This document shows positions 1 through 64,000 of a stretch of DNA of 64,000 bases, in pieces. The stretch's first letter is position 1, and each line of letters begins with the position of its first letter. Source of the stretch: an uncultured Maribacter sp. (lineage in GTDB: Bacteria; Bacteroidota; Bacteroidia; Flavobacteriales; Flavobacteriaceae); NCBI GenBank assembly GCA_947493885.1, contig CANLTE010000002.1:620001-684000 (forward strand), given 5' to 3'. The notes under the pieces were generated by a model. It had not been told where the DNA came from. It ran no database searches and worked only from the letters and a program-made list of their open reading frames with translations. The position numbers were made by a program, and so were the translations under genes.

Positions 1-1
1 A

Positions 2-445
2 ATGATTGGAGCATGGTTTGGAGGTCTTTTGGCTCAGAATCGCATCAAAGCAGGTTGGACGGTGAACAAAACTCGTAAGTTGGTAATCACACTTGGCTGT
101 TTGATTATGCTGCCTACTTTATTGGCAATGGCAAATCCAGGAGGACCTGAAACTGCTGTAATATTAATGGCTGTTATATTATTTGGTTTTCAAATAGCCA
201 TAGGTAACGTGCAGACGTTACCGAGCGATTTGTTTGGCGGAAAATCAGTAGGGACACTTGCAGGATTTGCAGGCATGGCAGCTAAGTTAGGAGCTTTTGG
301 ATTAACTGCATTAGTGCCTTGGCTTACATCAGGAGGTAACTATACACCAGCTTTTGTAATTGGTGCAGCATTAGCAATAATAGCAATAGCGAGTATATGG
401 ATATTATGTCCGAAAATTGAACCGCTAAAAAGTAAAATAAATTAG
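2..445 (+). CDS. MFS permease, C-terminal part (cut by window edge)
   Basis: This is the C-terminal end of a major facilitator superfamily permease. The frame is open at the left edge, so the N-terminal half lies outside the window. The 147 visible residues contain four clear hydrophobic segments (about residues 28-45, 50-70, 83-108 and 114-135) and end in a short basic tail. The gene ends 17 bases before an SDR oxidoreductase and is probably co-transcribed with it. A permease followed by an SDR reductase is the pairing found in flavobacterial uronate/alginate catabolic operons, where the permease imports the unsaturated uronate monomer. The hexuronate-type substrate is inferred from this context only; the MFS assignment is firm. 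Confidence 0.8.
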   Translation: MIGAWFGGLLAQNRIKAGWTVNKTRKLVITLGCLIMLPTLLAMANPGGPETAVILMAVILFGFQIAIGNVQTLPSDLFGGKSVGTLAGFAGMAAKLGAFGLTALVPWLTSGGNYTPAFVIGAALAIIAIASIWILCPKIEPLKSKIN

Positions 446-462
446 ATTAAAATTAGTATAAT

Positions 463-1224
463 ATGAGTTCTAAGGAAAAAATAGCAGTAGTAACAGGAGC
501 AACCGGAGGTATTGGTTTTGAAGTTTCGAAAAGATTAGGAAATGAAGGATATACAGTAGTTTTAAACGGCGTTGAAGAAGAGAAAGGAATTATTAGAGTT
601 AAAGAGCTTACTGCTGAAGGAATTACTGCTGAATATCGCGGTTTTGATGTTACAAACGAAGAGGCTGTAACTTCAAACATTAAAGCAATAGGAGAGAAGT
701 ACGGAAGAATTGATGTTCTTGTAAACAATGCGGGGGGATTAGGTGGAAGATCTAGATTTGAAGAAATGACCACCGAATTTTACAGATTTGTAATGGCATT
801 AAATTTAGATTCTGTTTTTTTCGCTTCAAGAGCTGCAATTCCTTTCCTAAAAAAGGGTGAACATCCTTCGATAATTAACTATACGTCAAATGCCGGGTGG
901 ACAGCTGGTGGACCTGGAGCAGGAATCTACGGAACATCCAAAGCTGGTGTTCACGCAATAACCAGGGCATTAGCGAAAGATTTAGCAGAATATGGAATTA
1001 GGGTAAATGCAGTATCTCCAGGTACAATTGATACACCTTTTCATGCACAAATTAAAGCTACTAAACCTGAGGTTTTTGCTTCTTGGGCAAATAACATAAT
1101 GTTAGGAAGGTTAGGTCAACCCGAAGATGTCGCTAGTGTGGTTTCTTTTCTTGCGAGTAAAGATGCCTCATTCATTACAGCTGAAACTATTCAAATCGGT
1201 GGAGGTCAAGCTTTAGGAATCTAA
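463..1224 (+). CDS. SDR family NAD(P)-dependent oxidoreductase, probable deoxy-hexoseulose-uronate reductase
   Basis: Classical short-chain dehydrogenase of 253 residues. The Rossmann nucleotide motif TGATGGIG is at residues 11-18, the NNAG motif at 88-91, and the catalytic Ser142, Tyr156 and Lys160 lie in TSNAG and YGTSK. The C-terminal part is a normal classical SDR (VSPGTIDTPF and a final GGGQALGI). It starts 17 bases after the MFS permease. In alginate-using flavobacteria an SDR at this position reduces 4-deoxy-L-erythro-5-hexoseulose uronate to 2-keto-3-deoxygluconate (DehR/KduD-like role). The SDR fold and catalytic residues are seen directly; the substrate is inferred from the neighbour. 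Other sugar-alcohol or 3-oxoacyl substrates cannot be excluded. Confidence 0.85.
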   Translation: MSSKEKIAVVTGATGGIGFEVSKRLGNEGYTVVLNGVEEEKGIIRVKELTAEGITAEYRGFDVTNEEAVTSNIKAIGEKYGRIDVLVNNAGGLGGRSRFEEMTTEFYRFVMALNLDSVFFASRAAIPFLKKGEHPSIINYTSNAGWTAGGPGAGIYGTSKAGVHAITRALAKDLAEYGIRVNAVSPGTIDTPFHAQIKATKPEVFASWANNIMLGRLGQPEDVASVVSFLASKDASFITAETIQIGGGQALGI

Positions 1225-1310
1225 ACTTATGTTGATAAAGGTTTTTAAGGAACTAGAAGCTAAAGTTCGTTAAGCATTATAATATTATTTCCAATTTCAA
1301 ATAGTAATTT

Positions 1311-2588
1311 ATGGAAAACACAGTCACAAGTAAATCTTTGTTTAAAAAGTTACTTATGGCTGTTTTAGCTTTTGGTCCTGGCATTTTTGCTATTGGATAT
1401 ACCATAGGTACGGGTAGCGTTACTTCAATGATTGTTGCTGGTAGTACATATGGCATGCAATTACTATGGGTCTTGTTGTTAAGTTGCCTCTTCTCAGGAT
1501 TACTTATGCACGCATATGGGAATTACGCATTAGTAACTGGCGAGACTGCTCTCTTTGCTTTTAAAAAACACTTAAAATGGGGTAAACTCATTGCTATTCT
1601 TATTATTCTAGGAATTTCATTCGGACAATGGAATTCCCTTATGGGGATTCTGGGAATATCTTCTAACATTATTTTCGAAATTTTTTTAATCTATTTTCCT
1701 GATTTAGAAGGCCATCAATACGAGTCGGTACTAGCCATTGCCATCATCGTAATTATTGTTTTTTATGGGTTTCTTATGGTAGGGAAGTACGCTTTTTTTG
1801 AAAAGATATTAGTGACCTTTGTAACTATTATGGGGTTTTCATTTTTGATTTCGTTATTTATGGTTTACCCAATGCCAATTGAAGTAGCAAAGGGGTTACT
1901 TCCGTCAATCCCTCAAGTAGAAGGAGGTAAAATGTTGGTGGCTGCTTTTGTTGGCACAACAATGGCCGCTGCAACATTTTTGTCACGACCACTTTTCGTA
2001 AAAGGTAAGGGGTGGACGATTAAGAACCTTAGTCAGCAAAAAAAGGATTCAATCATTGCAGCATGTTTGGTTTTTCTAATTAGCGGGTCAATTATGGCAG
2101 TTGCTTGTGGTGCGCTATACCATCAAGGCCAACCTGTTACCAAGGTATTAGATATGGTAAATACTTTAGAACCAGTGGCCGGAAAGTTTGCTTTAACCCT
2201 TTTCTTTTTTGGAACGTTGAGCGCTGGATTATCATCCATTTTTCCTTGTTTATTGATTGCGCCTATTCTCTTAGCGGATTATCAATCAGGAAAGTTAGAT
2301 ACTAGTTCTAAACAATTTAAAGTTGTTACTGCAATAGCTTGCGTTTTTGCATTAATAGTACCTGTATTTGGGGCAAACCCAATTGAGATGCAGATTATAT
2401 CGCAAGTATTCAATGTATTCGTTTTGCCTTTAGTTATATTAGGGATTATTCTTTTGGTCAATAATAAAAAATTGATAAAAAAATACAAAGCAGGCATTTG
2501 GTTCAATATTGGTTTGTTTGCTGCACTTTTCTTTTCTTTTGTGATTTCTTATAATGGGGTTTTAGCATTAATCACATATTTTTTTTAA
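1311..2588 (+). CDS. Nramp-like membrane transporter lacking the canonical metal motifs
   Basis: A 425-residue polytopic protein with about eleven hydrophobic helices and an Nramp (SLC11)-like opening, FGPGIFAIGY, then AGSTYGMQLLWVLLLS, which matches the TM1-TM2 pattern of the family. Canonical Nramp proteins bind divalent metal through DPGN in TM1 and MPH in TM6. Here the TM1 position reads GTGS (residues 33-36) and the TM6 position reads MAAA (218-221), so neither metal ligand set is present. The protein is probably a family member with a changed substrate or mechanism. It follows the SDR by 86 bases and may belong to the same carbohydrate cluster. Family membership is fairly sure; the function is unknown. 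Confidence 0.7.
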   Translation: MENTVTSKSLFKKLLMAVLAFGPGIFAIGYTIGTGSVTSMIVAGSTYGMQLLWVLLLSCLFSGLLMHAYGNYALVTGETALFAFKKHLKWGKLIAILIILGISFGQWNSLMGILGISSNIIFEIFLIYFPDLEGHQYESVLAIAIIVIIVFYGFLMVGKYAFFEKILVTFVTIMGFSFLISLFMVYPMPIEVAKGLLPSIPQVEGGKMLVAAFVGTTMAAATFLSRPLFVKGKGWTIKNLSQQKKDSIIAACLVFLISGSIMAVACGALYHQGQPVTKVLDMVNTLEPVAGKFALTLFFFGTLSAGLSSIFPCLLIAPILLADYQSGKLDTSSKQFKVVTAIACVFALIVPVFGANPIEMQIISQVFNVFVLPLVILGIILLVNNKKLIKKYKAGIWFNIGLFAALFFSFVISYNGVLALITYFF

Positions 2589-2780
2589 AACAGATATTAT
2601 AATAAAAAGTTGGAAATTCTTAATTGTCCAAATAAATACGATTGAACACAATCCAATTATGTTAGGCGTTTTCTTCGGGAAGAAGTTTGAAACAATATTA
2701 TTCTGAATTCAAGTATTTGAAAACTAGATTCTTATAAATCGTCGGACAAACGTCGGACAGATTAGGGGTATTAAAAACAA

Positions 2781-2813
2781 AAACCGCTTAACGATTAATA
2801 TGTTAAGCGGTTT
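2781..2813 (-). terminator. Rho-independent terminator after tRNA-Arg
   Basis: A 12-bp perfect stem (AAACCGCTTAAC / GTTAAGCGGTTT) with a 9-base loop. On the minus strand it is followed by a T-rich tract. It lies six bases beyond the 3' end of the tRNA-Arg gene. Confidence 0.8.
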
Positions 2814-2818
2814 TATTG

Positions 2819-2892
2819 TGACCTCGACAGGATTCAAACCTGTAACCTTCTGAGCCGTAATCAGATGCGCTATTCAGTTGCGCCACGAGGCC
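2819..2892 (-). tRNA. tRNA-Arg(ACG)
   Basis: A 74-nt cloverleaf on the minus strand. The acceptor stem GGCCTCG pairs with CGAGGTC (one G-T pair), the D-arm region is GGCGCAACTGAATAGCGC, the anticodon stem TCTGA/TCAGA encloses the loop TTACGGC (anticodon ACG), and the T-arm loop is GTTTGAATC-like. The discriminator base is A and CCA is not encoded. ACG decodes CGN arginine codons after A34 deamination to inosine. Confidence 0.95.
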
Positions 2893-2954
2893 GTATATTT
2901 CCCTCGAAAGGGGCTGCAAATATATTTCTTTTTACTTTTACTACAAAATTAAGA

Positions 2955-3476
2955 ATGGCTAAAATGGAATTAAAAAAATATATTAGAGATGTGGTAGATT
3001 TTCCTAATAAGGGAATCATTTTTAAAGATATTACGCCACTATTAAATAATTCGGAAGCAATGCAAACGGCCACGGATGAATTATTTAATTTAATTCCAAA
3101 TTTTAAGGTAGATAAGGTAGTAGGAATGGAAAGTAGAGGTTTTTTTTTCGGACCTCTTTTAGCTGCTAGATTAAATGCTGGATTTGTTCCGGTTCGTAAA
3201 CCAGGTAAATTACCTTGTAAGGTGATATCTGAAGCTTATGCCTTGGAATATGGTACTGATACTTTAGAAATACATGCGGATAGCATTCAAAAAGGAGATA
3301 AAGTATTAATTCACGATGACGTTTTGGCAACAGGGGGTACAGCAAGTGCAGTATGTAAAATGGTGGAGAGGCTAGGTGGAGAAATTGTACAATGTAATTT
3401 TTTAATAGAGTTAGATTTTCTACAAGGAAAAAACCAACTTAAGGGGTACAATATTGCTTCGTTACTACATTTTTAA
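2955..3476 (+). CDS. apt: Adenine phosphoribosyltransferase
   Basis: Purine salvage enzyme that converts adenine and PRPP to AMP in the cytosol. The 173-residue product has the usual Apt length. The start region is MAKMELKKYIRDV, followed by FPNKGIIFKDITPLL and the PRPP-binding loop VLIHDDVLATGGTA, which carries the two acidic residues of the type I PRT motif. An upstream in-frame ATG at 2865 lies inside the tRNA gene and is rejected; ATG 2955 (or 2964) fits the family. The stop codon overlaps the stop of the convergent small gene at 3473. Confidence 0.95.
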   Translation: MAKMELKKYIRDVVDFPNKGIIFKDITPLLNNSEAMQTATDELFNLIPNFKVDKVVGMESRGFFFGPLLAARLNAGFVPVRKPGKLPCKVISEAYALEYGTDTLEIHADSIQKGDKVLIHDDVLATGGTASAVCKMVERLGGEIVQCNFLIELDFLQGKNQLKGYNIASLLHF

Positions 3477-3622
3477 TCAAGTACTTTTTTTGTAATAAAA
3501 TAACGCCATCCAATTATCGCCAATTGTATTTTAGATGCTTTGGCAAGGTCTAGCTGTTTTTTAGTGTAAGAAGGTAGCAGTAATTTATTAAGCTTAGCAA
3601 TAATTTTGAAAAACGCTTTCAT
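3473..3622 (-). CDS. Small conserved flavobacterial protein (49 aa)
   Basis: A 49-residue basic protein beginning MKAFFKIIAKLNKLLLPSY and ending in IGWRYFITKKVLD, convergent with apt and overlapping it by four bases. The start at 3622 is chosen because a Bacteroidetes -7 element lies directly upstream (3636-3643). Longer in-frame starts would run across that promoter and across the terminator at 3674-3695. From memory, similar short proteins sit beside apt in other flavobacteria and some have been labelled SsrA-binding-like. I see no domain that supports such a function. Existence is likely; the role is unknown. Confidence 0.65.
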   Translation of the reverse strand: MKAFFKIIAKLNKLLLPSYTKKQLDLAKASKIQLAIIGWRYFITKKVLD

Positions 3623-3635
3623 AAAAGTTTTTTGA

Positions 3636-3643
3636 CAAAAGTA
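3636..3643 (-). promoter_or_regulatory. Bacteroidetes -7 promoter element for the 49-aa gene
   Basis: The minus strand reads TACTTTTG, an exact match to TAnnTTTG, 14 bases upstream of the chosen ATG at 3622. No clear -33 TTTG was seen. Confidence 0.5.
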
Positions 3644-3673
3644 GCTAAAATGTTCTTTTCCTTTAAAAAAGAG

Positions 3674-3695
3674 AAGACTGCCCGTAGGCAGTCTT
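3674..3695 (-). terminator. Hairpin terminator downstream of the 20-codon ORF
   Basis: A 9-bp stem (AAGACTGCC / GGCAGTCTT) with a CGTA loop. On the minus strand it is followed by CTCTTTTTT. It separates the 20-codon ORF at 3720-3782 from the 49-aa gene, so each could be its own transcription unit. Confidence 0.6.
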
Positions 3696-3719
3696 TTATA
3701 TAGGCCTATATGATACAAC

Positions 3720-3782
3720 TTAAGCAATAAGAGTGATGATGGATAAAACTAAAAACAACAAAATCTTTGCGAGTGTAATCAT
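3720..3782 (-). CDS. Putative 20-aa hydrophobic micropeptide
   Basis: ATG to TAA encodes a 20-residue, almost wholly hydrophobic peptide, MITLAKILLFLVLSIITLIA, a single membrane segment. A terminator hairpin follows within 25 bases. Two other very small one-helix proteins occur in this window (37615-37782 and 51664-51753). The length is close to what chance allows, so the call is tentative. Confidence 0.3.
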   Translation of the reverse strand: MITLAKILLFLVLSIITLIA

Positions 3783-4143
3783 GTGTACTGGTTTTTAAAG
3801 GTTAATAATTAGTTGATAATAATCGATTATTCAATCAATATATATAAATTAAATAGTCACTTCCAAGCAATTTTGATTAAATCAATACAATTGAATACAT
3901 TATTGTAAGTATAAAAATGCGATATGTTTTAATATTATAAATAATGCCTACATATAAGTTTTAAATTGTAAGTTTATTTTATTCATGCTATTTCGTTTTG
4001 CAATAAAACAAGGGGTGTTTTTGTTATTTTTTTATAAACCCAGGGGCTTTCCATTCATAAAAAAGATGTTTTTGTCTTTTTCATTTTTTTGGAGGAAAGT
4101 TTTAGTAGAAAAAATATTCAACATTGGTGTAAATTTCTTCGCT
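3783..4143. other. AT-rich intergenic stretch
   Basis: About 360 bases with no convincing reading frame. It is strongly AT-rich with short homopolymer runs. I see nothing beyond the promoter elements of the next gene at its right end. Confidence 0.5.
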
Positions 4144-4151
4144 TATATTTG
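4124..4151 (+). promoter_or_regulatory. Promoter of the Na+/Ca2+ antiporter gene
   Basis: TTG (4124-4126), a 17-base spacer, then TATATTTG (4144-4151), matching TAnnTTTG. The predicted transcript start would leave only a very short leader before ATG 4166. Confidence 0.5.
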
Positions 4152-4165
4152 CTCAAAAATTTAGC

Positions 4166-5104
4166 ATGCAAGATTTTCTTTTCATAGTTATTGGTCTGGT
4201 ATTTTTAATAGCAGGAGGAAATTGGCTTTTAAAATCTGCTGTAGATTTATCTCTTCGTTTAAACATTCCAAAAATTGTTATTGGTATGACGGTGGTATCT
4301 TTTGCTACCTCGGCACCAGAGCTAATTGTAAGTATAAAATCAGCCCTTGATGGTTTTCCTGATTTAGCTGTGGGGAATGTTATTGGTTCTAATATCGCCA
4401 ACTTAGCTTTAGTATTAGGTGTAACGGTTATTTTGGGTAGTATAGATGTTCGTAAAAGTTTTTATACTACCGATTGGCCGGTAATGATGTTGGCGTCTCT
4501 GATGTTCTTTTTCTTTGTGTTTTTTGATTATGAGCTTCAGCAATATGAAGGTATTATTATGGTAGTAGCTCTTTTTGCTTTTTTAATATATCTTCTTAAA
4601 TTTCAAAAAACGGCTGTTGTTGATGAACTACCAGAAGATGATGAAATGCTTCCATTATATAAAACAGTACTTTATTTAGGTATTGGAGGAGTAGGTTTAT
4701 GGGGAGGTTCAGAGTTGTTGATTGACGGAGCTGTTGGCTTAGCAAAAACTTATGGTGTTAGCGAGCGAATTATTGGGGTTACTATAGTTTCGATTGGTAC
4801 CAGTATTCCTGAATTGGCGGCATCTATAATTGCTGTTATTAAAAAGGAAAAAGCCATATCGTTAGGAAATCTTTTAGGTTCCAATATTTTTAATCTGTTG
4901 GCAGTTTTAGGCATAACTTCAATAATAACTCCTATAAAGGTGGTGGATACAGGACTAATTACTAATGATGTGTTTTGGATGTTAGGAATCTCGTTTCTAG
5001 TATTGCCACTCGTTTTTATTCCGAAAGGACTAAGGCTTGGATGGCGTGACGGAATAATTTTGTTGGCCTCATACATATTGTTTGTTTATTTGACAATAAG
5101 TTAG
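4166..5104 (+). CDS. Calcium/sodium antiporter (CaCA family, YrbG-like)
   Basis: A 312-residue inner-membrane cation exchanger of the CaCA superfamily. It shows the expected internal duplication: the first alpha repeat contains TSAPELIVS then GNVIGSNIANLALVLG, and the second contains GTSIPELAASI then GNLLGSNIFNLLAVLG. The acidic residues in the PEL motifs bind cation. About ten hydrophobic helices are present, with an acidic cytosolic loop (PEDDEM) between the halves. The gene has its own promoter and stands alone. The length is normal for bacterial YrbG-type exchangers. Ion specificity (Ca2+ versus other cations) is inferred from the family. Confidence 0.9.
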   Translation: MQDFLFIVIGLVFLIAGGNWLLKSAVDLSLRLNIPKIVIGMTVVSFATSAPELIVSIKSALDGFPDLAVGNVIGSNIANLALVLGVTVILGSIDVRKSFYTTDWPVMMLASLMFFFFVFFDYELQQYEGIIMVVALFAFLIYLLKFQKTAVVDELPEDDEMLPLYKTVLYLGIGGVGLWGGSELLIDGAVGLAKTYGVSERIIGVTIVSIGTSIPELAASIIAVIKKEKAISLGNLLGSNIFNLLAVLGITSIITPIKVVDTGLITNDVFWMLGISFLVLPLVFIPKGLRLGWRDGIILLASYILFVYLTIS

Positions 5105-5249
5105 TGGTATAACATTATAAAATATATGTTAACTTAAGGGTGTAGTAAAGTTTTTTAGAAACATTATAGTAGTAAAAGCGTAATGTTCTTTTCTAATTTC
5201 ATTAATACGGGTTTTGTTGTTTTGGAGATAATCTAAATATAACAATACT

Positions 5250-6392
5250 ATGAAAAAAATTATGTTAACATCTGTAATCATTTTTACTATTATGATGAGT
5301 TTATCATCCTGCGAGAAACTTGACGACTTTAGTGGTGGAGGAAATTCTCATAACTCTCAAGAACAACCAATAGTTATTGCGCATAGAGGGGCACAATCAA
5401 TTTTTCCAGAACACACTTTGGAAGCTTATGAAAAAGCAATTGAGTTAGGTGCAGATTTTATAGAACCAGATTTGGTAATGACTAAAGATGGGGTTTTAAT
5501 TGCACGTCATGAACCATTTATTTCTGGCACCACCAATGTTGCTGATTTGCCTGAATTTGCAGATTTAAAGACAACGAAAAATCTAGATGGAAAAGAAATT
5601 ACGGATTGGTTTGTTTCTGATTTTACTTTGGAACAAATAAAAACGTTAAAAGCAAAACAAGCAAGGTCTGATAGATCGGACCAGTTTGACGGCTTGTATT
5701 CCATTCCGACCTTAAAAGAAATTATTGCGTTGGCGAAGTCAAGAAAAACTACAAAAGGTAAAGATGTGGGGATTTATCCTGAAATGAAGCACCCATATTT
5801 TCATAGCCAGTTAGGTTTTGGTATCGAAGATGCTTTGTTAGAAGAGTTATCCTCAGCTGGATGGAATTCAAAAAATGCTCCCGTATTTGTACAATGTTTT
5901 GAAGTGGCTCCATTACAGTATATAAATTCTATTTCTGGTGTAAAGTTGGTACAGTTAATATCTACGTATAATGTTAATGCTGATGGAAGCTTAGATTACA
6001 ATGTACCTGAAGGAGATTTTATTTCTTACGCTTCTCCTTTTGATTTTTATGCAAACGGAGATTCGCGAACGTATGAGTTTTTTACAACAGAAGAGGGTAT
6101 GAGCTTTGCGGCGAATTACGCTGACGGAATTGGGCCATGGAAGCCATTTATTATTTCCTTTGCTAAGGACGAAACAGGTACTATTACGGTTTTACCAGAA
6201 ACTAACTTTGTTGAATTGGCTCATAAATATAATTTAAAAGTACATCCGTACACTTTTAGAAATGAAGATGTAAAGTGGAGTTCGGGTAATCATGAAAAGG
6301 AATATCACTTGTTTTTTGATGCTGGGGTAGATGGTGTTTTTTCGGATTATACCGATGAAGCTGTTAATGCTGTCGCCACATGGAAAAAGTAA
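5250..6392 (+). CDS. glpQ: Glycerophosphodiester phosphodiesterase lipoprotein
   Basis: A secreted GDPD-family enzyme that cleaves glycerophosphodiesters to glycerol-3-phosphate and an alcohol. The lipoprotein signal ends in SLSSC (Cys21). The GDPD active-site signature is intact: IAHRG (His45, Arg46), PEHTLEAY, EPDL (Glu72, Asp74) and RHEP (His87). The rest has the insert expected in the longer periplasmic GlpQ type (380 residues). It is probably anchored in the periplasm or at the outer membrane. It stands alone and is followed by a bidirectional terminator shared with glnII. The exact substrate range is not readable. Confidence 0.9.
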   Translation: MKKIMLTSVIIFTIMMSLSSCEKLDDFSGGGNSHNSQEQPIVIAHRGAQSIFPEHTLEAYEKAIELGADFIEPDLVMTKDGVLIARHEPFISGTTNVADLPEFADLKTTKNLDGKEITDWFVSDFTLEQIKTLKAKQARSDRSDQFDGLYSIPTLKEIIALAKSRKTTKGKDVGIYPEMKHPYFHSQLGFGIEDALLEELSSAGWNSKNAPVFVQCFEVAPLQYINSISGVKLVQLISTYNVNADGSLDYNVPEGDFISYASPFDFYANGDSRTYEFFTTEEGMSFAANYADGIGPWKPFIISFAKDETGTITVLPETNFVELAHKYNLKVHPYTFRNEDVKWSSGNHEKEYHLFFDAGVDGVFSDYTDEAVNAVATWKK

Positions 6393-6423
6393 AAACTAAC
6401 AAATTATAAGTTAAATTGATATA

Positions 6424-6457
6424 AAAAAAGCGCCTTTAGTATTAAAGGCGCTTTTTT
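6424..6457. terminator. Bidirectional terminator between glpQ and glnII
   Basis: A 15-bp perfect stem built on GCGCCTTTA / TAAAGGCGC, flanked by A6 and T6 with a 4-base loop. It serves both convergent genes. Confidence 0.9.
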
Positions 6458-6477
6458 CAACAACTAATATAATTTGA

Positions 6478-7488
6478 TTATACGTCAGCAGACTTAACTG
6501 TTTTAACAATTCTAGCTGCAATTTTGTATGGGTCACCGTTAGAAGCAGGTCTTCTATCTTCTAACCAACCTTTCCATCCTTTTTCTACTGTAATAATAGG
6601 AATACGGATAGAAGCCCCTCTATCAGAAACTCCGTAAGAGAAATCTTTAATAGAAGCAGTTTCGTGTAATCCAGTTAAACGTTGGTCATTAAACTCACCG
6701 TAAACAGCAATGTGTTCAGCAGTAACAGGTCTAAACGCTTCACATATTTTCTCATAAGTTTCTTGAGAACCACAAGTTCTTAAGGTTGTGTTAGAGAAGT
6801 TTGCGTGCATACCAGAACCATTCCAGTCACCCTTAATTGGTTTTGGGTGGTAATCAATATAGTATCCGTAGCTTTCAGTTAATCTGTCTAAAAGGTAACG
6901 AGCAACCCAGATTTCGTCTCCAGCTTTTTTAGCTCCCTTAGCAAATAATTGAAATTCCCATTGTCCACTAGCAACCTCTTGGTTAATACCTTCAAAGTTT
7001 AATCCAGCAGCAATACATAAATCTGCATGCTCTTCAACGAAATCTCTACCGTGAGTGTTTTTTCCACCAACTGAACAGTAGTACATTCCTTGAGGACCAG
7101 GGTATCCACCTACAGGGAAACCTAATGGTAACTGAGTATCTTTATCCATGATGAAGTACTCTTGCTCAAAACCAAACCAAAAATCATCATCCGCATCATC
7201 AATAGTAGCTCTTGAGTTAGACTCATGAGGCGTTCCATCAGCATTTAATACCTCAGTCATTACTAGGTATCCATCTTTTCTAGCTGGATCAGGATAAATT
7301 GCTACAGGCTTTAATAAACAGTCTGAAGATCCACCTTCAGCTTGTTTTGTAGAACTTCCATCAAAAGACCACATTGCACAATCTTCTAATTTTCCACTAA
7401 AATTTTCTTCAACTTTTGTTTTACTTCTTAAGTTGGCAGTTGGCGTATAACCATCTAACCATATGTACTCCAATTTTGACTTACTCAT
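6478..7488 (-). CDS. glnII: Glutamine synthetase type II (eukaryote-like, short form)
   Basis: Makes glutamine from glutamate, ammonia and ATP in the cytosol. The 336-residue size and the sequence (MWSFDGSSTKQAEGGSSD at about 39-56, FGFEQEYFIMD, NGSGMHANFS and RGASIRIP) fit GSII, the form usual in eukaryotes and found in some Bacteroidetes. The glutamate- and ATP-binding residues in these motifs are present. It is transcribed away from glnN, with which it shares a 213-bp control region, and has a -7 element TATTTTTG about 42 bases before its start. Its pairing with a GSIII gene points to nitrogen-regulated isoenzymes. Confidence 0.93.
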   Translation of the reverse strand: MSKSKLEYIWLDGYTPTANLRSKTKVEENFSGKLEDCAMWSFDGSSTKQAEGGSSDCLLKPVAIYPDPARKDGYLVMTEVLNADGTPHESNSRATIDDADDDFWFGFEQEYFIMDKDTQLPLGFPVGGYPGPQGMYYCSVGGKNTHGRDFVEEHADLCIAAGLNFEGINQEVASGQWEFQLFAKGAKKAGDEIWVARYLLDRLTESYGYYIDYHPKPIKGDWNGSGMHANFSNTTLRTCGSQETYEKICEAFRPVTAEHIAVYGEFNDQRLTGLHETASIKDFSYGVSDRGASIRIPIITVEKGWKGWLEDRRPASNGDPYKIAARIVKTVKSADV

Positions 7489-7529
7489 AATTCTTTACAC
7501 TAGTTAATTATTCTGATTTAAAAGACAAA

Positions 7530-7537
7530 CAAAAATA
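7530..7537 (-). promoter_or_regulatory. -7 promoter element of glnII
   Basis: The minus strand reads TATTTTTG, matching TAnnTTTG, about 42 bases upstream of the glnII ATG. Confidence 0.5.
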
Positions 7538-7605
7538 TAATATTTGTTGAAGTATACTAATTTTTTGGGGGGTAAAATAGAGCAAGAATATAATTTTTTG
7601 GATTA

Positions 7606-7660
7606 ACCCTTTTTTTTAGGGGGGATTTTGCTAAATATCTAATAATTGATAGTAATTTTG
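7606..7660 (+). promoter_or_regulatory. glnN promoter with upstream CCC/GGG dyad
   Basis: The dyad ACCCT-T7-AGGGG (from 7606) is followed at once by a -33-like TTTG (7627-7630), a 22-base spacer, and TAATTTTG (7653-7660), an exact TAnnTTTG. The predicted transcript start is just downstream. That leaves almost no leader for an ATG at 7672 but about 36 bases for ATG 7702, so this site decides the glnN start. Similar dyads lie upstream of glnK-amt and the porin gene. Confidence 0.55.
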
Positions 7661-7701
7661 TTATATTATTAATGGGGAATTTTCTCAAAGAAGTCAATAC
7701 T

Positions 7702-9888
7702 ATGTCCATATCAAGATTCGAAGCTATATCAGAAAGTTATAAAAGAAGCAATATTACTCATGAAGAAGATGGTCGTCGGTCAGAATTGTTTGGTTTAAAC
7801 GTATTTAACTCAGAAAGAATGTTGCAGCACTTAACTAAAGATGCTTTAGATAGTGTACAGGGAGCCATTTTTTCTGGAACAAAAATAGACCGAAAAGTGG
7901 CAGATCAGGTTGCTGAAGCTATGAAGGGTTGGGCAATTTCTATGGGAGCCACTCATTACACGCATTGGTTTCAACCGTTAACAGGTGCTACTGCAGAAAA
8001 GCATGATGCTTTTTTTGATCTTTTACCTGATGGTAGAGCACTTGAGAAATTTGGGGGGAGACAATTGGTACAGCAAGAGCCAGATGCTTCTAGTTTTCCA
8101 AGCGGTGGTATCAGAAATACGTTTGAAGCTAGGGGATACACTGCATGGGATCCAACATCTCCTGCCTTTATTTATGGAACAACACTTTGTATTCCAACGA
8201 TTTTTGTTTCATATACTGGAGAGGCTTTGGATAATAAAGCGCCTCTATTAAGAGCACTGCACGCTGTTGATGAGGCAGCTACAGCAGTAGCCAAATATTT
8301 TGACAAAACCGTAGCCAAGGTTAGTGCAACATTAGGTTGGGAACAAGAATATTTTTTAATAGATAAGGCACTTGCGCAGTCCAGACCAGACATTGTTTTA
8401 ACAGGAAGGACTTTATTGGGGCATACGGCTGCTAAAGGCCAACAATTGGATGATCATTATTTTGGAGTAATACCAAGTAGGGCCTTAAAATTTATGGGTG
8501 ACCTAGAGAAAGAATGTATGAAACTTGGGATACCGGTAAAAACTAGGCATAATGAAGTTGCTCCAAATCAGTTTGAGCTTGCACCTGTTTTTGAAGAAGC
8601 AAACTTAGCTGTAGATCATAATCTCCTACTTATGGACGTTATGGAAAAGATTGCTGATAAGCATAATTTTAAAGTGCTTTTTCATGAAAAACCTTTTGCC
8701 GATGTAAATGGTTCAGGAAAACATAACAATTGGTCGTTAGCTACAGATACTGGGGTTAACTTGTTAAGTCCTGGGTCAACACCAATGAAAAATTTACAAT
8801 TTTTAACCTTTTTTGTAAATACGATAAAAGCGGTCGATACTTATGAAGAATTGTTAAGGTCTTCCATTGCATCAGCTAGTAATGATCATAGATTGGGTGC
8901 TAATGAAGCTCCTCCAACAATTTTGTCAATCTTCGTAGGAACTCAGTTAAGCAGGGTTTTAGATGAGTTGGAAGGTGTGTCGCAAGGAAAATTATCGCCT
9001 CAAGAAAAAACAGAACTTAAATTAAATGTTGTTGGAAAAATTCCAGAAATACTTTTAGATAATACCGATCGCAACCGCACATCTCCTTTTGCATTTACGG
9101 GAAACAAATTTGAAATGAGAGGAGTAGGTGCCAAAACAAATTGCGCTAAGCCAATGACCATTTTAAATACAATTGTAGCAAAGCAGTTACTAGATTTTAA
9201 AAAGGCTGTTGACACTTTGGTTGATAAAAAATCGCTAAAAAAAGATGAAGCAATTTTCAATGTACTTAGAGAGTACATTAAAACTTCAAAAAGAATTCGT
9301 TTTGATGGCGATGGTTATAGTTCTGATTGGGAAAAAGAAGCAAAACGAAGAAAATTAAGTAATAACAAAAATACTCCTGAAGCTCTAAAGGTACTTACAT
9401 CAAAAGATAGCTTGGCACTTTTTAAATCAATGAAAGTAATGAGCGAGGTGGAGGTAAAAGCGCGTCATAAAGTAGAACTTGAGGCCTATATTTTGCATAT
9501 TCAGATTGAAGGAAGAGTATTGAATGAGCTAGTTTATAATACTATAATTCCAACTGCAATTGAGTATCAAAATAAATTAATAAAAAATGTAATGGGGCTT
9601 AAAGATATTTACGGTGCAGCTCATAAAGGACTATCCGAAGGTCAATTAACCATTATAGAAACCATAGCAGAACATTTAGTTGATGTAAAGAAAAAAACAG
9701 ATATTATGGTTGATGCTAGAAAAAGTGCTAATAAATTGACAGATACTAGTAAAAAGGCCGAGGCGTATTGTAATAATGTATTGCCATATTTTGATGAAAT
9801 TAGATATCATTGTGATCGTTTAGAACGATTAATTGATGATCAATTATGGCCATTAACAAAATACCACGAATTATTGTTTATTAATTAG
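7702..9888 (+). CDS. glnN: Glutamine synthetase type III
   Basis: The large GSIII form, 728 residues from the chosen start; the family is usually about 725-730. Motifs present are GWEQEYFLID, NEVAPNQFELAP, NGSGKHNNWS and NDHRLGANEAPP, covering the glutamate, metal and ATP sites. The C-terminal helical region (about 560-728) is the GSIII-specific extension. An in-frame ATG at 7672 would add ten residues (MGNFLKEVNT). ATG 7702, giving MSISRFEAISESYK, better fits the promoter and the family start. It is divergent from glnII. GSIII is typically induced under nitrogen limitation in Bacteroidetes and cyanobacteria. Confidence 0.93.
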   Translation: MSISRFEAISESYKRSNITHEEDGRRSELFGLNVFNSERMLQHLTKDALDSVQGAIFSGTKIDRKVADQVAEAMKGWAISMGATHYTHWFQPLTGATAEKHDAFFDLLPDGRALEKFGGRQLVQQEPDASSFPSGGIRNTFEARGYTAWDPTSPAFIYGTTLCIPTIFVSYTGEALDNKAPLLRALHAVDEAATAVAKYFDKTVAKVSATLGWEQEYFLIDKALAQSRPDIVLTGRTLLGHTAAKGQQLDDHYFGVIPSRALKFMGDLEKECMKLGIPVKTRHNEVAPNQFELAPVFEEANLAVDHNLLLMDVMEKIADKHNFKVLFHEKPFADVNGSGKHNNWSLATDTGVNLLSPGSTPMKNLQFLTFFVNTIKAVDTYEELLRSSIASASNDHRLGANEAPPTILSIFVGTQLSRVLDELEGVSQGKLSPQEKTELKLNVVGKIPEILLDNTDRNRTSPFAFTGNKFEMRGVGAKTNCAKPMTILNTIVAKQLLDFKKAVDTLVDKKSLKKDEAIFNVLREYIKTSKRIRFDGDGYSSDWEKEAKRRKLSNNKNTPEALKVLTSKDSLALFKSMKVMSEVEVKARHKVELEAYILHIQIEGRVLNELVYNTIIPTAIEYQNKLIKNVMGLKDIYGAAHKGLSEGQLTIIETIAEHLVDVKKKTDIMVDARKSANKLTDTSKKAEAYCNNVLPYFDEIRYHCDRLERLIDDQLWPLTKYHELLFIN

Positions 9889-9931
9889 TGAGTTTATTTT
9901 AAGAAATTCAGAAAAAGAGCAAACATTCTTC

Positions 9932-9939
9932 TATTTTTG
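9932..9939 (+). promoter_or_regulatory. -7 promoter element of purM
   Basis: TATTTTTG, matching TAnnTTTG, 16 bases before the purM ATG. No -33 element is obvious. Confidence 0.45.
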
Positions 9940-9955
9940 CCACAAATTTCAACAT

Positions 9956-11134
9956 ATGAGCGCATCGAGTAATGAAAGGTATAGTCAAAGGGGTGTTTCT
10001 GCTTCAAAAGAGGACGTACATAATGCTATTAAGAATATAGATAAAGGGTTGTTCCCAAAGGCTTTTTGTAAAATAGTTCCAGATTATTTAACAAATGATG
10101 AGAATTATTGCTTAGTAATGCATGCCGATGGTGCGGGGACCAAATCTTCATTGGCTTATATGTATTGGAAAGAAACAGGAGATGTGTCAGTTTGGAAAGG
10201 TATTGCGCAGGATGCTCTTATCATGAACGTTGATGATTTAATTTGCGTTGGAGCGGTTGATAATATTATGCTTTCATCAACTATAGGGCGTAATAAAAAT
10301 AAAATTCCAGGCGAAGTTATTTCGGCTATAATTAACGGAACAGAAGAGTTAATATCCGATTTAAAGGAACATGGAATGACAATTCACTCTACTGGAGGAG
10401 AAACCGCGGATGTAGGTGATTTGGTAAGAACAATTATTGTAGATTCTACAGTAACCGCTAGAATGAAAAGAAGTCAGGTTATTAATAATGCAAATATTTC
10501 CGCAGGAGACGTTATAGTTGGTTTTTCTTCTTCTGGGAAGGCTTCTTATGAAACGGAGTATAATGGAGGAATGGGAAGTAATGGATTAACATCCGCTCGT
10601 CACGATGTTTTTTCTAAATATTTAGCAGAAAAGTATCCAGAAAGTTTTGATGCCGAGGTTCCTGAAGATTTAGTATACTCCGGAGGTGTTAAATTAACAG
10701 ATAGTGTAAAGGGTTCTCCAATTGACGCTGGTAAATTAGTACTGTCACCAACAAGAACTTATGCTCCAATAGTTAAAAAAATACTGGAAAAATACAACGC
10801 TAACGATATTCATGGAATGATTCATTGTAGTGGAGGTGCGCAGACCAAAATTTTACATTTTATAGACAATTTGCATATTGTAAAAGATAATATGTTTCCT
10901 GTTCCGCCGCTGTTTAAATTAATTCAAGAACAATCACATACTGATTGGAAAGAAATGTATCAGGTTTTTAACTGCGGGCATAGGTTAGAGGCATATGTAA
11001 ATCCTGCTGTGGCACAAGATTTGATTAACATAGCACAGAGCTTTGGGGTAGAAGCTAAAATTATTGGTCGTGTAGAAGATTCTTCTTCTAAAAAGCTTAC
11101 GATTAAAAGTGAGTTCGGAACCTTTGTTTATTAG
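9956..11134 (+). CDS. purM: Phosphoribosylformylglycinamidine cyclo-ligase (AIR synthetase)
   Basis: Purine biosynthesis step 5: closes the imidazole ring of FGAM with ATP to give AIR. The 392-residue protein is the long Bacteroidetes variant (E. coli PurM is about 345). AIR-synthase superfamily motifs are HADGAGTKSS, STGGETADVGD, GFSSSGKASYETEY and the C-terminal domain motif IHGMIHCSGGAQTK, with NCGHRLEAYV later. It has its own promoter and is followed by the redox operon after 49 bases, with no terminator seen between them. The divergence from the E. coli form makes it look unusual in short comparisons, but the glycine-rich motifs are intact. Confidence 0.88.
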   Translation: MSASSNERYSQRGVSASKEDVHNAIKNIDKGLFPKAFCKIVPDYLTNDENYCLVMHADGAGTKSSLAYMYWKETGDVSVWKGIAQDALIMNVDDLICVGAVDNIMLSSTIGRNKNKIPGEVISAIINGTEELISDLKEHGMTIHSTGGETADVGDLVRTIIVDSTVTARMKRSQVINNANISAGDVIVGFSSSGKASYETEYNGGMGSNGLTSARHDVFSKYLAEKYPESFDAEVPEDLVYSGGVKLTDSVKGSPIDAGKLVLSPTRTYAPIVKKILEKYNANDIHGMIHCSGGAQTKILHFIDNLHIVKDNMFPVPPLFKLIQEQSHTDWKEMYQVFNCGHRLEAYVNPAVAQDLINIAQSFGVEAKIIGRVEDSSSKKLTIKSEFGTFVY

Positions 11135-11183
11135 TACATACGAATAGCTTTAATACTACGTTGTTTATAGTAAATAATGAGCT

Positions 11184-11636
11184 ATGAAAAGGAAGGAGTT
11201 TTTAAAGAGTCTTGGTGCTGGAGCTGCATTTGCACTAGTTTTTCCATGTGTAAATGGGTGTTCAAACAATGAAGGAAATGATACCATTGGGGTAATTACT
11301 CCTCAGCCTATTGGAGTTGATTTTACGATAGATTTAACATCATCCGAAGCCACCAAATTACAAACCAACGGAGGATTTATTTTAAAAGACTTGGTTGTAG
11401 TTGTTAAAAATTTACAGGGCGAATTTGTGGCTGCTACTCAAATTTGCAGTCACGAAGGTTATGACCAAGTGCGTTTTGAGAAAAGTGTTGATGATGGTAT
11501 TTTTTATTGTGATGTGCATGGCTCTCGTTTTGGGCAAGATGGTCAGCCATTGAACCAAATACCGGGAAGCGTTGCAAAGCCTATAAAAATTTACCAAACC
11601 TCATTAGAAGGTGATATTTTACGAGTTTTTGAATAG
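11184..11636 (+). CDS. Rieske [2Fe-2S] lipoprotein
   Basis: An exported electron-transfer protein of 150 residues. The N terminus (MKRKEFLKSLGAGAAFALVF) has a twin-basic, Tat-like start, and a lipobox-like VNGC gives Cys26. Both Rieske cluster boxes are intact: C-x-H at Cys88/His90 in CSHEG, and C-x-x-H at Cys109/His112 in CDVHGS. It is the first gene of a tight operon with a thioredoxin-like protein, ApbE, DUF4266 and DUF3570. A one-electron carrier at the cell envelope next to a flavin transferase suggests it passes electrons to or from a flavinylated partner. That partner role is inference. Confidence 0.85.
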   Translation: MKRKEFLKSLGAGAAFALVFPCVNGCSNNEGNDTIGVITPQPIGVDFTIDLTSSEATKLQTNGGFILKDLVVVVKNLQGEFVAATQICSHEGYDQVRFEKSVDDGIFYCDVHGSRFGQDGQPLNQIPGSVAKPIKIYQTSLEGDILRVFE

Positions 11637-11660
11637 AATAATAGTCCTAAAATTTTACAG

Positions 11661-12095
11661 TTGAAAAACTATATCTATATATTGTTTTTACTCTTTTCTG
11701 TATTAGCAACTTCGCAAGAATGGGAAGAAAGTTATGCGGATGCTTTAGCATCAGCTAAGGAGCAAAATAAAAATATTTTACTTGTTTTTTCTGGTTCAGA
11801 TTGGTGCGCTCCTTGTATTAAGTTAGATAAAAATGTGTGGCAGTCAGTCAACTTTACATCCTACGCTCAGGAAAACCTTATTTTGTACAAAGCAGATTTC
11901 CCCAGAAAGAAAAAAAATGCTTTATCTGAGGAAAAAAGTATTGCAAATAGTGTTCTGGCGGATAAGTTTAATTCAAAGGGGTATTTTCCTTTAGTGTTAT
12001 TGTTAGATAAAAACGAGGTTATTGTTGGTAAAACAGGATATAAAAACATTTCTTCATCAGATTATGTATCACTTTTAAATTCTATGCAAAAGTGA
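11661..12095 (+). CDS. Secreted thioredoxin-like protein (DUF4266/DUF3570 operon)
   Basis: A 144-residue thioredoxin-fold protein with a cleavable signal peptide (MKNYIYILFLLFSVLATSQ) and the active-site motif WCAPC (Cys49, Cys52). It resembles the short DsbD-gamma/thioredoxin_7 group rather than cytosolic Trx. The start is a TTG codon at 11661, 24 bases after the Rieske gene; no suitable ATG exists before the signal peptide. Its stop overlaps the GTG start of apbE by four bases, so translation is probably coupled. A plausible role is reducing or isomerising cysteines in the small DUF4266 lipoprotein (C-terminal GCGCN). This is inference from the neighbourhood. Confidence 0.8.
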   Translation: MKNYIYILFLLFSVLATSQEWEESYADALASAKEQNKNILLVFSGSDWCAPCIKLDKNVWQSVNFTSYAQENLILYKADFPRKKKNALSEEKSIANSVLADKFNSKGYFPLVLLLDKNEVIVGKTGYKNISSSDYVSLLNSMQK

Positions 12096-13087
12096 GAGTA
12101 ATTCTAGCCGTTGTTTTCTGTTTATTTACACTTGCTGGTTTTTCTCAAGAAAAAAAATATGTCACTGTAAAAAAGACTCAAAAATTAATGGGCTCTCGTT
12201 TTGAGATTACAGTGGTTGTAGTAAATGAGGAGTTAGGATATATAAATATAGATGAAGCCGTTGCAGAAATTAAACGCATAGAAAAATTAATATCTGCGTG
12301 GGATAGTTCGTCAGAAACAACGTTAATAAATAAAAATGCAGGAATAAAGCCAGTAAAAGTCAGTGCAGAGCTTTTTGGTTTAATAGAGCGTGCAAAACAA
12401 ATCTCTGAAATTACCGACGGTGCTTTTGATATTTCATATGCTTCTAAAGCCGAAATATGGAAGTTTGATGGCTCAATGAAGCAAATGCCAACAGAAACCG
12501 AAATTGAAAACTCAGTTAGCAACGTTGGTCACGATAAAATTGTGCTAGATTATAAAAACAAAACAGTATATCTAAAGAAAAAAGGAATGAAAATTTCTTT
12601 TGGCTCAATTGGCAAGGGATACGCGGCAGATAAGGCAAAGGAGTTGTTGGTTTCTAAAAACGTAGTAGCAGGTATCATAAATGCCTCAGGAGATTTAACA
12701 ACTTGGGGTACAAAAGCCTCAGGAGAAAAATGGCTAATAGGTATAGCCAATCCGTTAAGTAAAGACAAAATATTCTCTTGGTTACCTATTGTAGAATCGT
12801 CGGTTGCAACTTCAGGCAATTATGAAAAATATGTAGTTTTTAAAGGAAAAAAATATTCACATATTATAGACCCAAGAACAGGATATCCGGCTTTTGGGAT
12901 TAATAGTGTTTCAGTATTTGCAAAAAGTGCAGAATTATGTGATGCTTTAGCAACTGCAGTTTTTACAATGGGTATAGAAGCAGGCTTGTCTTTAATAAAT
13001 CAATTGGGAGGCACCGAGGTAATTATTGTTGATGGTAATAACAAATTGCACAAAAGCAATGGGATATTATTAGATAAGAATCCATAA
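12092..13087 (+). CDS. apbE: FAD:protein FMN transferase
   Basis: ApbE-family enzyme of 331 residues, exported (signal peptide MRVILAVVFCLFTLAGFSQ). It attaches FMN from FAD to a threonine or serine of partner proteins outside the cytoplasm. Family motifs seen: KLMGSRFEITV near the N terminus, the SIGKGYAADKA segment, NASGDL, DPRTGYPA and DALATAVFTMG. It starts with GTG at 12092, overlapping the stop of the thioredoxin-like gene (GTGA). It is followed after four bases by DUF4266. Unlike most ApbE proteins here there is no Nqr/Rnf or FMN-binding-domain gene beside it, so the target must lie among the neighbours or elsewhere. Confidence 0.92.
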   Translation: MRVILAVVFCLFTLAGFSQEKKYVTVKKTQKLMGSRFEITVVVVNEELGYINIDEAVAEIKRIEKLISAWDSSSETTLINKNAGIKPVKVSAELFGLIERAKQISEITDGAFDISYASKAEIWKFDGSMKQMPTETEIENSVSNVGHDKIVLDYKNKTVYLKKKGMKISFGSIGKGYAADKAKELLVSKNVVAGIINASGDLTTWGTKASGEKWLIGIANPLSKDKIFSWLPIVESSVATSGNYEKYVVFKGKKYSHIIDPRTGYPAFGINSVSVFAKSAELCDALATAVFTMGIEAGLSLINQLGGTEVIIVDGNNKLHKSNGILLDKNP

Positions 13088-13091
13088 ATTT

Positions 13092-13307
13092 ATGTCTATG
13101 AAAAAAAGTATACTCCTTCTAATTCTGGCAATTTGTTCTACTTCATGTATAGCAGTTAAACAGTATGATAAGGTATATTTAAATGACGACGAAATGATTT
13201 TATCCGCAAAGGGAGCGGAGCGATTTGAAACCAATTTTCAACTTTACCGTGAAGGTGCTTCTGGTGCGAATGGAGGAAAGTCTGGAGGAGGTTGTGGCTG
13301 TAATTAA
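13092..13307 (+). CDS. DUF4266 mini-lipoprotein with C-terminal GGGCGCN
   Basis: A 71-residue lipoprotein (lipobox STSC, Cys19). The mature part is only about 52 residues: VKQYDKVYLNDDEM, a polar middle, then REGASGANGGKSGGGCGCN to the end. The strictly C-terminal Gly-rich CGCN tail is the hallmark of DUF4266. It sits between apbE and the DUF3570 gene, with gaps of 4 and 14 bases. The two cysteines could bind metal, form a disulfide, or accept a modification. The function of the family is not established. A second ATG at 13098 is possible. Confidence 0.85.
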   Translation: MSMKKSILLLILAICSTSCIAVKQYDKVYLNDDEMILSAKGAERFETNFQLYREGASGANGGKSGGGCGCN

Positions 13308-13321
13308 TTAGTTGTAATTCA

Positions 13322-14599
13322 TTGAAAAAAATAATAGTATTTCTGGGGATTTTTGGCTGCTTTTTTGGATTTTCCCAAGAAGACACTAGTTACAAAAAAA
13401 GAGTTTTAGAGTCTGCTGAAATAGATTTGCTATTTAGTTATTATAATCAAGATGGAGATAATGCTGCTGTAACAGGAGGAGAAGGTACGGAGGAGTTAAC
13501 GGATGCGGCCTCGAGCATTGTGTTGAAAATTCCAATAAATGAAGACGATGTTCTTACCGTTGATACCGGAATATCTTCGTATACTTCCGCATCTTCAAGT
13601 AATGTTAATCCTTTTGATGGTGATGTTAATAATGCTTCAAGTCCTTTTAGTGCATCTTCTGGAGCCTCACAGCAAGATGCTTTAGTTAATTTTAGTCCAG
13701 GTTATTCCCATAGTTCTGAAAATCGTAATAAAATATGGAATGTAAAAGCTTATATTTCATCGGAGTATGATTATTTCTCATTAGGTTTTGGTGGAGGGTA
13801 CACCCATCTTTTTAATGAAAAAAATACTACGTTGTCCATTGATGGTCAGGTTTATTTAGATTCTTGGAGACCGCAATATCCGATAGAATTACGGTCTGGT
13901 TTTTTCGATTCTAGGATTATTGGCACAGGTGATTATACTCCTATTTTTGAACCCTTTAGTGATAAAAAAAGGAATTCGTATTCTGTTTCTTTAGGGTTAG
14001 CTCAAATTTTAGGTAAAAGGGCGCAAGCTTCAATTTTTGTTGATTTTGTTTCTCAAAACGGATTGTTATCAAGTCCAATGCAACGTGTATACTTTGCAGA
14101 TAGAGCCGATTTTTTTATTGAAGAATTTCAACTTGCCGATGCGTTAGAAAAATTACCCGACAGTAGGTTTAAAATTCCGTTTGGAGCGCGTTTAAATTAT
14201 TATGCAAATGATTATGTGATTCTAAGAAGTTATTACAGGTTTTATACTGACGATTGGGGAATAACATCACATACTGCAAATATTGAGGTTCCTATAAAAG
14301 TAAGTGAAACTTTTACATTATATCCAACCTACAGATTTTATAAGCAAACCGCCGCAGATTATTTTTATAAAAAAGAAGCAGCAGTATCTACTTTGCCTTT
14401 TTATACTTCAGATTATGATTTATCTGCTTACAGTGCTAATCAATATGGCATGGGAGTTAGATATAAAGACATTCTTACACGAGCTAAGCTGCTACGATTT
14501 GGGTTGAAAACTGTAGATTTTCGTTTTAGTAAATATGATAGAAGTGATGGATTGGGCGCTTATATTTTTACTCTTGGAGTAAGTTTCGTGAAGGATTAG
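13322..14599 (+). CDS. DUF3570 outer-membrane-type protein
   Basis: A 425-residue exported protein (signal MKKIIVFLGIFGCFFGFSQ, starting at TTG 13322). The mature protein alternates amphipathic strands rich in Tyr and Phe and ends on an aromatic-type strand (YIFTLGVSFVKD), which suggests an outer-membrane beta barrel. An SGAS sequence at residues 113-116, followed by QQDA, resembles the core of ApbE flavinylation motifs (S/T-G-A-T/S). It closes the Rieske-Trx-ApbE-DUF4266 operon. DUF3570 proteins recur with DUF4266 and ApbE in Bacteroidetes and Proteobacteria. A role as a flavinylated or electron-conducting outer-membrane protein is a hypothesis. Confidence 0.8.
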   Translation: MKKIIVFLGIFGCFFGFSQEDTSYKKRVLESAEIDLLFSYYNQDGDNAAVTGGEGTEELTDAASSIVLKIPINEDDVLTVDTGISSYTSASSSNVNPFDGDVNNASSPFSASSGASQQDALVNFSPGYSHSSENRNKIWNVKAYISSEYDYFSLGFGGGYTHLFNEKNTTLSIDGQVYLDSWRPQYPIELRSGFFDSRIIGTGDYTPIFEPFSDKKRNSYSVSLGLAQILGKRAQASIFVDFVSQNGLLSSPMQRVYFADRADFFIEEFQLADALEKLPDSRFKIPFGARLNYYANDYVILRSYYRFYTDDWGITSHTANIEVPIKVSETFTLYPTYRFYKQTAADYFYKKEAAVSTLPFYTSDYDLSAYSANQYGMGVRYKDILTRAKLLRFGLKTVDFRFSKYDRSDGLGAYIFTLGVSFVKD

Positions 14600-14698
14600 C
14601 TTTTTTAATATTCAGCATATAGGGTTATCTTGTGTAAGATGATGGCGTTCAAATGCACAAATTTGTTGTAAATTCGCAATCCAAGTGATGGTAAGATT

Positions 14699-15775
14699 AT
14701 GATTGATAAATTAAACATAGTAAAACAACGTTTTGATGAGGTTTCTGACCTTATAATTCAACCTGATGTTATTGCTGACCAAAAAAAATATGTTCAGTTA
14801 ACTAAAGAGTATAAGGATCTTAAAGAACTTGTAGATAAGCGTGCTGAATATATTGAGTTTACGAATAATATTACTGAGGCTGAAGAGATAATTGCAGATG
14901 GTAGTGATGCTGAAATGGTTGAAATGGCAAAAATGCAATTGGACGAAGCTAAAGAAGGTCTGCCTAAGCTTGAAGAAGAGATAAAATTTATGCTTATTCC
15001 AAAAGATCCAGAGGACGCTAAAGATGTGGTCGTTGAGATTAGAGCTGGAACTGGAGGAGATGAAGCTAGTATTTTTGCTGGTGATTTGTTTAGAATGTAT
15101 ACTAAGTATTGTGAATCTAAGGGTTGGAAAACTAACGTTATAGATTTAAGCGAAGGTACTAGCGGAGGTTATAAAGAAATTCAATTTGAAGTTACTGGAA
15201 CTGATGTTTATGGTACTTTAAAATTTGAAGCTGGTGTTCACCGTGTGCAACGTGTACCTCAGACCGAAACTCAGGGAAGGGTTCATACCAGTGCCGCTAC
15301 TGTTATGGTGTTACCAGAAGCAGAAGATTTTGATGTACAAATAGATCCTAAAGATGTTAGGATTGATTATTTCTGTTCTTCAGGACCTGGAGGACAGTCT
15401 GTGAACACTACTTATTCCGCGGTGCGTTTAACACACGTTCCTACAGGATTAGTAGCGCAATGTCAAGATCAAAAATCGCAACACAAAAATAAAGACAAGG
15501 CTTTTAGAGTATTACGTTCTAGATTATATGATTTGGAACTAGCTAAAAAGCAAGAAGAAGATGCAGCTAAGCGTAGTTCTCAGGTGAGCAGCGGTGATAG
15601 GTCGGCTAAAATTAGAACTTACAACTACCCACAAGGGAGGGTTACAGATCACAGAATTGGATTAACCCTTTACGATTTACAAAATATTATTGATGGAGAT
15701 ATTCAGAAGATTATAGACGAGCTTAGTTTAGTTGAGAATACTGAAAAGTTAAAAGAAGCTTCTGAAATATTTTAA
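14699..15775 (+). CDS. prfA: Peptide chain release factor 1
   Basis: RF1 reads UAA and UAG stops and releases the peptide. The 358-residue protein has the normal size, with the universally conserved GGQ in [14 protein letters not shown]. The HTSAATV segment and the anticodon-like codon-recognition region precede it. The start ATG overlaps nothing, and a near-consensus -7 element (TAAATTCG) lies about 20 bases upstream. pyrF follows after 11 bases, so the two are likely co-transcribed. Confidence 0.96.
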
Positions 15776-15786
15776 GAACACCTTTT

Positions 15787-16608
15787 ATGACTACCCAAGA
15801 ACTTGTTGAACAAATACATAAAAAAAAGTCCTTTTTATGTATAGGTTTAGATACTGATTTAGATAAAATTCCATCGCATCTACTAAAGGAAGATGACCCT
15901 ATTTTTGCTTTTAATAAGGCAATTATAGATGCTACTAATCATTTATGTGTAGCCTACAAGCCAAATACAGCTTTTTATGAGGCTTACGGAATTAAGGGTT
16001 GGATGTCATTAGAAAAGACCATAAAATATCTGAATGTAAATTACCCAGAAATTTTTACCATTGCTGATGCAAAACGTGGAGATATAGGAAATACATCTAC
16101 AAGATATGCTAAAGCCTTTTTTGAGGATTTGAATTTTGATTCCGTTACGGTTGCTCCGTATATGGGAAAAGATTCTGTAGAGCCTTTTTTGACCTTCGAA
16201 AATAAGCATACCATATTATTGGCGTTAACATCAAATAAAGGAGCTTTTGATTTTCAAACTCAAAAAATTAATGAGATTGAATTGTATAAACAGGTTCTTA
16301 AAACATCAAAGTCTTATGAAAATGCTAAGAACTTGATGTACGTAGTTGGAGCTACCAAGGCTGAATTTTTACAGGAAATAAGACAAATTATACCAGAAAG
16401 CTTTTTGTTAGTGCCTGGTGTTGGTGCTCAGGGCGGAAGTTTGGAAGAAGTTAGTAAATACGGAATGAGTAAAAATGTAGGATTACTTGTAAACTCTTCT
16501 CGAGGTATTATTTATGCTTCAACAGGCATAGATTTTGCAGATAAATCTGCGGAAAAAGCTTTGGAACTTCAAAAGCAAATGGAACAAGAATTAGAGCGTT
16601 TAGCCTAA
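15787..16608 (+). CDS. pyrF: Orotidine 5'-phosphate decarboxylase (type 2)
   Basis: Final step of UMP synthesis. The 273-residue length and the [10 protein letters not shown] catalytic segment place it in the longer PyrF subfamily (TIGR02127 type) rather than the 230-residue E. coli type. LCIGLDTD at the N terminus and [11 protein letters not shown] near the C terminus form the phosphate-binding sites. It is probably translated with prfA (11-base gap). Its last nine bases overlap the 3' end of a convergent small gene. Confidence 0.95.
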
Positions 16609-16785
16609 TTCTTCTAATGCTTTCTTTATTTTTTGAGCTTTTTGCTCAAAAAAGTCAACAAGATTAGTGTCTCTATACTTAATATTGTTGGCTCTTTCAA
16701 CAAAAAGTTGGTATTGATATTCAAGTAAAGCAACCCCTTTTTCAATCGGCGTAGTGTTTCCCACTTTACAATATTGTTCGTTCAT
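16600..16785 (-). CDS. Conserved small flavobacterial protein (61 aa)
   Basis: A 61-residue charged helical protein beginning [20 protein letters not shown], without signal peptide or membrane segment. A promoter-like TATATTTG (16811-16818) lies 26 bases before its ATG, which supports it as a real gene. It is convergent with pyrF and overlaps it by nine bases. I do not recognise a domain; two predicted helices could make a small helical hairpin. Function unknown. Confidence 0.65.
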
Positions 16786-16810
16786 GGTGTTTAATGTGTT
16801 AATGTATATA

Positions 16811-16818
16811 CAAATATA
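16811..16818 (-). promoter_or_regulatory. -7 promoter element of the 61-aa gene
   Basis: The minus strand reads TATATTTG, an exact match to TAnnTTTG, 26 bases upstream of the ATG. Confidence 0.45.
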
Positions 16819-16908
16819 CGGTGTGTATTATAGGTTTAGATGTTTTATATAAGACGTTCAACTAATAAATAGGTTGCTTGTCTTTTTTTTAATACACAAT
16901 ACTGTTTT

Positions 16909-16928
16909 CAAAATGTTAAAACATTTTG
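16909..16928. repeat. Perfect inverted repeat between divergent genes
   Basis: CAAAATGTT-AA-AACATTTTG, 9-bp arms with a 2-bp spacer, in the gap between the 61-aa gene and the hydrolase gene. There is no T tract, so an operator is more likely than a terminator. Confidence 0.45.
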
Positions 16929-17014
16929 TGTTAAAAAAAACTGTATTTCGGCGAAAGTTGAAAAAGTTTTAATACATTGCTCGACACTTTTATAAGTACT
17001 TAGTTTAGAACACT

Positions 17015-17800
17015 ATGCTTAATCATACACAGTATCTACATAAAGATTCCGATGCTTGGGTGACTTTTGTTCACGGAGCAGGCGGAAGTTCATCTGTTTG
17101 GTATAAACAGGTAAGAGAATTTAAAAAACACTTTAATGTGTTGCTTTTAGATTTAAGAGGACATGGTGATTCAAAAGCAAGTATTAAAAATGCGTTTAGT
17201 GATATTTATACTTTTGATGCTATCACTGATGATATATTGGAAGTAATTGACTACCTAAAAATTGAAAAGTCTCATTTTATTGGGATTTCTTTGGGAACTA
17301 TATTAATTCGGAATTTAGCGGAAAAGCACCCTCATAGAGTGGAAAGTATGGTTTTGGGTGGTGCAATTATGAAATTAGGATTTCAGTCTCAAGTTTTAAT
17401 GCGTTTAGGGACTATATTTAAGTCCATAGTTCCTTATCTATGGTTATATAAATTTTTTGCTTTTGTGATTATGCCTCATAGTAATCACAGAGAATCCAGA
17501 TTATTGTTTGTAAGAGAGGCTAAAAAATTATATCAAAATGAATTTGTTCGTTGGTTTAGACTTACTTCAGAAATAAACCCGTTATTAAGATTGTTTCGCA
17601 CTGCGGATATAAAAATTCCAACCCTTTATGTTATGGGTGGAGAAGATTACCTTTTTTTACCATCCGTGAAAAAAATAGTTCAAAAACATTCATTATGTAG
17701 TTTAGTTACTGTTGAACATTGCGGGCACGTTGTAAACGTAGAACAACCACAAATATTTAATCAACTAGTAATTGGTTACGTATCAGACTTTAATTCGTAA
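17015..17800 (+). CDS. Alpha/beta hydrolase
   Basis: A 261-residue cytosolic alpha/beta-hydrolase. The oxyanion motif HGAGGSSSVW is at residues 20-29, the strand-turn LLLDLRGHGDS at 43-53, and the nucleophile elbow GISLG gives Ser92. The acid is probably the Asp in GGEDYLF and the base the His in EHCGHVVNVEQP near the C terminus, so the triad looks complete. It stands alone. Substrate unknown; the HG and RGHGDS motifs fit the esterase/haloperoxidase-like branch. A 20-bp dyad about 90 bases upstream may be its operator. Confidence 0.85.
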   Translation: MLNHTQYLHKDSDAWVTFVHGAGGSSSVWYKQVREFKKHFNVLLLDLRGHGDSKASIKNAFSDIYTFDAITDDILEVIDYLKIEKSHFIGISLGTILIRNLAEKHPHRVESMVLGGAIMKLGFQSQVLMRLGTIFKSIVPYLWLYKFFAFVIMPHSNHRESRLLFVREAKKLYQNEFVRWFRLTSEINPLLRLFRTADIKIPTLYVMGGEDYLFLPSVKKIVQKHSLCSLVTVEHCGHVVNVEQPQIFNQLVIGYVSDFNS

Positions 17801-17836
17801 TTGAAAAAGTAAATTATTCAGGAGAGAGTTAAAAAT

Positions 17837-17930
17837 GCAGCTCTGAGTTATTCTTGATAGCTAATTCAAATAAACCCATACTAAAATAAAAACATTAATT
17901 TTTTCTTTAGAAGTTGGTTGTCAGAGCTGC
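17837..17930. repeat. Distant 10-bp inverted repeat in a gene-free gap
   Basis: GCAGCTCTGA (17837-17846) and TCAGAGCTGC (17921-17930) are perfect inverse complements about 74 bases apart, in the 289-base gap between the hydrolase and the SusCD-associated lipoprotein. The rest of the gap (17801-18089) shows no reading frame. Confidence 0.35.
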
Positions 17931-18089
17931 GTAATTTTAAGTTTTGATTGGGTTGTAAAGAAACAATACCATCTTAATAAATAGGGCAAGTCTTATAAAC
18001 CTTTACTAACCCGAAGAATTGTTACTGTTTTTTTACATAGCAACGAAAAAATGATGATATTGTTTTAGTACGACTTTTTTTTTACGTTT

Positions 18090-18962
18090 TTAATTGATAC
18101 AAAGAGCGGGATTAGGGCCAAATGGACCTAGAACAGTTCCGTCTGGTTTAGTTACCGTATAGGTATGTTCTTCTTCAAAACTACCCCTTGTGTATGATAT
18201 TACAAGACGCTGTGTTCCACTTGGAATGGTAACGGTATGTACTTGTCCAAATCCACCATCAACAGTATAATCCGTTGTTATGCCATCAATATCTACTGTT
18301 ACAAAAGCGCCGTCCCATCCATCCCCAAATGAATCTGCCATATCAAAAACCCAGTCACCAGCAAAATCTCCAGTCTCTTGTGGACACGGAATTGCGAAGC
18401 CAAACTCAAAAGCATTTCGGTATCCAACTTCATCCAATAAATCATCCGTATTGTTTCCTCCAGATGCAGTATTTGTATCTGTATCAAAATCCAATCTTTC
18501 AGAAGTGTATACAACTCCTTTTTCATTAGTAGCGGTTCCCGAAAAACTAAATGTATCACCAAAACCAATATCTGTAACCTCAATATCCAATGCATTGGCA
18601 ATATCGGTTAAGGCAAAAGTTAATGTCGCGGGAAATGAAGTGATTTCTGTGCCAATATCCATTGGTTCTATTGCCGTTCCAGAAATGGATGCAGAAACTT
18701 TTAGTGTATAACTAACTACATTGTTATCTGGTGTCTCAATCGTTGCTGTAATTACAGAACTTTGGATTTCCTCTAAGGTGCTAACTCCTAAAACAGTTGG
18801 AAAGGCTTTTTCAAACCTTACAAACGCACCATCTTTAGAAAAATCGTTGAAACGATTTTTTTCATCATCCTCGCAAGAAGCCATAAAGGTTATTACGAAA
18901 ATAGAAACCAGTGCAAGCATAATTACACTGCTTTTGTGATAAAATAGATTTATATTTTTCAT
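18090..18962 (-). CDS. SusCD-associated surface lipoprotein
   Basis: A 290-residue lipoprotein (signal ending in FMASC, Cys30). Mature residues 40-190 look like beta-sandwich or Calx-like repeats (VSYTLKVSASISGTA, DIGFGDTFSFSGTA). The C-terminal third contains DSFGDGWDGAFVTVDIDG and closes with a Cys pair region (FAIPCPQE ... NPALCIN). It lies 11 bases downstream of susD and is clearly in the same operon. It may be a SusE/F-like surface ligand-binding protein. No enzyme motif is visible; the ligand is unknown. Confidence 0.75.
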   Translation of the reverse strand: MKNINLFYHKSSVIMLALVSIFVITFMASCEDDEKNRFNDFSKDGAFVRFEKAFPTVLGVSTLEEIQSSVITATIETPDNNVVSYTLKVSASISGTAIEPMDIGTEITSFPATLTFALTDIANALDIEVTDIGFGDTFSFSGTATNEKGVVYTSERLDFDTDTNTASGGNNTDDLLDEVGYRNAFEFGFAIPCPQETGDFAGDWVFDMADSFGDGWDGAFVTVDIDGITTDYTVDGGFGQVHTVTIPSGTQRLVISYTRGSFEEEHTYTVTKPDGTVLGPFGPNPALCIN

Positions 18963-18973
18963 AATCGTTTATA

Positions 18974-20590
18974 TTATTGAAGGTTATCTGGATTAGTATC
19001 CCAGAAAACTTTTGTTGTTACTGGATGTTGAGAGATGTTAGAATTTGTATTTACCACAGTTGCAGGATATAAAAATGCTCTGGGAAATTCACCAGGAGTA
19101 TTCACATGTGGCGTTAAATCATTTGGAAGACTCGTTCTTCTGTAATTATTATAAGCCTCTATGCCATTACCCCATAAAGCGATGTAATACTCTTTCATTA
19201 TAATAGCAAGCTTTTCATCATCGTTTGCAGTATTATCATATTCGTTCAATACAAAGTCCACGTAGTTGTCTACATCTCCTTCAGTAGCAGCAAAAGCAGG
19301 GTCTACTTGTCCTGGATTAAAGTTTAATACCTTATCCATAGATTCTCGAATACCGCTTTCTAGTAAGCTTCTAGGGTCACCTGTGGTCCCAAGTGTAATC
19401 GCAGATTCAGCCCGTAAAAATTTAACATAAGATGACAACATAAAAGGAAATATACCTGCACCTTGAGCGCCTTGGTTTATAGAGCCAGTAACAAAGGTAT
19501 CAGCATCAAAAGCACCTCCAATAGGGTATAGTCCGTATGTACTTCTTTTAGTTCCGTCTGGCGGAACACCATCATCACTCCCATGATCTCTGGTCCAATA
19601 GAAATCACCTAAGTAGCAAAAGTTAAATCCAGCTTCTCCTTCGCATGGTAAATCATCTCCTGTAGGAGCTGAAGGCTCTTGTCTATAGAAATAATACCTT
19701 AATCTTGGGTCTTCAAAACCTTTGTCAGCCTTTAAAAGATTAACGTAATAACTTGTTAAGTAATCATCAGAACCATCCGCATCATAACATAATGCATAAT
19801 AGGGGTGTCTACTTTCTCCCGTTGAACTAGCAACAGTGGAATATTGAAATTGAAAATCTTCAGCTTGCGAATTAATAAGACCAGCGTTTATTAATGCGTT
19901 AATTTCGCTTGAAAAATCACCAACAAGTCTCATTTGGGCATACATTTTAAACTTTAAGGTTCTTGCTACTTTTATCCATTTTTCTTTATCACCTCCATAG
20001 AATAAATCGTTAGGCATTACAGCGTTAGGAGTGTTTATGGCAGCAATAGCTTCATCAATGATAGTAAGCATCGCGTTATAAATGGATTCTCCACTATCTA
20101 AAGACGGATTTGGATTGTCATTTCCTTGCAGTGCTTCAGTATATGGTACATCTCCAAAAGTGTCTACAAGTGTAACATAGGTATATGCCTGGATTATTTT
20201 GGCCACACCAATATATCCCATTAATTCCCTTTCCTGAGCTAGAGGTATTAAAAAATTAATATCTTGAAGGGCTTCTCTATACAAATTCGTCCATGTGTCA
20301 TCCATAGACCCAGAGGTCAGGGAAAAAGGACCTGCATATGCTCCAAAAAGATGTTGCATTCGTACAAATTCCGATGCTCTTACATTAATTCCATCTTCAT
20401 TATCTTCATTGTACGCAATTGCATTTACAAATTGTAACTGAATGTTGTTTAAAAGTAGTTCCGGATCGACGCTAGACGGACTTAAATTGCTTGGGTCATT
20501 TAATTGATTTAAATCTCCAGTTTCGCAATTTATAATAACAGCTAGTAGAAGTAAGCCGATTAGTTTATTTATATGTTTTATTGTCTTCAT
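18974..20590 (-). CDS. susD: SusD/RagB family nutrient-binding lipoprotein
   Basis: A 538-residue outer-membrane surface lipoprotein (lipobox IINC, Cys22) of the SusD group. It has the TPR-type helical core and the usual N-terminal segment SPSSVDPELLLNNIQLQF, with the C-terminal EYYIALWGNGIEAYNNYRRT block. It binds the substrate and acts as the lid on the SusC barrel. It follows susC by 24 bases and precedes the accessory lipoprotein by 11. No glycoside hydrolase or peptidase gene is adjacent, so the ligand cannot be inferred from enzymes. Confidence 0.93.
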   Translation of the reverse strand: MKTIKHINKLIGLLLLAVIINCETGDLNQLNDPSNLSPSSVDPELLLNNIQLQFVNAIAYNEDNEDGINVRASEFVRMQHLFGAYAGPFSLTSGSMDDTWTNLYREALQDINFLIPLAQERELMGYIGVAKIIQAYTYVTLVDTFGDVPYTEALQGNDNPNPSLDSGESIYNAMLTIIDEAIAAINTPNAVMPNDLFYGGDKEKWIKVARTLKFKMYAQMRLVGDFSSEINALINAGLINSQAEDFQFQYSTVASSTGESRHPYYALCYDADGSDDYLTSYYVNLLKADKGFEDPRLRYYFYRQEPSAPTGDDLPCEGEAGFNFCYLGDFYWTRDHGSDDGVPPDGTKRSTYGLYPIGGAFDADTFVTGSINQGAQGAGIFPFMLSSYVKFLRAESAITLGTTGDPRSLLESGIRESMDKVLNFNPGQVDPAFAATEGDVDNYVDFVLNEYDNTANDDEKLAIIMKEYYIALWGNGIEAYNNYRRTSLPNDLTPHVNTPGEFPRAFLYPATVVNTNSNISQHPVTTKVFWDTNPDNLQ

Positions 20591-20614
20591 CTTTATTTTT
20601 TTTTCTCCGTTAAC

Positions 20615-23600
20615 TTAAAATGTTGCTTTTATACTAAAACCATATTTTTTGGAAGACGGTGTTGTTTGAAAGTCTAAACCAGAGCCATTTCCAACACCAG
20701 TACTTATAGTTTCTGGGTCAAAATTTGTATACTTCGGAACGTTAGGAGCATGAAACCAGAGGTTTTGCCCATTTATTGCAAAAGAAAGAGAGCCTAAAGG
20801 TGTTTTTTCTAAAAACTTTCTAGGAACAGCATAGCCTAATGAAATTTCTCTTAGCCTAATTAGAGAGCCATCAAAAACCCCTTGATCAGCTGGGTCAATA
20901 AAATTTAGGAAATATATTTCATTTGCTCCCTGTTGTATGGTATTTGGAATTTTGTTACCATTAGCATCTAATAATGGTGTTCCTGTGTTTGGATTAGCAT
21001 AAAATCCAGGAATAATGGAAGAGCTTTCTCTGTCATCCGTATCCTTGGTAACACCTCTCCTGATAAGGTTGGCAATAGTGTTTGAAGAAAAATCCCCTCC
21101 ATGGGTATATTCTATTTGAAATGATAAGTTAATACCCTTATATGAAAAACTATTTACACTTGTCATTTTCCAATCTGGGTTAGGGTCGCCAATAATCCTA
21201 TCATCTAAACCAATAGCTTGACTGTCTATAATATTACCATTTGTAGGGTCTATCATATAATTGCCTTCTTCATCTCTAACTGCGTAACTACCTTTAATTA
21301 CACCTAGTGGTTGTCCTTCAACAGCATAATTACCAAGGTTTGAAAATCCAGCAATAAATACGTCATCCCCACCAGGTAAGTCAATTACTTCGTTTTGAGA
21401 TGCTGTGTATATTAAATTGGAGGTCCATTGAAAGTCTCCCCTACCTTTAAATGGAGAAAAACCTAAATCAACTTCTACCCCTTGACTAAGAATTTTACCT
21501 GCATTAATGGTAGTTCTGTCAAAACCCGTTGAAGGATCTAATATTTTTCCAAGTATTTGGTCTTTTGAGTCTCTTTTGTATAAACTAACCTCGAGGTTAA
21601 TCCTGTTTTTCCATAGATTAGCTTCAATTCCAGCCTCAAATTCGCGATGTAATTCAGCAGTTAAATCAAGGTTTGGAGAAACATCGTTTCCAGTGTTTAA
21701 TCCACCACTTGAATTTACATTAATAACTCTGCCTCCAGCATCTGTAAATTGAGCTGTACCCAAAGCAAGAATAGGTCTTGTGTTATATGGAGAAGGAAAC
21801 CCTGCAGACGTTCCGTAGCCAAATCTAAACTTTAGAAAATTTAAAAACTCCGATTTTAAACTTGGAATAGCTGATGTTGGAATTATAGATACTGCTGCAC
21901 TTGGGTAAAATAATGATCTATTTTCTCTTTCAATAGTTGAAGACCAATCGTTTCTTCCAGCAAGAGTTAGGTATAAATACCTGTTGTAATCTAGTTCAAG
22001 TTGACCGTATACTCCAATAGTATTTTCTTTCTGAATAAAATCTAGAGAGCTTCCTAAAGGATCAGCATTACTTTGTGCAGTAAAGTTATTGTGGTCTATA
22101 AAACCAAACACTACCTGACCTGTACTCGCTACGCCAAACTTGTTATAGGTTTCTGAATTTGAGTTTATACCAAATGTTCCATTTAATCCAAATTTATCAG
22201 AAAGCTTAATATTATTAATTCCAAGGATTAAACTATGATCCCAAATGGTATTTGTAGCTGACGTAGTTTTTAAGAAGCCTTGTTGAGCAATTAAAGCGCT
22301 AACTCCTCCCTTATTTATATAAAACTGTTGTTTTTCAGTGTAATTATCATAACCAACCCTATACGTTAGTGAAATGTTTTCGCTTAAATCGTAAATTGAA
22401 CTTATCGAGTTATAAAACCTTTGATTGTCAATGGACTCTTGGGCGTTATCAACCAGCCATCTAGGGTTCTCTTGGTCCGTTCTGTAATAAACATTAGCAC
22501 CAGTTATTGGATCTTGATATGGTAATCCATTTAAATCAAGATTTCTAGGTACGAATAAGGTTCTTGTGAATATTGAAAAGTTTCCTGTTCCGTTATCCGC
22601 TGATACTGGAGGTGTTGTAAAATTGCTGGTGGTGTAGTTAAATGAACCAATAATTCTGAATTTATTACTTAGTTTGATAGACCCACCTAATCCAAAATTA
22701 GTTCTTATTATATTGTTTCCTGGAACAAAGCCGTCTTCGTTGGTGTGACCAAAATTTATATTATAAGTTACATCTTCTGATGATTTGGAAGCATTAATGG
22801 AGGTAGATGTTCCAAATCCTTGTCTAAAAAAGTCCTTTACGTTGTTTTCAAAATTTTGATACCTTACATTTTGACCTTGGAACTCTGGAAAAGGAACTGC
22901 AAATTGTGGTTGATTGTAGTGATGTCTTACTGTAAGGTTTTCATCAAACCTGGAACCCCAATTTCCAACAAAACCAACATTCTGATTATTGTCTCCACCT
23001 TGTCCGTAGGTGCTGGTATAATCAGGTAAATTAGATATTTCATTTACAAAAACATTTTGATTTACACTAATTTCAAATCCTTTGTTTACTTCGGCGGTGG
23101 AGCCTGTTTTGGTTGTTATTAATACAACACCGTTTCTACCTGCGTCACCATATAATACGGTCGCGCTTAAACCTTTTAAAATACTAATGTCAGTTATATT
23201 ATTTGGGTCAAGATCTAGAAATCTACTAGAAGCAGAAACTGAACCGTTTCCTGTAGTTACATTACTTTCGGCATTGGTACTAGTGTTAAACGGAACCCCG
23301 TTTACTACAAATAATGGTTGGTTATTACCTGTGATAGATACGTTTCCACGTATTGTAATATTTGTTCCACTACCTGCTAGACCTCCTGTGCCAACTATAT
23401 TTACACCAGCCACCTTACCTGAAAGTACTCTTGCAATATCTGGTTCTGGTCTGTTCTCAACAGCATCTGCTTTTAAAGAAGTAACGGCGTAGCCTAAAGC
23501 CTTTTTTTCACGTTTTATACCCTGAGCGGTAACAACAACTTCTTCTAGAGCTTGAGCGTCCTCATCCAACTGTACATTAATGACATTGGATGAACCAACT

Positions 23601-23848
23601 TGTATTTGGGTTGTTTTTTGCCCTATATATGAAAAGACTAGGGTTTGACCGTCAGACGCTTTAATGATGTAGTTGCCATCAAAATCGGACTGTGTTCCGG
23701 TTGTTGTACCTTTAACTAAAATGTTCACTCCAGGTAGAGGAAGACCATCTTGATTGGTAACGTTTCCGGTAATTGTTTTTTCTTGAGAGAAAGTCCATGT
23801 TATGCAAAAAAACATAAGCATAATCATGAAAATGCACTTTTTTTTCAT
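20615..23848 (-). CDS. susC: SusC/RagA family TonB-dependent outer-membrane transporter
   Basis: A 1077-residue TonB-dependent transporter. After a signal peptide (1-22) comes a carboxypeptidase-regulatory-like domain (ITGNVTNQDGLPLPGVNILVKG, about 25-105), then the plug (about 110-230, with PLFVVNGVPF and GLSATVLYGDAGRNGVVLITTKTG). The 22-strand barrel follows, ending in FGFSIKATF-type C-terminal strand residues. It imports the ligand held by SusD using TonB energy. It is the first gene of the SusC-SusD-lipoprotein operon; a membrane-bound AraC-type regulator lies immediately upstream on the same strand. No standard -7 promoter element was found in its 538-base upstream gap. Confidence 0.95.
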   Translation of the reverse strand: MKKKCIFMIMLMFFCITWTFSQEKTITGNVTNQDGLPLPGVNILVKGTTTGTQSDFDGNYIIKASDGQTLVFSYIGQKTTQIQVGSSNVINVQLDEDAQALEEVVVTAQGIKREKKALGYAVTSLKADAVENRPEPDIARVLSGKVAGVNIVGTGGLAGSGTNITIRGNVSITGNNQPLFVVNGVPFNTSTNAESNVTTGNGSVSASSRFLDLDPNNITDISILKGLSATVLYGDAGRNGVVLITTKTGSTAEVNKGFEISVNQNVFVNEISNLPDYTSTYGQGGDNNQNVGFVGNWGSRFDENLTVRHHYNQPQFAVPFPEFQGQNVRYQNFENNVKDFFRQGFGTSTSINASKSSEDVTYNINFGHTNEDGFVPGNNIIRTNFGLGGSIKLSNKFRIIGSFNYTTSNFTTPPVSADNGTGNFSIFTRTLFVPRNLDLNGLPYQDPITGANVYYRTDQENPRWLVDNAQESIDNQRFYNSISSIYDLSENISLTYRVGYDNYTEKQQFYINKGGVSALIAQQGFLKTTSATNTIWDHSLILGINNIKLSDKFGLNGTFGINSNSETYNKFGVASTGQVVFGFIDHNNFTAQSNADPLGSSLDFIQKENTIGVYGQLELDYNRYLYLTLAGRNDWSSTIERENRSLFYPSAAVSIIPTSAIPSLKSEFLNFLKFRFGYGTSAGFPSPYNTRPILALGTAQFTDAGGRVINVNSSGGLNTGNDVSPNLDLTAELHREFEAGIEANLWKNRINLEVSLYKRDSKDQILGKILDPSTGFDRTTINAGKILSQGVEVDLGFSPFKGRGDFQWTSNLIYTASQNEVIDLPGGDDVFIAGFSNLGNYAVEGQPLGVIKGSYAVRDEEGNYMIDPTNGNIIDSQAIGLDDRIIGDPNPDWKMTSVNSFSYKGINLSFQIEYTHGGDFSSNTIANLIRRGVTKDTDDRESSSIIPGFYANPNTGTPLLDANGNKIPNTIQQGANEIYFLNFIDPADQGVFDGSLIRLREISLGYAVPRKFLEKTPLGSLSFAINGQNLWFHAPNVPKYTNFDPETISTGVGNGSGLDFQTTPSSKKYGFSIKATF

Positions 23849-24387
23849 ACTTAATTATTTATGAGTTAGATATGAATTTTACAAGTACTAGGTGATTCTG
23901 TTACCCAATTTTAAAATGTCTAAAAAAGGTATACTCAAAAAAGAAAAAATGTAAAACTTGCCCCTTGTTTTAAGCGCAATGGTATCAGAGTCATTATTTC
24001 GTTGTAATTAGTCAATAACAAAATAACAGTCTTTTAACATTTTTTTAGGTAAACCTGATAAACGTTTACCTTTCCGAAGAAAAATTACTTTTTTTTTACA
24101 TATCTGATAGTCAGCTTATTAATGCTGAATTATTCCTTTGGCTTTTTACTTTTATTATGTGAGTTGTAGGGTGTAGTTTTTTTGCGAATTATATGATATG
24201 CTTTGGATGAGAGGTTCTAAGTAAAAAATAGGTTTATGGTAAAATTGGATGGTATTTAAATAGGTAGAAATTCGTTAGATTGTAAAATGAAATGAAATTT
24301 TCTTCGGGTGACCTATTAAGTCCAATTTCAATAATAAGATAAAACTTACAATTAAAGTTAGGTTAGAAGTTTTAAGAAAATTATGAA
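23849..24387. other. Long control region upstream of susC
   Basis: This is 539 bases without a reading frame, between the AraC-type regulator gene and susC (both minus strand). The only distinct structure is the GTAAAC/GTTTAC dyad at 24048-24070. The rest is AT-rich. The length suggests a long untranslated leader or binding region for susC. Confidence 0.5.
24048..24070. promoter_or_regulatory. Operator-like dyad upstream of susC
   Basis: GGTAAAC and GTTTACC arms with a 9-bp spacer. Inside the right half lies the perfect palindrome TAAACGTTTA (24059-24068), whose central CG resembles LacI-family operators. It is about 200 bases upstream of the susC start. Confidence 0.4.
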
Positions 24388-25902
24388 TTAGTATATTTTT
24401 TGATATTGACTAGGGGTTAGGCTAGTATCTTTTTTAAAGGCCTTATTGAAGGTTACTTTGTTGTTATATCCCACTTCATAGGCGATATCAATTATGTTGA
24501 GGTTTTTTTGCTTATCGTCGTTTAAAATTTCTTTTGCTTCTTGAATTCTGTAGGAGTTTATGAGTTCGTGAAAACTCATATTAAAATGTTCATTTATGAC
24601 TTGAGATGCGTTATGTCTTGTTGTATGCAATCGTTTGGATATCATTTCAAGGTTAATATCACTTTCTTTGTATATTTTATCTACAGTAAATAGTCTTATT
24701 AGATTTTCCTTTAGTTCATTAGACAAACTTTCCGTAAGACCTGATTTTTCATATTTAAAAGGAATATTTTTATGGTAACTTAATAGCCCGCTAAAAACCA
24801 TTGGTTGGGCATTGGCGGAATATCCTATATATAAAATCATTGAAGCCATTAAAAAGATTTGAATTTTAAAAATTGGGCTTACCATTTGGTTGTTAAGAAT
24901 CAATAACCCATATATGCTATAAGATATTATATAGAGAAAATGAATTCTGTAAATATTTTTTTGCCATATTTTGTTTTCCGTATTAAGTAATTTATTCTGC
25001 TGACTTTTTTGGTATAGTATTCTAATGAATATACCATAAATAACTAATGATATTATTTTTAGAGCTACAACGGTTGCAAAAACAGTGGAATTTTCAGAAT
25101 TATAACCTGCAGCCTCACTAATTAATCGTTTAAGTTTTTCTTCAGCGCTTAGCATATAAATTGGGAGAAGATATCCAAACATTAATACGGTAGGTATTAA
25201 ATGCAGAATGTCTTTAACTTGAAAACTATATTGTTGGGTTATTCTTTTAAAGTAAAAATAAAGTAGTGGACCATATAGAAAAGAGAAACCAGAGGTCATT
25301 AAATAAGAATGTGGAAACTTGAATTGTGTATTTGTGGAGTAAAGAAAAATATGTAAAATAAAAAAGGAGTGAATAAAAATAAAAGCACTTATAATAATTT
25401 TGGCAACCTTGTCAATATTTTTATTAAAATGTATTATAGCAGCAATGTAGAAACCAATAAAAGAGACATATAAATAAATTAATGACCAGAAATCAAAAGT
25501 TGAAGTGTATTTTTCTGAAGTTGCATTAAATTTTTCGGTTTCTCGAATTGGATCAAAACCAGAGTCTAGTAAAATCTCTGGTTGAAATTTGGAATGAAAA
25601 TATTGCTCAACATAAAGTAAACTTTCTTCGGGCTTTTTAAGAGCAGAGTAGCTTAAGGCTACTTTTTTAAACAATTGTCTTTTTTCAGAAACCTTAGTCT
25701 CAATCTCAATGGCGGATTCATAGTTTTTAATGGCCTCAGTATAATTTCGATTTAAAAACTCTTGATCAGCTTTTTCAGAAAAATTGGGTGGGGATATCTT
25801 TTTTTTTGCCTCCTCTTCTCTTCCAATATCTATGGATATCACCGAAGAATATACACCTGTAGTTAGGAGTAAGAATGTGATTAAGATTCCTATGTTCCTC
25901 AT
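24388..25902 (-). CDS. Membrane-embedded AraC-family regulator with TPR-like periplasmic domain
   Basis: A 504-residue protein with three parts. An exported N-terminal region (signal 1-20) carries a TPR-like helical stretch at about 45-100 (EKADQEFLNRNYTEAIKNYE). The middle is about seven hydrophobic helices (about 135-370). The cytosolic C terminus is an AraC/XylS double helix-turn-helix (about 405-504), with IDIAYEVGYNNKVTFNKAFK and SLTPSQYQKIY typical of the family. It could sense a signal outside or in the membrane and act directly on DNA at the membrane. It sits beside the susC promoter region and probably regulates that operon. A -7 element lies at 26068-26075. Confidence 0.85.
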   Translation of the reverse strand: MRNIGILITFLLLTTGVYSSVISIDIGREEEAKKKISPPNFSEKADQEFLNRNYTEAIKNYESAIEIETKVSEKRQLFKKVALSYSALKKPEESLLYVEQYFHSKFQPEILLDSGFDPIRETEKFNATSEKYTSTFDFWSLIYLYVSFIGFYIAAIIHFNKNIDKVAKIIISAFIFIHSFFILHIFLYSTNTQFKFPHSYLMTSGFSFLYGPLLYFYFKRITQQYSFQVKDILHLIPTVLMFGYLLPIYMLSAEEKLKRLISEAAGYNSENSTVFATVVALKIISLVIYGIFIRILYQKSQQNKLLNTENKIWQKNIYRIHFLYIISYSIYGLLILNNQMVSPIFKIQIFLMASMILYIGYSANAQPMVFSGLLSYHKNIPFKYEKSGLTESLSNELKENLIRLFTVDKIYKESDINLEMISKRLHTTRHNASQVINEHFNMSFHELINSYRIQEAKEILNDDKQKNLNIIDIAYEVGYNNKVTFNKAFKKDTSLTPSQYQKIY

Positions 25903-26067
25903 TGTTAATTTTGATTGATTAAGGGTAGTGTTCTTTTAAAGGTATTAAATAGTAGTTTTGAAAGTCTTAAAAAAGTCTTAAAAAAGGTAATTCCCGATAA
26001 TAATTTACTAGTGATAAAACTTGAATTTGCCCAGGTATTTCTGAAAAGTCTGAATATTTGATTTGAA

Positions 26068-26075
26068 CAAAAATA
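26068..26075 (-). promoter_or_regulatory. -7 promoter element of the AraC-type regulator
   Basis: The minus strand reads TATTTTTG, matching TAnnTTTG. It predicts a leader of about 160 bases. Confidence 0.4.
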
Positions 26076-26104
26076 AGGTGGGTCAGAGGAAAAAATGAAT
26101 AAAA

Positions 26105-26128
26105 AAAACCGGTGCTCCCACCGGTTTT
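26105..26128 (-). terminator. Terminator after the DUF4197 gene
   Basis: The 10-bp stem AAAACCGGTG / CACCGGTTTT with loop CTCC is perfect. On the minus strand it continues into a T tract. It lies about 170 bases beyond the DUF4197 stop. Confidence 0.75.
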
Positions 26129-26296
26129 AACTAACTAACTCAAAAAATTACTATTACAAATAATTCGTTACAAATTTCCTCGTTTATTCCCTATTATACG
26201 TTAATTTAAGGTTAGTAATTTGTTATTATTAATAGCCTCTATAATTTGTAACGTAATAAAATGTATTTTATTGTTAAAGTTTTAAAAAAGAGGTAA

Positions 26297-27013
26297 TTAA
26301 TCTTGTAAGGCAAAAACTTTTTTTAATAAATCAGTGGTTCTTGAAGCCGTTTTGGTTCGTATATTTTTTTCTTCTAAAGCAATCATTGTGTAAACTCCCT
26401 CTAATGCTTCCTTCGTAACATAGTCCGTTAAATCAGGATTCACATTGGACGTTAATGGTAAATTATTATACTTGTTAATAAGATTGCTCCATATTTTATC
26501 GGCTCCTACTTTCTCAAAAGATTTTTTAATAACAGGATTAAATTTGGTGTATAATTGAGTTTCAGTAGTGCCTATTAAATACTGTGTTGCGGCATTATCC
26601 GAGCCCAATAAAATTGATTTTACATCGTTAAATGAGATTCCTTTCACAGCATCTACAAAAATGGGAGTAGCTTCACTGACAGCATTTTCTGCGGCTCGGT
26701 TGAGGACTTTTAGTCCTTCATCTGCTAAATTTCCCAAGCCTATTTTTCTCAAAGTATTGTCAACTTTCTGTAATTCTTCGGGTAAAATAATTTTTACAAG
26801 TTCGTTTTTGAAAAAACCATTTTCTTGAGTAAGTTTTTTTACCTGTTTATCAATTCCGTTATTTAGAGCTTCTCTTAGGCCACTTGCAATTTCGTTATTT
26901 CCGAGTGTTGTAGTTTCTTGCGGTAGCTGATTTATGACTTGTTGTAGTTCTCCACAGCTAACAAAATGAAAAATAAATATTGCTAAAATAATTTTTGTTG
27001 AAGTCTTTTTCAT
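26297..27013 (-). CDS. DUF4197 lipoprotein
   Basis: A 238-residue lipoprotein (lipobox FVSC, Cys20) of the DUF4197 family. The conserved opening is IASGLREALNNGIDKQVKKL, then ILPEELQKV, and later LIGTTETQLYTKFNPVIKKSFEKVGADKIW. The fold is all helical. The function of DUF4197 is unknown. It follows purU by 10 bases and is probably read from the same promoter, an odd pairing of a cytosolic folate enzyme and an envelope lipoprotein that is likely only operon convenience. Confidence 0.85.
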   Translation of the reverse strand: MKKTSTKIILAIFIFHFVSCGELQQVINQLPQETTTLGNNEIASGLREALNNGIDKQVKKLTQENGFFKNELVKIILPEELQKVDNTLRKIGLGNLADEGLKVLNRAAENAVSEATPIFVDAVKGISFNDVKSILLGSDNAATQYLIGTTETQLYTKFNPVIKKSFEKVGADKIWSNLINKYNNLPLTSNVNPDLTDYVTKEALEGVYTMIALEEKNIRTKTASRTTDLLKKVFALQD

Positions 27014-27023
27014 TTATTTAATT

Positions 27024-27875
27024 TTAAGAAAAAATTACTGTTTTATTATTATATACCATTGTTTTACCTAGTACATGGAATTTAACTGCTCTAGACAATA
27101 CTATTTTTTCTAAATCTCTTCCCTTAGCAATAAAGTCTTTTATGGTGTGCGAGTGAGATACTGTTGTAACATCTTGCTCAATAATTGGTCCCGCATCTAA
27201 TTCTTCGGTAACATAGTGACTGGTGGCACCTATGATTTTTACTCCCCTAGCAAAAGCAGCATGATAAGGTTTGGCTCCCGCAAAGGCAGGTAGAAAAGAA
27301 TGATGAATATTTATAATATTGTTTGGAAATTTATTGATTACCCTACTGCTAACTATTTGCATGTATCTAGCCAAAACAATAAAATCAACGTCATGCGTTT
27401 TTAACAATTCTAGCTGTTTGTTTTCCGCTTCATCTTTATTGTTTTTGTCCAAGGGAATATGATAGTATGGAATTTTGAATTGTTCGGCAATAGGTTGTAG
27501 ATCTAAATGGTTACTTATTATAAAAGGAATTTCAACCGCTAGCTCGCCAGAGTTAAATCTACTTAATAAATCATATAAGCAATGATTATATTTTGATACA
27601 AAAATTGCCATTTTAGGCTTTTTTGCATCTGTTTGTAGACTCCATTTCATATTATATGGTACGGCAAGTTTAGTTTCAAACTCTTTTTTAAACTTTTCTA
27701 CCGAAAAGACTTCAAGGTTAAAATTACTTTCTATACGCATAAAAAAAACATTTACTTCTTGATCAACATGTTGATCCAAATAAGTAATGTTTCCTCCTAG
27801 GTCATGGATAAATCCGGTTACATTTCTAATAATTCCAGACTGATCATGACAATGAATTAGTATTGTTGTTTTCAA
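27024..27875 (-). CDS. purU: Formyltetrahydrofolate deformylase
   Basis: A 283-residue PurU: an N-terminal ACT domain (about 1-85, HCHDQSGIIRNVTGFIHDLGG) and a C-terminal formyltransferase-like hydrolase domain. That domain has FIVLARYMQIVS, NIHHSFLPAFAGAKPYH (catalytic His) and ELDAGPIIEQD (catalytic Asp). It releases formate from 10-formyl-THF to balance one-carbon pools and purine synthesis. The start is TTG at 27875; no in-frame ATG precedes the ACT domain. A -7 element (27895-27902) lies just upstream. Confidence 0.93.
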   Translation of the reverse strand: MKTTILIHCHDQSGIIRNVTGFIHDLGGNITYLDQHVDQEVNVFFMRIESNFNLEVFSVEKFKKEFETKLAVPYNMKWSLQTDAKKPKMAIFVSKYNHCLYDLLSRFNSGELAVEIPFIISNHLDLQPIAEQFKIPYYHIPLDKNNKDEAENKQLELLKTHDVDFIVLARYMQIVSSRVINKFPNNIINIHHSFLPAFAGAKPYHAAFARGVKIIGATSHYVTEELDAGPIIEQDVTTVSHSHTIKDFIAKGRDLEKIVLSRAVKFHVLGKTMVYNNKTVIFS

Positions 27876-27894
27876 GATAAAAGCTTTATTCCGC

Positions 27895-27902
27895 CAAAAT
27901 TA
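27895..27902 (-). promoter_or_regulatory. -7 promoter element of purU
   Basis: The minus strand reads TAATTTTG, matching TAnnTTTG, about 20 bases before the TTG start. Confidence 0.45.
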
Positions 27903-27984
27903 GGACAAATAAATATAGTGCTATAAAAAAAAGTAGTTTTTATAGCGGTAAAATGTGTAATAAATACTGTAAGAGCGAAAAAAA

Positions 27985-28374
27985 TTAACTCAGTGAGCTT
28001 TTCCAGTTTTTAAATGATTCTTTAAAGCTGGAAATTTCATTTCGTAGAAGATTAATGTACTCTTTTTCCTTCACACCATCTTTTTCAAGTCCAGTACAAT
28101 ATGAGTTTATGTTACGAATCATTATATGTATAAAGGAAGCATTTTTTATACGCTCGGAACGACATTCAGAAAATTCTGCCTGAGCAATTTTTTGAGGAAT
28201 AAGAATAGCATCTGTTAAAAGTGATTCGGCGATAATATCTCTTAACTTGTGCGATTTATATAATTTAAGCAAATCTTTGTTGAAAGAAACATAAGAAGCT
28301 ATTTCCCTGCTCATTATGCAAAGTTTCATAGCCTTACGGTATACAGGAATAGTTTTTAAATTCTTTTGAGACAT
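27985..28374 (-). CDS. Four-helix-bundle protein (23S rRNA IVP-like family), divergent
   Basis: An all-helical protein of about 130 residues. The segment PVYRKAMKLCIMSREIASYV and the later SLLTDAILIPQKIAQAEF resemble the W-x-K-A / SIPxNIAEG pattern of the four-helix-bundle family (S23/IVP), though diverged. Possible starts are ATG 28374 (used here), 28401 and 28437. The longer ones reach into the control region of the divergent Lrp gene. No catalytic residues are seen. Role unknown; members of this family often accompany mobile or recombination regions, but nothing mobile is visible here. Confidence 0.6.
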   Translation of the reverse strand: MSQKNLKTIPVYRKAMKLCIMSREIASYVSFNKDLLKLYKSHKLRDIIAESLLTDAILIPQKIAQAEFSECRSERIKNASFIHIMIRNINSYCTGLEKDGVKEKEYINLLRNEISSFKESFKNWKSSLS

Positions 28375-28458
28375 TTCAGCAATTCTTGATATCAATACCA
28401 TAAAGTTACGTCGTATTTCAATAGGTCTTCTTTGCAATGAAAATAGATTTTGTAATTT

Positions 28459-28466
28459 TACTTTTG
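28459..28466 (+). promoter_or_regulatory. -7 promoter element deciding the Lrp start
   Basis: TACTTTTG matches TAnnTTTG. It lies downstream of the ATG at 28437, so that ATG would not be on the transcript. TTG 28494 then becomes the likely start. Confidence 0.45.
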
Positions 28467-28493
28467 AAAATAATTTATAAAACCATTTTTGCT

Positions 28494-28949
28494 TTGGATT
28501 CTAAAATAGATGAATTAAATTGGAAAATACTTGAATGTCTGCAGGAAAATGCCAGAGCTTCTTTTGCTAATATTGGACGAAAAGTTGGGCTTACAGCACC
28601 TGCGGTTGCAGAGCGAGTAAAAAAAATGGAGGAGAGTGAAATTATACAGGGTTATAAAACTATAGTGTCTCATTCTCAAACAGGGCATCAACTTAAAGCT
28701 ATTATTACATTACGTGCTTTTATGGGTAAACTAAAACCGTTTTTAGAGTTTGTTGTTGATTTAAACGAAGTAATTAACTGTTATAGAATTACAGGTAATG
28801 AAAATATTGTTATGGAAGTAGTGCTAAAAGATCAGTTCCATTTGGAAAAATTTATTGATAAACTAATTCAATATGGAGAAACGCGCACACATATTGTATT
28901 ATCAAATGTGGTGTCTAATGCAGCCATTAACCCAAAAAAAACTTTATAG
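28494..28949 (+). CDS. Lrp/AsnC family transcriptional regulator
   Basis: About 151 residues: an N-terminal winged helix-turn-helix (ELNWKILECLQENARASFANIGRKVGLTAPAVAERVKKME) and a C-terminal RAM/ACT-like effector domain (about 65-150). It regulates amino-acid or related metabolism by sensing small molecules. The TTG start at 28494, giving MDSKIDELNWKIL, fits the usual Lrp opening and the promoter just upstream. The in-frame ATG at 28437 would add 19 unusual residues. It is divergent from the helical protein gene. Effector unknown. Confidence 0.88.
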   Translation: MDSKIDELNWKILECLQENARASFANIGRKVGLTAPAVAERVKKMEESEIIQGYKTIVSHSQTGHQLKAIITLRAFMGKLKPFLEFVVDLNEVINCYRITGNENIVMEVVLKDQFHLEKFIDKLIQYGETRTHIVLSNVVSNAAINPKKTL

Positions 28950-28997
28950 TTATAGCGTTTACTTGTAAAAAAGCGATTTAATTCATTTATTTATGTA

Positions 28998-29822
28998 ATG
29001 GATATGGAGCAATTAACCAGTTATTATAATATGGCCATTGAAAAGGTCGTGTTTTTTTTACCAAGAGTTTTCATCGCGGGTTTAATCTTATGGATTGGAT
29101 TTAAAGTCGTTAAAAAAGTGGTTAAATGGGTATCTGTTATTCTTGAAAAAACAGGATTTTCAGAAACGTTACGACCTTTTTTGTCATCTACGGTAAGCAT
29201 TTTGTTGAAGGGAGCTGTTTTATTCATAATAGCTTCTGTTATTGGTGCCGATTTAACCGGGCTTGTTGCTATTTTAGCAGCTGCAGGGTTTGCAGTTGGT
29301 ATGGCTTTGCAAGGGAGTCTAGGTAACTTTGCTTCAGGGATATTAATTTTAACATTAAAACCTTATAAGGTTGGAGATTGGATTCAGCTGGAAGATAAAT
29401 TTGGAAGAGTAGAAGAAATTGGAATTTTTAGTACCGACGTGCTTACACCAGGAAACAAAATACTAATTATACCTAATTCTAAAGTAACAGATAATGTTGT
29501 TACAAATTATTCGGAAAAGGGAATGATTCGTTTAGAATTGTCTGTTTCTATTCCGTACATGGAGAGTTTTCCAAAGGTGGAGAGAATTATAAAAAATGCT
29601 TTACAAGAAATCCCTGAAGTTTTAAATAATCCCTCTCCAGAAGTTGGTATTAATACATTTGATTCGCATAATATTGAATTGCTTGTTAGGCCTTATGTAG
29701 AACCAGACAATTTTTGGAAAGCCACTTTCAATACAAATAGAGCAATTAAAAAAGCTTTTAATAACAATGATATTAAAGTGGCTTATTCTGAAGGAGTTGA
29801 AATGGGTCTCATTGGAGAATAA
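28998..29822 (+). CDS. mscS: Small-conductance mechanosensitive channel (MscS)
   Basis: A 274-residue MscS of near-minimal size. Three transmembrane helices (about 15-35, 63-85 and 88-115) are followed by the beta and C-terminal cytosolic domains. The pore-lining TM3 is the glycine/alanine-rich AAAGFAVGMALQGSLGNFASG. The channel opens on membrane tension to release solutes during hypo-osmotic shock. It follows the Lrp gene by 48 bases; co-transcription is possible. Confidence 0.93.
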   Translation: MDMEQLTSYYNMAIEKVVFFLPRVFIAGLILWIGFKVVKKVVKWVSVILEKTGFSETLRPFLSSTVSILLKGAVLFIIASVIGADLTGLVAILAAAGFAVGMALQGSLGNFASGILILTLKPYKVGDWIQLEDKFGRVEEIGIFSTDVLTPGNKILIIPNSKVTDNVVTNYSEKGMIRLELSVSIPYMESFPKVERIIKNALQEIPEVLNNPSPEVGINTFDSHNIELLVRPYVEPDNFWKATFNTNRAIKKAFNNNDIKVAYSEGVEMGLIGE

Positions 29823-29878
29823 AAATCATATTTTTAGGAGTTAAGTTTTTTGGCTAGATTTTTGATGCAACATTTACT

Positions 29879-31294
29879 ATGAAAAAAATTACGTTTCTTC
29901 TTCTGTTCTGTTTGGTATACACTGTAAATGCGCAGCAGCAATTAAGGATAAAGAAAGGTGTTATTGTAGATAGCCTTGCTATAAATGATTCTATTTTCGA
30001 AAGTTTTGCGCTTTACCTCCCTAAGTCATTTACTACCGAGAAAAAATGGCCCATTGTTTACGTTTTTGACATGCAGGGTAGAGGAAAAGAGGCTTTGTCA
30101 ATGTTTGTAGAATCAGCTGAAAATCAAGGGTATGTTTTGGCAGCTTCAAATAGTGTTAGAGATAGTCTTCCTCTTTCTGAAAATGTACTGAAATCTGGAA
30201 GGTTGTTTTCTACAGTTTCTTCCATTTTTCCAATTAATGAGCGAAGGAGGTATACCGCTGGTTTTGGTAGCGGAGCTCGTTTTGCTTCAATAAATGCAAT
30301 TTTGTATAAAGAAATTAAAGGGGTGATTTCATGTGGAGCTTCTATTGCTAATATTGAGTTATTAGATGTGAAAAAGCCTATGCATTTTGTTGGTGTTGTG
30401 GGGCGTGAAGATTATAATTACCCTGAAATGATTCGGGGTAAAAAAATATTAAACCTCAAAAAATTTCCAAATCAATTAATTGTGTTTGATGGAGGACATA
30501 AGCGTCCGGGGCCATATCATATAGAAAAGGCTATGAAATACTTAACCTTTTCAGCTATGATAAACAAAGTAATGGAAAAAGATTCTGTGTTTATAAATAA
30601 ATTTTATGAAGAAGAACTTAATGAGATAGATATGCTAAATAAGCAAAGAAAACCATTACTTGCTGGGCATCTACTTGCTGAAAGTATTAAAATTTTCAGT
30701 TTCAATACTTCAATAGATTCTTTAAAAAATTATAGAAAGTATTTACGAAAATCTAAATTGTTTAAAGCGTACAACGCTAATCAAAATAAGTTTTTGCTTA
30801 AAGAATCATTTCTACTAGATGAATACAATTACTATATAGAAGAAGATTTGCAAACGTATAATTACAACAATTTAGGTTGGTGGAATTATCAAATGGAAGA
30901 ACTTAATAAGTTTGAGAAAAGTAACGAGTTTTTTCAAAAACAAATGGCTGTTAGACTAAAGGGTTACTTGGGGGCGCTGTTAGAAGATAATATTGAGTCT
31001 ACAAAGTTTAATGAAATTGTGGACGAAGAAGCGTTAAGACTTTTATACATGTTAAAAACCATAATAAAGCCAAAAGTTTTTTCAAGTTATTTGGAGGTAA
31101 TTTCACTAAGCTCAAAAGTGGAAGATTTTGGTACTGCCTTGTTTTATTTAGAAGAATTATTAAAACAAGGGTACACTAATAAAACGGAGCTCTATAGTGT
31201 TAAACATACAGCATTATTAAGAATTTCGCCTGAGTTTAATGTGCTGGTTACAAAGTATCTTAACCAAGCCCGCTACGACGTTATTCAACAATAA
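29879..31294 (+). CDS. Exported esterase-like alpha/beta-hydrolase with missing nucleophile
   Basis: A 471-residue exported protein (signal MKKITFLLLFCLVYTVNAQ). Residues about 25-235 follow the esterase/PHB-depolymerase fold: ALYLPKSF, WPIVYVFDMQG, TAGFGSGARFA and FDGGHKRPGPYHI. At the nucleophile elbow the expected G-x-S-x-G reads GFGSG (128-132), so residue 130 is Gly and only Ser131 is nearby. The catalytic Ser may be lost. The remaining 230 residues form a helical, TPR-like domain. It may be a non-catalytic binding protein. Its last 14 bases overlap the convergent DJ-1-like gene. Confidence 0.6.
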   Translation: MKKITFLLLFCLVYTVNAQQQLRIKKGVIVDSLAINDSIFESFALYLPKSFTTEKKWPIVYVFDMQGRGKEALSMFVESAENQGYVLAASNSVRDSLPLSENVLKSGRLFSTVSSIFPINERRRYTAGFGSGARFASINAILYKEIKGVISCGASIANIELLDVKKPMHFVGVVGREDYNYPEMIRGKKILNLKKFPNQLIVFDGGHKRPGPYHIEKAMKYLTFSAMINKVMEKDSVFINKFYEEELNEIDMLNKQRKPLLAGHLLAESIKIFSFNTSIDSLKNYRKYLRKSKLFKAYNANQNKFLLKESFLLDEYNYYIEEDLQTYNYNNLGWWNYQMEELNKFEKSNEFFQKQMAVRLKGYLGALLEDNIESTKFNEIVDEEALRLLYMLKTIIKPKVFSSYLEVISLSSKVEDFGTALFYLEELLKQGYTNKTELYSVKHTALLRISPEFNVLVTKYLNQARYDVIQQ

Positions 31295-32018
31295 AGTGGG
31301 GTGTTTTTTCAATATTCCAATCAATTACAAGACCGCCAGCTAGGGATTTAGCTGTTTCTTTTCCATATAGTAATTCACATAAATATAGTGCCGCTTCAAA
31401 ACTTTTTGCACCACCAGCTGATGTTATGTACTTTTCGTCGTGAACAAAAAGTACACTATCTTTTACTTTTAAATGAGGAAACATTTTTTTGTATTTAGGA
31501 ATATCACTAGGGAAAGTGGTAGAAGTAACATTGTCAAGAATTCCTGTTTTAGCTAGAACAAAAGCTCCATCGCAATGACTGGTAATGTACATGGCAGTTT
31601 TATCAATCTTTTTTACAAAATTTAGCATAAGCGCATCATTTAAATCAGAATCTAAATGATGTTCCGCGCTGGGTACTACAAGAATATCTATGTGGGGAAT
31701 TGAATCCTTAGTATAATCAAAATCTGGCAATATTCGTACACCTTCAAAGGTTGTAATGGGCTCTAGAGTATTTGCAACCGTAAAGGTATTCATAGCCTTA
31801 ATGTTTTCACGGAACTTAGTATGTTGAAAAATATCAAAAGGTGCTGTAAACTCTGTATTAAAGGTTCCATCCATAATTAAAAATGCAACATTATATCGCT
31901 CAGAAATTATTTCAGGCAATTGTCTTTTTTTAGTAATGGGTTTATCTTTTTCAAGCATGACATCTTTACAACCAAATAACATCAATACTAAAAGCATACT
32001 ACAAAGTATTTTCACCAT
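31281..32018 (-). CDS. DJ-1/PfpI family lipoprotein
   Basis: A 245-residue member of the DJ-1/PfpI (class I glutamine amidotransferase-like) superfamily. It has an unusual lipoprotein signal (lipobox LFGC, Cys17), so it acts outside the cytoplasm. The nucleophile elbow ITSHCDGAFVLA places the reactive cysteine at Cys149, and a Glu in the early strand (TEFTAPFDIF) fits the family. It overlaps the upstream MFS gene by seven bases and is in its operon. The resemblance to the DJ-1-like half of GlxA-type regulators is noted, but no HTH is present. Substrate unknown. Confidence 0.8.
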   Translation of the reverse strand: MVKILCSMLLVLMLFGCKDVMLEKDKPITKKRQLPEIISERYNVAFLIMDGTFNTEFTAPFDIFQHTKFRENIKAMNTFTVANTLEPITTFEGVRILPDFDYTKDSIPHIDILVVPSAEHHLDSDLNDALMLNFVKKIDKTAMYITSHCDGAFVLAKTGILDNVTSTTFPSDIPKYKKMFPHLKVKDSVLFVHDEKYITSAGGAKSFEAALYLCELLYGKETAKSLAGGLVIDWNIEKTPHFIVE

Positions 32019-33211
32019 TTCCTTTTATTTTTATGAAGGAATAAAAGTAGTAAAATACTTAATAAGCAAATAAAAGAAGTTATATACCAAGTATTTGTAA
32101 AACCTAAAATTGCAATAGCGTTCATTCCAGAATTATGGCCAAATATATGTGCTACGGAGTATGCCATGCTGTAAAGAGCCATATATTCACCTTGTTTTCC
32201 TTTTTTTGCGCTTTCCATGGCAATGGCATTCGAAAAAGGAAAAGCAATCATTTCGCCCAAAGTCATTAAGGCCATGCCAATAACTAATATGCCAACCCAT
32301 GGGACAATATTTAGAACTAAAAAACTTAAACCTATTAATGTTATCCCTACGGAAACATTTGTAAATTTTGACCAATTTTTTCTCTCTAGATATTTAATTA
32401 ATGGCATTTCTAAGCTAAAAATCACAAAACCATTAAATGCTAGGAGCATGCCTATCTGAGATTCTTTTAAACCATGAATGTTACTATAAAATATTGGCAT
32501 AGTAGAAAAATACTGTACAAAAGCAAATGCCAATAATACTAGTGCTCCAATAAAAGTAAGATACCTATAATCTCTATAAGCTGAAATGGGAGAGTTGTTG
32601 TATATGTTACTTTGTGTTTTCGCCTTTTTAGGGTTGAGCACCATTAATAAAAGTATTCCAGCTAAAAAACATGTTGTTCCATCTATCCAAAACAATTTGG
32701 AGTAGTCAAAAGTTGCTATTATAAGGCCTCCAATTGCCGGACCAGCAGAAAAGCCAAGATTTATTGCCAATCGAATTAAAGTTACGGATCTGGTTTTGTT
32801 TTCTGGTTTGCTATAGGCGCTGAGTGCTACAAATGTAGCAGGTCTAAACGCATCAGCTATTATCATAAGTAGAAATACGCCTGCGCATATTGACCAAAAT
32901 TCACTTAGGTATTGAATACCAATAAAAGCTATGCCAGTAAATAATAAACTAAAGTACATAACTCTATAATATCCAAAGGTGTCTGTAAGCTTTCCGCCAA
33001 TCCAATTACCTATTAAGGATCCCAAACCAAAGCAGGTCATTATGCTACCAACGTTTTTTAAAGTGAAACCAAGATTCTGAATCAAATACAAAGACAAAAA
33101 GGGAATAACCATAGTGCCAGCTCTATTGATTAAAGTTATCAGAGCTAGCCACCAAACTTCATTAGATAAACCTTTGAATGATGATACGTAGTTAGTAAAT
33201 AATTTTTTCAT
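32012..33211 (-). CDS. MFS transporter under a structured leader
   Basis: A 399-residue MFS permease with twelve hydrophobic helices. The N-terminal half contains GSLIGNWIGGKLTDTFGYYRV, the family's loop 2-3 motif, which suggests an efflux-type (DHA1-like) exporter. ATG 33211 (MKKLFTNYVSSF) is chosen; an earlier in-frame ATG at 33232 falls against the leader terminator. It is translated before the DJ-1-like lipoprotein gene with a seven-base overlap. Upstream lies a leader with competing hairpins (33231-33347), so expression is probably controlled by attenuation. Substrate unknown. Confidence 0.88.
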   Translation of the reverse strand: MKKLFTNYVSSFKGLSNEVWWLALITLINRAGTMVIPFLSLYLIQNLGFTLKNVGSIMTCFGLGSLIGNWIGGKLTDTFGYYRVMYFSLLFTGIAFIGIQYLSEFWSICAGVFLLMIIADAFRPATFVALSAYSKPENKTRSVTLIRLAINLGFSAGPAIGGLIIATFDYSKLFWIDGTTCFLAGILLLMVLNPKKAKTQSNIYNNSPISAYRDYRYLTFIGALVLLAFAFVQYFSTMPIFYSNIHGLKESQIGMLLAFNGFVIFSLEMPLIKYLERKNWSKFTNVSVGITLIGLSFLVLNIVPWVGILVIGMALMTLGEMIAFPFSNAIAMESAKKGKQGEYMALYSMAYSVAHIFGHNSGMNAIAILGFTNTWYITSFICLLSILLLLFLHKNKRKW

Positions 33212-33230
33212 TATTATTAATTTTGAGCAC

Positions 33231-33347
33231 AAAAAAAGCCTGACGTTTAGGCCAGGCTTTTTTGTATATATTTTCGATTTTCATCAATTTTTAACACAGC
33301 CGGGCCTATCCAGTTTTACTGAATACCACAGGGTTGTATTAATTGAT
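33231..33347 (-). ncRNA. Structured leader / candidate riboswitch or attenuator of the MFS-DJ-1 operon
   Basis: Read on the minus strand, ATCAATT and AATTGAT (plus 33341-33347 and 33283-33289), extended by AATACA/TGTGTT, close a long P1 stem. P1 encloses a hairpin ATTCAG-TAAAA-CTGGAT (33308-33324). Downstream a terminator stem GCCTG/CAGGC (33238-33257) carries a T tract. AGGCCCGGC (33299-33307), partly inside P1, is complementary at 8 of 9 positions to GCCTGGCCT (33249-33257), part of the terminator, so the two folds exclude each other. I recognise no known riboswitch class. This is read from sequence only. Confidence 0.6.
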
Positions 33348-33376
33348 AAAAAAGTTGTCATTAGTAATATTTGAAT

Positions 33377-33384
33377 CAAAACTA
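33377..33384 (-). promoter_or_regulatory. -7 promoter element of the MFS-DJ-1 operon
   Basis: The minus strand reads TAGTTTTG, matching TAnnTTTG. It predicts a leader of about 160 bases that contains the whole structured region. Confidence 0.5.
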
Positions 33385-33430
33385 ATTAAAATACTGATAT
33401 GTTGTATTTTTAATTTTTAAATATCTATAA

Positions 33431-34078
33431 ATGAGAATTGTTGCTTTGTGTTTATTATTTATGGTACTGTCTTGTAAGCAAGGAAAGAGGTATCATGATG
33501 AGGTTGAATATGCCAATAAGGAGATTGAAGTAAAAGATGCTTTAAGCGAGATTTTAAAATTCCAAAAAGATTTAAATGATGAATTTAGAAACCCAAAAAC
33601 ATCCCCTTTGCCAGATAGATACCGTAAAGATTTTGTTACACTAGATTTTTTTGAGCCCGACACCAATTACATAGTTACTGGAAAGTTAGTTAGAACCCCA
33701 GAAGCTTTACCTTTTTTAATGCCCACAACAACGGATAGAAAATCGGAAGAAGTGGTTTATGGCATAGCACACTTTGTTTTAAACGGTAAAAAACAGCAGT
33801 TGGAAATCTATCAAAGCTCTGAGGTATCTCAAAAAGATGGTTATGCCGATTATTTGTTTTTGCCTTTTACAGATAAAACAAATGGAGATGAGACTTATAC
33901 GGGTGGAAGATATCTTGAGCTTTCAATACCTAAAGGGGATAGTATTGTTATAAATTTTAATAAGGCGTATAACCCATATTGTGCCTATAATAAAAAGTAT
34001 TCATGCCCAATAGTTCCTGATGTAAATAATATTAATTTATATGTTAGGGCAGGAGTTAAGGCTTTTAAAAAGAAATAA
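33431..34078 (+). CDS. DUF1684 lipoprotein
   Basis: A 215-residue lipoprotein (lipobox MVLSC, Cys15) of the DUF1684 family. Conserved blocks are SPLPDRYRKDFVTLDFFEPD, the middle YADYLFLPFTDKTNG, and the signature NPYCAYNKKYSCPIVPDVNNINL with its two cysteines, followed by VRAGVKAF. The family fold is a beta structure, and the cysteines and NPYCAYN block suggest a metal or ligand site. The family's function is unknown. It is divergent from the MFS operon and followed by a clear terminator. Confidence 0.9.
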   Translation: MRIVALCLLFMVLSCKQGKRYHDEVEYANKEIEVKDALSEILKFQKDLNDEFRNPKTSPLPDRYRKDFVTLDFFEPDTNYIVTGKLVRTPEALPFLMPTTTDRKSEEVVYGIAHFVLNGKKQQLEIYQSSEVSQKDGYADYLFLPFTDKTNGDETYTGGRYLELSIPKGDSIVINFNKAYNPYCAYNKKYSCPIVPDVNNINLYVRAGVKAFKKK

Positions 34079-34108
34079 AAAAAGCTCAACTTCTCAGTTG
34101 AGCTTTTT
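34079..34108 (+). terminator. Terminator after the DUF1684 gene
   Basis: The 13-bp stem AAAAAGCTCAACT / AGTTGAGCTTTTT with a 4-base loop. It can serve the convergent porin gene as well. Confidence 0.85.
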
Positions 34109-34130
34109 ACATTATTAAATTTTCTCTATG

Positions 34131-35207
34131 TTAGAAAGAATAAATAGCAGCAAGGGTAAAAGTTGCTAGGCTATCTGAAGCTTCACCATCACTATCAGTG
34201 AAGCCATCTTTTAAACTATCTAGTCTAAATTCTGGTTTTAAGATAAAGTTGTCTACAGAGTAGCTGCCTGTAAGAGTAAGAGCAGTTGTAGCATCTATAT
34301 CTAAATCGCCTATTCCGTCAACATCATCAACAATACGTTGGAAATATTCAGCTCTTAAACCAATGGAGAAAGAATCAGATGTAGCTATTTGTGGGTAAAG
34401 AGCAACACCATAAAACCCAGTTTTAGCATCAAGCTCAACATCATTTATCTCAGCGGTACCATTGGAATTAATGTCATAAGCTGCGTTGATTCCTAAAAAG
34501 AAAGAGTCAGTTATATCAAATCCACCTGTAAAATCGATTTCAGTTCCTAACCCACCATTGTTACCACTGTCGTAGTAAAAGTTTAAATATTGACCGTAGA
34601 AACCTAGCTGTGCTCCAAAAGAATATTCACCAGTTGTTGTAATATCGTTGGTGTCCCAAGGGTTCATTACACCAACCATTAAACTAAAATCATCGGATAA
34701 AGCAAAATCAGCTTTTACACCCATATGTGAAAAAGGTCCGTTAGAGAATAAGTACGAAGTACTATAGTTAAAATTTGATTGCGGAGCAATAACTTCGTAT
34801 CCTAAGAAGGTATTAAAACGACCCATTGTTAAGGTAGTTTTGTCTGAAACATTCCAGTAAACGTAAGCTTGGTTAACAATACCATCAACAATATCACTGT
34901 TGAAAGTTGCTCCTTCACCTCTTGGTCCAACAACTAAATCAAGCACAGCGCCAACTTTGCCAGTTTCATAACTAGCAATTAAATTACCCATTCCTAAGGC
35001 AAAACCTGTTTGATTAGCAAATGCTGTTCCTGGGTCTGTTGAAGCCTCACCTGCATCGTTGAACGCAGTTCTGAAATAAGCATCAACACTACCGTTAATA
35101 GTTAATTGTGGCTTTTCTTTTGCTTCCTCTTCTTGAGCAAACGCTACTGAAGTGGTTAATACTAGTGCTGCCATTGCAGCGAAATTTTTGATTGAAAATA
35201 ATTTCAT
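34131..35207 (-). CDS. Outer-membrane beta-barrel porin (ammonium-cluster associated)
   Basis: A 358-residue exported protein (signal ending SVAFAQ) with alternating aromatic beta strands throughout, negatively charged loops and a C-terminal strand ATFTLAAIYSF typical of BAM substrates. The region YWNVSDKTTLTMGRFNTFLGYEVIAP fits the BBP2/porin-like group of Bacteroidetes outer-membrane proteins. It lies just downstream of amt and glnB on the same strand but after a 138-base gap with its own CCCT/AGGG dyad. A role in passage of nitrogen compounds through the outer membrane is inferred from that position only. Confidence 0.8.
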   Translation of the reverse strand: MKLFSIKNFAAMAALVLTTSVAFAQEEEAKEKPQLTINGSVDAYFRTAFNDAGEASTDPGTAFANQTGFALGMGNLIASYETGKVGAVLDLVVGPRGEGATFNSDIVDGIVNQAYVYWNVSDKTTLTMGRFNTFLGYEVIAPQSNFNYSTSYLFSNGPFSHMGVKADFALSDDFSLMVGVMNPWDTNDITTTGEYSFGAQLGFYGQYLNFYYDSGNNGGLGTEIDFTGGFDITDSFFLGINAAYDINSNGTAEINDVELDAKTGFYGVALYPQIATSDSFSIGLRAEYFQRIVDDVDGIGDLDIDATTALTLTGSYSVDNFILKPEFRLDSLKDGFTDSDGEASDSLATFTLAAIYSF

Positions 35208-35225
35208 GATTCTAAGTTTTGATTT

Positions 35226-35244
35226 ACCCTAAATAGTTAAGGGT
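35226..35244. promoter_or_regulatory. ACCCT/AGGGT dyad upstream of the porin gene
   Basis: ACCCT-N9-AGGGT dyad (35226-35244), 19 bases upstream of the porin ATG, similar in pattern to dyads before glnN and glnB-amt. Confidence 0.4.
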
Positions 35245-35272
35245 TTGTAGTTGAGATTAGCATGTTTTCTAA

Positions 35273-35298
35273 CTGGGCACTGCTTTTACAGCACCCAA
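35273..35298 (-). other. Hairpin between amt and porin genes
   Basis: On the minus strand TGGGTGCTG and CAGTGCCCA form a 9-bp stem with two G-U pairs around a TAAAAG loop. No T tract follows, so an RNA-processing or stability element is as likely as a terminator. Confidence 0.4.
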
Positions 35299-35345
35299 TT
35301 AAAAACCATATTTTTTAATTTTATATTGTTATAGGTAAGGCCTAA

Positions 35346-36584
35346 TTAGTGCTGATTCATTCTAAAGTCAGAATAAGCATCCATACCATGTTCATGGATA
35401 TCTAAACCTTCAAGTTCTTCCTCTTTAGATACTCTTAAGCCTAATGTAGCTTTTAGTGTTCCTAAAATTATTAATGAAGTAACTATACAGAATCCTCCGA
35501 TTATAGCAACACCTGATAATTGAGTCATAAACTGGCTTACACCTGCTTTATCTCCAAATAAGCCTACTGCTAAAGTTCCCCAGATTCCACAGATAAGGTG
35601 TACTGCAATAGCACCAACTGGGTCATCAAGCTTTAACTTGTCTATAAGAGCAACAGCTAGCACAATTAATAAACCTGCAAGGAAACCAATAACAACAGCT
35701 TCGTTAGGAGACATTAAATCTGCACCAGCAGTAATACCTACTAAACCACCTAAGATTCCGTTTAAGAACATTGTTAAGTCAAGGTTTTTGTATAAAATAG
35801 TAGAAAGGGTAAAAGCTCCAAAACCACCTGCTGCTGCTGCTAAACTTGTAGTAACTAATACTAATGAAGTTAATTCTGGGTCAGCAGAAAGTACAGAACC
35901 TCCGTTGAAACCAAACCAACCTAACCAAAGTATTAAAACACCAGCAGTTGCTAAAGGTATATTGTGTCCAGGAATCGCTTTTGGTTTTCCGTCGCTACCA
36001 AATTTACCAATTCTAGCACCTAATAGCGCTACTGCAACTAATGCCGCCCATCCACCAACAGAGTGAACTAATGTAGAACCAGCAAAGTCATAGAATCCCC
36101 ATGAGTCTAAGAATCCTCCACCCCATTTCCAAGCACCTACTATTGGGTATACTAAACCAACATAGATTACTGTGAAAATCATGAAAGAACCAATTTTAAT
36201 ACGCTCTGCTACTGCACCAGAAACAATTGTTGCAGCTGTAGCGGCAAACATTCCTTGAAAAAGAAAATCTGTCCACCATGTATATCCGCCATCAGCGTAA
36301 TCTGGTGTCATTCCTCCTTCAGGAGCTCCAATGCCAAATCCAGCGAATTTTAAAATCCCAGCATCTCCATCTTCAAAGCCGGGGTACATTAGGTTAAAAC
36401 CAAATGCATAATAAAGTAATAATCCACCAGTTATGATGAAAATGTTTTTAAATAATATGTTTATTGTATTTTTTTGTCTTGTAAGACCTATTTCTAAAAA
36501 AGCAAATCCTGTGTGCATGAAGAATACTAAGGCAGTCGCCACCATCATCCATACATTGTTAGCTGTAAATAATCCTGCGTCCAT
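35346..36584 (-). CDS. amtB: Ammonium transporter
   Basis: A 412-residue Amt/Rh channel with eleven helices. The twin histidines of the pore are present: His174 in STLVHSVGG and His329 in IAVHLICG. Other family motifs are YPIVGAWKWGGGFLD and WFGFNGGS. No cleavable signal is needed; the N terminus starts in the first helix (MDAGLFTANNVWMM). It lies 28 bases downstream of the PII gene, the classic glnK-amtB order. The C-terminal cytosolic tail (LRVSKEEELEGLDIHEHGMDAY) is the PII-docking region. Confidence 0.97.
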   Translation of the reverse strand: MDAGLFTANNVWMMVATALVFFMHTGFAFLEIGLTRQKNTINILFKNIFIITGGLLLYYAFGFNLMYPGFEDGDAGILKFAGFGIGAPEGGMTPDYADGGYTWWTDFLFQGMFAATAATIVSGAVAERIKIGSFMIFTVIYVGLVYPIVGAWKWGGGFLDSWGFYDFAGSTLVHSVGGWAALVAVALLGARIGKFGSDGKPKAIPGHNIPLATAGVLILWLGWFGFNGGSVLSADPELTSLVLVTTSLAAAAGGFGAFTLSTILYKNLDLTMFLNGILGGLVGITAGADLMSPNEAVVIGFLAGLLIVLAVALIDKLKLDDPVGAIAVHLICGIWGTLAVGLFGDKAGVSQFMTQLSGVAIIGGFCIVTSLIILGTLKATLGLRVSKEEELEGLDIHEHGMDAYSDFRMNQH

Positions 36585-36612
36585 TTGTATTTAAGTTTAG
36601 TTGATTAGTAAT

Positions 36613-36951
36613 TTAGTTGATACCGGCTTGACCGTTTTCTTTGGTTCTTATTCTATAAGCTTCTGAAACTTCGCTTACGAAAATTTTACCGTCTCCAACA
36701 TTTCCTGTATATGCAGAATCTAACAGGGCATTAACTGTGCGATCTAAAAATTCGTCAGATACTACAATAGATAAGTATCTTCTTTGAATGTCAGTGGTAC
36801 TATATGTTATACCTCTGTAAACATGTCCTTGTTTTTCATTTCCAACTCCAGTCACATCCCAGTAACTAAAGAAGTTTACCTCGATTTGATGCAATGCCTC
36901 TTTGACATCCTCAAACTTGGATTTTCTGATAATTGCCTCGATTTTTTTCAT
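36613..36951 (-). CDS. glnB: PII nitrogen regulatory protein
   Basis: A 112-residue PII signal protein. It has the start MKKIEAIIRKSKF, the T-loop region VGNEKQGHVYRGITYS, and the TGNVGDGKIFV and YRIRT segments that bind ATP and 2-oxoglutarate. The T-loop is about one residue shorter than in E. coli GlnB. A tyrosine lies near the uridylylation position, but conservation of the site cannot be judged. It regulates the downstream Amt channel and probably the glutamine synthetases. A promoter (-7, 36974-36981) and a CCCCTA/TAGGGG dyad precede it. Confidence 0.95.
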   Translation of the reverse strand: MKKIEAIIRKSKFEDVKEALHQIEVNFFSYWDVTGVGNEKQGHVYRGITYSTTDIQRRYLSIVVSDEFLDRTVNALLDSAYTGNVGDGKIFVSEVSEAYRIRTKENGQAGIN

Positions 36952-36973
36952 GATTTATTTGTTTAGATGATGC

Positions 36974-37069
36974 CAAATATATGTTAAAAAGATTATACCC
37001 CTAAAAAAATAGGGGGTGTGAGTTGTATTTTTATTTTTAATTCAAATTGACCCTAAATTTATTATGGGT
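36974..37069 (-). promoter_or_regulatory. glnB-amtB promoter with two CCC/GGG dyads
   Basis: The minus strand has TATATTTG (36974-36981) as the -7 element. CCCCTA-N6-TAGGGG (36998-37015) covers the -33 position. A looser ACCC/GGGT dyad lies further upstream (37050-37069). Placement over the -33 region suggests regulator binding. Confidence 0.5.
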
Positions 37070-37225
37070 ATGATAAATTATAATAAATATTTTGAGGTAT
37101 CCGCAATGTAAATAGCAGGGGTGTGTAGATTATTTGCAATTAATTAGGATGAATAGCACTATATCTTGAGGATAATGCAATTGAAAAGGATTAACACTAA
37201 GAATATTAGTTTTATAAAACGGGCA

Positions 37226-37597
37226 TTATATTATTTTGGATAGCCAAATTCCAGAAATAACAGCCAACACACCAACAGCAATGCTAATAATAGTATAAGA
37301 GGCAAAAGATGCAATGTCGCCATTTTTTAATAACGATTGACCTTCAAATGCAAAAGTGGAAAAAGTAGTAAAGCCACCACAAAAGCCTGTAGTAAGTAAG
37401 AGCGTTTGGTTAGTGGAAAGTATATTTTGTTTTAAAGATAGACCTAAAACAAGACCAATTAGTAAGCAACCAAGTATGTTTGCCAAAAAAGTACCTAAAA
37501 AGAAATTCTGAAAAAATGAGTTGCAGGTTTTAGATATACCATACCTAAGTATACTACCTAAACCTCCCCCTAGAAAAACAAGAAATGCCTGTTTCAT
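37226..37597 (-). CDS. crcB: Fluoride channel CrcB/FluC
   Basis: A 123-residue, four-helix membrane protein of the Fluc family. Signature segments are FLGGGLGSILRYGIS, GTFLANILGCLLIGLVLG and the pore segment TTGFCGGFTTFSTFAFE with its conserved Phe, Thr and Ser residues. It works as a dual-topology dimer that exports fluoride. No fluoride riboswitch could be recognised upstream; a 55-residue protein gene lies 17 bases upstream instead. Confidence 0.95.
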   Translation of the reverse strand: MKQAFLVFLGGGLGSILRYGISKTCNSFFQNFFLGTFLANILGCLLIGLVLGLSLKQNILSTNQTLLLTTGFCGGFTTFSTFAFEGQSLLKNGDIASFASYTIISIAVGVLAVISGIWLSKII

Positions 37598-37614
37598 ACC
37601 GTAAAGGTATAAAA

Positions 37615-37782
37615 CTAAACTGCTTTTTTATACTTTGCGGCAATCAAATCCGCAGGGTAAATTTTATAGGTGTTGGTACTTTTTGTTTTCTTAGTTCTTT
37701 GGTTAACATCATTTAAACTAAAAATAATCATTAAAGCATTTATACCTGCCAAAACAAAAAGAATCGCGAAGAAAGTCATCAT
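37615..37782 (-). CDS. Small single-pass membrane protein (55 aa)
   Basis: A 55-residue protein starting MMTFFAILFVLAGINALMII, one membrane helix, then a basic tail ending YPADLIAAKYKKAV. A canonical -7 element (37809-37816) lies 27 bases upstream, which supports a real gene. It ends 17 bases before crcB and could be its operon partner. The opening resembles the 29-residue ORF at 51664-51753 (TFF-x-IL-x-x-L). From memory, small proteins with a similar N terminus and YKKAV end occur in other flavobacteria. Function unknown. Confidence 0.65.
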   Translation of the reverse strand: MMTFFAILFVLAGINALMIIFSLNDVNQRTKKTKSTNTYKIYPADLIAAKYKKAV

Positions 37783-37808
37783 TATTGTCTGCTTTTTATT
37801 TACTAACG

Positions 37809-37816
37809 CAAAATTA
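37809..37816 (-). promoter_or_regulatory. -7 promoter element of the 55-aa gene
   Basis: The minus strand reads TAATTTTG, matching TAnnTTTG. Confidence 0.5.
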
Positions 37817-37896
37817 ATTAGTTTCTTATATTAAAAGTCACAAATTGAAAATTTGTTGTAAAAACCGAAATTTTTGTGGTATATGTGATAATTGTG

Positions 37897-38085
37897 TTAA
37901 TTATTAAGAAAATTCTTAATAACAAAGAGGAATATAATAAAAATTGTGAAAATAATCGCAATTTTATTTACGCCCGAGTAATTTTTATTGTGCAGTTTTT
38001 TGTCTTTTCTGTAGGAATTAATCATTATAATGGCAAAAACCAAGATAAATAAACATGCGAAAACAATTTGACCCTGACTAAACAT
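37897..38085 (-). CDS. Small conserved membrane protein (62 aa)
   Basis: A 62-residue protein with two hydrophobic helices (about 5-24 and 42-60) separated by a basic loop SYRKDKKLHNKNYSG. The start MFSQGQIVFACLFIL and the basic loop recur, as far as I recall, in flavobacterial genomes as a conserved hypothetical membrane protein. A -7 element TAGCTTTG (38102-38109) lies just upstream. It is divergent from the MazG-like gene. Function unknown. Confidence 0.75.
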   Translation of the reverse strand: MFSQGQIVFACLFILVFAIIMINSYRKDKKLHNKNYSGVNKIAIIFTIFIIFLFVIKNFLNN

Positions 38086-38101
38086 ATTTTTTATATTTAC
38101 G

Positions 38102-38109
38102 CAAAGCTA
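38102..38109 (-). promoter_or_regulatory. -7 promoter element of the 62-aa gene
   Basis: The minus strand reads TAGCTTTG, matching TAnnTTTG, about 17 bases before the ATG. Confidence 0.45.
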
Positions 38110-38133
38110 ATGTAAAACAGATAATTGATTACT

Positions 38134-38520
38134 ATGAAAAACAAAATTGCGGCTGTAGAATTATTTCATAATTCTTTTGGGTTAGGAGTAGCAAAAGAAA
38201 TTAAAGCAGATTTAGGCGAAAGAAAAAATTTGTTGAGATTTAACCTTATGGATGAAGAGAATAAAGAATATTTAGAAGCCGCTTCTAATAATGATATGGT
38301 TGAGGTGGCAGATGCACTTGGCGATATGCTATACATATTATGTGGTACCATTTTAGAGCATGGTATGCAATTTAAAATAGAGGAGGTATTTAACGAAATA
38401 CAACGCAGCAATATGAGTAAGCTGGGCGAAGATGGAAAACCAATTTACAGAGAAGATGGTAAGGTGCTTAAGGGACCAAATTATTTTAAACCTAATATAG
38501 AAGCTATTCTTAAAAACTAA
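38134..38520 (+). CDS. MazG/HisE-like nucleoside triphosphate pyrophosphohydrolase
   Basis: A 128-residue all-alpha NTP pyrophosphohydrolase. The metal-binding pattern is E-E-x-x-E (EENKEY) followed by E-x-x-D (EVADALGD). The C terminus MSKLGEDGKPIYREDGKVLKGPNYFKPNI is typical of the stand-alone HisE/MazG-like subgroup. It probably cleans up non-canonical nucleotides; substrate unknown. ATG 38134 is chosen over the earlier in-frame TTG at 38125. Confidence 0.85.
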   Translation: MKNKIAAVELFHNSFGLGVAKEIKADLGERKNLLRFNLMDEENKEYLEAASNNDMVEVADALGDMLYILCGTILEHGMQFKIEEVFNEIQRSNMSKLGEDGKPIYREDGKVLKGPNYFKPNIEAILKN

Positions 38521-38546
38521 AAAGAGGCCTATAGGCCTCTTTTTTT
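38521..38546. terminator. Terminator between MazG-like gene and ilvE
   Basis: AAAGAGGCC-TATA-GGCCTCTTT, a perfect 9-bp stem with a T tract. It serves both convergent genes. Confidence 0.9.
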
Positions 38547-38566
38547 ATAGCGTAACTTTATACGTT

Positions 38567-39622
38567 TTACACTTTTACTGTCCAGCCAAACTTATCTTCA
38601 GCTTTGTTGTATTGGATATCTGTAATTTTCTTTTTTAAAGAATGTGCATAACTATCTGAAAGTTCTGGCAAGTCATAATCAACACCTTTATAGCCAAAAG
38701 TAGCAATTGGCGATATAACCGCTGCGGTGCCTGCTCCGAACATTTCCTTTAAAGAACTATTTTTAGCAGCCTCTATTACTTCTGATACCGTTATTTTGCG
38801 CACCTCTACTTTAATGCCAGCATCCTCAGCTAGCCGAATAATACTTTTTCGAGTAATTCCATCAAGAATTCTATCACTTGTTGGCCCTGTAATTAAAGTG
38901 TCATTAATACGAATAAAAATATTCATTGCACCAGCTTCTTCAATATATTCATGGGTATTGTCGTCTGTCCAAATAACTTGATTATATCCTTTTTTTACTG
39001 CAAGTTGTGTAGGGTAAAATTGCCCAGCATAATTCCCTCCTGTTTTAGCAAAACCAACTCCACCATTTGCAGAACGTGAGTATTTTTCTTCAATTAATAC
39101 TTTTACCTTTCCTGAAAAGTAAGCTCCTGATGGGGCACATGAAATTATAAACTTATATTCATCCGCGGGAGAAGCATGAAACCCTTGCCCAGATGCAAAA
39201 ATAAATGGTCTAATATATAATGAGCTTCCATCGTTTTCAGGAATCCACTTTTCGTCTAACCTTAAAAGTGTCTTTAACCCTTCCATAAAATATGCTTCTG
39301 GAAGTTCAGGAATAGACATTCTTTTCGCAGAAACATTTAATCTTTTTTGATTATCCAAAGGTCTAAAAAGCCAAATATCTTTATTAGCATCTTTGTAAGC
39401 TTTCATTCCTTCAAAAATAGATTGGCCATAATGAAAAATTTTTGCGGATGGGTCTAAAGTAATTGGTTGATAAGGAACAATTTTTGGAGTTTCCCAAGCA
39501 CCATTTTTATAATCACAGACCAGCATGTGGTCGGCAAAAACGCTACCGAACGATAAATTGTTAAAATCTACTTGATCAATCTTTGAATTTTGAATCTTCT
39601 CTACAAGGATTTTTTGTTCCAT
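38567..39622 (-). CDS. ilvE: Branched-chain amino acid aminotransferase
   Basis: A fold-type IV PLP aminotransferase of about 351 residues, the longer eukaryote-like BCAT form. The PLP lysine lies in AKTGGNYAGQ. EEAGAMNIFIRIN and GTAAVISPI complete the cofactor and substrate pocket. It catalyses the last step of Val, Leu and Ile synthesis and the first step of their breakdown. A second ATG two codons upstream (39628) is also possible. The gene is single and shares a terminator with the MazG-like gene. Confidence 0.95.
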   Translation of the reverse strand: MEQKILVEKIQNSKIDQVDFNNLSFGSVFADHMLVCDYKNGAWETPKIVPYQPITLDPSAKIFHYGQSIFEGMKAYKDANKDIWLFRPLDNQKRLNVSAKRMSIPELPEAYFMEGLKTLLRLDEKWIPENDGSSLYIRPFIFASGQGFHASPADEYKFIISCAPSGAYFSGKVKVLIEEKYSRSANGGVGFAKTGGNYAGQFYPTQLAVKKGYNQVIWTDDNTHEYIEEAGAMNIFIRINDTLITGPTSDRILDGITRKSIIRLAEDAGIKVEVRKITVSEVIEAAKNSSLKEMFGAGTAAVISPIATFGYKGVDYDLPELSDSYAHSLKKKITDIQYNKAEDKFGWTVKV

Positions 39623-39734
39623 TATCATTAGTTAAAATTGAATTAATCAATAAAATTAGTAAAATATTAGGTTTGGATCTTCTTTTTTTCTTTAAAAATA
39701 ACAAGCTTTGCTTATCTTAATAAAAATGTCCTGT

Positions 39735-40241
39735 ATGAAAGTGTTTAATTTTATGGTTTTTATGACTTTTTTTAGTGTTTTTGGTTATGGACAAAATAAT
39801 GCCGATGATAACGATCCGTCCATAGTTGATGATAGTCTTTCTTATGAAGTTTATGGTGACAAAATAAATCTGAGGAACATTTATACCTCAATAAATATGT
39901 ATAAAAAGTATAGGATTTTAAAAGGCGGGGATAGTATATCCACTAAGTTTAGAGCAACTGTTAGTAGTGTATGTAAGGTAAAAGGTTGTTGGATGAAATT
40001 AAGATTGAATGAAGGAGGTGAAGTAATGGTTCGCTTTAAGGATTATGGTTTTTTTGTGCCAAAAAATATAGAAGGGAAAGAGGTTATTGTTTCAGGAAAT
40101 GCCTTTGTAAACCACACTAGCATAGAAGAGCAAAAGCATTATGCATTGGATGCTGGAAAATCAAAAACGGAAATAGAAAAAATTACCCAACCAAAAAGGG
40201 AGTTTGCTTTTGTAGCAAAAAGCGTATTGTTAAAAAAATAA
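39735..40241 (+). CDS. DUF4920 exported protein
   Basis: An exported protein of about 168 residues (signal MKVFNFMVFMTFFSVFGYGQ) of the DUF4920 family. The conserved core reads VSSVCKVKGCWMKLRL, then VRFKDYGFFVPKNIEGKEVIVSG. The pair of cysteines in CKVKGC could bind metal. The fold resembles an OB-like beta barrel. The function of the family is unknown. Starts at 39708 or 39726 are possible but would lengthen the signal peptide. The MnmD gene begins one base after its stop. Confidence 0.85.
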   Translation: MKVFNFMVFMTFFSVFGYGQNNADDNDPSIVDDSLSYEVYGDKINLRNIYTSINMYKKYRILKGGDSISTKFRATVSSVCKVKGCWMKLRLNEGGEVMVRFKDYGFFVPKNIEGKEVIVSGNAFVNHTSIEEQKHYALDAGKSKTEIEKITQPKREFAFVAKSVLLKK

Positions 40242-40242
40242 G

Positions 40243-40905
40243 TTGAAAAGAAAAATTATTACCACAGCAGATGGTTCCAAAACCATTCACATTGAAGATT
40301 GGAATGAACAATATCATTCAAAACACGGTGCAATTCAAGAAGCATATCATGTTTTTATTAAAAATGGATTAAATCTTTTCGAAAATCAAAATGTTAGTAT
40401 ACTTGAAATAGGTTTTGGAACAGGTTTAAATGCTATTATAACCTATTTAGAAGGTGCGAAAAAAAATCTAGATGTTACTTATACCGGGGTTGAAGCTTAT
40501 CCTGTATCAATGGAAGAATTATGTCTTTTGAATTACGTTGATCAACTGGATGAAAAAACATTAAAAAGTGCATTTGAAAAAATGCATATTGCAAACTGGG
40601 GAGATAGGGTATCCATTTCAGAAATTTTTAGTTTGCAAAAACAGCAAAAGAATTTTCAAGAAATAAGCGATGAAGAAGTTTTTGATTTAATTTATTTTGA
40701 TGCTTTTGGAGCTCGGGTACAACCTGAATTATGGACAGTATCAGTTTTTTCAAGAATGTATAACGCATTAAAAAAAGATGGTTATTTGGTTACATATTCG
40801 GCTAAAGGAAGTGTTAGACGAGCAATGCAAGAGGTAGGTTTTAATGTTGAACGTCTTCCTGGTCCTCCTGGTAAGCGCGAAATGTTAAGGGCAAAAAAAA
40901 TATAG
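40243..40905 (+). CDS. mnmD: tRNA 5-methylaminomethyl-2-thiouridine methyltransferase MnmD
   Basis: A 220-residue SAM-dependent methyltransferase corresponding to the MnmC2 domain as a separate protein. It completes mnm5s2U34 in tRNAs for Lys, Glu and Gln. The start is TTG 40243, one base after the previous stop. Motifs are ITTADGSKTIH, HSKHGAIQEAYHVF, the SAM site LEIGFGTGLNAI, and IYFDAFGARVQPELW. The stand-alone form fits a Bacteroidetes without the MnmC1 oxidase fusion. Confidence 0.92.
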   Translation: MKRKIITTADGSKTIHIEDWNEQYHSKHGAIQEAYHVFIKNGLNLFENQNVSILEIGFGTGLNAIITYLEGAKKNLDVTYTGVEAYPVSMEELCLLNYVDQLDEKTLKSAFEKMHIANWGDRVSISEIFSLQKQQKNFQEISDEEVFDLIYFDAFGARVQPELWTVSVFSRMYNALKKDGYLVTYSAKGSVRRAMQEVGFNVERLPGPPGKREMLRAKKI

Positions 40906-40928
40906 TATTAGCCTTAAATTTTATGTGT

Positions 40929-41837
40929 ATGAAAATTTTAATAACAGGAGCTACAGGTTTGGTGGGTAAAGAAATTGTGAAGCTATGTCATCAGCAAAAT
41001 ATTTCTGTAAACTATTTAACTACACAAAAAAATAAGATTGTAATTCAAGAAAATTATAAAGGGTTTTACTGGAATCCTCAAAAAACGGAAATAGATTTTG
41101 AGTGTTTTACGGATGTAACTGCGATTATTAATTTAGCAGGAGCGTCTATTTCCAAACGTTGGACTACATCGTATAAAGAACAAATAATTTTAAGTAGAAT
41201 TAACAGCATTAAAACTTTAAACGTTGGTCTTAGTAAAATTAATTCTTCCAGTATTAAATCTATTGTATCAGCTTCGGCAATAGGTGTTTATCCAAATTCT
41301 GTTAGTAATGTTTATCATGAAAACGAAAGGTTAATTGATGATAGTTTTTTAGGAGAGGTAGTGCAAGCTTGGGAGCAAGAAATTAATATGCTTTTTAGAT
41401 ATAATATTCCAATTGCAGTTGTTAGAATAGGTTTGGTGTTATCGGATAAAGGAGGGGCTTTGCCTGAGATAATTAAACCAATAAATAATTATATGGGTGC
41501 ATTTTTTGGTAGCGGAAAACAATGGCAGTCATGGATTCATATTTCTGACTTGGCAAAATTGTTTTTGTTTGCAGTGGAAAATCAATTGGATGGTATTTAC
41601 AATGGAGTAGCTCCAAACCCAGTTACAAATAAGATGTTAACTACTAAAATTGCGAAGGTTTTAGACAAGCCCATATTGCTACCCAACATTCCGAAGTTTG
41701 TGATGAAAACCGTTCTAGGTGAAATGGCGTATTTGCTTTTTGCAAGTCAAAATGTTAGTTGTAGAAAAATAGAAGAAGAAGAATTCAACTTTAGATACCC
41801 AGATATTGATACCGCTTTGGCGGATATTTTAGCATAA
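40929..41837 (+). CDS. TIGR01777 family epimerase (SulA-like)
   Basis: An SDR-extended-type protein of about 302 residues. The Rossmann motif GATGLVGKEIV is at the N terminus, followed by INLAGASISKRW and SASAIGVYP. The motif LVLSDKGGALPEI and the C-terminal DUF1731-like tail are those of the TIGR01777/SulA epimerase family. The substrate is not known; the cell-division inhibitor name for some members is not supported here. MCMKIL at 40923 is an alternative start. Confidence 0.9.
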   Translation: MKILITGATGLVGKEIVKLCHQQNISVNYLTTQKNKIVIQENYKGFYWNPQKTEIDFECFTDVTAIINLAGASISKRWTTSYKEQIILSRINSIKTLNVGLSKINSSSIKSIVSASAIGVYPNSVSNVYHENERLIDDSFLGEVVQAWEQEINMLFRYNIPIAVVRIGLVLSDKGGALPEIIKPINNYMGAFFGSGKQWQSWIHISDLAKLFLFAVENQLDGIYNGVAPNPVTNKMLTTKIAKVLDKPILLPNIPKFVMKTVLGEMAYLLFASQNVSCRKIEEEEFNFRYPDIDTALADILA

Positions 41838-41859
41838 TTGTGGTAAAGTTTGATGACAT

Positions 41860-41892
41860 TTTGACATTTTTAAAGAAATGGCAGTACTTTTG
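41860..41892 (+). promoter_or_regulatory. Promoter of grpE-dnaJ
   Basis: TTTG (41860-41863), a 21-base spacer, then TACTTTTG (41885-41892), matching both Bacteroidetes elements. It lies about 37 bases before the grpE ATG. Confidence 0.6.
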
Positions 41893-41928
41893 CCACTTCA
41901 AAAAAGGAAATAAAATTGTTCAATTACG

Positions 41929-42483
41929 ATGAGTAAAAAAAATAAAGCTGAAGAAGTAGAAGAAATAATTTCAGATACACTTGAAAATACTGAAACTGAA
42001 ACGCAAGAAGAAACTTCTGAAAAGGAAGAACTAAGTGTGGAGGACAGCCTTAAAGAAGATTTAGCAAAAGAAAAGGACAAGTTTTTACGTCTTTTTGCAG
42101 AATTTGAGAATTATAAAAAACGCACTTCTAAGGAGCGTATGGATCTTTTTAAAACTGCGGGACAAGAGGTAATCGTTTCCTTATTACCGGTTTTGGATGA
42201 TTTTGATAGAGCTCTAAAAGAGCTTTCTAAATCTGAAGATAAAGAAATGTTCAAAGGAGTTGAGCTTATTAGTGGAAAGTTTAAAGAAACATTAAAGTCT
42301 AAGGGGTTAGAAGAAGTTGAAACCAAACAAGGCGATGTTTTTGATGCAGAAGTACATGATGCCATTACCCAAATTCCTGCTCCAGAGAAAAAACTAAAGG
42401 GCAAAATTATTGACGTAATAGAAAAAGGTTTTAAGCTAGGAGATAAAATTATACGCCATCCAAAAGTGGTAGTAGGAAACTAA
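41929..42483 (+). CDS. grpE: Nucleotide exchange factor GrpE
   Basis: A 184-residue GrpE. An acidic, low-complexity N terminus (about 1-50) precedes a long helix, and LPVLDDFDRALKEL and the C-terminal RHPKVVVGN are conserved family segments. It releases ADP from DnaK. It is followed by dnaJ after 9 bases as one heat-shock operon; dnaK is not in this window. Confidence 0.96.
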   Translation: MSKKNKAEEVEEIISDTLENTETETQEETSEKEELSVEDSLKEDLAKEKDKFLRLFAEFENYKKRTSKERMDLFKTAGQEVIVSLLPVLDDFDRALKELSKSEDKEMFKGVELISGKFKETLKSKGLEEVETKQGDVFDAEVHDAITQIPAPEKKLKGKIIDVIEKGFKLGDKIIRHPKVVVGN

Positions 42484-42492
42484 TATAAGATT

Positions 42493-43614
42493 ATGAAAGA
42501 GGATTTTTATGACATTCTAGGGCTTTCCAAAGGTGCTACTGCTACTGAAATAAAAAAGGCATATCGCAAAAAAGCAATTCAATATCATCCAGACAAAAAC
42601 CCTGGAGATGCTGAGGCAGAAGCTAACTTTAAAAAAGCAGCTGAAGCGTATGAAGTGTTAAGCGATGCAGATAAAAAAGCTAGATACGATCAATATGGTC
42701 ATGCAGCCTTTGAAGGCGGCGGCGGTTTTGGTGGAGGCGGAATGAACATGGATGATATCTTTAGTCAGTTTGGAGATATTTTCGGTGGAGCTTTTGGCGG
42801 TGGGGGCTTTAGCGGTTTTGGTGGTTTTGGCGGTGGAGGTCAACGAAGAGTAAAAGGAAGTAACCTTAGAATTCGAGTTAAACTTACCCTTGAAGAAGTT
42901 GCTAATGGTGTAGAGAAAAAAGTGAAAGTTCGTAGAAAAAAGCAAGCTTCTGGAGTTACATATAAAACATGCACAACATGTGGAGGAAGCGGACAAGTAA
43001 CTAAAATACAAAATACAATTCTTGGCCGAATGCAAACAGCTGCTGCATGTAGTGCATGTAGCGGAAGTGGTCAGATTATTGATAAAAGACCAAGTGACGC
43101 AGATGCTCAGGGATTAAAAGTTGAAGAAGAAACAGTTTCTATAAACATTCCTGCTGGTGTAGAAGAAGGTATGCAGTTAAAAGTGCCAGGAAAAGGAAAT
43201 GAAGCCCCAGGGAATGGTATTTCGGGAGATTTATTGGTTGCCATAGAAACGGTTGATCATGATACTTTAAAACGTGAAGGAGATAACCTTCATTACGATT
43301 TATATATTAGTTTTTCTGATGCTGTTTTAGGTACTTCAAAAGAGATTGATGCCGTTGGAGGTAAGGTGCGTATTAAATTAGAACCAGGAATTCAGTCTGG
43401 AAAAATATTGAGGTTGAGAGGAAAAGGAATTTCTAGTATCAATGGGTATGGTAGTGGCGATTTATTGGTTCATGTAAACGTTTGGACTCCTAAAGAATTG
43501 AATAAAGAGCAGAGAGTCTTTTTTGAGAGTATGAAGGATAATGACAACTTTGAACCTAAACCAGAGAAGTCAGATAAGTCATTTTTTGAGAAGGTAAAAG
43601 ACATGTTCTCATAA
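42493..43614 (+). CDS. dnaJ: Molecular chaperone DnaJ with single-centre zinc domain
   Basis: A 373-residue Hsp40. The J domain is at 1-70 with His32-Pro33-Asp34, and the Gly/Phe-rich linker at about 74-118. The zinc region has only two CxxCxGxG motifs (Cys160/163 in CTTCGGSG and Cys186/189 in CSACSGSG) instead of the usual four, so only one zinc centre is expected. The two substrate-binding beta domains and the C-terminal dimer region follow. The halved zinc domain is a lineage feature of flavobacterial DnaJ. It is second in the grpE operon and followed by tandem hairpins. Confidence 0.95.
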   Translation: MKEDFYDILGLSKGATATEIKKAYRKKAIQYHPDKNPGDAEAEANFKKAAEAYEVLSDADKKARYDQYGHAAFEGGGGFGGGGMNMDDIFSQFGDIFGGAFGGGGFSGFGGFGGGGQRRVKGSNLRIRVKLTLEEVANGVEKKVKVRRKKQASGVTYKTCTTCGGSGQVTKIQNTILGRMQTAAACSACSGSGQIIDKRPSDADAQGLKVEEETVSINIPAGVEEGMQLKVPGKGNEAPGNGISGDLLVAIETVDHDTLKREGDNLHYDLYISFSDAVLGTSKEIDAVGGKVRIKLEPGIQSGKILRLRGKGISSINGYGSGDLLVHVNVWTPKELNKEQRVFFESMKDNDNFEPKPEKSDKSFFEKVKDMFS

Positions 43615-43654
43615 CTAATATTTAATAGAATAAAATAAAAAATGTATATTTGAG

Positions 43655-43690
43655 TAGATGTTGATTAAACAACATCTATTTTCTTTTTCA
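43655..43690 (+). terminator. First dnaJ terminator hairpin
   Basis: A 9-bp perfect stem followed by TTTTCTTTTTC. Confidence 0.65.
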
Positions 43691-43703
43691 TAGCAATTTT
43701 TTT

Positions 43704-43739
43704 CCCATCCTTAATTTATTGAGGGTGGGTTTTGTTTTT
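43704..43739 (+). terminator. Second hairpin terminator
   Basis: An 8-bp stem CCCATCCT / AGGGTGGG (one G-T pair) with a T-rich tail. Confidence 0.65.
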
Positions 43740-43817
43740 AAAACGGTACTTCCTAATATTTCTGTAAATAGATAAAGGGTTTTAATCCATTTACATATCT
43801 TTGAAAAAATCGTCTAC

Positions 43818-44759
43818 ATGAATAGTATTTTGGTCACTAAAGAGGTTACCAAACAATATGGAAACTATACTGCTTTAAACAAAGTTTCCCTAGAAATTCC
43901 CAAGAATAGCATTTATGGTCTTTTAGGACCAAATGGAGCTGGAAAAACTACTTTGATTCGTATTATAAATCAAATAACACACCCAGATCAAGGTGAGGTC
44001 TTTTTTGATGGAGAAAAATTAAAACCACATCACGTTAGTAATATTGGTTATTTGCCTGAGGAGAGAGGGTTGTATAAAAGTATGAAAGTAGGCGAGCAGG
44101 CGCTTTACCTAGCCCAGTTAAAAGGAATGGAAGGCTCGGAGGCTAAAAAGCGCCTTAAAATGTGGTTTGATAGATTTGAAATTGGAAGTTGGTGGAATAA
44201 AAAAGTGCAGGAACTTTCAAAGGGTATGGCGCAAAAAGTACAGTTTATTGTTACCGTATTACATCAGCCTAAATTATTGATTTTTGATGAACCCTTTAGT
44301 GGTTTTGACCCCATTAATGCCAATATTATTAAAGATGAAATTATAAAATTAAAGGAGAATGGAACATCAATAATTTTTTCAACCCACAGAATGGAATCTG
44401 TGGAAGAGTTGTGTGAGTATATTGCTTTAATACATAAGTCTGAAAAAATATTAGATGGTAAACTTTCCGATATTAAAAGAGCCTATAAAAACAATGTCTT
44501 CGAGGCATCATTATTAATAAAAAATACAGAGTCTAAAGATGTAATCTTGGGATTAAAAAATAAGTATAACATTATAACATCAAATTTCGATAACTCTGAA
44601 AATCAGTTGAATTTTTCTGTGCAATTACCATCCAATAGTTCAAGTGAAATAGTGTCGTACCTAAATTCTTTGGGTAATATCATTAATTTCCAAGAAACTA
44701 TTCCGTCAGCAAACGAAATATTTATTAAAACGATACAAAGCAAAGGTGTGCATGAATAA
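43818..44759 (+). CDS. ABC transporter ATP-binding protein (NatA-like)
   Basis: A 313-residue cytosolic ATPase. Walker A is GPNGAGKTT, the signature region is QELSKGMAQKVQF (an LSGGQ variant), and Walker B is LLIFDEPFSG, with a final STHR switch His. The C-terminal 80 residues form the extra domain of Na+ or drug exporters of the NatAB type. It overlaps its permease gene by eight bases (ATG at 44752). Substrate unknown. Confidence 0.94.
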   Translation: MNSILVTKEVTKQYGNYTALNKVSLEIPKNSIYGLLGPNGAGKTTLIRIINQITHPDQGEVFFDGEKLKPHHVSNIGYLPEERGLYKSMKVGEQALYLAQLKGMEGSEAKKRLKMWFDRFEIGSWWNKKVQELSKGMAQKVQFIVTVLHQPKLLIFDEPFSGFDPINANIIKDEIIKLKENGTSIIFSTHRMESVEELCEYIALIHKSEKILDGKLSDIKRAYKNNVFEASLLIKNTESKDVILGLKNKYNIITSNFDNSENQLNFSVQLPSNSSSEIVSYLNSLGNIINFQETIPSANEIFIKTIQSKGVHE

Positions 44760-46080
44760 ATTAAAGCTTATTATCAAAAGAGAGTATTTAGCAAAGGTTC
44801 GTAATAAGTCGTTCGTGGTAATGACCTTTTTGAGTCCAATACTAATGGTTGGGATGGTAGTTTTAATAGCGTATTTAACCAAAGTAAATAATGACGAAAA
44901 AAAGGTAATAGCTGTTTTGAACGAAAGCAACTTTTTTTCAAATGAATTTTTATCTACAGAAACAACTTCTTATATAAACTTTAAGAATACCTCACTTGAA
45001 GCGGCTAAGGATTCTGCCATTAGTCTGGAATACCACGGTTTACTTTATATTCCACATAAAAGTAATCTTAAAAAAGTATCTCAAAATACAGTTTTTTATA
45101 CTAAAGAAAGTTCAAGCTTAGAAACATTAAGTGTCTTAGAAGGTGTTTTTCAAGATCGCTTACGAGAGGAAAATTTAAGAGAACTAGGGGTTTCGCCTAA
45201 AGAGTATGCATCTATTAATTCAACGTTTGCAATTAACACGGAAACTTTTGGAGGAGAAAAGAGTATTAAGGGTGTTAATGAAATAAAAGCTATAATAGGA
45301 GGGGCCTTTGGTTATTTAATAATGATGTTCATTATTATATATGGAGGTTTTGTAATGCGTAGTGTTATTGAAGAAAAAACAAGTAGAATAATTGAGGTTA
45401 TAATTTCTTCTGTTAAGCCTTTTCAATTAATGCTAGGTAAAATCATAGGAACTTCGTTAGCAGGAATTACGCAATTTGTTATTTGGGTAGTTTCGGGGCT
45501 AATATTAATGTTGGTGGCTTTTGCTATTTTTGGAATAGACCCCAATATTTTGGTGGAAGGCCAGAATGTTATGCCTGGGGTAGATACTTCAATTTCAACC
45601 GAGGGAGAAATGTTTGAAGTATATTTAAAGGAAGTTTTTAAATTACCATGGTTAACGCTAATCTTCTTTTTTATTGTTTACTTTTTGTTAGGGTATTTAA
45701 TTTATAGTTCTATTTATGCTGCAATTGGAGCAGCGGTGGATAATGAAACAGATACACAACAGTTTATTTTTCCTGTGATACTTCCGCTAATGTTGGCTAT
45801 TTATGTTGGTTTCTTTTCGGTTTTTAGTAATCCGCATGGTCCTATTGCGGTTGGATTTTCGTTATTTCCGTTAACATCTCCAATAGTTATGTTAATGCGT
45901 TTACCAAGTGGAATAGGAGAGGAAGGAGTTGCTTTGTGGCAATTAATTTTATCTATTTTAATATTGATTTTAACCTTTATAGCTATAGTATGGTTTGCAG
46001 CTAAAATATATAGAATAGGAATATTAATGTATGGTAAAAAACCTAGTTATAAAGAAATTTTTAAATGGTTGAAATATTAA
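44752..46080 (+). CDS. ABC exporter permease (NatB-like)
   Basis: A 442-residue permease of the ABC-2 type: one N-terminal helix (about 20-45), a large extracytoplasmic domain (about 45-180), then five helices. The start IIKREYLAKVRNKSFVVMT and EEKTSRIIEVIISSVKPFQLMLGKI are typical of the NatB/YhaP group. It is translated with the ATPase through the overlap ATGAATAA. It probably exports sodium, drugs or another small molecule. An in-frame GTG two codons earlier is less likely. Confidence 0.92.
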   Translation: MNKLKLIIKREYLAKVRNKSFVVMTFLSPILMVGMVVLIAYLTKVNNDEKKVIAVLNESNFFSNEFLSTETTSYINFKNTSLEAAKDSAISLEYHGLLYIPHKSNLKKVSQNTVFYTKESSSLETLSVLEGVFQDRLREENLRELGVSPKEYASINSTFAINTETFGGEKSIKGVNEIKAIIGGAFGYLIMMFIIIYGGFVMRSVIEEKTSRIIEVIISSVKPFQLMLGKIIGTSLAGITQFVIWVVSGLILMLVAFAIFGIDPNILVEGQNVMPGVDTSISTEGEMFEVYLKEVFKLPWLTLIFFFIVYFLLGYLIYSSIYAAIGAAVDNETDTQQFIFPVILPLMLAIYVGFFSVFSNPHGPIAVGFSLFPLTSPIVMLMRLPSGIGEEGVALWQLILSILILILTFIAIVWFAAKIYRIGILMYGKKPSYKEIFKWLKY

Positions 46081-46181
46081 TCACTATAGTTGTGTTATTA
46101 TTTAATTGGTAAGGTTTTTGTTTTACAACTATTAATTAAGAAGAGGAAGGTTTGTAAAGTTTCAATTTTAAAAAAGTAATT

Positions 46182-47345
46182 ATGTCAAAAATATTAGTGA
46201 TAGAAGATGAATCTTCCATTAGAAGAGTGTTAGTTAAAATTCTATCAGAAGAAAATGATACTTATAAAGTTTCAGAAGCTGAGGATGGATTAAAGGGAAT
46301 TGAGGCAATAAAAGATAACGATTATGATTTGGTATTGTGCGATATTAAAATGCCAAAAATGGATGGGGTTGATGTTTTAGAAGCTGCGACAAAAATAAAA
46401 CCAGAAATCCCTTTTATAATGATTTCTGGTCATGGAGATTTGGATACGGCGGTAAATACCATGCGAATGGGGGCTTTTGACTACATATCTAAACCACCAG
46501 ATTTAAATAGATTACTTACAGCTGTTCGTAATGCTTTGGACCGTAAAGAACTTGTGGTCGAAAATAAAAAACTAAAGAAAAAAGTAAGTAAGAATTATGA
46601 AATGATTGGTAACAGTAAAGAAATTTCTGTTATCAAAGATATGATAGAAAAGGTTGCTCCAACCGATGCACGCGTTTTAATAACAGGTTCTAATGGAACA
46701 GGTAAAGAGCTTGTAGCGCACTGGATTCATGAAAAAAGTGAAAGAAGTTCGGCGCCTTTTATTGAGGTTAATTGTGCCGCGATTCCGTCTGAATTGATAG
46801 AGAGTGAGTTGTTTGGTCATGTTAAAGGAGCCTTTACTTCTGCAGTAAAAGATAGAGCAGGTAAGTTTGAAGCTGCAAATAAAGGGACTATTTTCTTAGA
46901 TGAAATTGGAGATATGAGCCTTTCAGCACAGGCAAAAGTATTAAGAGCCTTGCAAGAAAGTAAAATTTCACGTGTTGGTACGGATAAAGATATAAAAGTG
47001 GATGTTAGAGTTATTGCGGCAACAAACAAAAATTTAAAACAAGAAATAGCTGACGGTAAGTTTCGCGAAGATTTGTATCACAGACTGGCAGTAATTTTAA
47101 TAAAAGTACCTGCTTTAAATGATAGAAGGAATGATATTCCGTTGTTAATTAATCACTTTTCTGAAAAAATTGCTTCTGAACAAGGTGTTGGAGTTAAAAC
47201 GTTTTCCGATAAAGCGGTTAGTTTACTTAAAAATTATGATTGGACAGGTAATATTCGAGAACTTAGAAATGTGGTAGAAAGGTTAATAATACTAGGTGGA
47301 AAAGAAGTTACGGAAGAGGATGTTAAATTATTTGCTAGTAAGTAA
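46182..47345 (+). CDS. NtrC-type response regulator lacking a DNA-binding domain
   Basis: A 387-residue protein with a receiver domain (1-120, phospho-acceptor Asp54) and a sigma54-type AAA+ domain (about 140-385). The latter has Walker A GSNGTGKE (169-176) and Walker B GTIFLDEIGD (235-244). Where the sigma-54 contact loop GAFTGA is expected it reads GAFTSA (216-221). The protein ends 20 residues after NIRELRNVVERLI, so the usual C-terminal Fis-type HTH is absent. It may act from solution. The cognate sensor kinase is not adjacent. Its 3' end meets a bidirectional hairpin. Confidence 0.9.
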   Translation: MSKILVIEDESSIRRVLVKILSEENDTYKVSEAEDGLKGIEAIKDNDYDLVLCDIKMPKMDGVDVLEAATKIKPEIPFIMISGHGDLDTAVNTMRMGAFDYISKPPDLNRLLTAVRNALDRKELVVENKKLKKKVSKNYEMIGNSKEISVIKDMIEKVAPTDARVLITGSNGTGKELVAHWIHEKSERSSAPFIEVNCAAIPSELIESELFGHVKGAFTSAVKDRAGKFEAANKGTIFLDEIGDMSLSAQAKVLRALQESKISRVGTDKDIKVDVRVIAATNKNLKQEIADGKFREDLYHRLAVILIKVPALNDRRNDIPLLINHFSEKIASEQGVGVKTFSDKAVSLLKNYDWTGNIRELRNVVERLIILGGKEVTEEDVKLFASK

Positions 47346-47365
47346 ATGTTAGGAAAAGAAAAATA

Positions 47366-47404
47366 AAGTTAGAAGGTTGCTATTGACATCCTTCTAACTT
47401 TTTT
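47366..47404. terminator. Terminator overlapping the next gene's stop
   Basis: The 11-bp stem AAGTTAGAAGG / CCTTCTAACTT with a T tract on the plus side. Its loop contains the stop codon of the minus-strand gene at 47380. Confidence 0.8.
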
Positions 47405-48069
47405 AGCGCCTGAGCAGTTATGTTTTTGGTTTTTAGATTATAATATTTTTTTCCTTCAGATAAATTAGATTTAAGCAATTCTTGTTCACAATGTTGGTAA
47501 ACTCTTAGAGCAAATGCTCTAGCATCATTACAGCTTACAGTATTTATGATATTATCAAGAGATTCTTTGTAGCTAACAAGCGAATCATCAATTTTTTTCT
47601 CAAGTAATTTTCCTTCTACTATTTTTATTGTTTTAGGAGCATTTTTAGTTTCAGCAGTATTCATTGCTAATACATCATTACTATAGGGACTTTCGCTATC
47701 GTAGGTTTTAAGTGCCTCTAAACTTAAATCTGCGTTTTCTAATGCTTTTGACAATAGTAGTTTTGATCCATTTAACGAAGATGCTCTAGTAGCAGCAATT
47801 AAATTTTTAAGTCCTTCTTCCATATTAGCCACAGCATAATCGCAGCCACAGTCCTTCATTTGATTTTTGGACTTTTCAATTGCATTTAAAGCTTTATAAG
47901 TGAAAAAACGAGCTTTGTTAAGGTCGTTTTCTGCAAGTGCTTTTTTAGTTTGAGATTTTACATAGCCAATATTAGAACCCACATATTCGCACGCCTTACT
48001 AAGTTTTATCTTAAAAGACGAGAATACTAAAAGCACTATTAGCAACCATACGACATTATACTTCTTCAT
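47380..48069 (-). CDS. Exported helical protein of unknown function
   Basis: A 229-residue exported protein (signal MKKYNVVWLLIVLLVFSSFK) that is almost wholly helical with TPR-like pairs (ARFFTYKALNAIEKSKNQ, SKLLLSKALENADLSLEAL) and five cysteines, including DCGCDY. No lipobox is convincing. A TAACTTTG element lies 34 bases upstream (48103-48110). I do not recognise a family; it may be a periplasmic helical-repeat protein. Function unknown. Confidence 0.75.
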   Translation of the reverse strand: MKKYNVVWLLIVLLVFSSFKIKLSKACEYVGSNIGYVKSQTKKALAENDLNKARFFTYKALNAIEKSKNQMKDCGCDYAVANMEEGLKNLIAATRASSLNGSKLLLSKALENADLSLEALKTYDSESPYSNDVLAMNTAETKNAPKTIKIVEGKLLEKKIDDSLVSYKESLDNIINTVSCNDARAFALRVYQHCEQELLKSNLSEGKKYYNLKTKNITAQALKKLEGCQ

Positions 48070-48102
48070 AATTATTGTAAAATTTGGGACTATTTACAAA
48101 TG

Positions 48103-48110
48103 CAAAGTTA
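48103..48110 (-). promoter_or_regulatory. -7 promoter element of the helical protein gene
   Basis: The minus strand reads TAACTTTG, matching TAnnTTTG. Confidence 0.45.
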
Positions 48111-48255
48111 AAGCGCAACGAGTATTTTCTCCTATTTTTTCGATATATAACGGATAAAACTCTTTATTTTGATAAACCTTTGTTTTTAATAGATGAACTG
48201 CTGTTTTTTTTAACATTAAAAGGCATTTCATCGATAAAAAATTTTATATTTCGCT

Positions 48256-49140
48256 ATGAATCAGATAGAAATAAACAAATATAAAGCGAATCAAGACTTT
48301 AAGTTAACGGCGCATAATACCTATGAAGATTTTGATAAAACGGATAAAGAGTTAAAAAAAATACTTAAAGAAGTTCGTAAAGAATTAGGAGAGTTTCAAG
48401 ATACCTTGTATGCACATGGTAAATATGGTGTTTTAGTATGCTTGCAAGGCATGGATACTTCTGGCAAAGATAGCTTGATTCGGGAGGTGTTTAAAGATTT
48501 TAATGTTAGCGGAGTTCAAGTTCATAGTTTTAAAGTGCCAACCGAGTTGGAGTTAAAGCATGATTATTTGTGGAGGCATTATATAGCTTTACCAGCGAAA
48601 GGTAAATTTGGAGTTTTTAACCGTACTCATTATGAGAATGTTTTAGTAACTAAAGTACACCCAGAATATATTTTAGGAGAACAATTACCAGGTATACATA
48701 GCGTAGCAGATATTGATGAACAATTTTGGAAAAAAAGGTACGAGAGTATCAACAATTTTGAACAAAACCTATTTGAAAACGGAACAATTATGTTTAAGTT
48801 TTTCCTGAACTTATCCAAAGAGGAGCAACGAAAAAGGCTGTTGAGAAGATTAGAAATAAAAGAAAAACATTGGAAATTTTCTCCTGGAGATTTAAAAGAA
48901 CGTAAACTTTGGGATGCATATCAAAATTGCTACGAAGATGCAATTCAAAAAACTTCTAAACCAAATACTCCTTGGCATGTAGTTCCTGCTGACAATAAAA
49001 ATGCTGCTAGAATAATTGTTGCAAATATTTTACTACAGACACTAAAAAAGTATAATGATATTAAAGAGCCGGAGCTTGATGAAAAAATAAGAGTTAACTT
49101 AGAAACGTATAAAAATCAGTTGCGAAATGAAGGTAATTAA
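48256..49140 (+). CDS. ppk2: Polyphosphate kinase 2 family protein
   Basis: A 294-residue PPK2 enzyme of the phosphotransferase subgroup (TIGR03709-like). Walker A is LQGMDTSGKDS (about 63-73), and the lid/Walker B segment is GVFNRTHYENVLV (about 119-131). A C-terminal segment DNKNAARIIVANILL is also conserved. It moves phosphate between polyphosphate and nucleoside mono- or diphosphates; the direction and nucleotide are not readable. Its last 14 bases overlap the start of the M28 peptidase gene, so translation is coupled. Confidence 0.92.
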   Translation: MNQIEINKYKANQDFKLTAHNTYEDFDKTDKELKKILKEVRKELGEFQDTLYAHGKYGVLVCLQGMDTSGKDSLIREVFKDFNVSGVQVHSFKVPTELELKHDYLWRHYIALPAKGKFGVFNRTHYENVLVTKVHPEYILGEQLPGIHSVADIDEQFWKKRYESINNFEQNLFENGTIMFKFFLNLSKEEQRKRLLRRLEIKEKHWKFSPGDLKERKLWDAYQNCYEDAIQKTSKPNTPWHVVPADNKNAARIIVANILLQTLKKYNDIKEPELDEKIRVNLETYKNQLRNEGN

Positions 49141-50530
49141 TAGAATTGTAATAGCTCTTTTTTTCATTAGTACAATCTCCCATGCACAAAAAACAGATGA
49201 AGAACAATTAAAAGCAATTTATGATTTGTCATTGATAAAGGGTCAGGGGTATGAATGGTTGAATCATTTGTCAAATCAAATTGGTGGACGCTTGTCTGGT
49301 TCCTATCAGGCTCAGCAGGCCGTTGAATATACAAAAGAACAATTAGAGTCTTTGGGAGTAGATAGGGTTTGGCTTCAACCGGTAATGGTTCCAAAATGGG
49401 TTCGTGGTACACCAGAGTTTGCCTATTTTGAAACTTCACCAGGGCATACAACTAATGTGCCAATATGTGCTTTAGGAGGTTCAATTGCAACCGCTATCAC
49501 TGGATTAAAGGCTAATATCGTTGAGGTTAATGGTATAGAAGAATTAAAGGCTCTGGGGAAGGATAAGGTTAGTGGAAAAATAGTTTTTTACAATAGACCC
49601 ATGGAGCCTACTTTAATAAGCACTTTTGCATCATATTCGGGTTGTGTAGATCAACGTTATTCTGGAGCTGCTGAAGCTGGAAAATTAGGTGCTGTAGGCG
49701 TTATAGTTAGATCTGTTAATTTACGTTTGGACGATTACCCGCATACTGGATCAATGGCATATGGAGACATTCCTACGGAGGAAAGAATTCCTGCTGCTGC
49801 AATTAGTACTAATGGAGCAGAACTATTGAGTGCAACCTTGAAATTAAATCCAGAAATTAAATTCTATTTTAAACAAAATTGTAAGCAGTTTAAGGATGTA
49901 GAATCATATAATGTAATAGCAGAAATTACAGGAAGTACGCATCCAAAAGAAGTTATGATTGTTGGCGGACATTTGGATTCATGGGATTTAGGTGATGGAT
50001 CTCACGATGATGGAGCTGGAGTAGTACAAAGCATGGATGTGTTAAGGTTATTAAAGGAAACAGGTTATAAGCCTAAAAGAACCATTAGAGTTGTGCTTTT
50101 TATGAATGAAGAAAACGGGCTTAGAGGAGGAAATAAATACGCTGAGGTTGCTAAAAATAAAAATGAGAATCATGTATTTGCCTTAGAGAGTGATTCTGGA
50201 GGATTTACTCCAAGAGGCTTTTCTTTTGATTGTTCTGAAGAAAATTTGGAACAGGTTAAAAGTTGGTCTAAATTATTTGAACCTTATTTAATTCACATGT
50301 TTGTGAAAGGGTACGCTGGGGCCGATATTGGCCCCCTTAAAGATGATAAAATGGTACTAGCGGGGTTAATGCCAGATTCACAACGCTATTTTGATCATCA
50401 TCATGCAGCTAACGACACTTTTGAACACGTAAATAAAAGAGAACTACAGTTAGGGGCAGCTAGTATGGCAAGTTTGGTTTACCTTTTTGATAAATACGGA
50501 ATAGTTTTACCTGCTAAAATTAAGGGTTAA
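49127..50530 (+). CDS. Exported M28 family metallopeptidase
   Basis: A 467-residue aminopeptidase-type M28 peptidase with a signal peptide (MKVINRIVIALFFISTISHAQ). A PA domain insert lies at about 130-260. The di-zinc ligands are visible: GGHLDSWDLGDGSHDDGAG (His and Asp), NEENGLRGG (catalytic and ligand Glu), ESDSGG (Asp) and HHHAANDTF (His). It releases amino acids from peptides in the periplasm or outside. Its start overlaps the ppk2 gene by 14 bases. Confidence 0.93.
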   Translation: MKVINRIVIALFFISTISHAQKTDEEQLKAIYDLSLIKGQGYEWLNHLSNQIGGRLSGSYQAQQAVEYTKEQLESLGVDRVWLQPVMVPKWVRGTPEFAYFETSPGHTTNVPICALGGSIATAITGLKANIVEVNGIEELKALGKDKVSGKIVFYNRPMEPTLISTFASYSGCVDQRYSGAAEAGKLGAVGVIVRSVNLRLDDYPHTGSMAYGDIPTEERIPAAAISTNGAELLSATLKLNPEIKFYFKQNCKQFKDVESYNVIAEITGSTHPKEVMIVGGHLDSWDLGDGSHDDGAGVVQSMDVLRLLKETGYKPKRTIRVVLFMNEENGLRGGNKYAEVAKNKNENHVFALESDSGGFTPRGFSFDCSEENLEQVKSWSKLFEPYLIHMFVKGYAGADIGPLKDDKMVLAGLMPDSQRYFDHHHAANDTFEHVNKRELQLGAASMASLVYLFDKYGIVLPAKIKG

Positions 50531-50601
50531 CGGGTTAAAAAAGAAATGACCTGTAAGAATGGTGTAAAGTAACATTATTATAAACTGAGAACTTATTTTA
50601 G

Positions 50602-50609
50602 TATCTTTG
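50602..50609 (+). promoter_or_regulatory. -7 promoter element of the cyclophilin-FKBP gene
   Basis: TATCTTTG matches TAnnTTTG, 23 bases before the ATG. Confidence 0.45.
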
Positions 50610-50631
50610 CCGCTCATTTAAAAATAGCATT

Positions 50632-51564
50632 ATGCAAGACGGCATTTACGCAAAATTCAATACTACAAAAGGTGAGGTTTTAGTAAAACTTACTCATGAT
50701 TTAACTCCGGGAACTGTTGGCAATTTTGTTGCATTGGCAGAAGGTAAAATGGAGAATACCGCTAAAAAACAAGGAGAGCCATATTATAACGGACTGAAAT
50801 TTCATAGAGTTATTCCTGATTTTATGATTCAAGGTGGTTGTCCTCTTGGAACAGGAACAGGTGATGCAGGTTATAAATTTGATGATGAATTTCATCCAGA
50901 ATTAAATCATAGTGAGCCAGGTGTATTGTCTATGGCAAATGCAGGACCAGGAACCAACGGAAGTCAGTTTTTTATAACTCATGTACCAACACCTTGGTTA
51001 GATAATAAACATACTGTATTTGGACATGTATCAGCAGGTCAAGAAGTGGTAGACGCTGTTGCACAAGGAGATACAATTGAATCTTTAGAAATTGTAAGAG
51101 TTGGTGCTGAAGCTGAAAAATGGGATGCTTTAGAGGCGTTTAAAGATTTTGCGAGCTCTGGGGAAAAACGTAAAGATGAAGAAAAGGCAAAGCAAGCTGC
51201 TGAGTTAGAAAAAGTTGCCGCTGGTTTTGACGAAACGACATCTGGTCTTCGTTATAAAATTATACAAAAAGGAGATGGAGCTAAAGCGGAAAGTGGAAAA
51301 GGAGTTTCTGTGCATTATGAAGGTTCCTTGTTAGATGGTCAAGTATTTGATTCGTCGTATAAACGTAACGATCCAATTAGTTTTCAATTGGGAGTTGGTC
51401 AAGTAATTCCAGGTTGGGATGAGGGCATTGGTCTTTTGCAGGTTGGAGATAAAGCTAGATTTGTAATACCATCTGAACTTGCTTACGGTAGTGCTGGAGC
51501 TGGCGGAGTTATTCCTCCAAATGCCACTTTAATTTTTGATGTTGAATTAATGAAAGTCGGATAG
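50632..51564 (+). CDS. Cyclophilin-FKBP fusion peptidyl-prolyl isomerase
   Basis: A 310-residue protein with two different isomerase domains. A cyclophilin domain covers about 1-165 (YYNGLKFHRVIPDFMIQGG, GTNGSQFFITHVPTPWLDNKH), then a charged helical linker (about 168-205, KRKDEEKAKQAAELEK) and an FKBP domain (about 208-310, VSVHYEGSLLDGQVFDSS, GVGQVIPGWDEGI, IPPNATLIFDVELM). Both catalytic pockets look intact. Such dual immunophilins are known from Flavobacterium and some protists. It acts in protein folding; no signal peptide is present, so it is cytosolic. Confidence 0.93.
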   Translation: MQDGIYAKFNTTKGEVLVKLTHDLTPGTVGNFVALAEGKMENTAKKQGEPYYNGLKFHRVIPDFMIQGGCPLGTGTGDAGYKFDDEFHPELNHSEPGVLSMANAGPGTNGSQFFITHVPTPWLDNKHTVFGHVSAGQEVVDAVAQGDTIESLEIVRVGAEAEKWDALEAFKDFASSGEKRKDEEKAKQAAELEKVAAGFDETTSGLRYKIIQKGDGAKAESGKGVSVHYEGSLLDGQVFDSSYKRNDPISFQLGVGQVIPGWDEGIGLLQVGDKARFVIPSELAYGSAGAGGVIPPNATLIFDVELMKVG

Positions 51565-51588
51565 TGGAGACAAACATATAAATAATAG

Positions 51589-51618
51589 AAAACCCTTACC
51601 ATATATGGTAAGGGTTTT
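51589..51618. terminator. Terminator after the PPIase gene
   Basis: AAAACCCTTACC-ATATAT-GGTAAGGGTTTT, a perfect 12-bp stem; it also closes the minus-strand side. Confidence 0.85.
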
Positions 51619-51663
51619 TCATTTTATCTTAGTTTATACATGTTAGGTGGTAACCTTGTATAA

Positions 51664-51753
51664 CTATCGTTTAGCACTACTAATAATACTTAGAGCTAAC
51701 ATTGCTATGTTTATAACAACTAAGGCTAATAAAATTTCAAAGAAAGTATTCAT
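51664..51753 (-). CDS. Small single-pass membrane protein (29 aa)
   Basis: A 29-residue, one-helix protein: MNTFFEILLALVVINIAM, then a short basic end SAKR. The N terminus resembles the 55-residue protein at 37615-37782 (T-F-F-x-I-L ... I-N-x-x-M). The terminator at 51589-51618 follows on the minus side. No standard -7 element was found upstream. Its small size keeps confidence modest. Confidence 0.4.
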   Translation of the reverse strand: MNTFFEILLALVVINIAMLALSIISSAKR

Positions 51754-51900
51754 GTTTTAGTTTTAAGTGGGGAATGTTAATAGTGTTTTCTTAGTAGATA
51801 TTAATTTGTAGGAAAGGTTGCGTGGGATTACAAGAAAATTGGAAACCCTTTTAAGATTATAATCATTTCTGAGATATATACTTAAAAAAACACAAAGAAA

Positions 51901-51924
51901 AAGCCCAAGCAATTGCTTGGGCTT
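51901..51924 (-). terminator. Terminator after the cold-shock gene
   Basis: AAGCCCAAGC-AATT-GCTTGGGCTT, a perfect palindromic stem, about 28 bases beyond the cold-shock stop. The gap on its left (51625-51900) holds only the 29-aa ORF and AT-rich sequence. Confidence 0.8.
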
Positions 51925-51952
51925 ATATTATAAAAAAGTTTTATTTGCTTAC

Positions 51953-52147
51953 CTAGTCAACAACCTTCACATTAACGGCGTTTAATCCTTTTTTACCTTG
52001 TTGTAGTTCAAATTCTACAACATCACCTTCACGAACCTCGTCGATTAAGCCAGAAATGTGTACAAAATGATCTTCGTTTGAACCATCTTCAGTGATAAAG
52101 CCATAACCTTTAGAATCATTGAAGAATTTTACTGTTCCTTTACTCAT
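51953..52147 (-). CDS. Cold-shock-domain protein
   Basis: A 64-residue OB-fold RNA-binding protein of the CspA family. The RNP1 motif is KGYGFITEDG and the RNP2-like motif is DHFVHISGL. It ends in KKGLNAVNVKVVD. It binds single-stranded RNA and DNA and helps translation in the cold or during growth. ATG 52147 (MSKGTVKFF) is chosen because TATATTTG (52178-52185) puts the transcript start downstream of the longer ATG at 52180. Confidence 0.94.
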   Translation of the reverse strand: MSKGTVKFFNDSKGYGFITEDGSNEDHFVHISGLIDEVREGDVVEFELQQGKKGLNAVNVKVVD

Positions 52148-52177
52148 AATAGAAAAATTAAATATTAAATTAAAGCG

Positions 52178-52185
52178 CAAATATA
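52178..52185 (-). promoter_or_regulatory. -7 promoter element of the cold-shock gene
   Basis: The minus strand reads TATATTTG, matching TAnnTTTG, about 30 bases before the ATG. Confidence 0.5.
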
Positions 52186-52517
52186 GGCTTTAATATTTAG
52201 GAATGTAAGAATTTTGTTATTTTATCGTCCTTTTTTATAAAATAAGTTGGTTTTTATCAATTTTTTAATTAATAGAAATAATCATTTGTTAACATGTTTA
52301 ATATGTAATTTATTGTTTTTCAGTTTATTGTAATGATTTAACTTGCGCTTTTTTTCTATTGTTATTTCTAGTTTAATTATTACCTATTGTTTGAAAAAAA
52401 GGTTAGAAATGGCTTTAAAAAGAGATTTTACATAGGTTTTATATTACAAAAAATGTAATACAATATTTTTTTAAAACCAAGATTAATGCTTTTTATTACA
52501 AAAACCGTAATTGTTTA
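52186..52517. other. AT-rich gap with two ATTAC/GTAAT dyads
   Basis: This is 332 bases without a gene. ATTAC-N7-GTAAT occurs twice, at 52443-52459 and 52495-52511, 52 bases apart. I see nothing else distinct. Confidence 0.5.
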
Positions 52518-53156
52518 CTAGGTTGTAGGATCCGGTGTCATTCTTAAATAAGGTTTAATTTCCTCAACACCTTTAGTGAATATTTCCTTAGCTTCTTTTG
52601 TTGGTATTGCAGGGCTTACCACAACCTTTTCTCCGTTATTCCAATTCGCTGGCGTTGCCACTTTATGGTAAGCGGTTAGTTGTAATGAATCAATTACGCG
52701 TAATAGCTCGTAAAAATTACGTCCTGTTGATGCTGGATAAGTAAGTATAAGTTTTACTGTTTTATCTGGTGCTATAACGAAGACTGACCGTACTGTTAAA
52801 GTACTATCTGCATTCGGGTGAATCATATCATACAGGTCAGATACTTGTCGATTTTCATCAGCTATAATCGGAAAATTAACCTCAGTATTTTGTACTTCAT
52901 TAATATCTTTTATCCATTCTAGATGAGACTCCGCGCTATCCACACTTAAGGCTATCATCTTTACATTACGTTGATCAAATTCTGCTTTAAATTTTGAAGC
53001 GGTACCCAATTCTGTTGTGCATACAGGAGTAAAATCCGCTGGATGAGAGAATAAAATACCCCATCCTTCTCCTAGGTATTTATAAAAATCAATTGTTCCA
53101 ATTGAACTATTTGCTGTAAAGTTTGGAGCTTTATCTCCTAAGCGTATTGTTGCCAT
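52518..53156 (-). CDS. 1-Cys peroxiredoxin (Prx6 type)
   Basis: A 212-residue Prx6-family peroxidase. The peroxidatic cysteine is Cys46 in DFTPVCTTEL; a second resolving cysteine is absent. The long C-terminal domain (about 165-212, LRVIDSLQLTAYHKVATPANW) is that of Prx6. It reduces hydrogen peroxide and organic hydroperoxides in the cytosol. A TAATTTTG element (53185-53192) lies just upstream. Confidence 0.93.
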   Translation of the reverse strand: MATIRLGDKAPNFTANSSIGTIDFYKYLGEGWGILFSHPADFTPVCTTELGTASKFKAEFDQRNVKMIALSVDSAESHLEWIKDINEVQNTEVNFPIIADENRQVSDLYDMIHPNADSTLTVRSVFVIAPDKTVKLILTYPASTGRNFYELLRVIDSLQLTAYHKVATPANWNNGEKVVVSPAIPTKEAKEIFTKGVEEIKPYLRMTPDPTT

Positions 53157-53184
53157 TTTCTTAATTATTTACGATTGTACTCTA

Positions 53185-53192
53185 CAAAATTA
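53185..53192 (-). promoter_or_regulatory. -7 promoter element of the peroxiredoxin gene
   Basis: The minus strand reads TAATTTTG, matching TAnnTTTG. Confidence 0.5.
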
Positions 53193-53278
53193 GTAGATTA
53201 ATACTTCTGAGTTATTTTTTTAGGTTAAAGTTGTATTAAAGTTTATTTTAAATCACTTAAACTGGAGAACTTTGTCAA

Positions 53279-53824
53279 ATGGAAAACAATATTGAAACTT
53301 TAAAATATCCTATAGGTCAATTTAATAGCCTAGATATAATTACTGAGGAGCATATTAATGAATGGATAACCGTATTGGAGGAGTTTCCAACCAAATTGAA
53401 GGTATTGGTTGGTAATCTTGATGATAAGCAATTTAATACTCCATACAGAGACGGAGGTTGGACTATTGGGCAACTAATTCATCATATTGCGGATAGTCAT
53501 CATCATAGTTATACCCGTTTTAAGTGGACATTAACAGAAAACAAGCCAACTATTAAGGCGTACGACCAGAATGAATGGTCGGATTTGTTTGATGCTAAAT
53601 CAGCTCCTGTTGAATTATCCTTAGCTTACATAAGCGTTCTGCACGCCAAGTTGGTTTTTTTATTAAAAGGTTTAACTAGGAATCAGTGGGATATGACATA
53701 TGTACATCCAGAAGGGAATGTTACCGTAAGCCTTGCTCAAAACGCAGGAAAATATGCTTGGCATAGTAATCATCATTTTGCACATATTAAGGGGTTACTT
53801 ATTCGTAAAGGCTGGTTGAGGTAA
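53279..53824 (+). CDS. DinB/YfiT-like metal-dependent hydrolase
   Basis: A 181-residue four-helix protein of the DinB/YfiT (bacillithiol transferase-like) group. The three-His nickel or zinc site is visible: IGQLIHHIADSHHH in the second helix and WHSNHHFAHI near the C terminus. The opening LKYPIGQF is typical of the YfiT subgroup. It may be a thiol-dependent transferase; the thiol and substrate are unknown. It is convergent with the thioredoxin-like gene, the stops meeting directly. Confidence 0.88.
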   Translation: MENNIETLKYPIGQFNSLDIITEEHINEWITVLEEFPTKLKVLVGNLDDKQFNTPYRDGGWTIGQLIHHIADSHHHSYTRFKWTLTENKPTIKAYDQNEWSDLFDAKSAPVELSLAYISVLHAKLVFLLKGLTRNQWDMTYVHPEGNVTVSLAQNAGKYAWHSNHHFAHIKGLLIRKGWLR

Positions 53825-54379
53825 TTATTTCCATTTAATATTGCAGCCAATGCTGGGTTTTTGAATATTACTAACTTCTCTACCGCTTATAACTGCAGAA
53901 ATAGCTTCGCTGATGTCATTACCTGTAACTGGAATGTTATTTCCTGGTCTTGAATCGTCCAATTGCCCTCGATAAACAAGTTTTAAATTACTATCAAATA
54001 GAAAAAAGTCAGGAGTGCAAGCGGCATCATATGCTTTTGCAATTTCTTGTGTTTCATCGTATAAATACGGGAACGGATATGCTTCTTTTTTAGCAACTTC
54101 TTTCATTAAATGCGGTGCATCATGTGGATAGTTTTTTACATCGTTGCTAGATATAGCAACAAAACTTACTCCTTTGTCTTTATAGGTATTTGCTAAGGAT
54201 ACTATACCACGATTTACATGAATTACAAAGGGACAATGATTGCATATAAACATTACTAGCGTGGCGCTATTTCCTTTAATTGTTTGTAGATTAATTGTAT
54301 CTCCACTAACCGTATCAGGTAGTTCAAATTCAGGAGCTGTTGTGCCCAGAGGCATCATGTTACTTGGAGTTCTTGCCAT
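53825..54379 (-). CDS. Thioredoxin-family protein (AhpC/TSA-like)
   Basis: A 184-residue peroxiredoxin-like or thioredoxin-fold protein without a signal peptide. The active site is CNHC in MFICNHCPFVIH, a C-x-x-C unlike classical peroxiredoxins. GTTAPEFELPDT opens the domain. It belongs to the group often annotated as a thioredoxin family protein with the CNHCP motif. A cytosolic disulfide or peroxide role is inferred. Confidence 0.88.
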   Translation of the reverse strand: MARTPSNMMPLGTTAPEFELPDTVSGDTINLQTIKGNSATLVMFICNHCPFVIHVNRGIVSLANTYKDKGVSFVAISSNDVKNYPHDAPHLMKEVAKKEAYPFPYLYDETQEIAKAYDAACTPDFFLFDSNLKLVYRGQLDDSRPGNNIPVTGNDISEAISAVISGREVSNIQKPSIGCNIKWK

Positions 54380-54513
54380 AAAAAAATGCTTTTTACTACT
54401 GTAAAAGTATTGAATTCTTTTAAGCTATTTCTTTAATCTAAGATGTTGAAAGTATAAAAATATTAAGTGAAAACGTTATCTTGGGAGTTTACTAATTCCA
54501 AACCAACCAATTT

Positions 54514-55422
54514 TTGACAGAATCTCTGATTGATAATGTGCAAATAAATTTTGATGCAAAGGCGCTATGGACAATGAACATAGCTCTGGGGTTAGTAATG
54601 TTTGGCGTTGCATTGGAAATTAAGGTCAGTGATTTTAAACGATTATTAGAAAAACCAAAACCCGTATTGGTTGGAGTTACAAGTCAATTTATTTTACTTC
54701 CCGTAGTCACTTTTTTGTTTGTTTTAATAGTGCAACCAGAGCCAAGTGTAGCTTTAGGTATGTTTATGGTAGCAGCATGTCCAGGAGGTAATATTTCAAA
54801 TTTTATAACCCATTTATCTAAGGGTAATTCTGCTTTGTCCGTTAGCCTAACAGCTGTTGCAACATTGCTCGCTATTGGAATGACACCTTTAAATTTGCAA
54901 TTATGGGGTTCTTTGTATGCTCCAACTTCAGAATTGCTTAAAAAAGTGGCTATATCACCTATTGAGATGATTAAATTAGTGTCATTACTTTTAGGCGTAC
55001 CGCTATTTTTTGGAATGTGGGTAAATTATAAGTTTCCATTTTTCGCAAGTAAAATTGCCAAAGTATTAAAGGTGATTTCTTTGTTGTTTTTTATTGCATT
55101 GGTATTTTTGGCGATATATAATAACAAAACCGTTTTTGCGGAATATGTTATGTATGTTTTCTGGATTGTTTTAGCGCATAATTTGTTGGCTTTTTTAACA
55201 GGTTTTTCGTTCTCTAGTTTAATGGGGTTGAATAAATCTAATATTAGATCAGTTACAATTGAAACGGGGATTCAAAATTCGGGATTAGGACTTTTATTAA
55301 TATTTACTTTTTTCGAAGGTTTAGGAGGAATGGCATTACTTGCAGCTTTTTGGGGAATATGGCATATAGTATCAGGGCTATTGTTGGCAAGCTTTTGGGG
55401 GAGAAAAAGGATAGATAAATAA
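54514..55422 (+). CDS. Bile acid:sodium symporter family transporter
   Basis: A 302-residue protein with about nine to ten helices of the BASS (SLC10) family. The sodium-site motifs are CPGGNISNFITHLSKGN and ETGIQNSGLGL, the expected crossover helices. The first codon is TTG 54514. An ATG within the first helix (MNIALGLVMFG) would shorten it by 20 residues; the TTG start is favoured because it keeps the N-terminal loop. It imports an organic anion with Na+; bile acids are unlikely, and 2-keto acids such as pantoate or pyruvate are possible. Confidence 0.92.
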   Translation: MTESLIDNVQINFDAKALWTMNIALGLVMFGVALEIKVSDFKRLLEKPKPVLVGVTSQFILLPVVTFLFVLIVQPEPSVALGMFMVAACPGGNISNFITHLSKGNSALSVSLTAVATLLAIGMTPLNLQLWGSLYAPTSELLKKVAISPIEMIKLVSLLLGVPLFFGMWVNYKFPFFASKIAKVLKVISLLFFIALVFLAIYNNKTVFAEYVMYVFWIVLAHNLLAFLTGFSFSSLMGLNKSNIRSVTIETGIQNSGLGLLLIFTFFEGLGGMALLAAFWGIWHIVSGLLLASFWGRKRIDK

Positions 55423-55429
55423 CATTACA

Positions 55430-56476
55430 TTGAAACAAATATTGTATTCATTACTTAAGTTTTGGGTAAAGACTAGTTTATACTTGTACCACAGAAAGAT
55501 AGAGGTAAACGGTCTTGAGAATGTTCCAAAAAATAAACCTGTTTTGTTTTTGCCCAATCATCAAAATGCTTTAATAGATATTTTATTATTAGTTGTTGAT
55601 TGTAATAGGAAACCCTATTTTTTATCCAGATCAGATATTTTTACAAAAAAGCGTCTAAACTCGTTTTTTAAGTTTCTTCAAATGATGCCGATATATAGAA
55701 TACGAGATGGACGGTCATCACTAAAGAAAAATGAAGCGGTATTTAATACTTGTGCAAAATTGTTTAAAAACAATCAGGCCATATTTATATTTCCAGAAGG
55801 AAATCACGGACTTAAACGAAGAGTACGTCCATTGAGTCGAGGATTTGGAAGAGTTTTACTTGGTGCTTGGGAGAAGGATGCTGATTTAGACATTCATATT
55901 ATTCCTGTTGGACTTAATTATAAAGAGGCTAGTAACTTCCCCGACAGTGCCGCTGTTCACTTCGGAGAACCATTTAGCGCATTGGATTTCTACAATGCTA
56001 CAGAACCTTCCTTGTCAGTAAATAATATTAAACAAGAAGTTGCTTCTCGTTTAAAAAAATTAACAACACATATTAATGAAGAGTTAAACTATGATGATAT
56101 TATTGGAACTCTTGATGGGTTAAAGGTGGATTATCTTAATCCAACCGAAACAAATAAAACCATTAATTCTCTAGATAAAATAAAATTACCGCCTAACATA
56201 ATCGGTAAGACAAAGAGTAGAATTAACCTTTTGGAAATACTTTTTATTATTGTGAATTTCCCAATGATTTTATTATGGAGGAAAGTATTGAAACCAAAAG
56301 TGCCAGAATTAGAGTTTAAAAGTACATTTAGGTTTGGGTTATGTTTAGTTGGTTACCCATTTTTTTATGCTATTATATTTACAATATGTTCTGTAATATG
56401 GAATTGGTTGATAGGAGTGTACCTAGTTTTGGGAATAATACTTTTTAACTTGCTTTATGTGCGAATAAAAAAATAA
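55430..56476 (+). CDS. 1-acylglycerol-3-phosphate acyltransferase-like protein
   Basis: A 348-residue PlsC-type acyltransferase. The catalytic motif is LPNHQNALIDILLL. The His-to-Asp distance is five residues, not four, as in Gat1/Sct1-type enzymes. The second motif IFIFPEGNHG follows. Two hydrophobic helices near the C terminus anchor it. It probably acylates lysophospholipids or glycerol phosphate at the inner membrane. The TTG start at 55430 is eight bases after the symporter stop. Confidence 0.88.
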   Translation: MKQILYSLLKFWVKTSLYLYHRKIEVNGLENVPKNKPVLFLPNHQNALIDILLLVVDCNRKPYFLSRSDIFTKKRLNSFFKFLQMMPIYRIRDGRSSLKKNEAVFNTCAKLFKNNQAIFIFPEGNHGLKRRVRPLSRGFGRVLLGAWEKDADLDIHIIPVGLNYKEASNFPDSAAVHFGEPFSALDFYNATEPSLSVNNIKQEVASRLKKLTTHINEELNYDDIIGTLDGLKVDYLNPTETNKTINSLDKIKLPPNIIGKTKSRINLLEILFIIVNFPMILLWRKVLKPKVPELEFKSTFRFGLCLVGYPFFYAIIFTICSVIWNWLIGVYLVLGIILFNLLYVRIKK

Positions 56477-56528
56477 TCGGGATAAGCTGAATTAAGCTCA
56501 CCCCGATTGTATAAAATATGAGTGTTAA

Positions 56529-59054
56529 TTACATAATTTGCCCAAAGAAAATGGCATTCATAAGTAATTTATTAGTGCCGTACCAAAAGGCTCTAAAATT
56601 AGTGTTATCCGTAAATACCATTACCCTACCTTTTCCTAATTTTTTAACCTGAAATGGAACCGAGCCTTTAATGAGTTCTAAATTCTCTTCTGAAATATAT
56701 CCACTTAGTAACGGATTTTGAGTATAAATTATAGGGTTGTTATAACTTTCTTTATGTGGTTTAATATAAATGTTCGTATTTCTAAATAAGGGTAGCGACG
56801 TGTTTTTATACCCGTAATTAATAGGGTGTGAGCGATCTATTTTTGTTTGAAATATAGTCCCGCCTGTTACTTGCGCACCCAAAAAATCTTGGCGCTGGTC
56901 AAAAGCAATGTTTTTGGCGATGATGGTATCTTTTTTAAATTCTAGGCTTAAAAATTCGTTAGATGAAAGCCATTTTGCAACATCACGATACCCAATAAGT
57001 GTTCCGCCATTTTTAACCCATGTTTTTAACTTATCGGCATGTTTTTTTGTTAACGAGCTTTTTCCAAAAGAACTGGGTATTATAATATCTGTATAACTGC
57101 TTAAATCTACAGAATTAAAATAGTTTAAATCTAGCTTAGTTAACTTAATATTATAGCGTATATCAAAAAGATGCCAAACTTCACCAGCATCATATGGCCT
57201 AATATTATTACCAACCAGTATGGCTACTTTTTGCTTTTTTATAGGGTCAAAATTGTTACTGCCTAAATCAATTCCATTTGCTAGTCCCGTGCCAACAGCT
57301 GTAATTTTAATTTTAGCATCCTCTGCTACTTTACTTAAAAAAGAATACAATTCATCAGAATTCAATTTTTGATTTTGAACGGGAATCATAATGGTTCCAT
57401 AATCATATTGTTTTCCTTCTAAATTAAAAGGAGATTTGGCGACTTTGGCCCGTAAACCCTTATTGACTATTTTATTAAGTGCTTTAGGCGTGTAATACTC
57501 ATTCCATTCAAATAAGTATGCATAATTGGTTTTTGACGATACACTACCCGTTAAATGCTCTAAATTGTTTGTTTTCTTTGCGTCTTCGGGTATGGTAGAC
57601 ACTTCCACATAGTCCACATTAAAGGCTAAAGGAAAGGTCCATGCAGATACATCGTAAAACAAACTATCTTTAAATGTGGTTCGTTTTTCAAACATAGCCT
57701 TAACAAGTCTATGATTTTTTTGATTTAGTGGAATAACATAACTGGCTCCCTTTTTAAAGGATTTCCCTTTTATAATGGCATCGTTTGTTAATTCATGAAA
57801 TTCAATTTTTTGACGCTGTAAGATTTCAGCTAAATGCCATGTTTTAGCAGCATCTTTACTATCTCCAAAAACAATAGCTTTGTTTTTGTTTTTTACGGAT
57901 TCTGCTCTTGCGTGGTTATAAAAGTCTTTTTGATACGATAAAATTTTAACGCGCATATTTTTAGCGGCATCAATGGTAGAAAGTGCAGTTGTAAATTGAT
58001 TTCGAATTGTAAATGGAAAAGTTAATAATCCGTTTTCCGTATTTTGAGCATGACCCCTGGAACTGGCTTGTTCGAATAAAATACCTATTCCCCCATTAAT
58101 ATCAGGGAAGGTGGACCCTTTACCGTAGTAATAATCATCAAAATTTTCCTCTGAATAATAAAGAGAACCAATTTTATCTAATGCTTTAGCGTGATATGTT
58201 CCAATTTCGGCAGTTAAATCTTGATTTGCTTTAGGGGTAAGTGGATGAAAACGAGAAGGTTCACCGGGTTGAAAAAAGAAAGTAGAATTTGTCCCCATTT
58301 CATGATGGTCGGTAAGAATATTAGGTAACCATTTATGAAAACTTTCAATTCTTGATTTACTTTCAGGAAGCTGTACAGGTAGCCAATCTCTATTCATATC
58401 AAACCAATAGTGATTGGTTCTTCCTCCCGGCCAAACTTCATGATACTCTCTTTCGTTATTATCTGCTACAATATTTTTACTCTTATTAGTATTTGCCCAA
58501 TGTGCGAATCGTTGTAAGCCATCAGGGTTAAAAGAGGGGTCTAAAAGAATTACAGTTTCGTCTAAAAGTTTATCAATTTGTGGTCCTTCTGCTGCGGCCA
58601 AATAATAGGCATATAACAAACTTGCATTTGATCCACTGGGTTCGTTCCCATGTATAGAAAAACCTTGGTACACCACTATTGGCATACGATCTAAGTTTAG
58701 ATTATTGGAACCTTTTTCGGTTAAAGAAAGATGCTCTTTTCTAATTTCCTCTAAATTGGTATGATTTTTTGGAGAGGTAATAGTAAGCAGCAATAAATGC
58801 CTTCCTTCAAAAGTGATTCCTCTTTTCTCAAGAGTAATTCTATCACTTATTTTCGCTAACATTTGCATATAAAACATGAGTTTATCATGAGTCACATGCC
58901 ATTCACCAACTTCATGACCTATAATTTCCTTTGGTGTGGGAATGTTTTTGTTATAGGTTACATCTTGAGGAAGGTAATAATTTAAATCTAATTGATTTTG
59001 GGAAAAAGCACTTTGCAGAATGCAAAGTACTCCAACAAAGAGTAGTTTTTTCAT
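56529..59054 (-). CDS. M14 family zinc carboxypeptidase-like protein
   Basis: An 841-residue exported peptidase (signal ending QSAFSQ). The zinc site of M14 is in FSIHGNEPSGSN (His135, Glu138), with the later ILTDHHEMGTN supplying the third region. The C-terminal half (about 430-841) is a GATase1-like/DUF accessory region typical of large Bacteroidetes M14 proteins. It trims peptides outside the cytoplasm. Its promoter is not obvious. Confidence 0.88.
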   Translation of the reverse strand: MKKLLFVGVLCILQSAFSQNQLDLNYYLPQDVTYNKNIPTPKEIIGHEVGEWHVTHDKLMFYMQMLAKISDRITLEKRGITFEGRHLLLLTITSPKNHTNLEEIRKEHLSLTEKGSNNLNLDRMPIVVYQGFSIHGNEPSGSNASLLYAYYLAAAEGPQIDKLLDETVILLDPSFNPDGLQRFAHWANTNKSKNIVADNNEREYHEVWPGGRTNHYWFDMNRDWLPVQLPESKSRIESFHKWLPNILTDHHEMGTNSTFFFQPGEPSRFHPLTPKANQDLTAEIGTYHAKALDKIGSLYYSEENFDDYYYGKGSTFPDINGGIGILFEQASSRGHAQNTENGLLTFPFTIRNQFTTALSTIDAAKNMRVKILSYQKDFYNHARAESVKNKNKAIVFGDSKDAAKTWHLAEILQRQKIEFHELTNDAIIKGKSFKKGASYVIPLNQKNHRLVKAMFEKRTTFKDSLFYDVSAWTFPLAFNVDYVEVSTIPEDAKKTNNLEHLTGSVSSKTNYAYLFEWNEYYTPKALNKIVNKGLRAKVAKSPFNLEGKQYDYGTIMIPVQNQKLNSDELYSFLSKVAEDAKIKITAVGTGLANGIDLGSNNFDPIKKQKVAILVGNNIRPYDAGEVWHLFDIRYNIKLTKLDLNYFNSVDLSSYTDIIIPSSFGKSSLTKKHADKLKTWVKNGGTLIGYRDVAKWLSSNEFLSLEFKKDTIIAKNIAFDQRQDFLGAQVTGGTIFQTKIDRSHPINYGYKNTSLPLFRNTNIYIKPHKESYNNPIIYTQNPLLSGYISEENLELIKGSVPFQVKKLGKGRVMVFTDNTNFRAFWYGTNKLLMNAIFFGQIM

Positions 59055-59086
59055 GTAATAATTTTAATTAGTCCAGTCATAAAAAT

Positions 59087-59118
59087 AAAAAACGATCCTG
59101 AATAACAGGACCGTTTTT
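59087..59118. terminator. Hairpin between M14 and DUF3276 genes
   Basis: An 8-bp stem CGATCCTG / CAGGACCG with one mismatch and A/T flanks; it terminates the DUF3276 gene on the minus strand. Confidence 0.6.
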
Positions 59119-59142
59119 TATTTTTCCTCAGAAAAAAACTAA

Positions 59143-59514
59143 TTAAATATCATCGAACTCTACATTTGTAAAATTTTCAGTCTCTGAAGCATTACCCTCG
59201 TTATGAGCATCCTCTTTTTTAAAGTCTTTTTGATGTCTTTCAGAAATAACTTCTTCACCTTTTTCATTAATAATGAAATTCATCATTTCATCTACGTTTT
59301 CTTTAAACGCAGCAAAGTCTTCTTTATATAAATATATTTTGTGCTTTTTATAGTGGAAAGAACCATCATCGTGCGTAAATTTTTTACTTTCAGTAATTGT
59401 AAGATAATAGTCTCCTGCCTTTGTGCTACGAACATCAAAAAAATATGTTCTTCTACCTGCTCTAAGCACTTTTGAGTGGATTTCTTCTTGATCCATTAAT
59501 TCTCTGTCATTCAT
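59143..59514 (-). CDS. DUF3276 PUR-like nucleic-acid-binding protein
   Basis: A 123-residue protein of the DUF3276/PUR-alpha-like group. The core is KVLRAGRRTYFFDVRSTKAGDYYLTITESKK, the Whirly/PUR repeat, followed by KHKIYLYKEDF and an acidic tail. It probably binds single-stranded DNA or RNA. It is found in nearly all Bacteroidetes. Function there unproven. Confidence 0.9.
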   Translation of the reverse strand: MNDRELMDQEEIHSKVLRAGRRTYFFDVRSTKAGDYYLTITESKKFTHDDGSFHYKKHKIYLYKEDFAAFKENVDEMMNFIINEKGEEVISERHQKDFKKEDAHNEGNASETENFTNVEFDDI

Positions 59515-59589
59515 TTGGTGTTGTGTATAGTTATTGTAAGGTTAATATCATTCAAAAATGAAAAAAAAAGTGTACATGGCAAAGTTTTT

Positions 59590-61347
59590 TTAGATTTCTT
59601 TCTCTAAAAGTTGATCTTCGTACAAATCTTTATAATAGCCATCAATGCTATTAAGTTCCTCATGCGTACCTTGTTGTAATAATTGTCCTTGGTCAAGCAC
59701 TAAAATTTTGTCTGCATTTTTCGCAGATGATACTCTATGGCTAACTATTACTGTTGTTTTGTTTTTTGATGCCTTTTTAAGGTTGTTTAAAATTTCTTCC
59801 TCTGTTTCTGTATCCACTGCGGATAAACAGTCGTCAAACAGGTATATTTCAGGGTCTTTTAACAAAGCTCTTGCTATTGATACCCGCTGTTTTTGTCCTC
59901 CGCTTAGTGTTATTCCCCGTTCTCCTAAAATAGTATCGTACTTTTTAGAAAAACCTTCAATATTTTCATGCACTACAGCTTTTTTTGCAACATCAGTAAC
60001 CTCTTGATCTGTAGCGCTGTATTTGCCAAATTTAATATTATTTTTAATGGTATCAGAAAATAAAAAGGCATCTTGTGGAACGGCACCTATAGATTCTCTT
60101 AATTGTGTAAGGTTAATCTTGTTTATTGGTGTTCCATCTACTTCCACGGTTCCAGAGTCTACATCATACAATCTGGAAATCAAATCTAAAATGGTTGACT
60201 TTCCTGAACCAATTTTACCTAAGATGGCAACAGTCTCACCGTCCTTGATTGTAAAAGATATATTTTTAAGTGCTGTAATATTAGTATCACCATAGGTAAA
60301 GGTTACGTTTTTAAACTCAATTTTACCTTGAATCGGATTTGTGGTATTAACGGAAACTTCATTTTTAAGTTCAGGCTTGGTCTTTAAAAATTCGTTTATT
60401 CTTTTTTGAGAAGCTTCAGCTCTTTGAATAATTGATGTTAGCCAACCTACAATAGCTACAGGCCAAGTTAGCATGTTTACATAAAGTATAAATTCTGCAA
60501 TTAAGCCAGCACCAATTTTCCCATCAATATATTGCTGTCCTCCAACATAAATAACTGTAATGTTGCTTATTCCAATGAGTAAAACCATTAGAGGAAAAAA
60601 CCAGGCATTTACTTTTGCTAGGCTCATACTTTTTTCTTTGCCATCAATAGCTAGGGTAGTTAGTTCTTTATGAATTTGAGGTTCCATGGTATATGCTTTA
60701 ATAACAGATACTCCGGAAAAAACTTCTTGTGTAAAGGTTGAAAGACTTGATAAATATTCCTGAACAACGGTACTTCGTTTATGAATAACCTTACTTATTT
60801 GGTATATTAAAATTGATAATATTGGTAGTGGCAGTAAGGTATAAGCGGCAAGTGTTGGAGCTTTTATAAACATTAACGGTATTAAGCACGCAAACAAAGT
60901 AAGGGTTTGAATACCATACATAATTGCAGGACCAACATACATGCGTGTTTGATTGACATCCTCGCTAATACGATTCATTAAATCACCCGTGCGATTTTTT
61001 TTATAAAAACCTAAGTTAAGTAGTTGGTAGTGCTCAAATATTTCGTTTTTAACATCAAACTCTATATACCTGGATACGTATATAATAGTTTGTCTCATTA
61101 AAAAGGTAAAAAAGCCAGAAAGTAGTGCCGCTCCAACTATTATAAGAATGTATTGTAAGAGTAATTCTTTAGCCAACGGTTTGTCTATAGCAGATTGCAT
61201 AAAGTTTTCTACCACTGTTATAGATTTATTGACATACGAAGGAAGAACTAATTGAAAGATTCTAGCTATAATTGTTATGAGTATTCCAATGAGTAATTTG
61301 GCCCAGTATTTTTTTAAATATTTGTTTAAATGTTTAAGCTCTTTCAT
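59590..61347 (-). CDS. ABC exporter (fused permease-ATPase)
   Basis: A 585-residue half-transporter: a six-helix ABC_membrane domain (about 1-310) and an ATPase domain (about 330-585). The latter has Walker A GKIGSGKST, signature TLSGGQKQR and Walker B IYLFDDCLSAVD. It forms homo- or heterodimers that export lipids, peptides or drugs; substrate unknown. A TATCTTTG element (61391-61398) lies 44 bases before the start. Confidence 0.94.
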   Translation of the reverse strand: MKELKHLNKYLKKYWAKLLIGILITIIARIFQLVLPSYVNKSITVVENFMQSAIDKPLAKELLLQYILIIVGAALLSGFFTFLMRQTIIYVSRYIEFDVKNEIFEHYQLLNLGFYKKNRTGDLMNRISEDVNQTRMYVGPAIMYGIQTLTLFACLIPLMFIKAPTLAAYTLLPLPILSILIYQISKVIHKRSTVVQEYLSSLSTFTQEVFSGVSVIKAYTMEPQIHKELTTLAIDGKEKSMSLAKVNAWFFPLMVLLIGISNITVIYVGGQQYIDGKIGAGLIAEFILYVNMLTWPVAIVGWLTSIIQRAEASQKRINEFLKTKPELKNEVSVNTTNPIQGKIEFKNVTFTYGDTNITALKNISFTIKDGETVAILGKIGSGKSTILDLISRLYDVDSGTVEVDGTPINKINLTQLRESIGAVPQDAFLFSDTIKNNIKFGKYSATDQEVTDVAKKAVVHENIEGFSKKYDTILGERGITLSGGQKQRVSIARALLKDPEIYLFDDCLSAVDTETEEEILNNLKKASKNKTTVIVSHRVSSAKNADKILVLDQGQLLQQGTHEELNSIDGYYKDLYEDQLLEKEI

Positions 61348-61390
61348 TTGATAATATGGAGGGGAAATAAGTATTTAAAAAACAGTATGC

Positions 61391-61398
61391 CAAAGATA
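61391..61398 (-). promoter_or_regulatory. -7 promoter element of the ABC exporter gene
   Basis: The minus strand reads TATCTTTG, matching TAnnTTTG. Confidence 0.5.
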
Positions 61399-61453
61399 GC
61401 CTTTTGAGGTATATGTAAATGTTATAAAATACTTAAGATAAACACAAATGTTA

Positions 61454-61485
61454 TTGCCATGGTTTAAAATAGATTCTTATTTTTG
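61454..61485 (+). promoter_or_regulatory. Promoter of nusB
   Basis: TTG (61454-61456), a 21-base spacer, then TATTTTTG (61478-61485), matching TAnnTTTG. Confidence 0.5.
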
Positions 61486-61525
61486 CAGCGAAAAAATAAC
61501 CAATTTTATTTAAAGTTCTTTTGAA

Positions 61526-62473
61526 ATGTTAACAAGACGGCATATTAGAGTAAAGGTGATGCAGTGTATATATGCTTTAACGCAATCCAAGGATGATTCT
61601 CTTCAAAAACAGGAGAAATTCTTAAAGGTGAGTATTGATGGTATGTATACTTTGTACTTGTTAATGTTAAGTTTGTTAGTAGAAATACAACAACGAGAAA
61701 AGAAACAATTAGAATTATCTTCAAAAAAATATTTATCCGATTCTCAGGACAATTTTCCGAATAAATCAAAATTTGCTGAAAACAAATTATTGGTACACCT
61801 CGCAAATAATCAATTGTTGAAAGATGAGTTTGCAAAGAGAAAATTAGATAATTGGTATTTAAACGAAGAGTACGTAAAACTAATCCATAAAGATATTTCA
61901 GAAAGCGATATTTTTCTAAAGTATATGCATTCCAGTACAAATTCTTTTCAGGAGGATAGACAATTGGTTGAAGAATTATTCAAGACAATTATTGCTCCAA
62001 ATGAAAAAATATATGAATATTTTGAGGACGATAAGTTAACTTGGATTGATGACGTTCCTATTGTAAATACATACATTTTAAAACAGCTTAAAAAGGTAAA
62101 AGAAAATCAAAACGAATCCTACTTTACACCTAAGTTGTTAAAAGATGATGAAGATATGGTTTTTGCAAAAAAACTATTGAATAAAACTTTATTGAATAAC
62201 GAAAAATTAGAAAAGGAAATAGAGGGGAAAACTCCAAATTGGGATAAAGACCGAATTGCGGATGTTGATGCTATTTTGTTAAAAATGGCAATATGCGAGC
62301 TTCTAAATTTTTCTTCGATACCAGAGAGAGTTACTATTAACGAATTTTTAGAAATTGCAAAAGAGTATTCTACTCCTAAAAGCAGCATTTTTATTAATGG
62401 TATTTTAGATAAGTTAGTTAAAGAATATAAGGCCGAAAATAAACTCAATAAAATTGGTAGAGGTCTTTTGTAA
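61526..62473 (+). CDS. nusB: Transcription antitermination factor NusB (long form)
   Basis: A 315-residue NusB. The N-terminal part begins with MLTRRHIRVKVMQCIYA, the NusB start, and the C-terminal domain (about 170-305) has the NusB segment IADVDAILLKMAICELLNF. A central helical insert (about 60-165) doubles the usual length, as in other flavobacteria. It works in rRNA antitermination and assembly with NusE/S10. DUF1573 and yajC follow. Confidence 0.92.
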   Translation: MLTRRHIRVKVMQCIYALTQSKDDSLQKQEKFLKVSIDGMYTLYLLMLSLLVEIQQREKKQLELSSKKYLSDSQDNFPNKSKFAENKLLVHLANNQLLKDEFAKRKLDNWYLNEEYVKLIHKDISESDIFLKYMHSSTNSFQEDRQLVEELFKTIIAPNEKIYEYFEDDKLTWIDDVPIVNTYILKQLKKVKENQNESYFTPKLLKDDEDMVFAKKLLNKTLLNNEKLEKEIEGKTPNWDKDRIADVDAILLKMAICELLNFSSIPERVTINEFLEIAKEYSTPKSSIFINGILDKLVKEYKAENKLNKIGRGLL

Positions 62474-62513
62474 AAATATTTTTAATTTTACTTAAAAATA
62501 AAAACTAATTAAA

Positions 62514-62984
62514 ATGAGAAAAATAATTTTAGCACTTAGTGCTATAGCTTTAGTTTCTTTTACTTCATGTAAAGAAAAAGCGTCTAACAAAGTTAATTCA
62601 GAAAATGTTACTGTAGCAGCAGAAAGAGACGAAGCTGCTAAAGCAGTACCCGTTATGGCCTTTGAAGAAACTGAGTTTGATTTTGGAACCATTGAGCAAA
62701 ACACTGCCCAAGAGCACACCTTTGTTTTTACAAATACAGGTAACGCTCCGCTAATTGTTACAGATGCAAAAAGTAGCTGTGGTTGTACAGTTCCTAACCC
62801 TCCAAAAGAGGCTATTGCTCCTGGAGAAAAAGGAGAGTTAAAAGTAAAATATAATGGAGCTGGACAAAACTTGGTAACAAAAACAATTACCGTTACAGCA
62901 AATACGAAAAAAGGTCAAGAATTATTAAAAATAAAAGCTTTTGTTAATCCAAAAGGTGCTGCTCCAGTTGGACCAGTAAAATAA
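62514..62984 (+). CDS. DUF1573 lipoprotein
   Basis: A 156-residue lipoprotein (lipobox SFTSC, Cys19). The mature part is a DUF1573 Ig-like beta domain: EFDFGTIEQNTAQEHTFVFTNTGNAPLIVTDAKSSCGCTVP and YNGAGQNLVTKTITVTANT. Residues 1-45 are a low-complexity linker. The family occurs widely in Bacteroidetes envelopes; function unknown. It lies 40 bases after nusB. Confidence 0.92.
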   Translation: MRKIILALSAIALVSFTSCKEKASNKVNSENVTVAAERDEAAKAVPVMAFEETEFDFGTIEQNTAQEHTFVFTNTGNAPLIVTDAKSSCGCTVPNPPKEAIAPGEKGELKVKYNGAGQNLVTKTITVTANTKKGQELLKIKAFVNPKGAAPVGPVK

Positions 62985-63004
62985 GTATACTTAAATAGAT
63001 ATAA

Positions 63005-63292
63005 ATGGAAAATATAGGACAGTTTCTTCCAATGATTTTAATTTTTGCGGTAGCATATTTTTTTATGATTCGCCCGCAAATGAAAAGGCAAAAGGATGAG
63101 AAAAAATTTGGAGCGGAACTAAAGAGAGGAGATCGTATTGTTACTAAAAGTGGATTGTACGGAAAGGTAGTGGATTTAAATAATGAAAATAATTCCGTTG
63201 TTATTGAAACTATGGCAGGAAAATTAAAATTTGATCGCTCTGCTGTTTCTATGGAAATGAGTAAAAAATTATCTTCTCCAGAGAAAAAATAG
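63005..63292 (+). CDS. yajC: Preprotein translocase subunit YajC
   Basis: A 95-residue Sec accessory protein with one N-terminal helix (about 7-24, MILIFAVAYFFMIRP) and the conserved RPQMKRQK motif followed by a cytosolic domain. It works with SecDF. It follows the DUF1573 gene by 20 bases and ends at a terminator. Confidence 0.94.
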   Translation: MENIGQFLPMILIFAVAYFFMIRPQMKRQKDEKKFGAELKRGDRIVTKSGLYGKVVDLNNENNSVVIETMAGKLKFDRSAVSMEMSKKLSSPEKK

Positions 63293-63314
63293 TTTTTGTC
63301 CTAAACAACAAAAT

Positions 63315-63345
63315 AAAAAAGCACTGGATTTTCCAGTGCTTTTTT
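63315..63345. terminator. Terminator between yajC and the DUF1801 gene
   Basis: GCACTGGA-TTT-TCCAGTGC, an 8-bp stem flanked by A6 and T6. Confidence 0.85.
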
Positions 63346-63347
63346 AT

Positions 63348-63953
63348 TCAACAGTTACGGTATTTATCATTTAATCCGGTATTATTAAGTATCATTGGAA
63401 TTATTTTTTGTAATCTGTTTTGTTTCGTTTTTTCTTGCTTAGCAGTCGAAATATATTCAGAAAATTCTTTTTGTTTAAAGAGAGTAAACAATGTAAAAGC
63501 AGCTTTAAGTTTAGCATTGTTTTCAAGAGCACTTTTTAATACCTCATGTATTTCAAGACTTTTACTTTTGTTTTTTGATTTCTGAGGAGTAACTACAAGT
63601 CCTTTTTTTTGGTTATAAATAGCTTCTTTTATATAGCTTAAAACAATATTGGAATTTATATCTTCGGTAGACGTAAATTTCCAATTCCTCATAGCTTTAG
63701 TCTTTTCTTGAGCATTTACTAGAACGTTTTCTGGGTCACTCAAAAAAACACCATTAAAAAACCAAATACCAAAATGATTTTTAAATTTTGAAACGCTAAG
63801 CACATTTTTCCCCTGTATGGCGTAAACAGGTTGGCTCCATTTAAAAGTTTCTTCTAGCTCTGTAGTTAATATAATTTCTCTTAGTTTTACAATACCACTC
63901 TTAAATGGATGCTCTGAAGTAAAATAGGCGTCAATTTTTCCCTGAGGATTCAT
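63348..63953 (-). CDS. DUF1801 / YdeI-type protein
   Basis: A 201-residue protein with an N-terminal DUF1801 (iron-chaperone-like) domain (about 10-110, SGIVKLREIILTTELEETFKWSQPVYAI) and a C-terminal YdeI/OmpD-associated helix (about 140-201). No signal peptide. The DUF1801 fold resembles frataxin, so an iron or stress role is proposed for some members, unproven. The last 47 bases of the window (63954-64000) hold no gene. Confidence 0.85.
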   Translation of the reverse strand: MNPQGKIDAYFTSEHPFKSGIVKLREIILTTELEETFKWSQPVYAIQGKNVLSVSKFKNHFGIWFFNGVFLSDPENVLVNAQEKTKAMRNWKFTSTEDINSNIVLSYIKEAIYNQKKGLVVTPQKSKNKSKSLEIHEVLKSALENNAKLKAAFTLFTLFKQKEFSEYISTAKQEKTKQNRLQKIIPMILNNTGLNDKYRNC

Positions 63954-64000
63954 ACTTCCATGGTTTTGTAGCAGTAAGTTCGCAAATTTTTACAATAACA

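Follow-up and report, generated by a model that had tools for sequence, protein, structure and literature searches.

What controls the passage of RNA polymerase into the MFS transporter gene of this locus, and to what does the control respond? The DNA analysed here (the window) is a stretch of 64,000 nucleotides from an uncultured Maribacter sp., and on its minus strand a leader of 174 nt (33384-33211) runs from a -7 box to the start codon, at 33211, of the presumed regulated gene (32012..33211, minus strand; PF07690, MFS_1 profile at 154.6 bits). The original prediction proposed attenuation by mutually exclusive terminator and antiterminator folds before this exporter, which our analysis supports well in silico, and a leader that senses a small molecule or transcript status; an aptamer for a small molecule is not supported, for the reasons given below. 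The leader is very probably a ribosome-mediated transcription attenuator of the leader-peptide type. Most of its structure lies within an upstream open reading frame (uORF) of 25 codons, which the original prediction overlooked; a riboswitch-like leader can be misread if a small internal reading frame escapes notice.

Layout and alternative folds of the leader

The predicted -7 promoter element is present on the minus strand as TAGTTTTG (33377..33384) and fits TAnnTTTG, the consensus of this box; in 161 of the 169 leaders compared below, the uORF is preceded by a match to TA..TTT[GA]. The uORF (33284..33361, minus strand; MTTFLSINTTLWYSVKLDRPGCVKN, stop codon TGA), recognised by reading the frame and by comparison with relatives, starts 15 nt past the promoter box and stops 23 nt short of the scored terminator arm; within it lie the antiterminator, the inner hairpin and the 5' arm of P1. 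The expected long closing stem P1 was found with 12 pairs (33352-33341 with 33289-33278) and -10.2 kcal/mol: its 5' arm (33341..33352) corresponds to uORF codons 4-7 and its 3' arm (33278..33289) overlaps the uORF stop codon, both arms being placed by duplex energy and by covariation in 24 relatives, the window excluded. Inside it, the internal hairpin TATTCAGT-AAA-ACTGGATA (33307..33325) appears in the minimum free energy (MFE) fold, as had been proposed. The intrinsic terminator also has the predicted form, with the 5' arm AAAGCCTGGC (33251..33260; fold and duplex search), which is the target of the antiterminator, and the 3' arm GTCAGGC (33244-33238; sequence and fold) followed by a tract of seven Ts (arm and tract together 33231..33244), and it ends 19 nt upstream of the MFS start codon.

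The original prediction named a 9-base segment with two alternative partners, which we confirm: GGCCCGGCT (33306-33298) and AGCCTGGCC (33258-33250) read as complementary at 8 of 9 positions. A duplex search returned the same antiterminator element, AGGCCCGGCT (33298..33307, minus strand), which corresponds to uORF codons 19-22 here and has its centre at codons 18-22 in relatives. The alternative partners of this segment lie in the P1/hairpin fold and in the 5' arm of the terminator.

For the 174-nt leader, the folding energy is -47.3 kcal/mol versus -25.8 +/- 3.5 for 200 shuffles (z -6.1, with no shuffle as good), and the leader minus its terminator (33365-33266) has a fold z of -3.6. The observation of a structured leader stands because the fold beats its shuffles and the alternative pairing is present. 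At gathering scores, an Rfam search of the whole window returned one tRNA only and no family in the leader. A permissive search of the leader gave 19 sub-threshold matches, several of them plainly terminator hairpins; among the 19 were the leader-peptide families Bacteroid-trp (RF01692; 26.9 bits, gathering score 49) and Thr_leader (RF00506; 28.2 bits, gathering score 55), from which the window's leader differs in falling under these scores and in lacking a regulatory codon run.

Conservation of the uORF, the terminator and their pairings

Orthologues of the MFS protein (E up to 1e-80) occur in 173 of 299 family genomes. The initial set joined 150 orthologues among the matches listed to six same-genus loci (156 in all); the start codon was placed by script in 139 of them, the other 17 being dropped, and 60 of 80 named loci (20 were duplicates) brought the set to 199 upstream regions. 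A terminator is present in 184 of these 199, and in 169 of the 184 it is preceded, at a distance of 18-38 nt, by an ATG uORF of 18-28 codons. A few of the upstream regions are repeats, the 169 positive uORFs representing 165 distinct sequences. The same rule is satisfied by 4-15 of 184 regions in 20 rounds of dinucleotide shuffling (mean about 10) and by 8 on the reverse complement, while a similar rule applied to the window and the named loci is satisfied by 61 of 79 MFS genes versus 6 of 329 other genes. The other two reading frames over the uORF contain stops in 148 and 147 of the 169 leaders. One mark of an attenuator, a short ORF upstream of an intrinsic terminator, is therefore found here well beyond its null (169/184 versus about 10/184).

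Thirty negative upstream regions were inspected by eye. In two of them (L142 and L189) the uORF begins with GTG, in L095 an ATG uORF is followed by a terminator that the automatic rule overlooked, and in seven (L139, L141, L170, L198, L199, L201 and L204) the uORF lies beyond the length or distance limits. At least L076, L132, L193, L200 and L208 have neither uORF nor terminator, as if the control had been lost as a single unit. Similar uORFs are present at same-genus loci, for example MNFITIYKLVKSYSAKLNRLCYI in L004; the closest named relative of the window is the uncultured Maribacter L182 (96% protein identity). In the wider order, the leader was found in 3 of 17 loci, namely L262 and L263 (same family; the L262 genome was already counted) and L264 (another family), and not in the other 14. 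Judged by the sampled sequences, the leader is widespread within the family Flavobacteriaceae and thins out beyond it.

The pairing between uORF and terminator is a general feature of these leaders: the best duplex between the uORF and the terminator 5' arm scores at least 14 in 148 of the 169, and 141 of these 148 have it centred within codons 18-22. Since the pairing registers shift between leaders, per-sequence swap tests and a fixed-column count for P1 were used. In 67 of 169 leaders, the antiterminator's own arm is a better partner than 95% of unlike arms (control codons 2-13: 9 of 169); by duplex energies, the same preference appears in 47 of 169. When the arm reads ACG(T/C)C, the facing uORF base is G in 6 leaders and T in 4, and when it reads A(A/G)G(T/C)CC, the base is G in 13 and T in 66 (Fisher P 0.005; 27 of the 169 leaders are without the motif and 30 have other arms). 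These comparisons indicate that the antiterminator tracks the terminator arm above chance. For P1, the swap test was positive in 45 of 169 leaders, with 8 (5'UTR; rank count only, as this control includes invalid energies) and 6 in the controls. Codons 8-17 gave a weaker signal against the remainder of the uORF (24 of 169), and default folds of single sequences place codons 8-15 opposite codons 18-22.

Covariation in P1 was studied in 24 of the 36 leaders of the clade with the window's terminator type (those with 23-codon uORFs, two of 26 omitted; window excluded). In this alignment, 74% of cells pair, 15 cells are changed on both sides, and the covariation score of 0.238, versus 0.120 +/- 0.026, was reached by none of 500 shuffles and peaks at the true register (slide 0). 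The four pairs changed on both sides (reached by 120 of 500 shuffles) and the ten further pair types (reached by 41) fall short of significance, and these two of the five measures are the ones less sensitive to relatedness. RNAalifold gave no consensus structure for the 36 leaders of this clade, for the 91 of the other large clade or for the set of 24; for 20 of the 91, it predicted the antiterminator almost without covariation (term 0.03). The uORF, the terminator, the alternative pairings, their conservation and a partial covariation can all be read from the sequences.

How a ribosome may set the switch

The uORF is presumably translated, and stalling on it would switch the fold. The transcript would begin just past the -7 box, and a ribosome would start on the 25-codon uORF. 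During normal translation, the ribosome would reach the end of the uORF and cover the antiterminator near codons 18-22; with the antiterminator covered, the terminator would form and transcription would stop before the MFS gene. A ribosome held at about codon 14 or earlier would mask the P1 5' arm and codons 8-15, which otherwise pair with the antiterminator; the antiterminator would then take the emerging terminator 5' arm, and the antiterminated RNA polymerase would read into the MFS operon.

We modelled this with a footprint (assumed, not fitted) that extends 14 nt upstream and 15 nt downstream from the first base of the P-site codon and blocks pairing in the RNA at the moment when the terminator 5' arm is complete; four or more pairs counted as a formed antiterminator. 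A P site anywhere in codons 1-13 allows it in at least 95% of the 169 leaders. The proportion drops to 82% at codon 14, 44% at 15 and 18% at 16, and does not exceed 2% at codons 17-23; in the leader of the window, the change comes between codons 15 and 16. The switching in the model is the geometry of leader-peptide attenuation, and it shows, in silico only, another mark of an attenuator: an antiterminator that is incompatible with the terminator and that a ribosome can cover or free. The off state is not clean in this simple model: without a ribosome, 78% of leaders still form the antiterminator, and it forms in 11% when the last sense codon is in the P site and in 37% one codon beyond. In the leader of the window, the number of pairs is 6.0 on naked RNA and 4.2 once codon 25, its last, is in the P site. 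Because the naked RNA and the late positions form the antiterminator, the off state in the model needs a ribosome moving through codons 16-24.

The behaviour of the naked RNA, together with the exclusive folds and the stable P1, would also suit a metabolite riboswitch, in which P1 and the inner hairpin constitute an aptamer and its ligand decides between terminator and antiterminator. We consider this very improbable, since neither a described class (in the leader, all Rfam families stay below their gathering scores) nor a conserved aptamer core (no common core is visible between the clades) was found, and the elements sit inside a uORF conserved as a frame.

For a ribosome-read leader, the question is what would hold the ribosome. 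Substitution patterns suggest that the uORF is kept as a frame and its peptide is without overall purifying selection: omega is 1.31 in 54 nearest-neighbour pairs (1.58 and 2.44 in the other frames), and by codons it is below 1 only at 5-8 (0.69) and 9-11 (0.50), reaching 1.33 at 12-14 and 2.55 at 15-17. As the peptide is not conserved, the uORF may report the progress of the ribosome. The composition of the peptide is peculiar: Asp, Glu, Ala and Gly are near-absent in frame, though the sequence drifts freely (D+E 0.6% and A+G 0.9% in codons 2-15 of the 165 distinct uORFs versus 4-6% in other frames). Its net charge is positive in 162 of the 165.

A starvation attenuator of the trp/thr type, stalling at the codons of one scarce amino acid, with the MFS protein moving that amino acid or a relative, has the same architecture; it could draw on the sub-threshold Thr_leader and Bacteroid-trp matches and on the content of Thr, which makes up 14.5% of codons 2-15 versus 4-5% in the other frames. 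However, the regulatory codon run of trp, his and thr attenuators is absent, as is a run of any one amino acid. Within codons 8-16, K is found in 90% of uORFs, S in 82% and T in 81%; these are the most frequent residues, and none occurs in all uORFs, which is evidence against a sensor of one-amino-acid starvation. Thr is missing altogether from two same-genus uORFs, L007 and L008, and the MFS sequence, which is below all NCBIfam cut-offs, is closer to drug pumps than to amino-acid carriers. We regard this explanation as quite unlikely. We are doubtful, to a lesser degree, about a drug-dependent arrest peptide of the mef(E)/erm type, sequence-specific for one antibiotic class. The efflux-type MFS gene downstream would agree with it, as would the S or T that 153 of 169 leaders have within codons 12-15, where the model needs the stall; but omega is 1.33 at codons 12-14, S or T occurs there in 90 of 91 leaders of one clade and in 25 of 36 of the clade with the window's terminator type, and no fixed motif was seen, although a conserved arrest motif under purifying selection would be expected of a peptide of the mef(E)L or ermCL type. 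An S/T stall motif at codons 12-15 is, with this omega, not claimed here.

For the ribosome-mediated attenuator that we favour, the trigger is probably slowed translation, most plausibly caused by ribosome-targeting inhibitors; responses of this kind to inhibitors are reported for bmrCD (PMC4191407), mef(E) (PMC4335068) and toiL (PMC12121999). The natural inducer would then be a ribosome-targeting inhibitor exported by the MFS pump. Tentatively, and with somewhat less than even confidence, we suggest a translation-progress meter common to this family of leaders in Bacteroidota, in which length and positive charge rather than sequence are kept and a hold within approximately the first 14 codons, by whatever agent or shortage, turns one efflux operon on. 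As the peptide is free and the frame, length and pairings are kept, the leaders offer many natural variants for testing what the sensing of ribosome progress needs.

Known attenuators and the presumed target genes

Attenuators of this kind are known, and the family described here is apparently undescribed. The mef(E)/mel attenuator of Streptococcus pneumoniae (PMC4335068) resembles it in the leader peptide, alternative stem-loops, intrinsic terminator and downstream efflux gene, but its peptide MTASMRLR has 8 residues and belongs to another phylum, whereas here 18-28 variable codons include the antiterminator in their coding part. In bmrB-bmrCD of Bacillus subtilis (PMC4191407), a small ORF (translated there), alternative stem-loops and a drug transporter are combined in a similar way, and the system responds to protein-synthesis inhibitors, as proposed here; that transporter is of the ABC type and the terminator is reported to lie within the bmrB coding region, in contrast to the MFS gene and the terminator after the uORF in our case. 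The toiL uORF of the Escherichia coli topAI locus is proposed (PMC12121999) to sense antibiotics of multiple classes by stalls at different positions, as we propose for this leader, but it acts on translation and Rho termination in a toxin-antitoxin operon, unlike the intrinsic terminator here. Nearer in taxonomy, structured 5' regions of Flavobacterium psychrophilum, from the same bacterial family, bear clues of leader-peptide attenuation; they precede amino-acid biosynthesis operons, and 'MFS' is absent from the main text (PMC9723704). Among the literature matches listed, we found neither a description of this leader nor such an attenuator on an efflux gene in this bacterial family. Our data suggest that, throughout a large and mostly marine bacterial family, a conserved efflux-type gene is under inducible control read by the ribosome.

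The MFS gene itself is a probable drug-efflux gene as judged by its sequence: the closest solved relative of its product is NorA (46.9 bits), and the best NCBIfam match is TIGR00900 at 69.3 bits, far under the cut-off of 319.6. The TIGR00900 class presumably includes macrolide pumps.

In the original prediction, the controlled operon consisted of the exporter and a DJ-1/PfpI lipoprotein gene (31281..32018, minus strand; PF01965 by profile), which overlaps the MFS stop by 7 nt. The exporter remains the presumed target, but the DJ-1 gene is not its constant partner: in the 80 named loci, inspected by eye, the next gene is DJ-1-like in 21, VOC-like in 17, YpdA-like in 9 and other in 4, and 29 have no close same-strand ORF of at least 90 residues after the MFS gene. 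In 29 of the 80, a homologue of DJ-1 is encoded within 3 kb, and the four same-genus loci L183-L186 are without DJ-1, the leader being kept in these genomes. In other genera, the MFS gene is followed by a VOC/glyoxalase gene (L236:4209-4583) or by a gene for a YpdA family putative bacillithiol disulfide reductase (L235:4212-5174). One VOC and one YpdA protein were confirmed by profile, and these neighbours hint at a detoxification setting.

Divergently upstream of the leader lies a DUF1684 gene (33431-34078, plus strand), with a homologue in 73 of the 80 named loci and with the recurring block ATACAACATA as a candidate promoter. Beyond it, the minus strand of the window at 34131-37597, near the genes of which no Rfam family reaches its gathering score, encodes a BBP2 porin recognised by profile, and other ORFs there resemble what we take to be an ammonium channel, a PII protein and CrcB.
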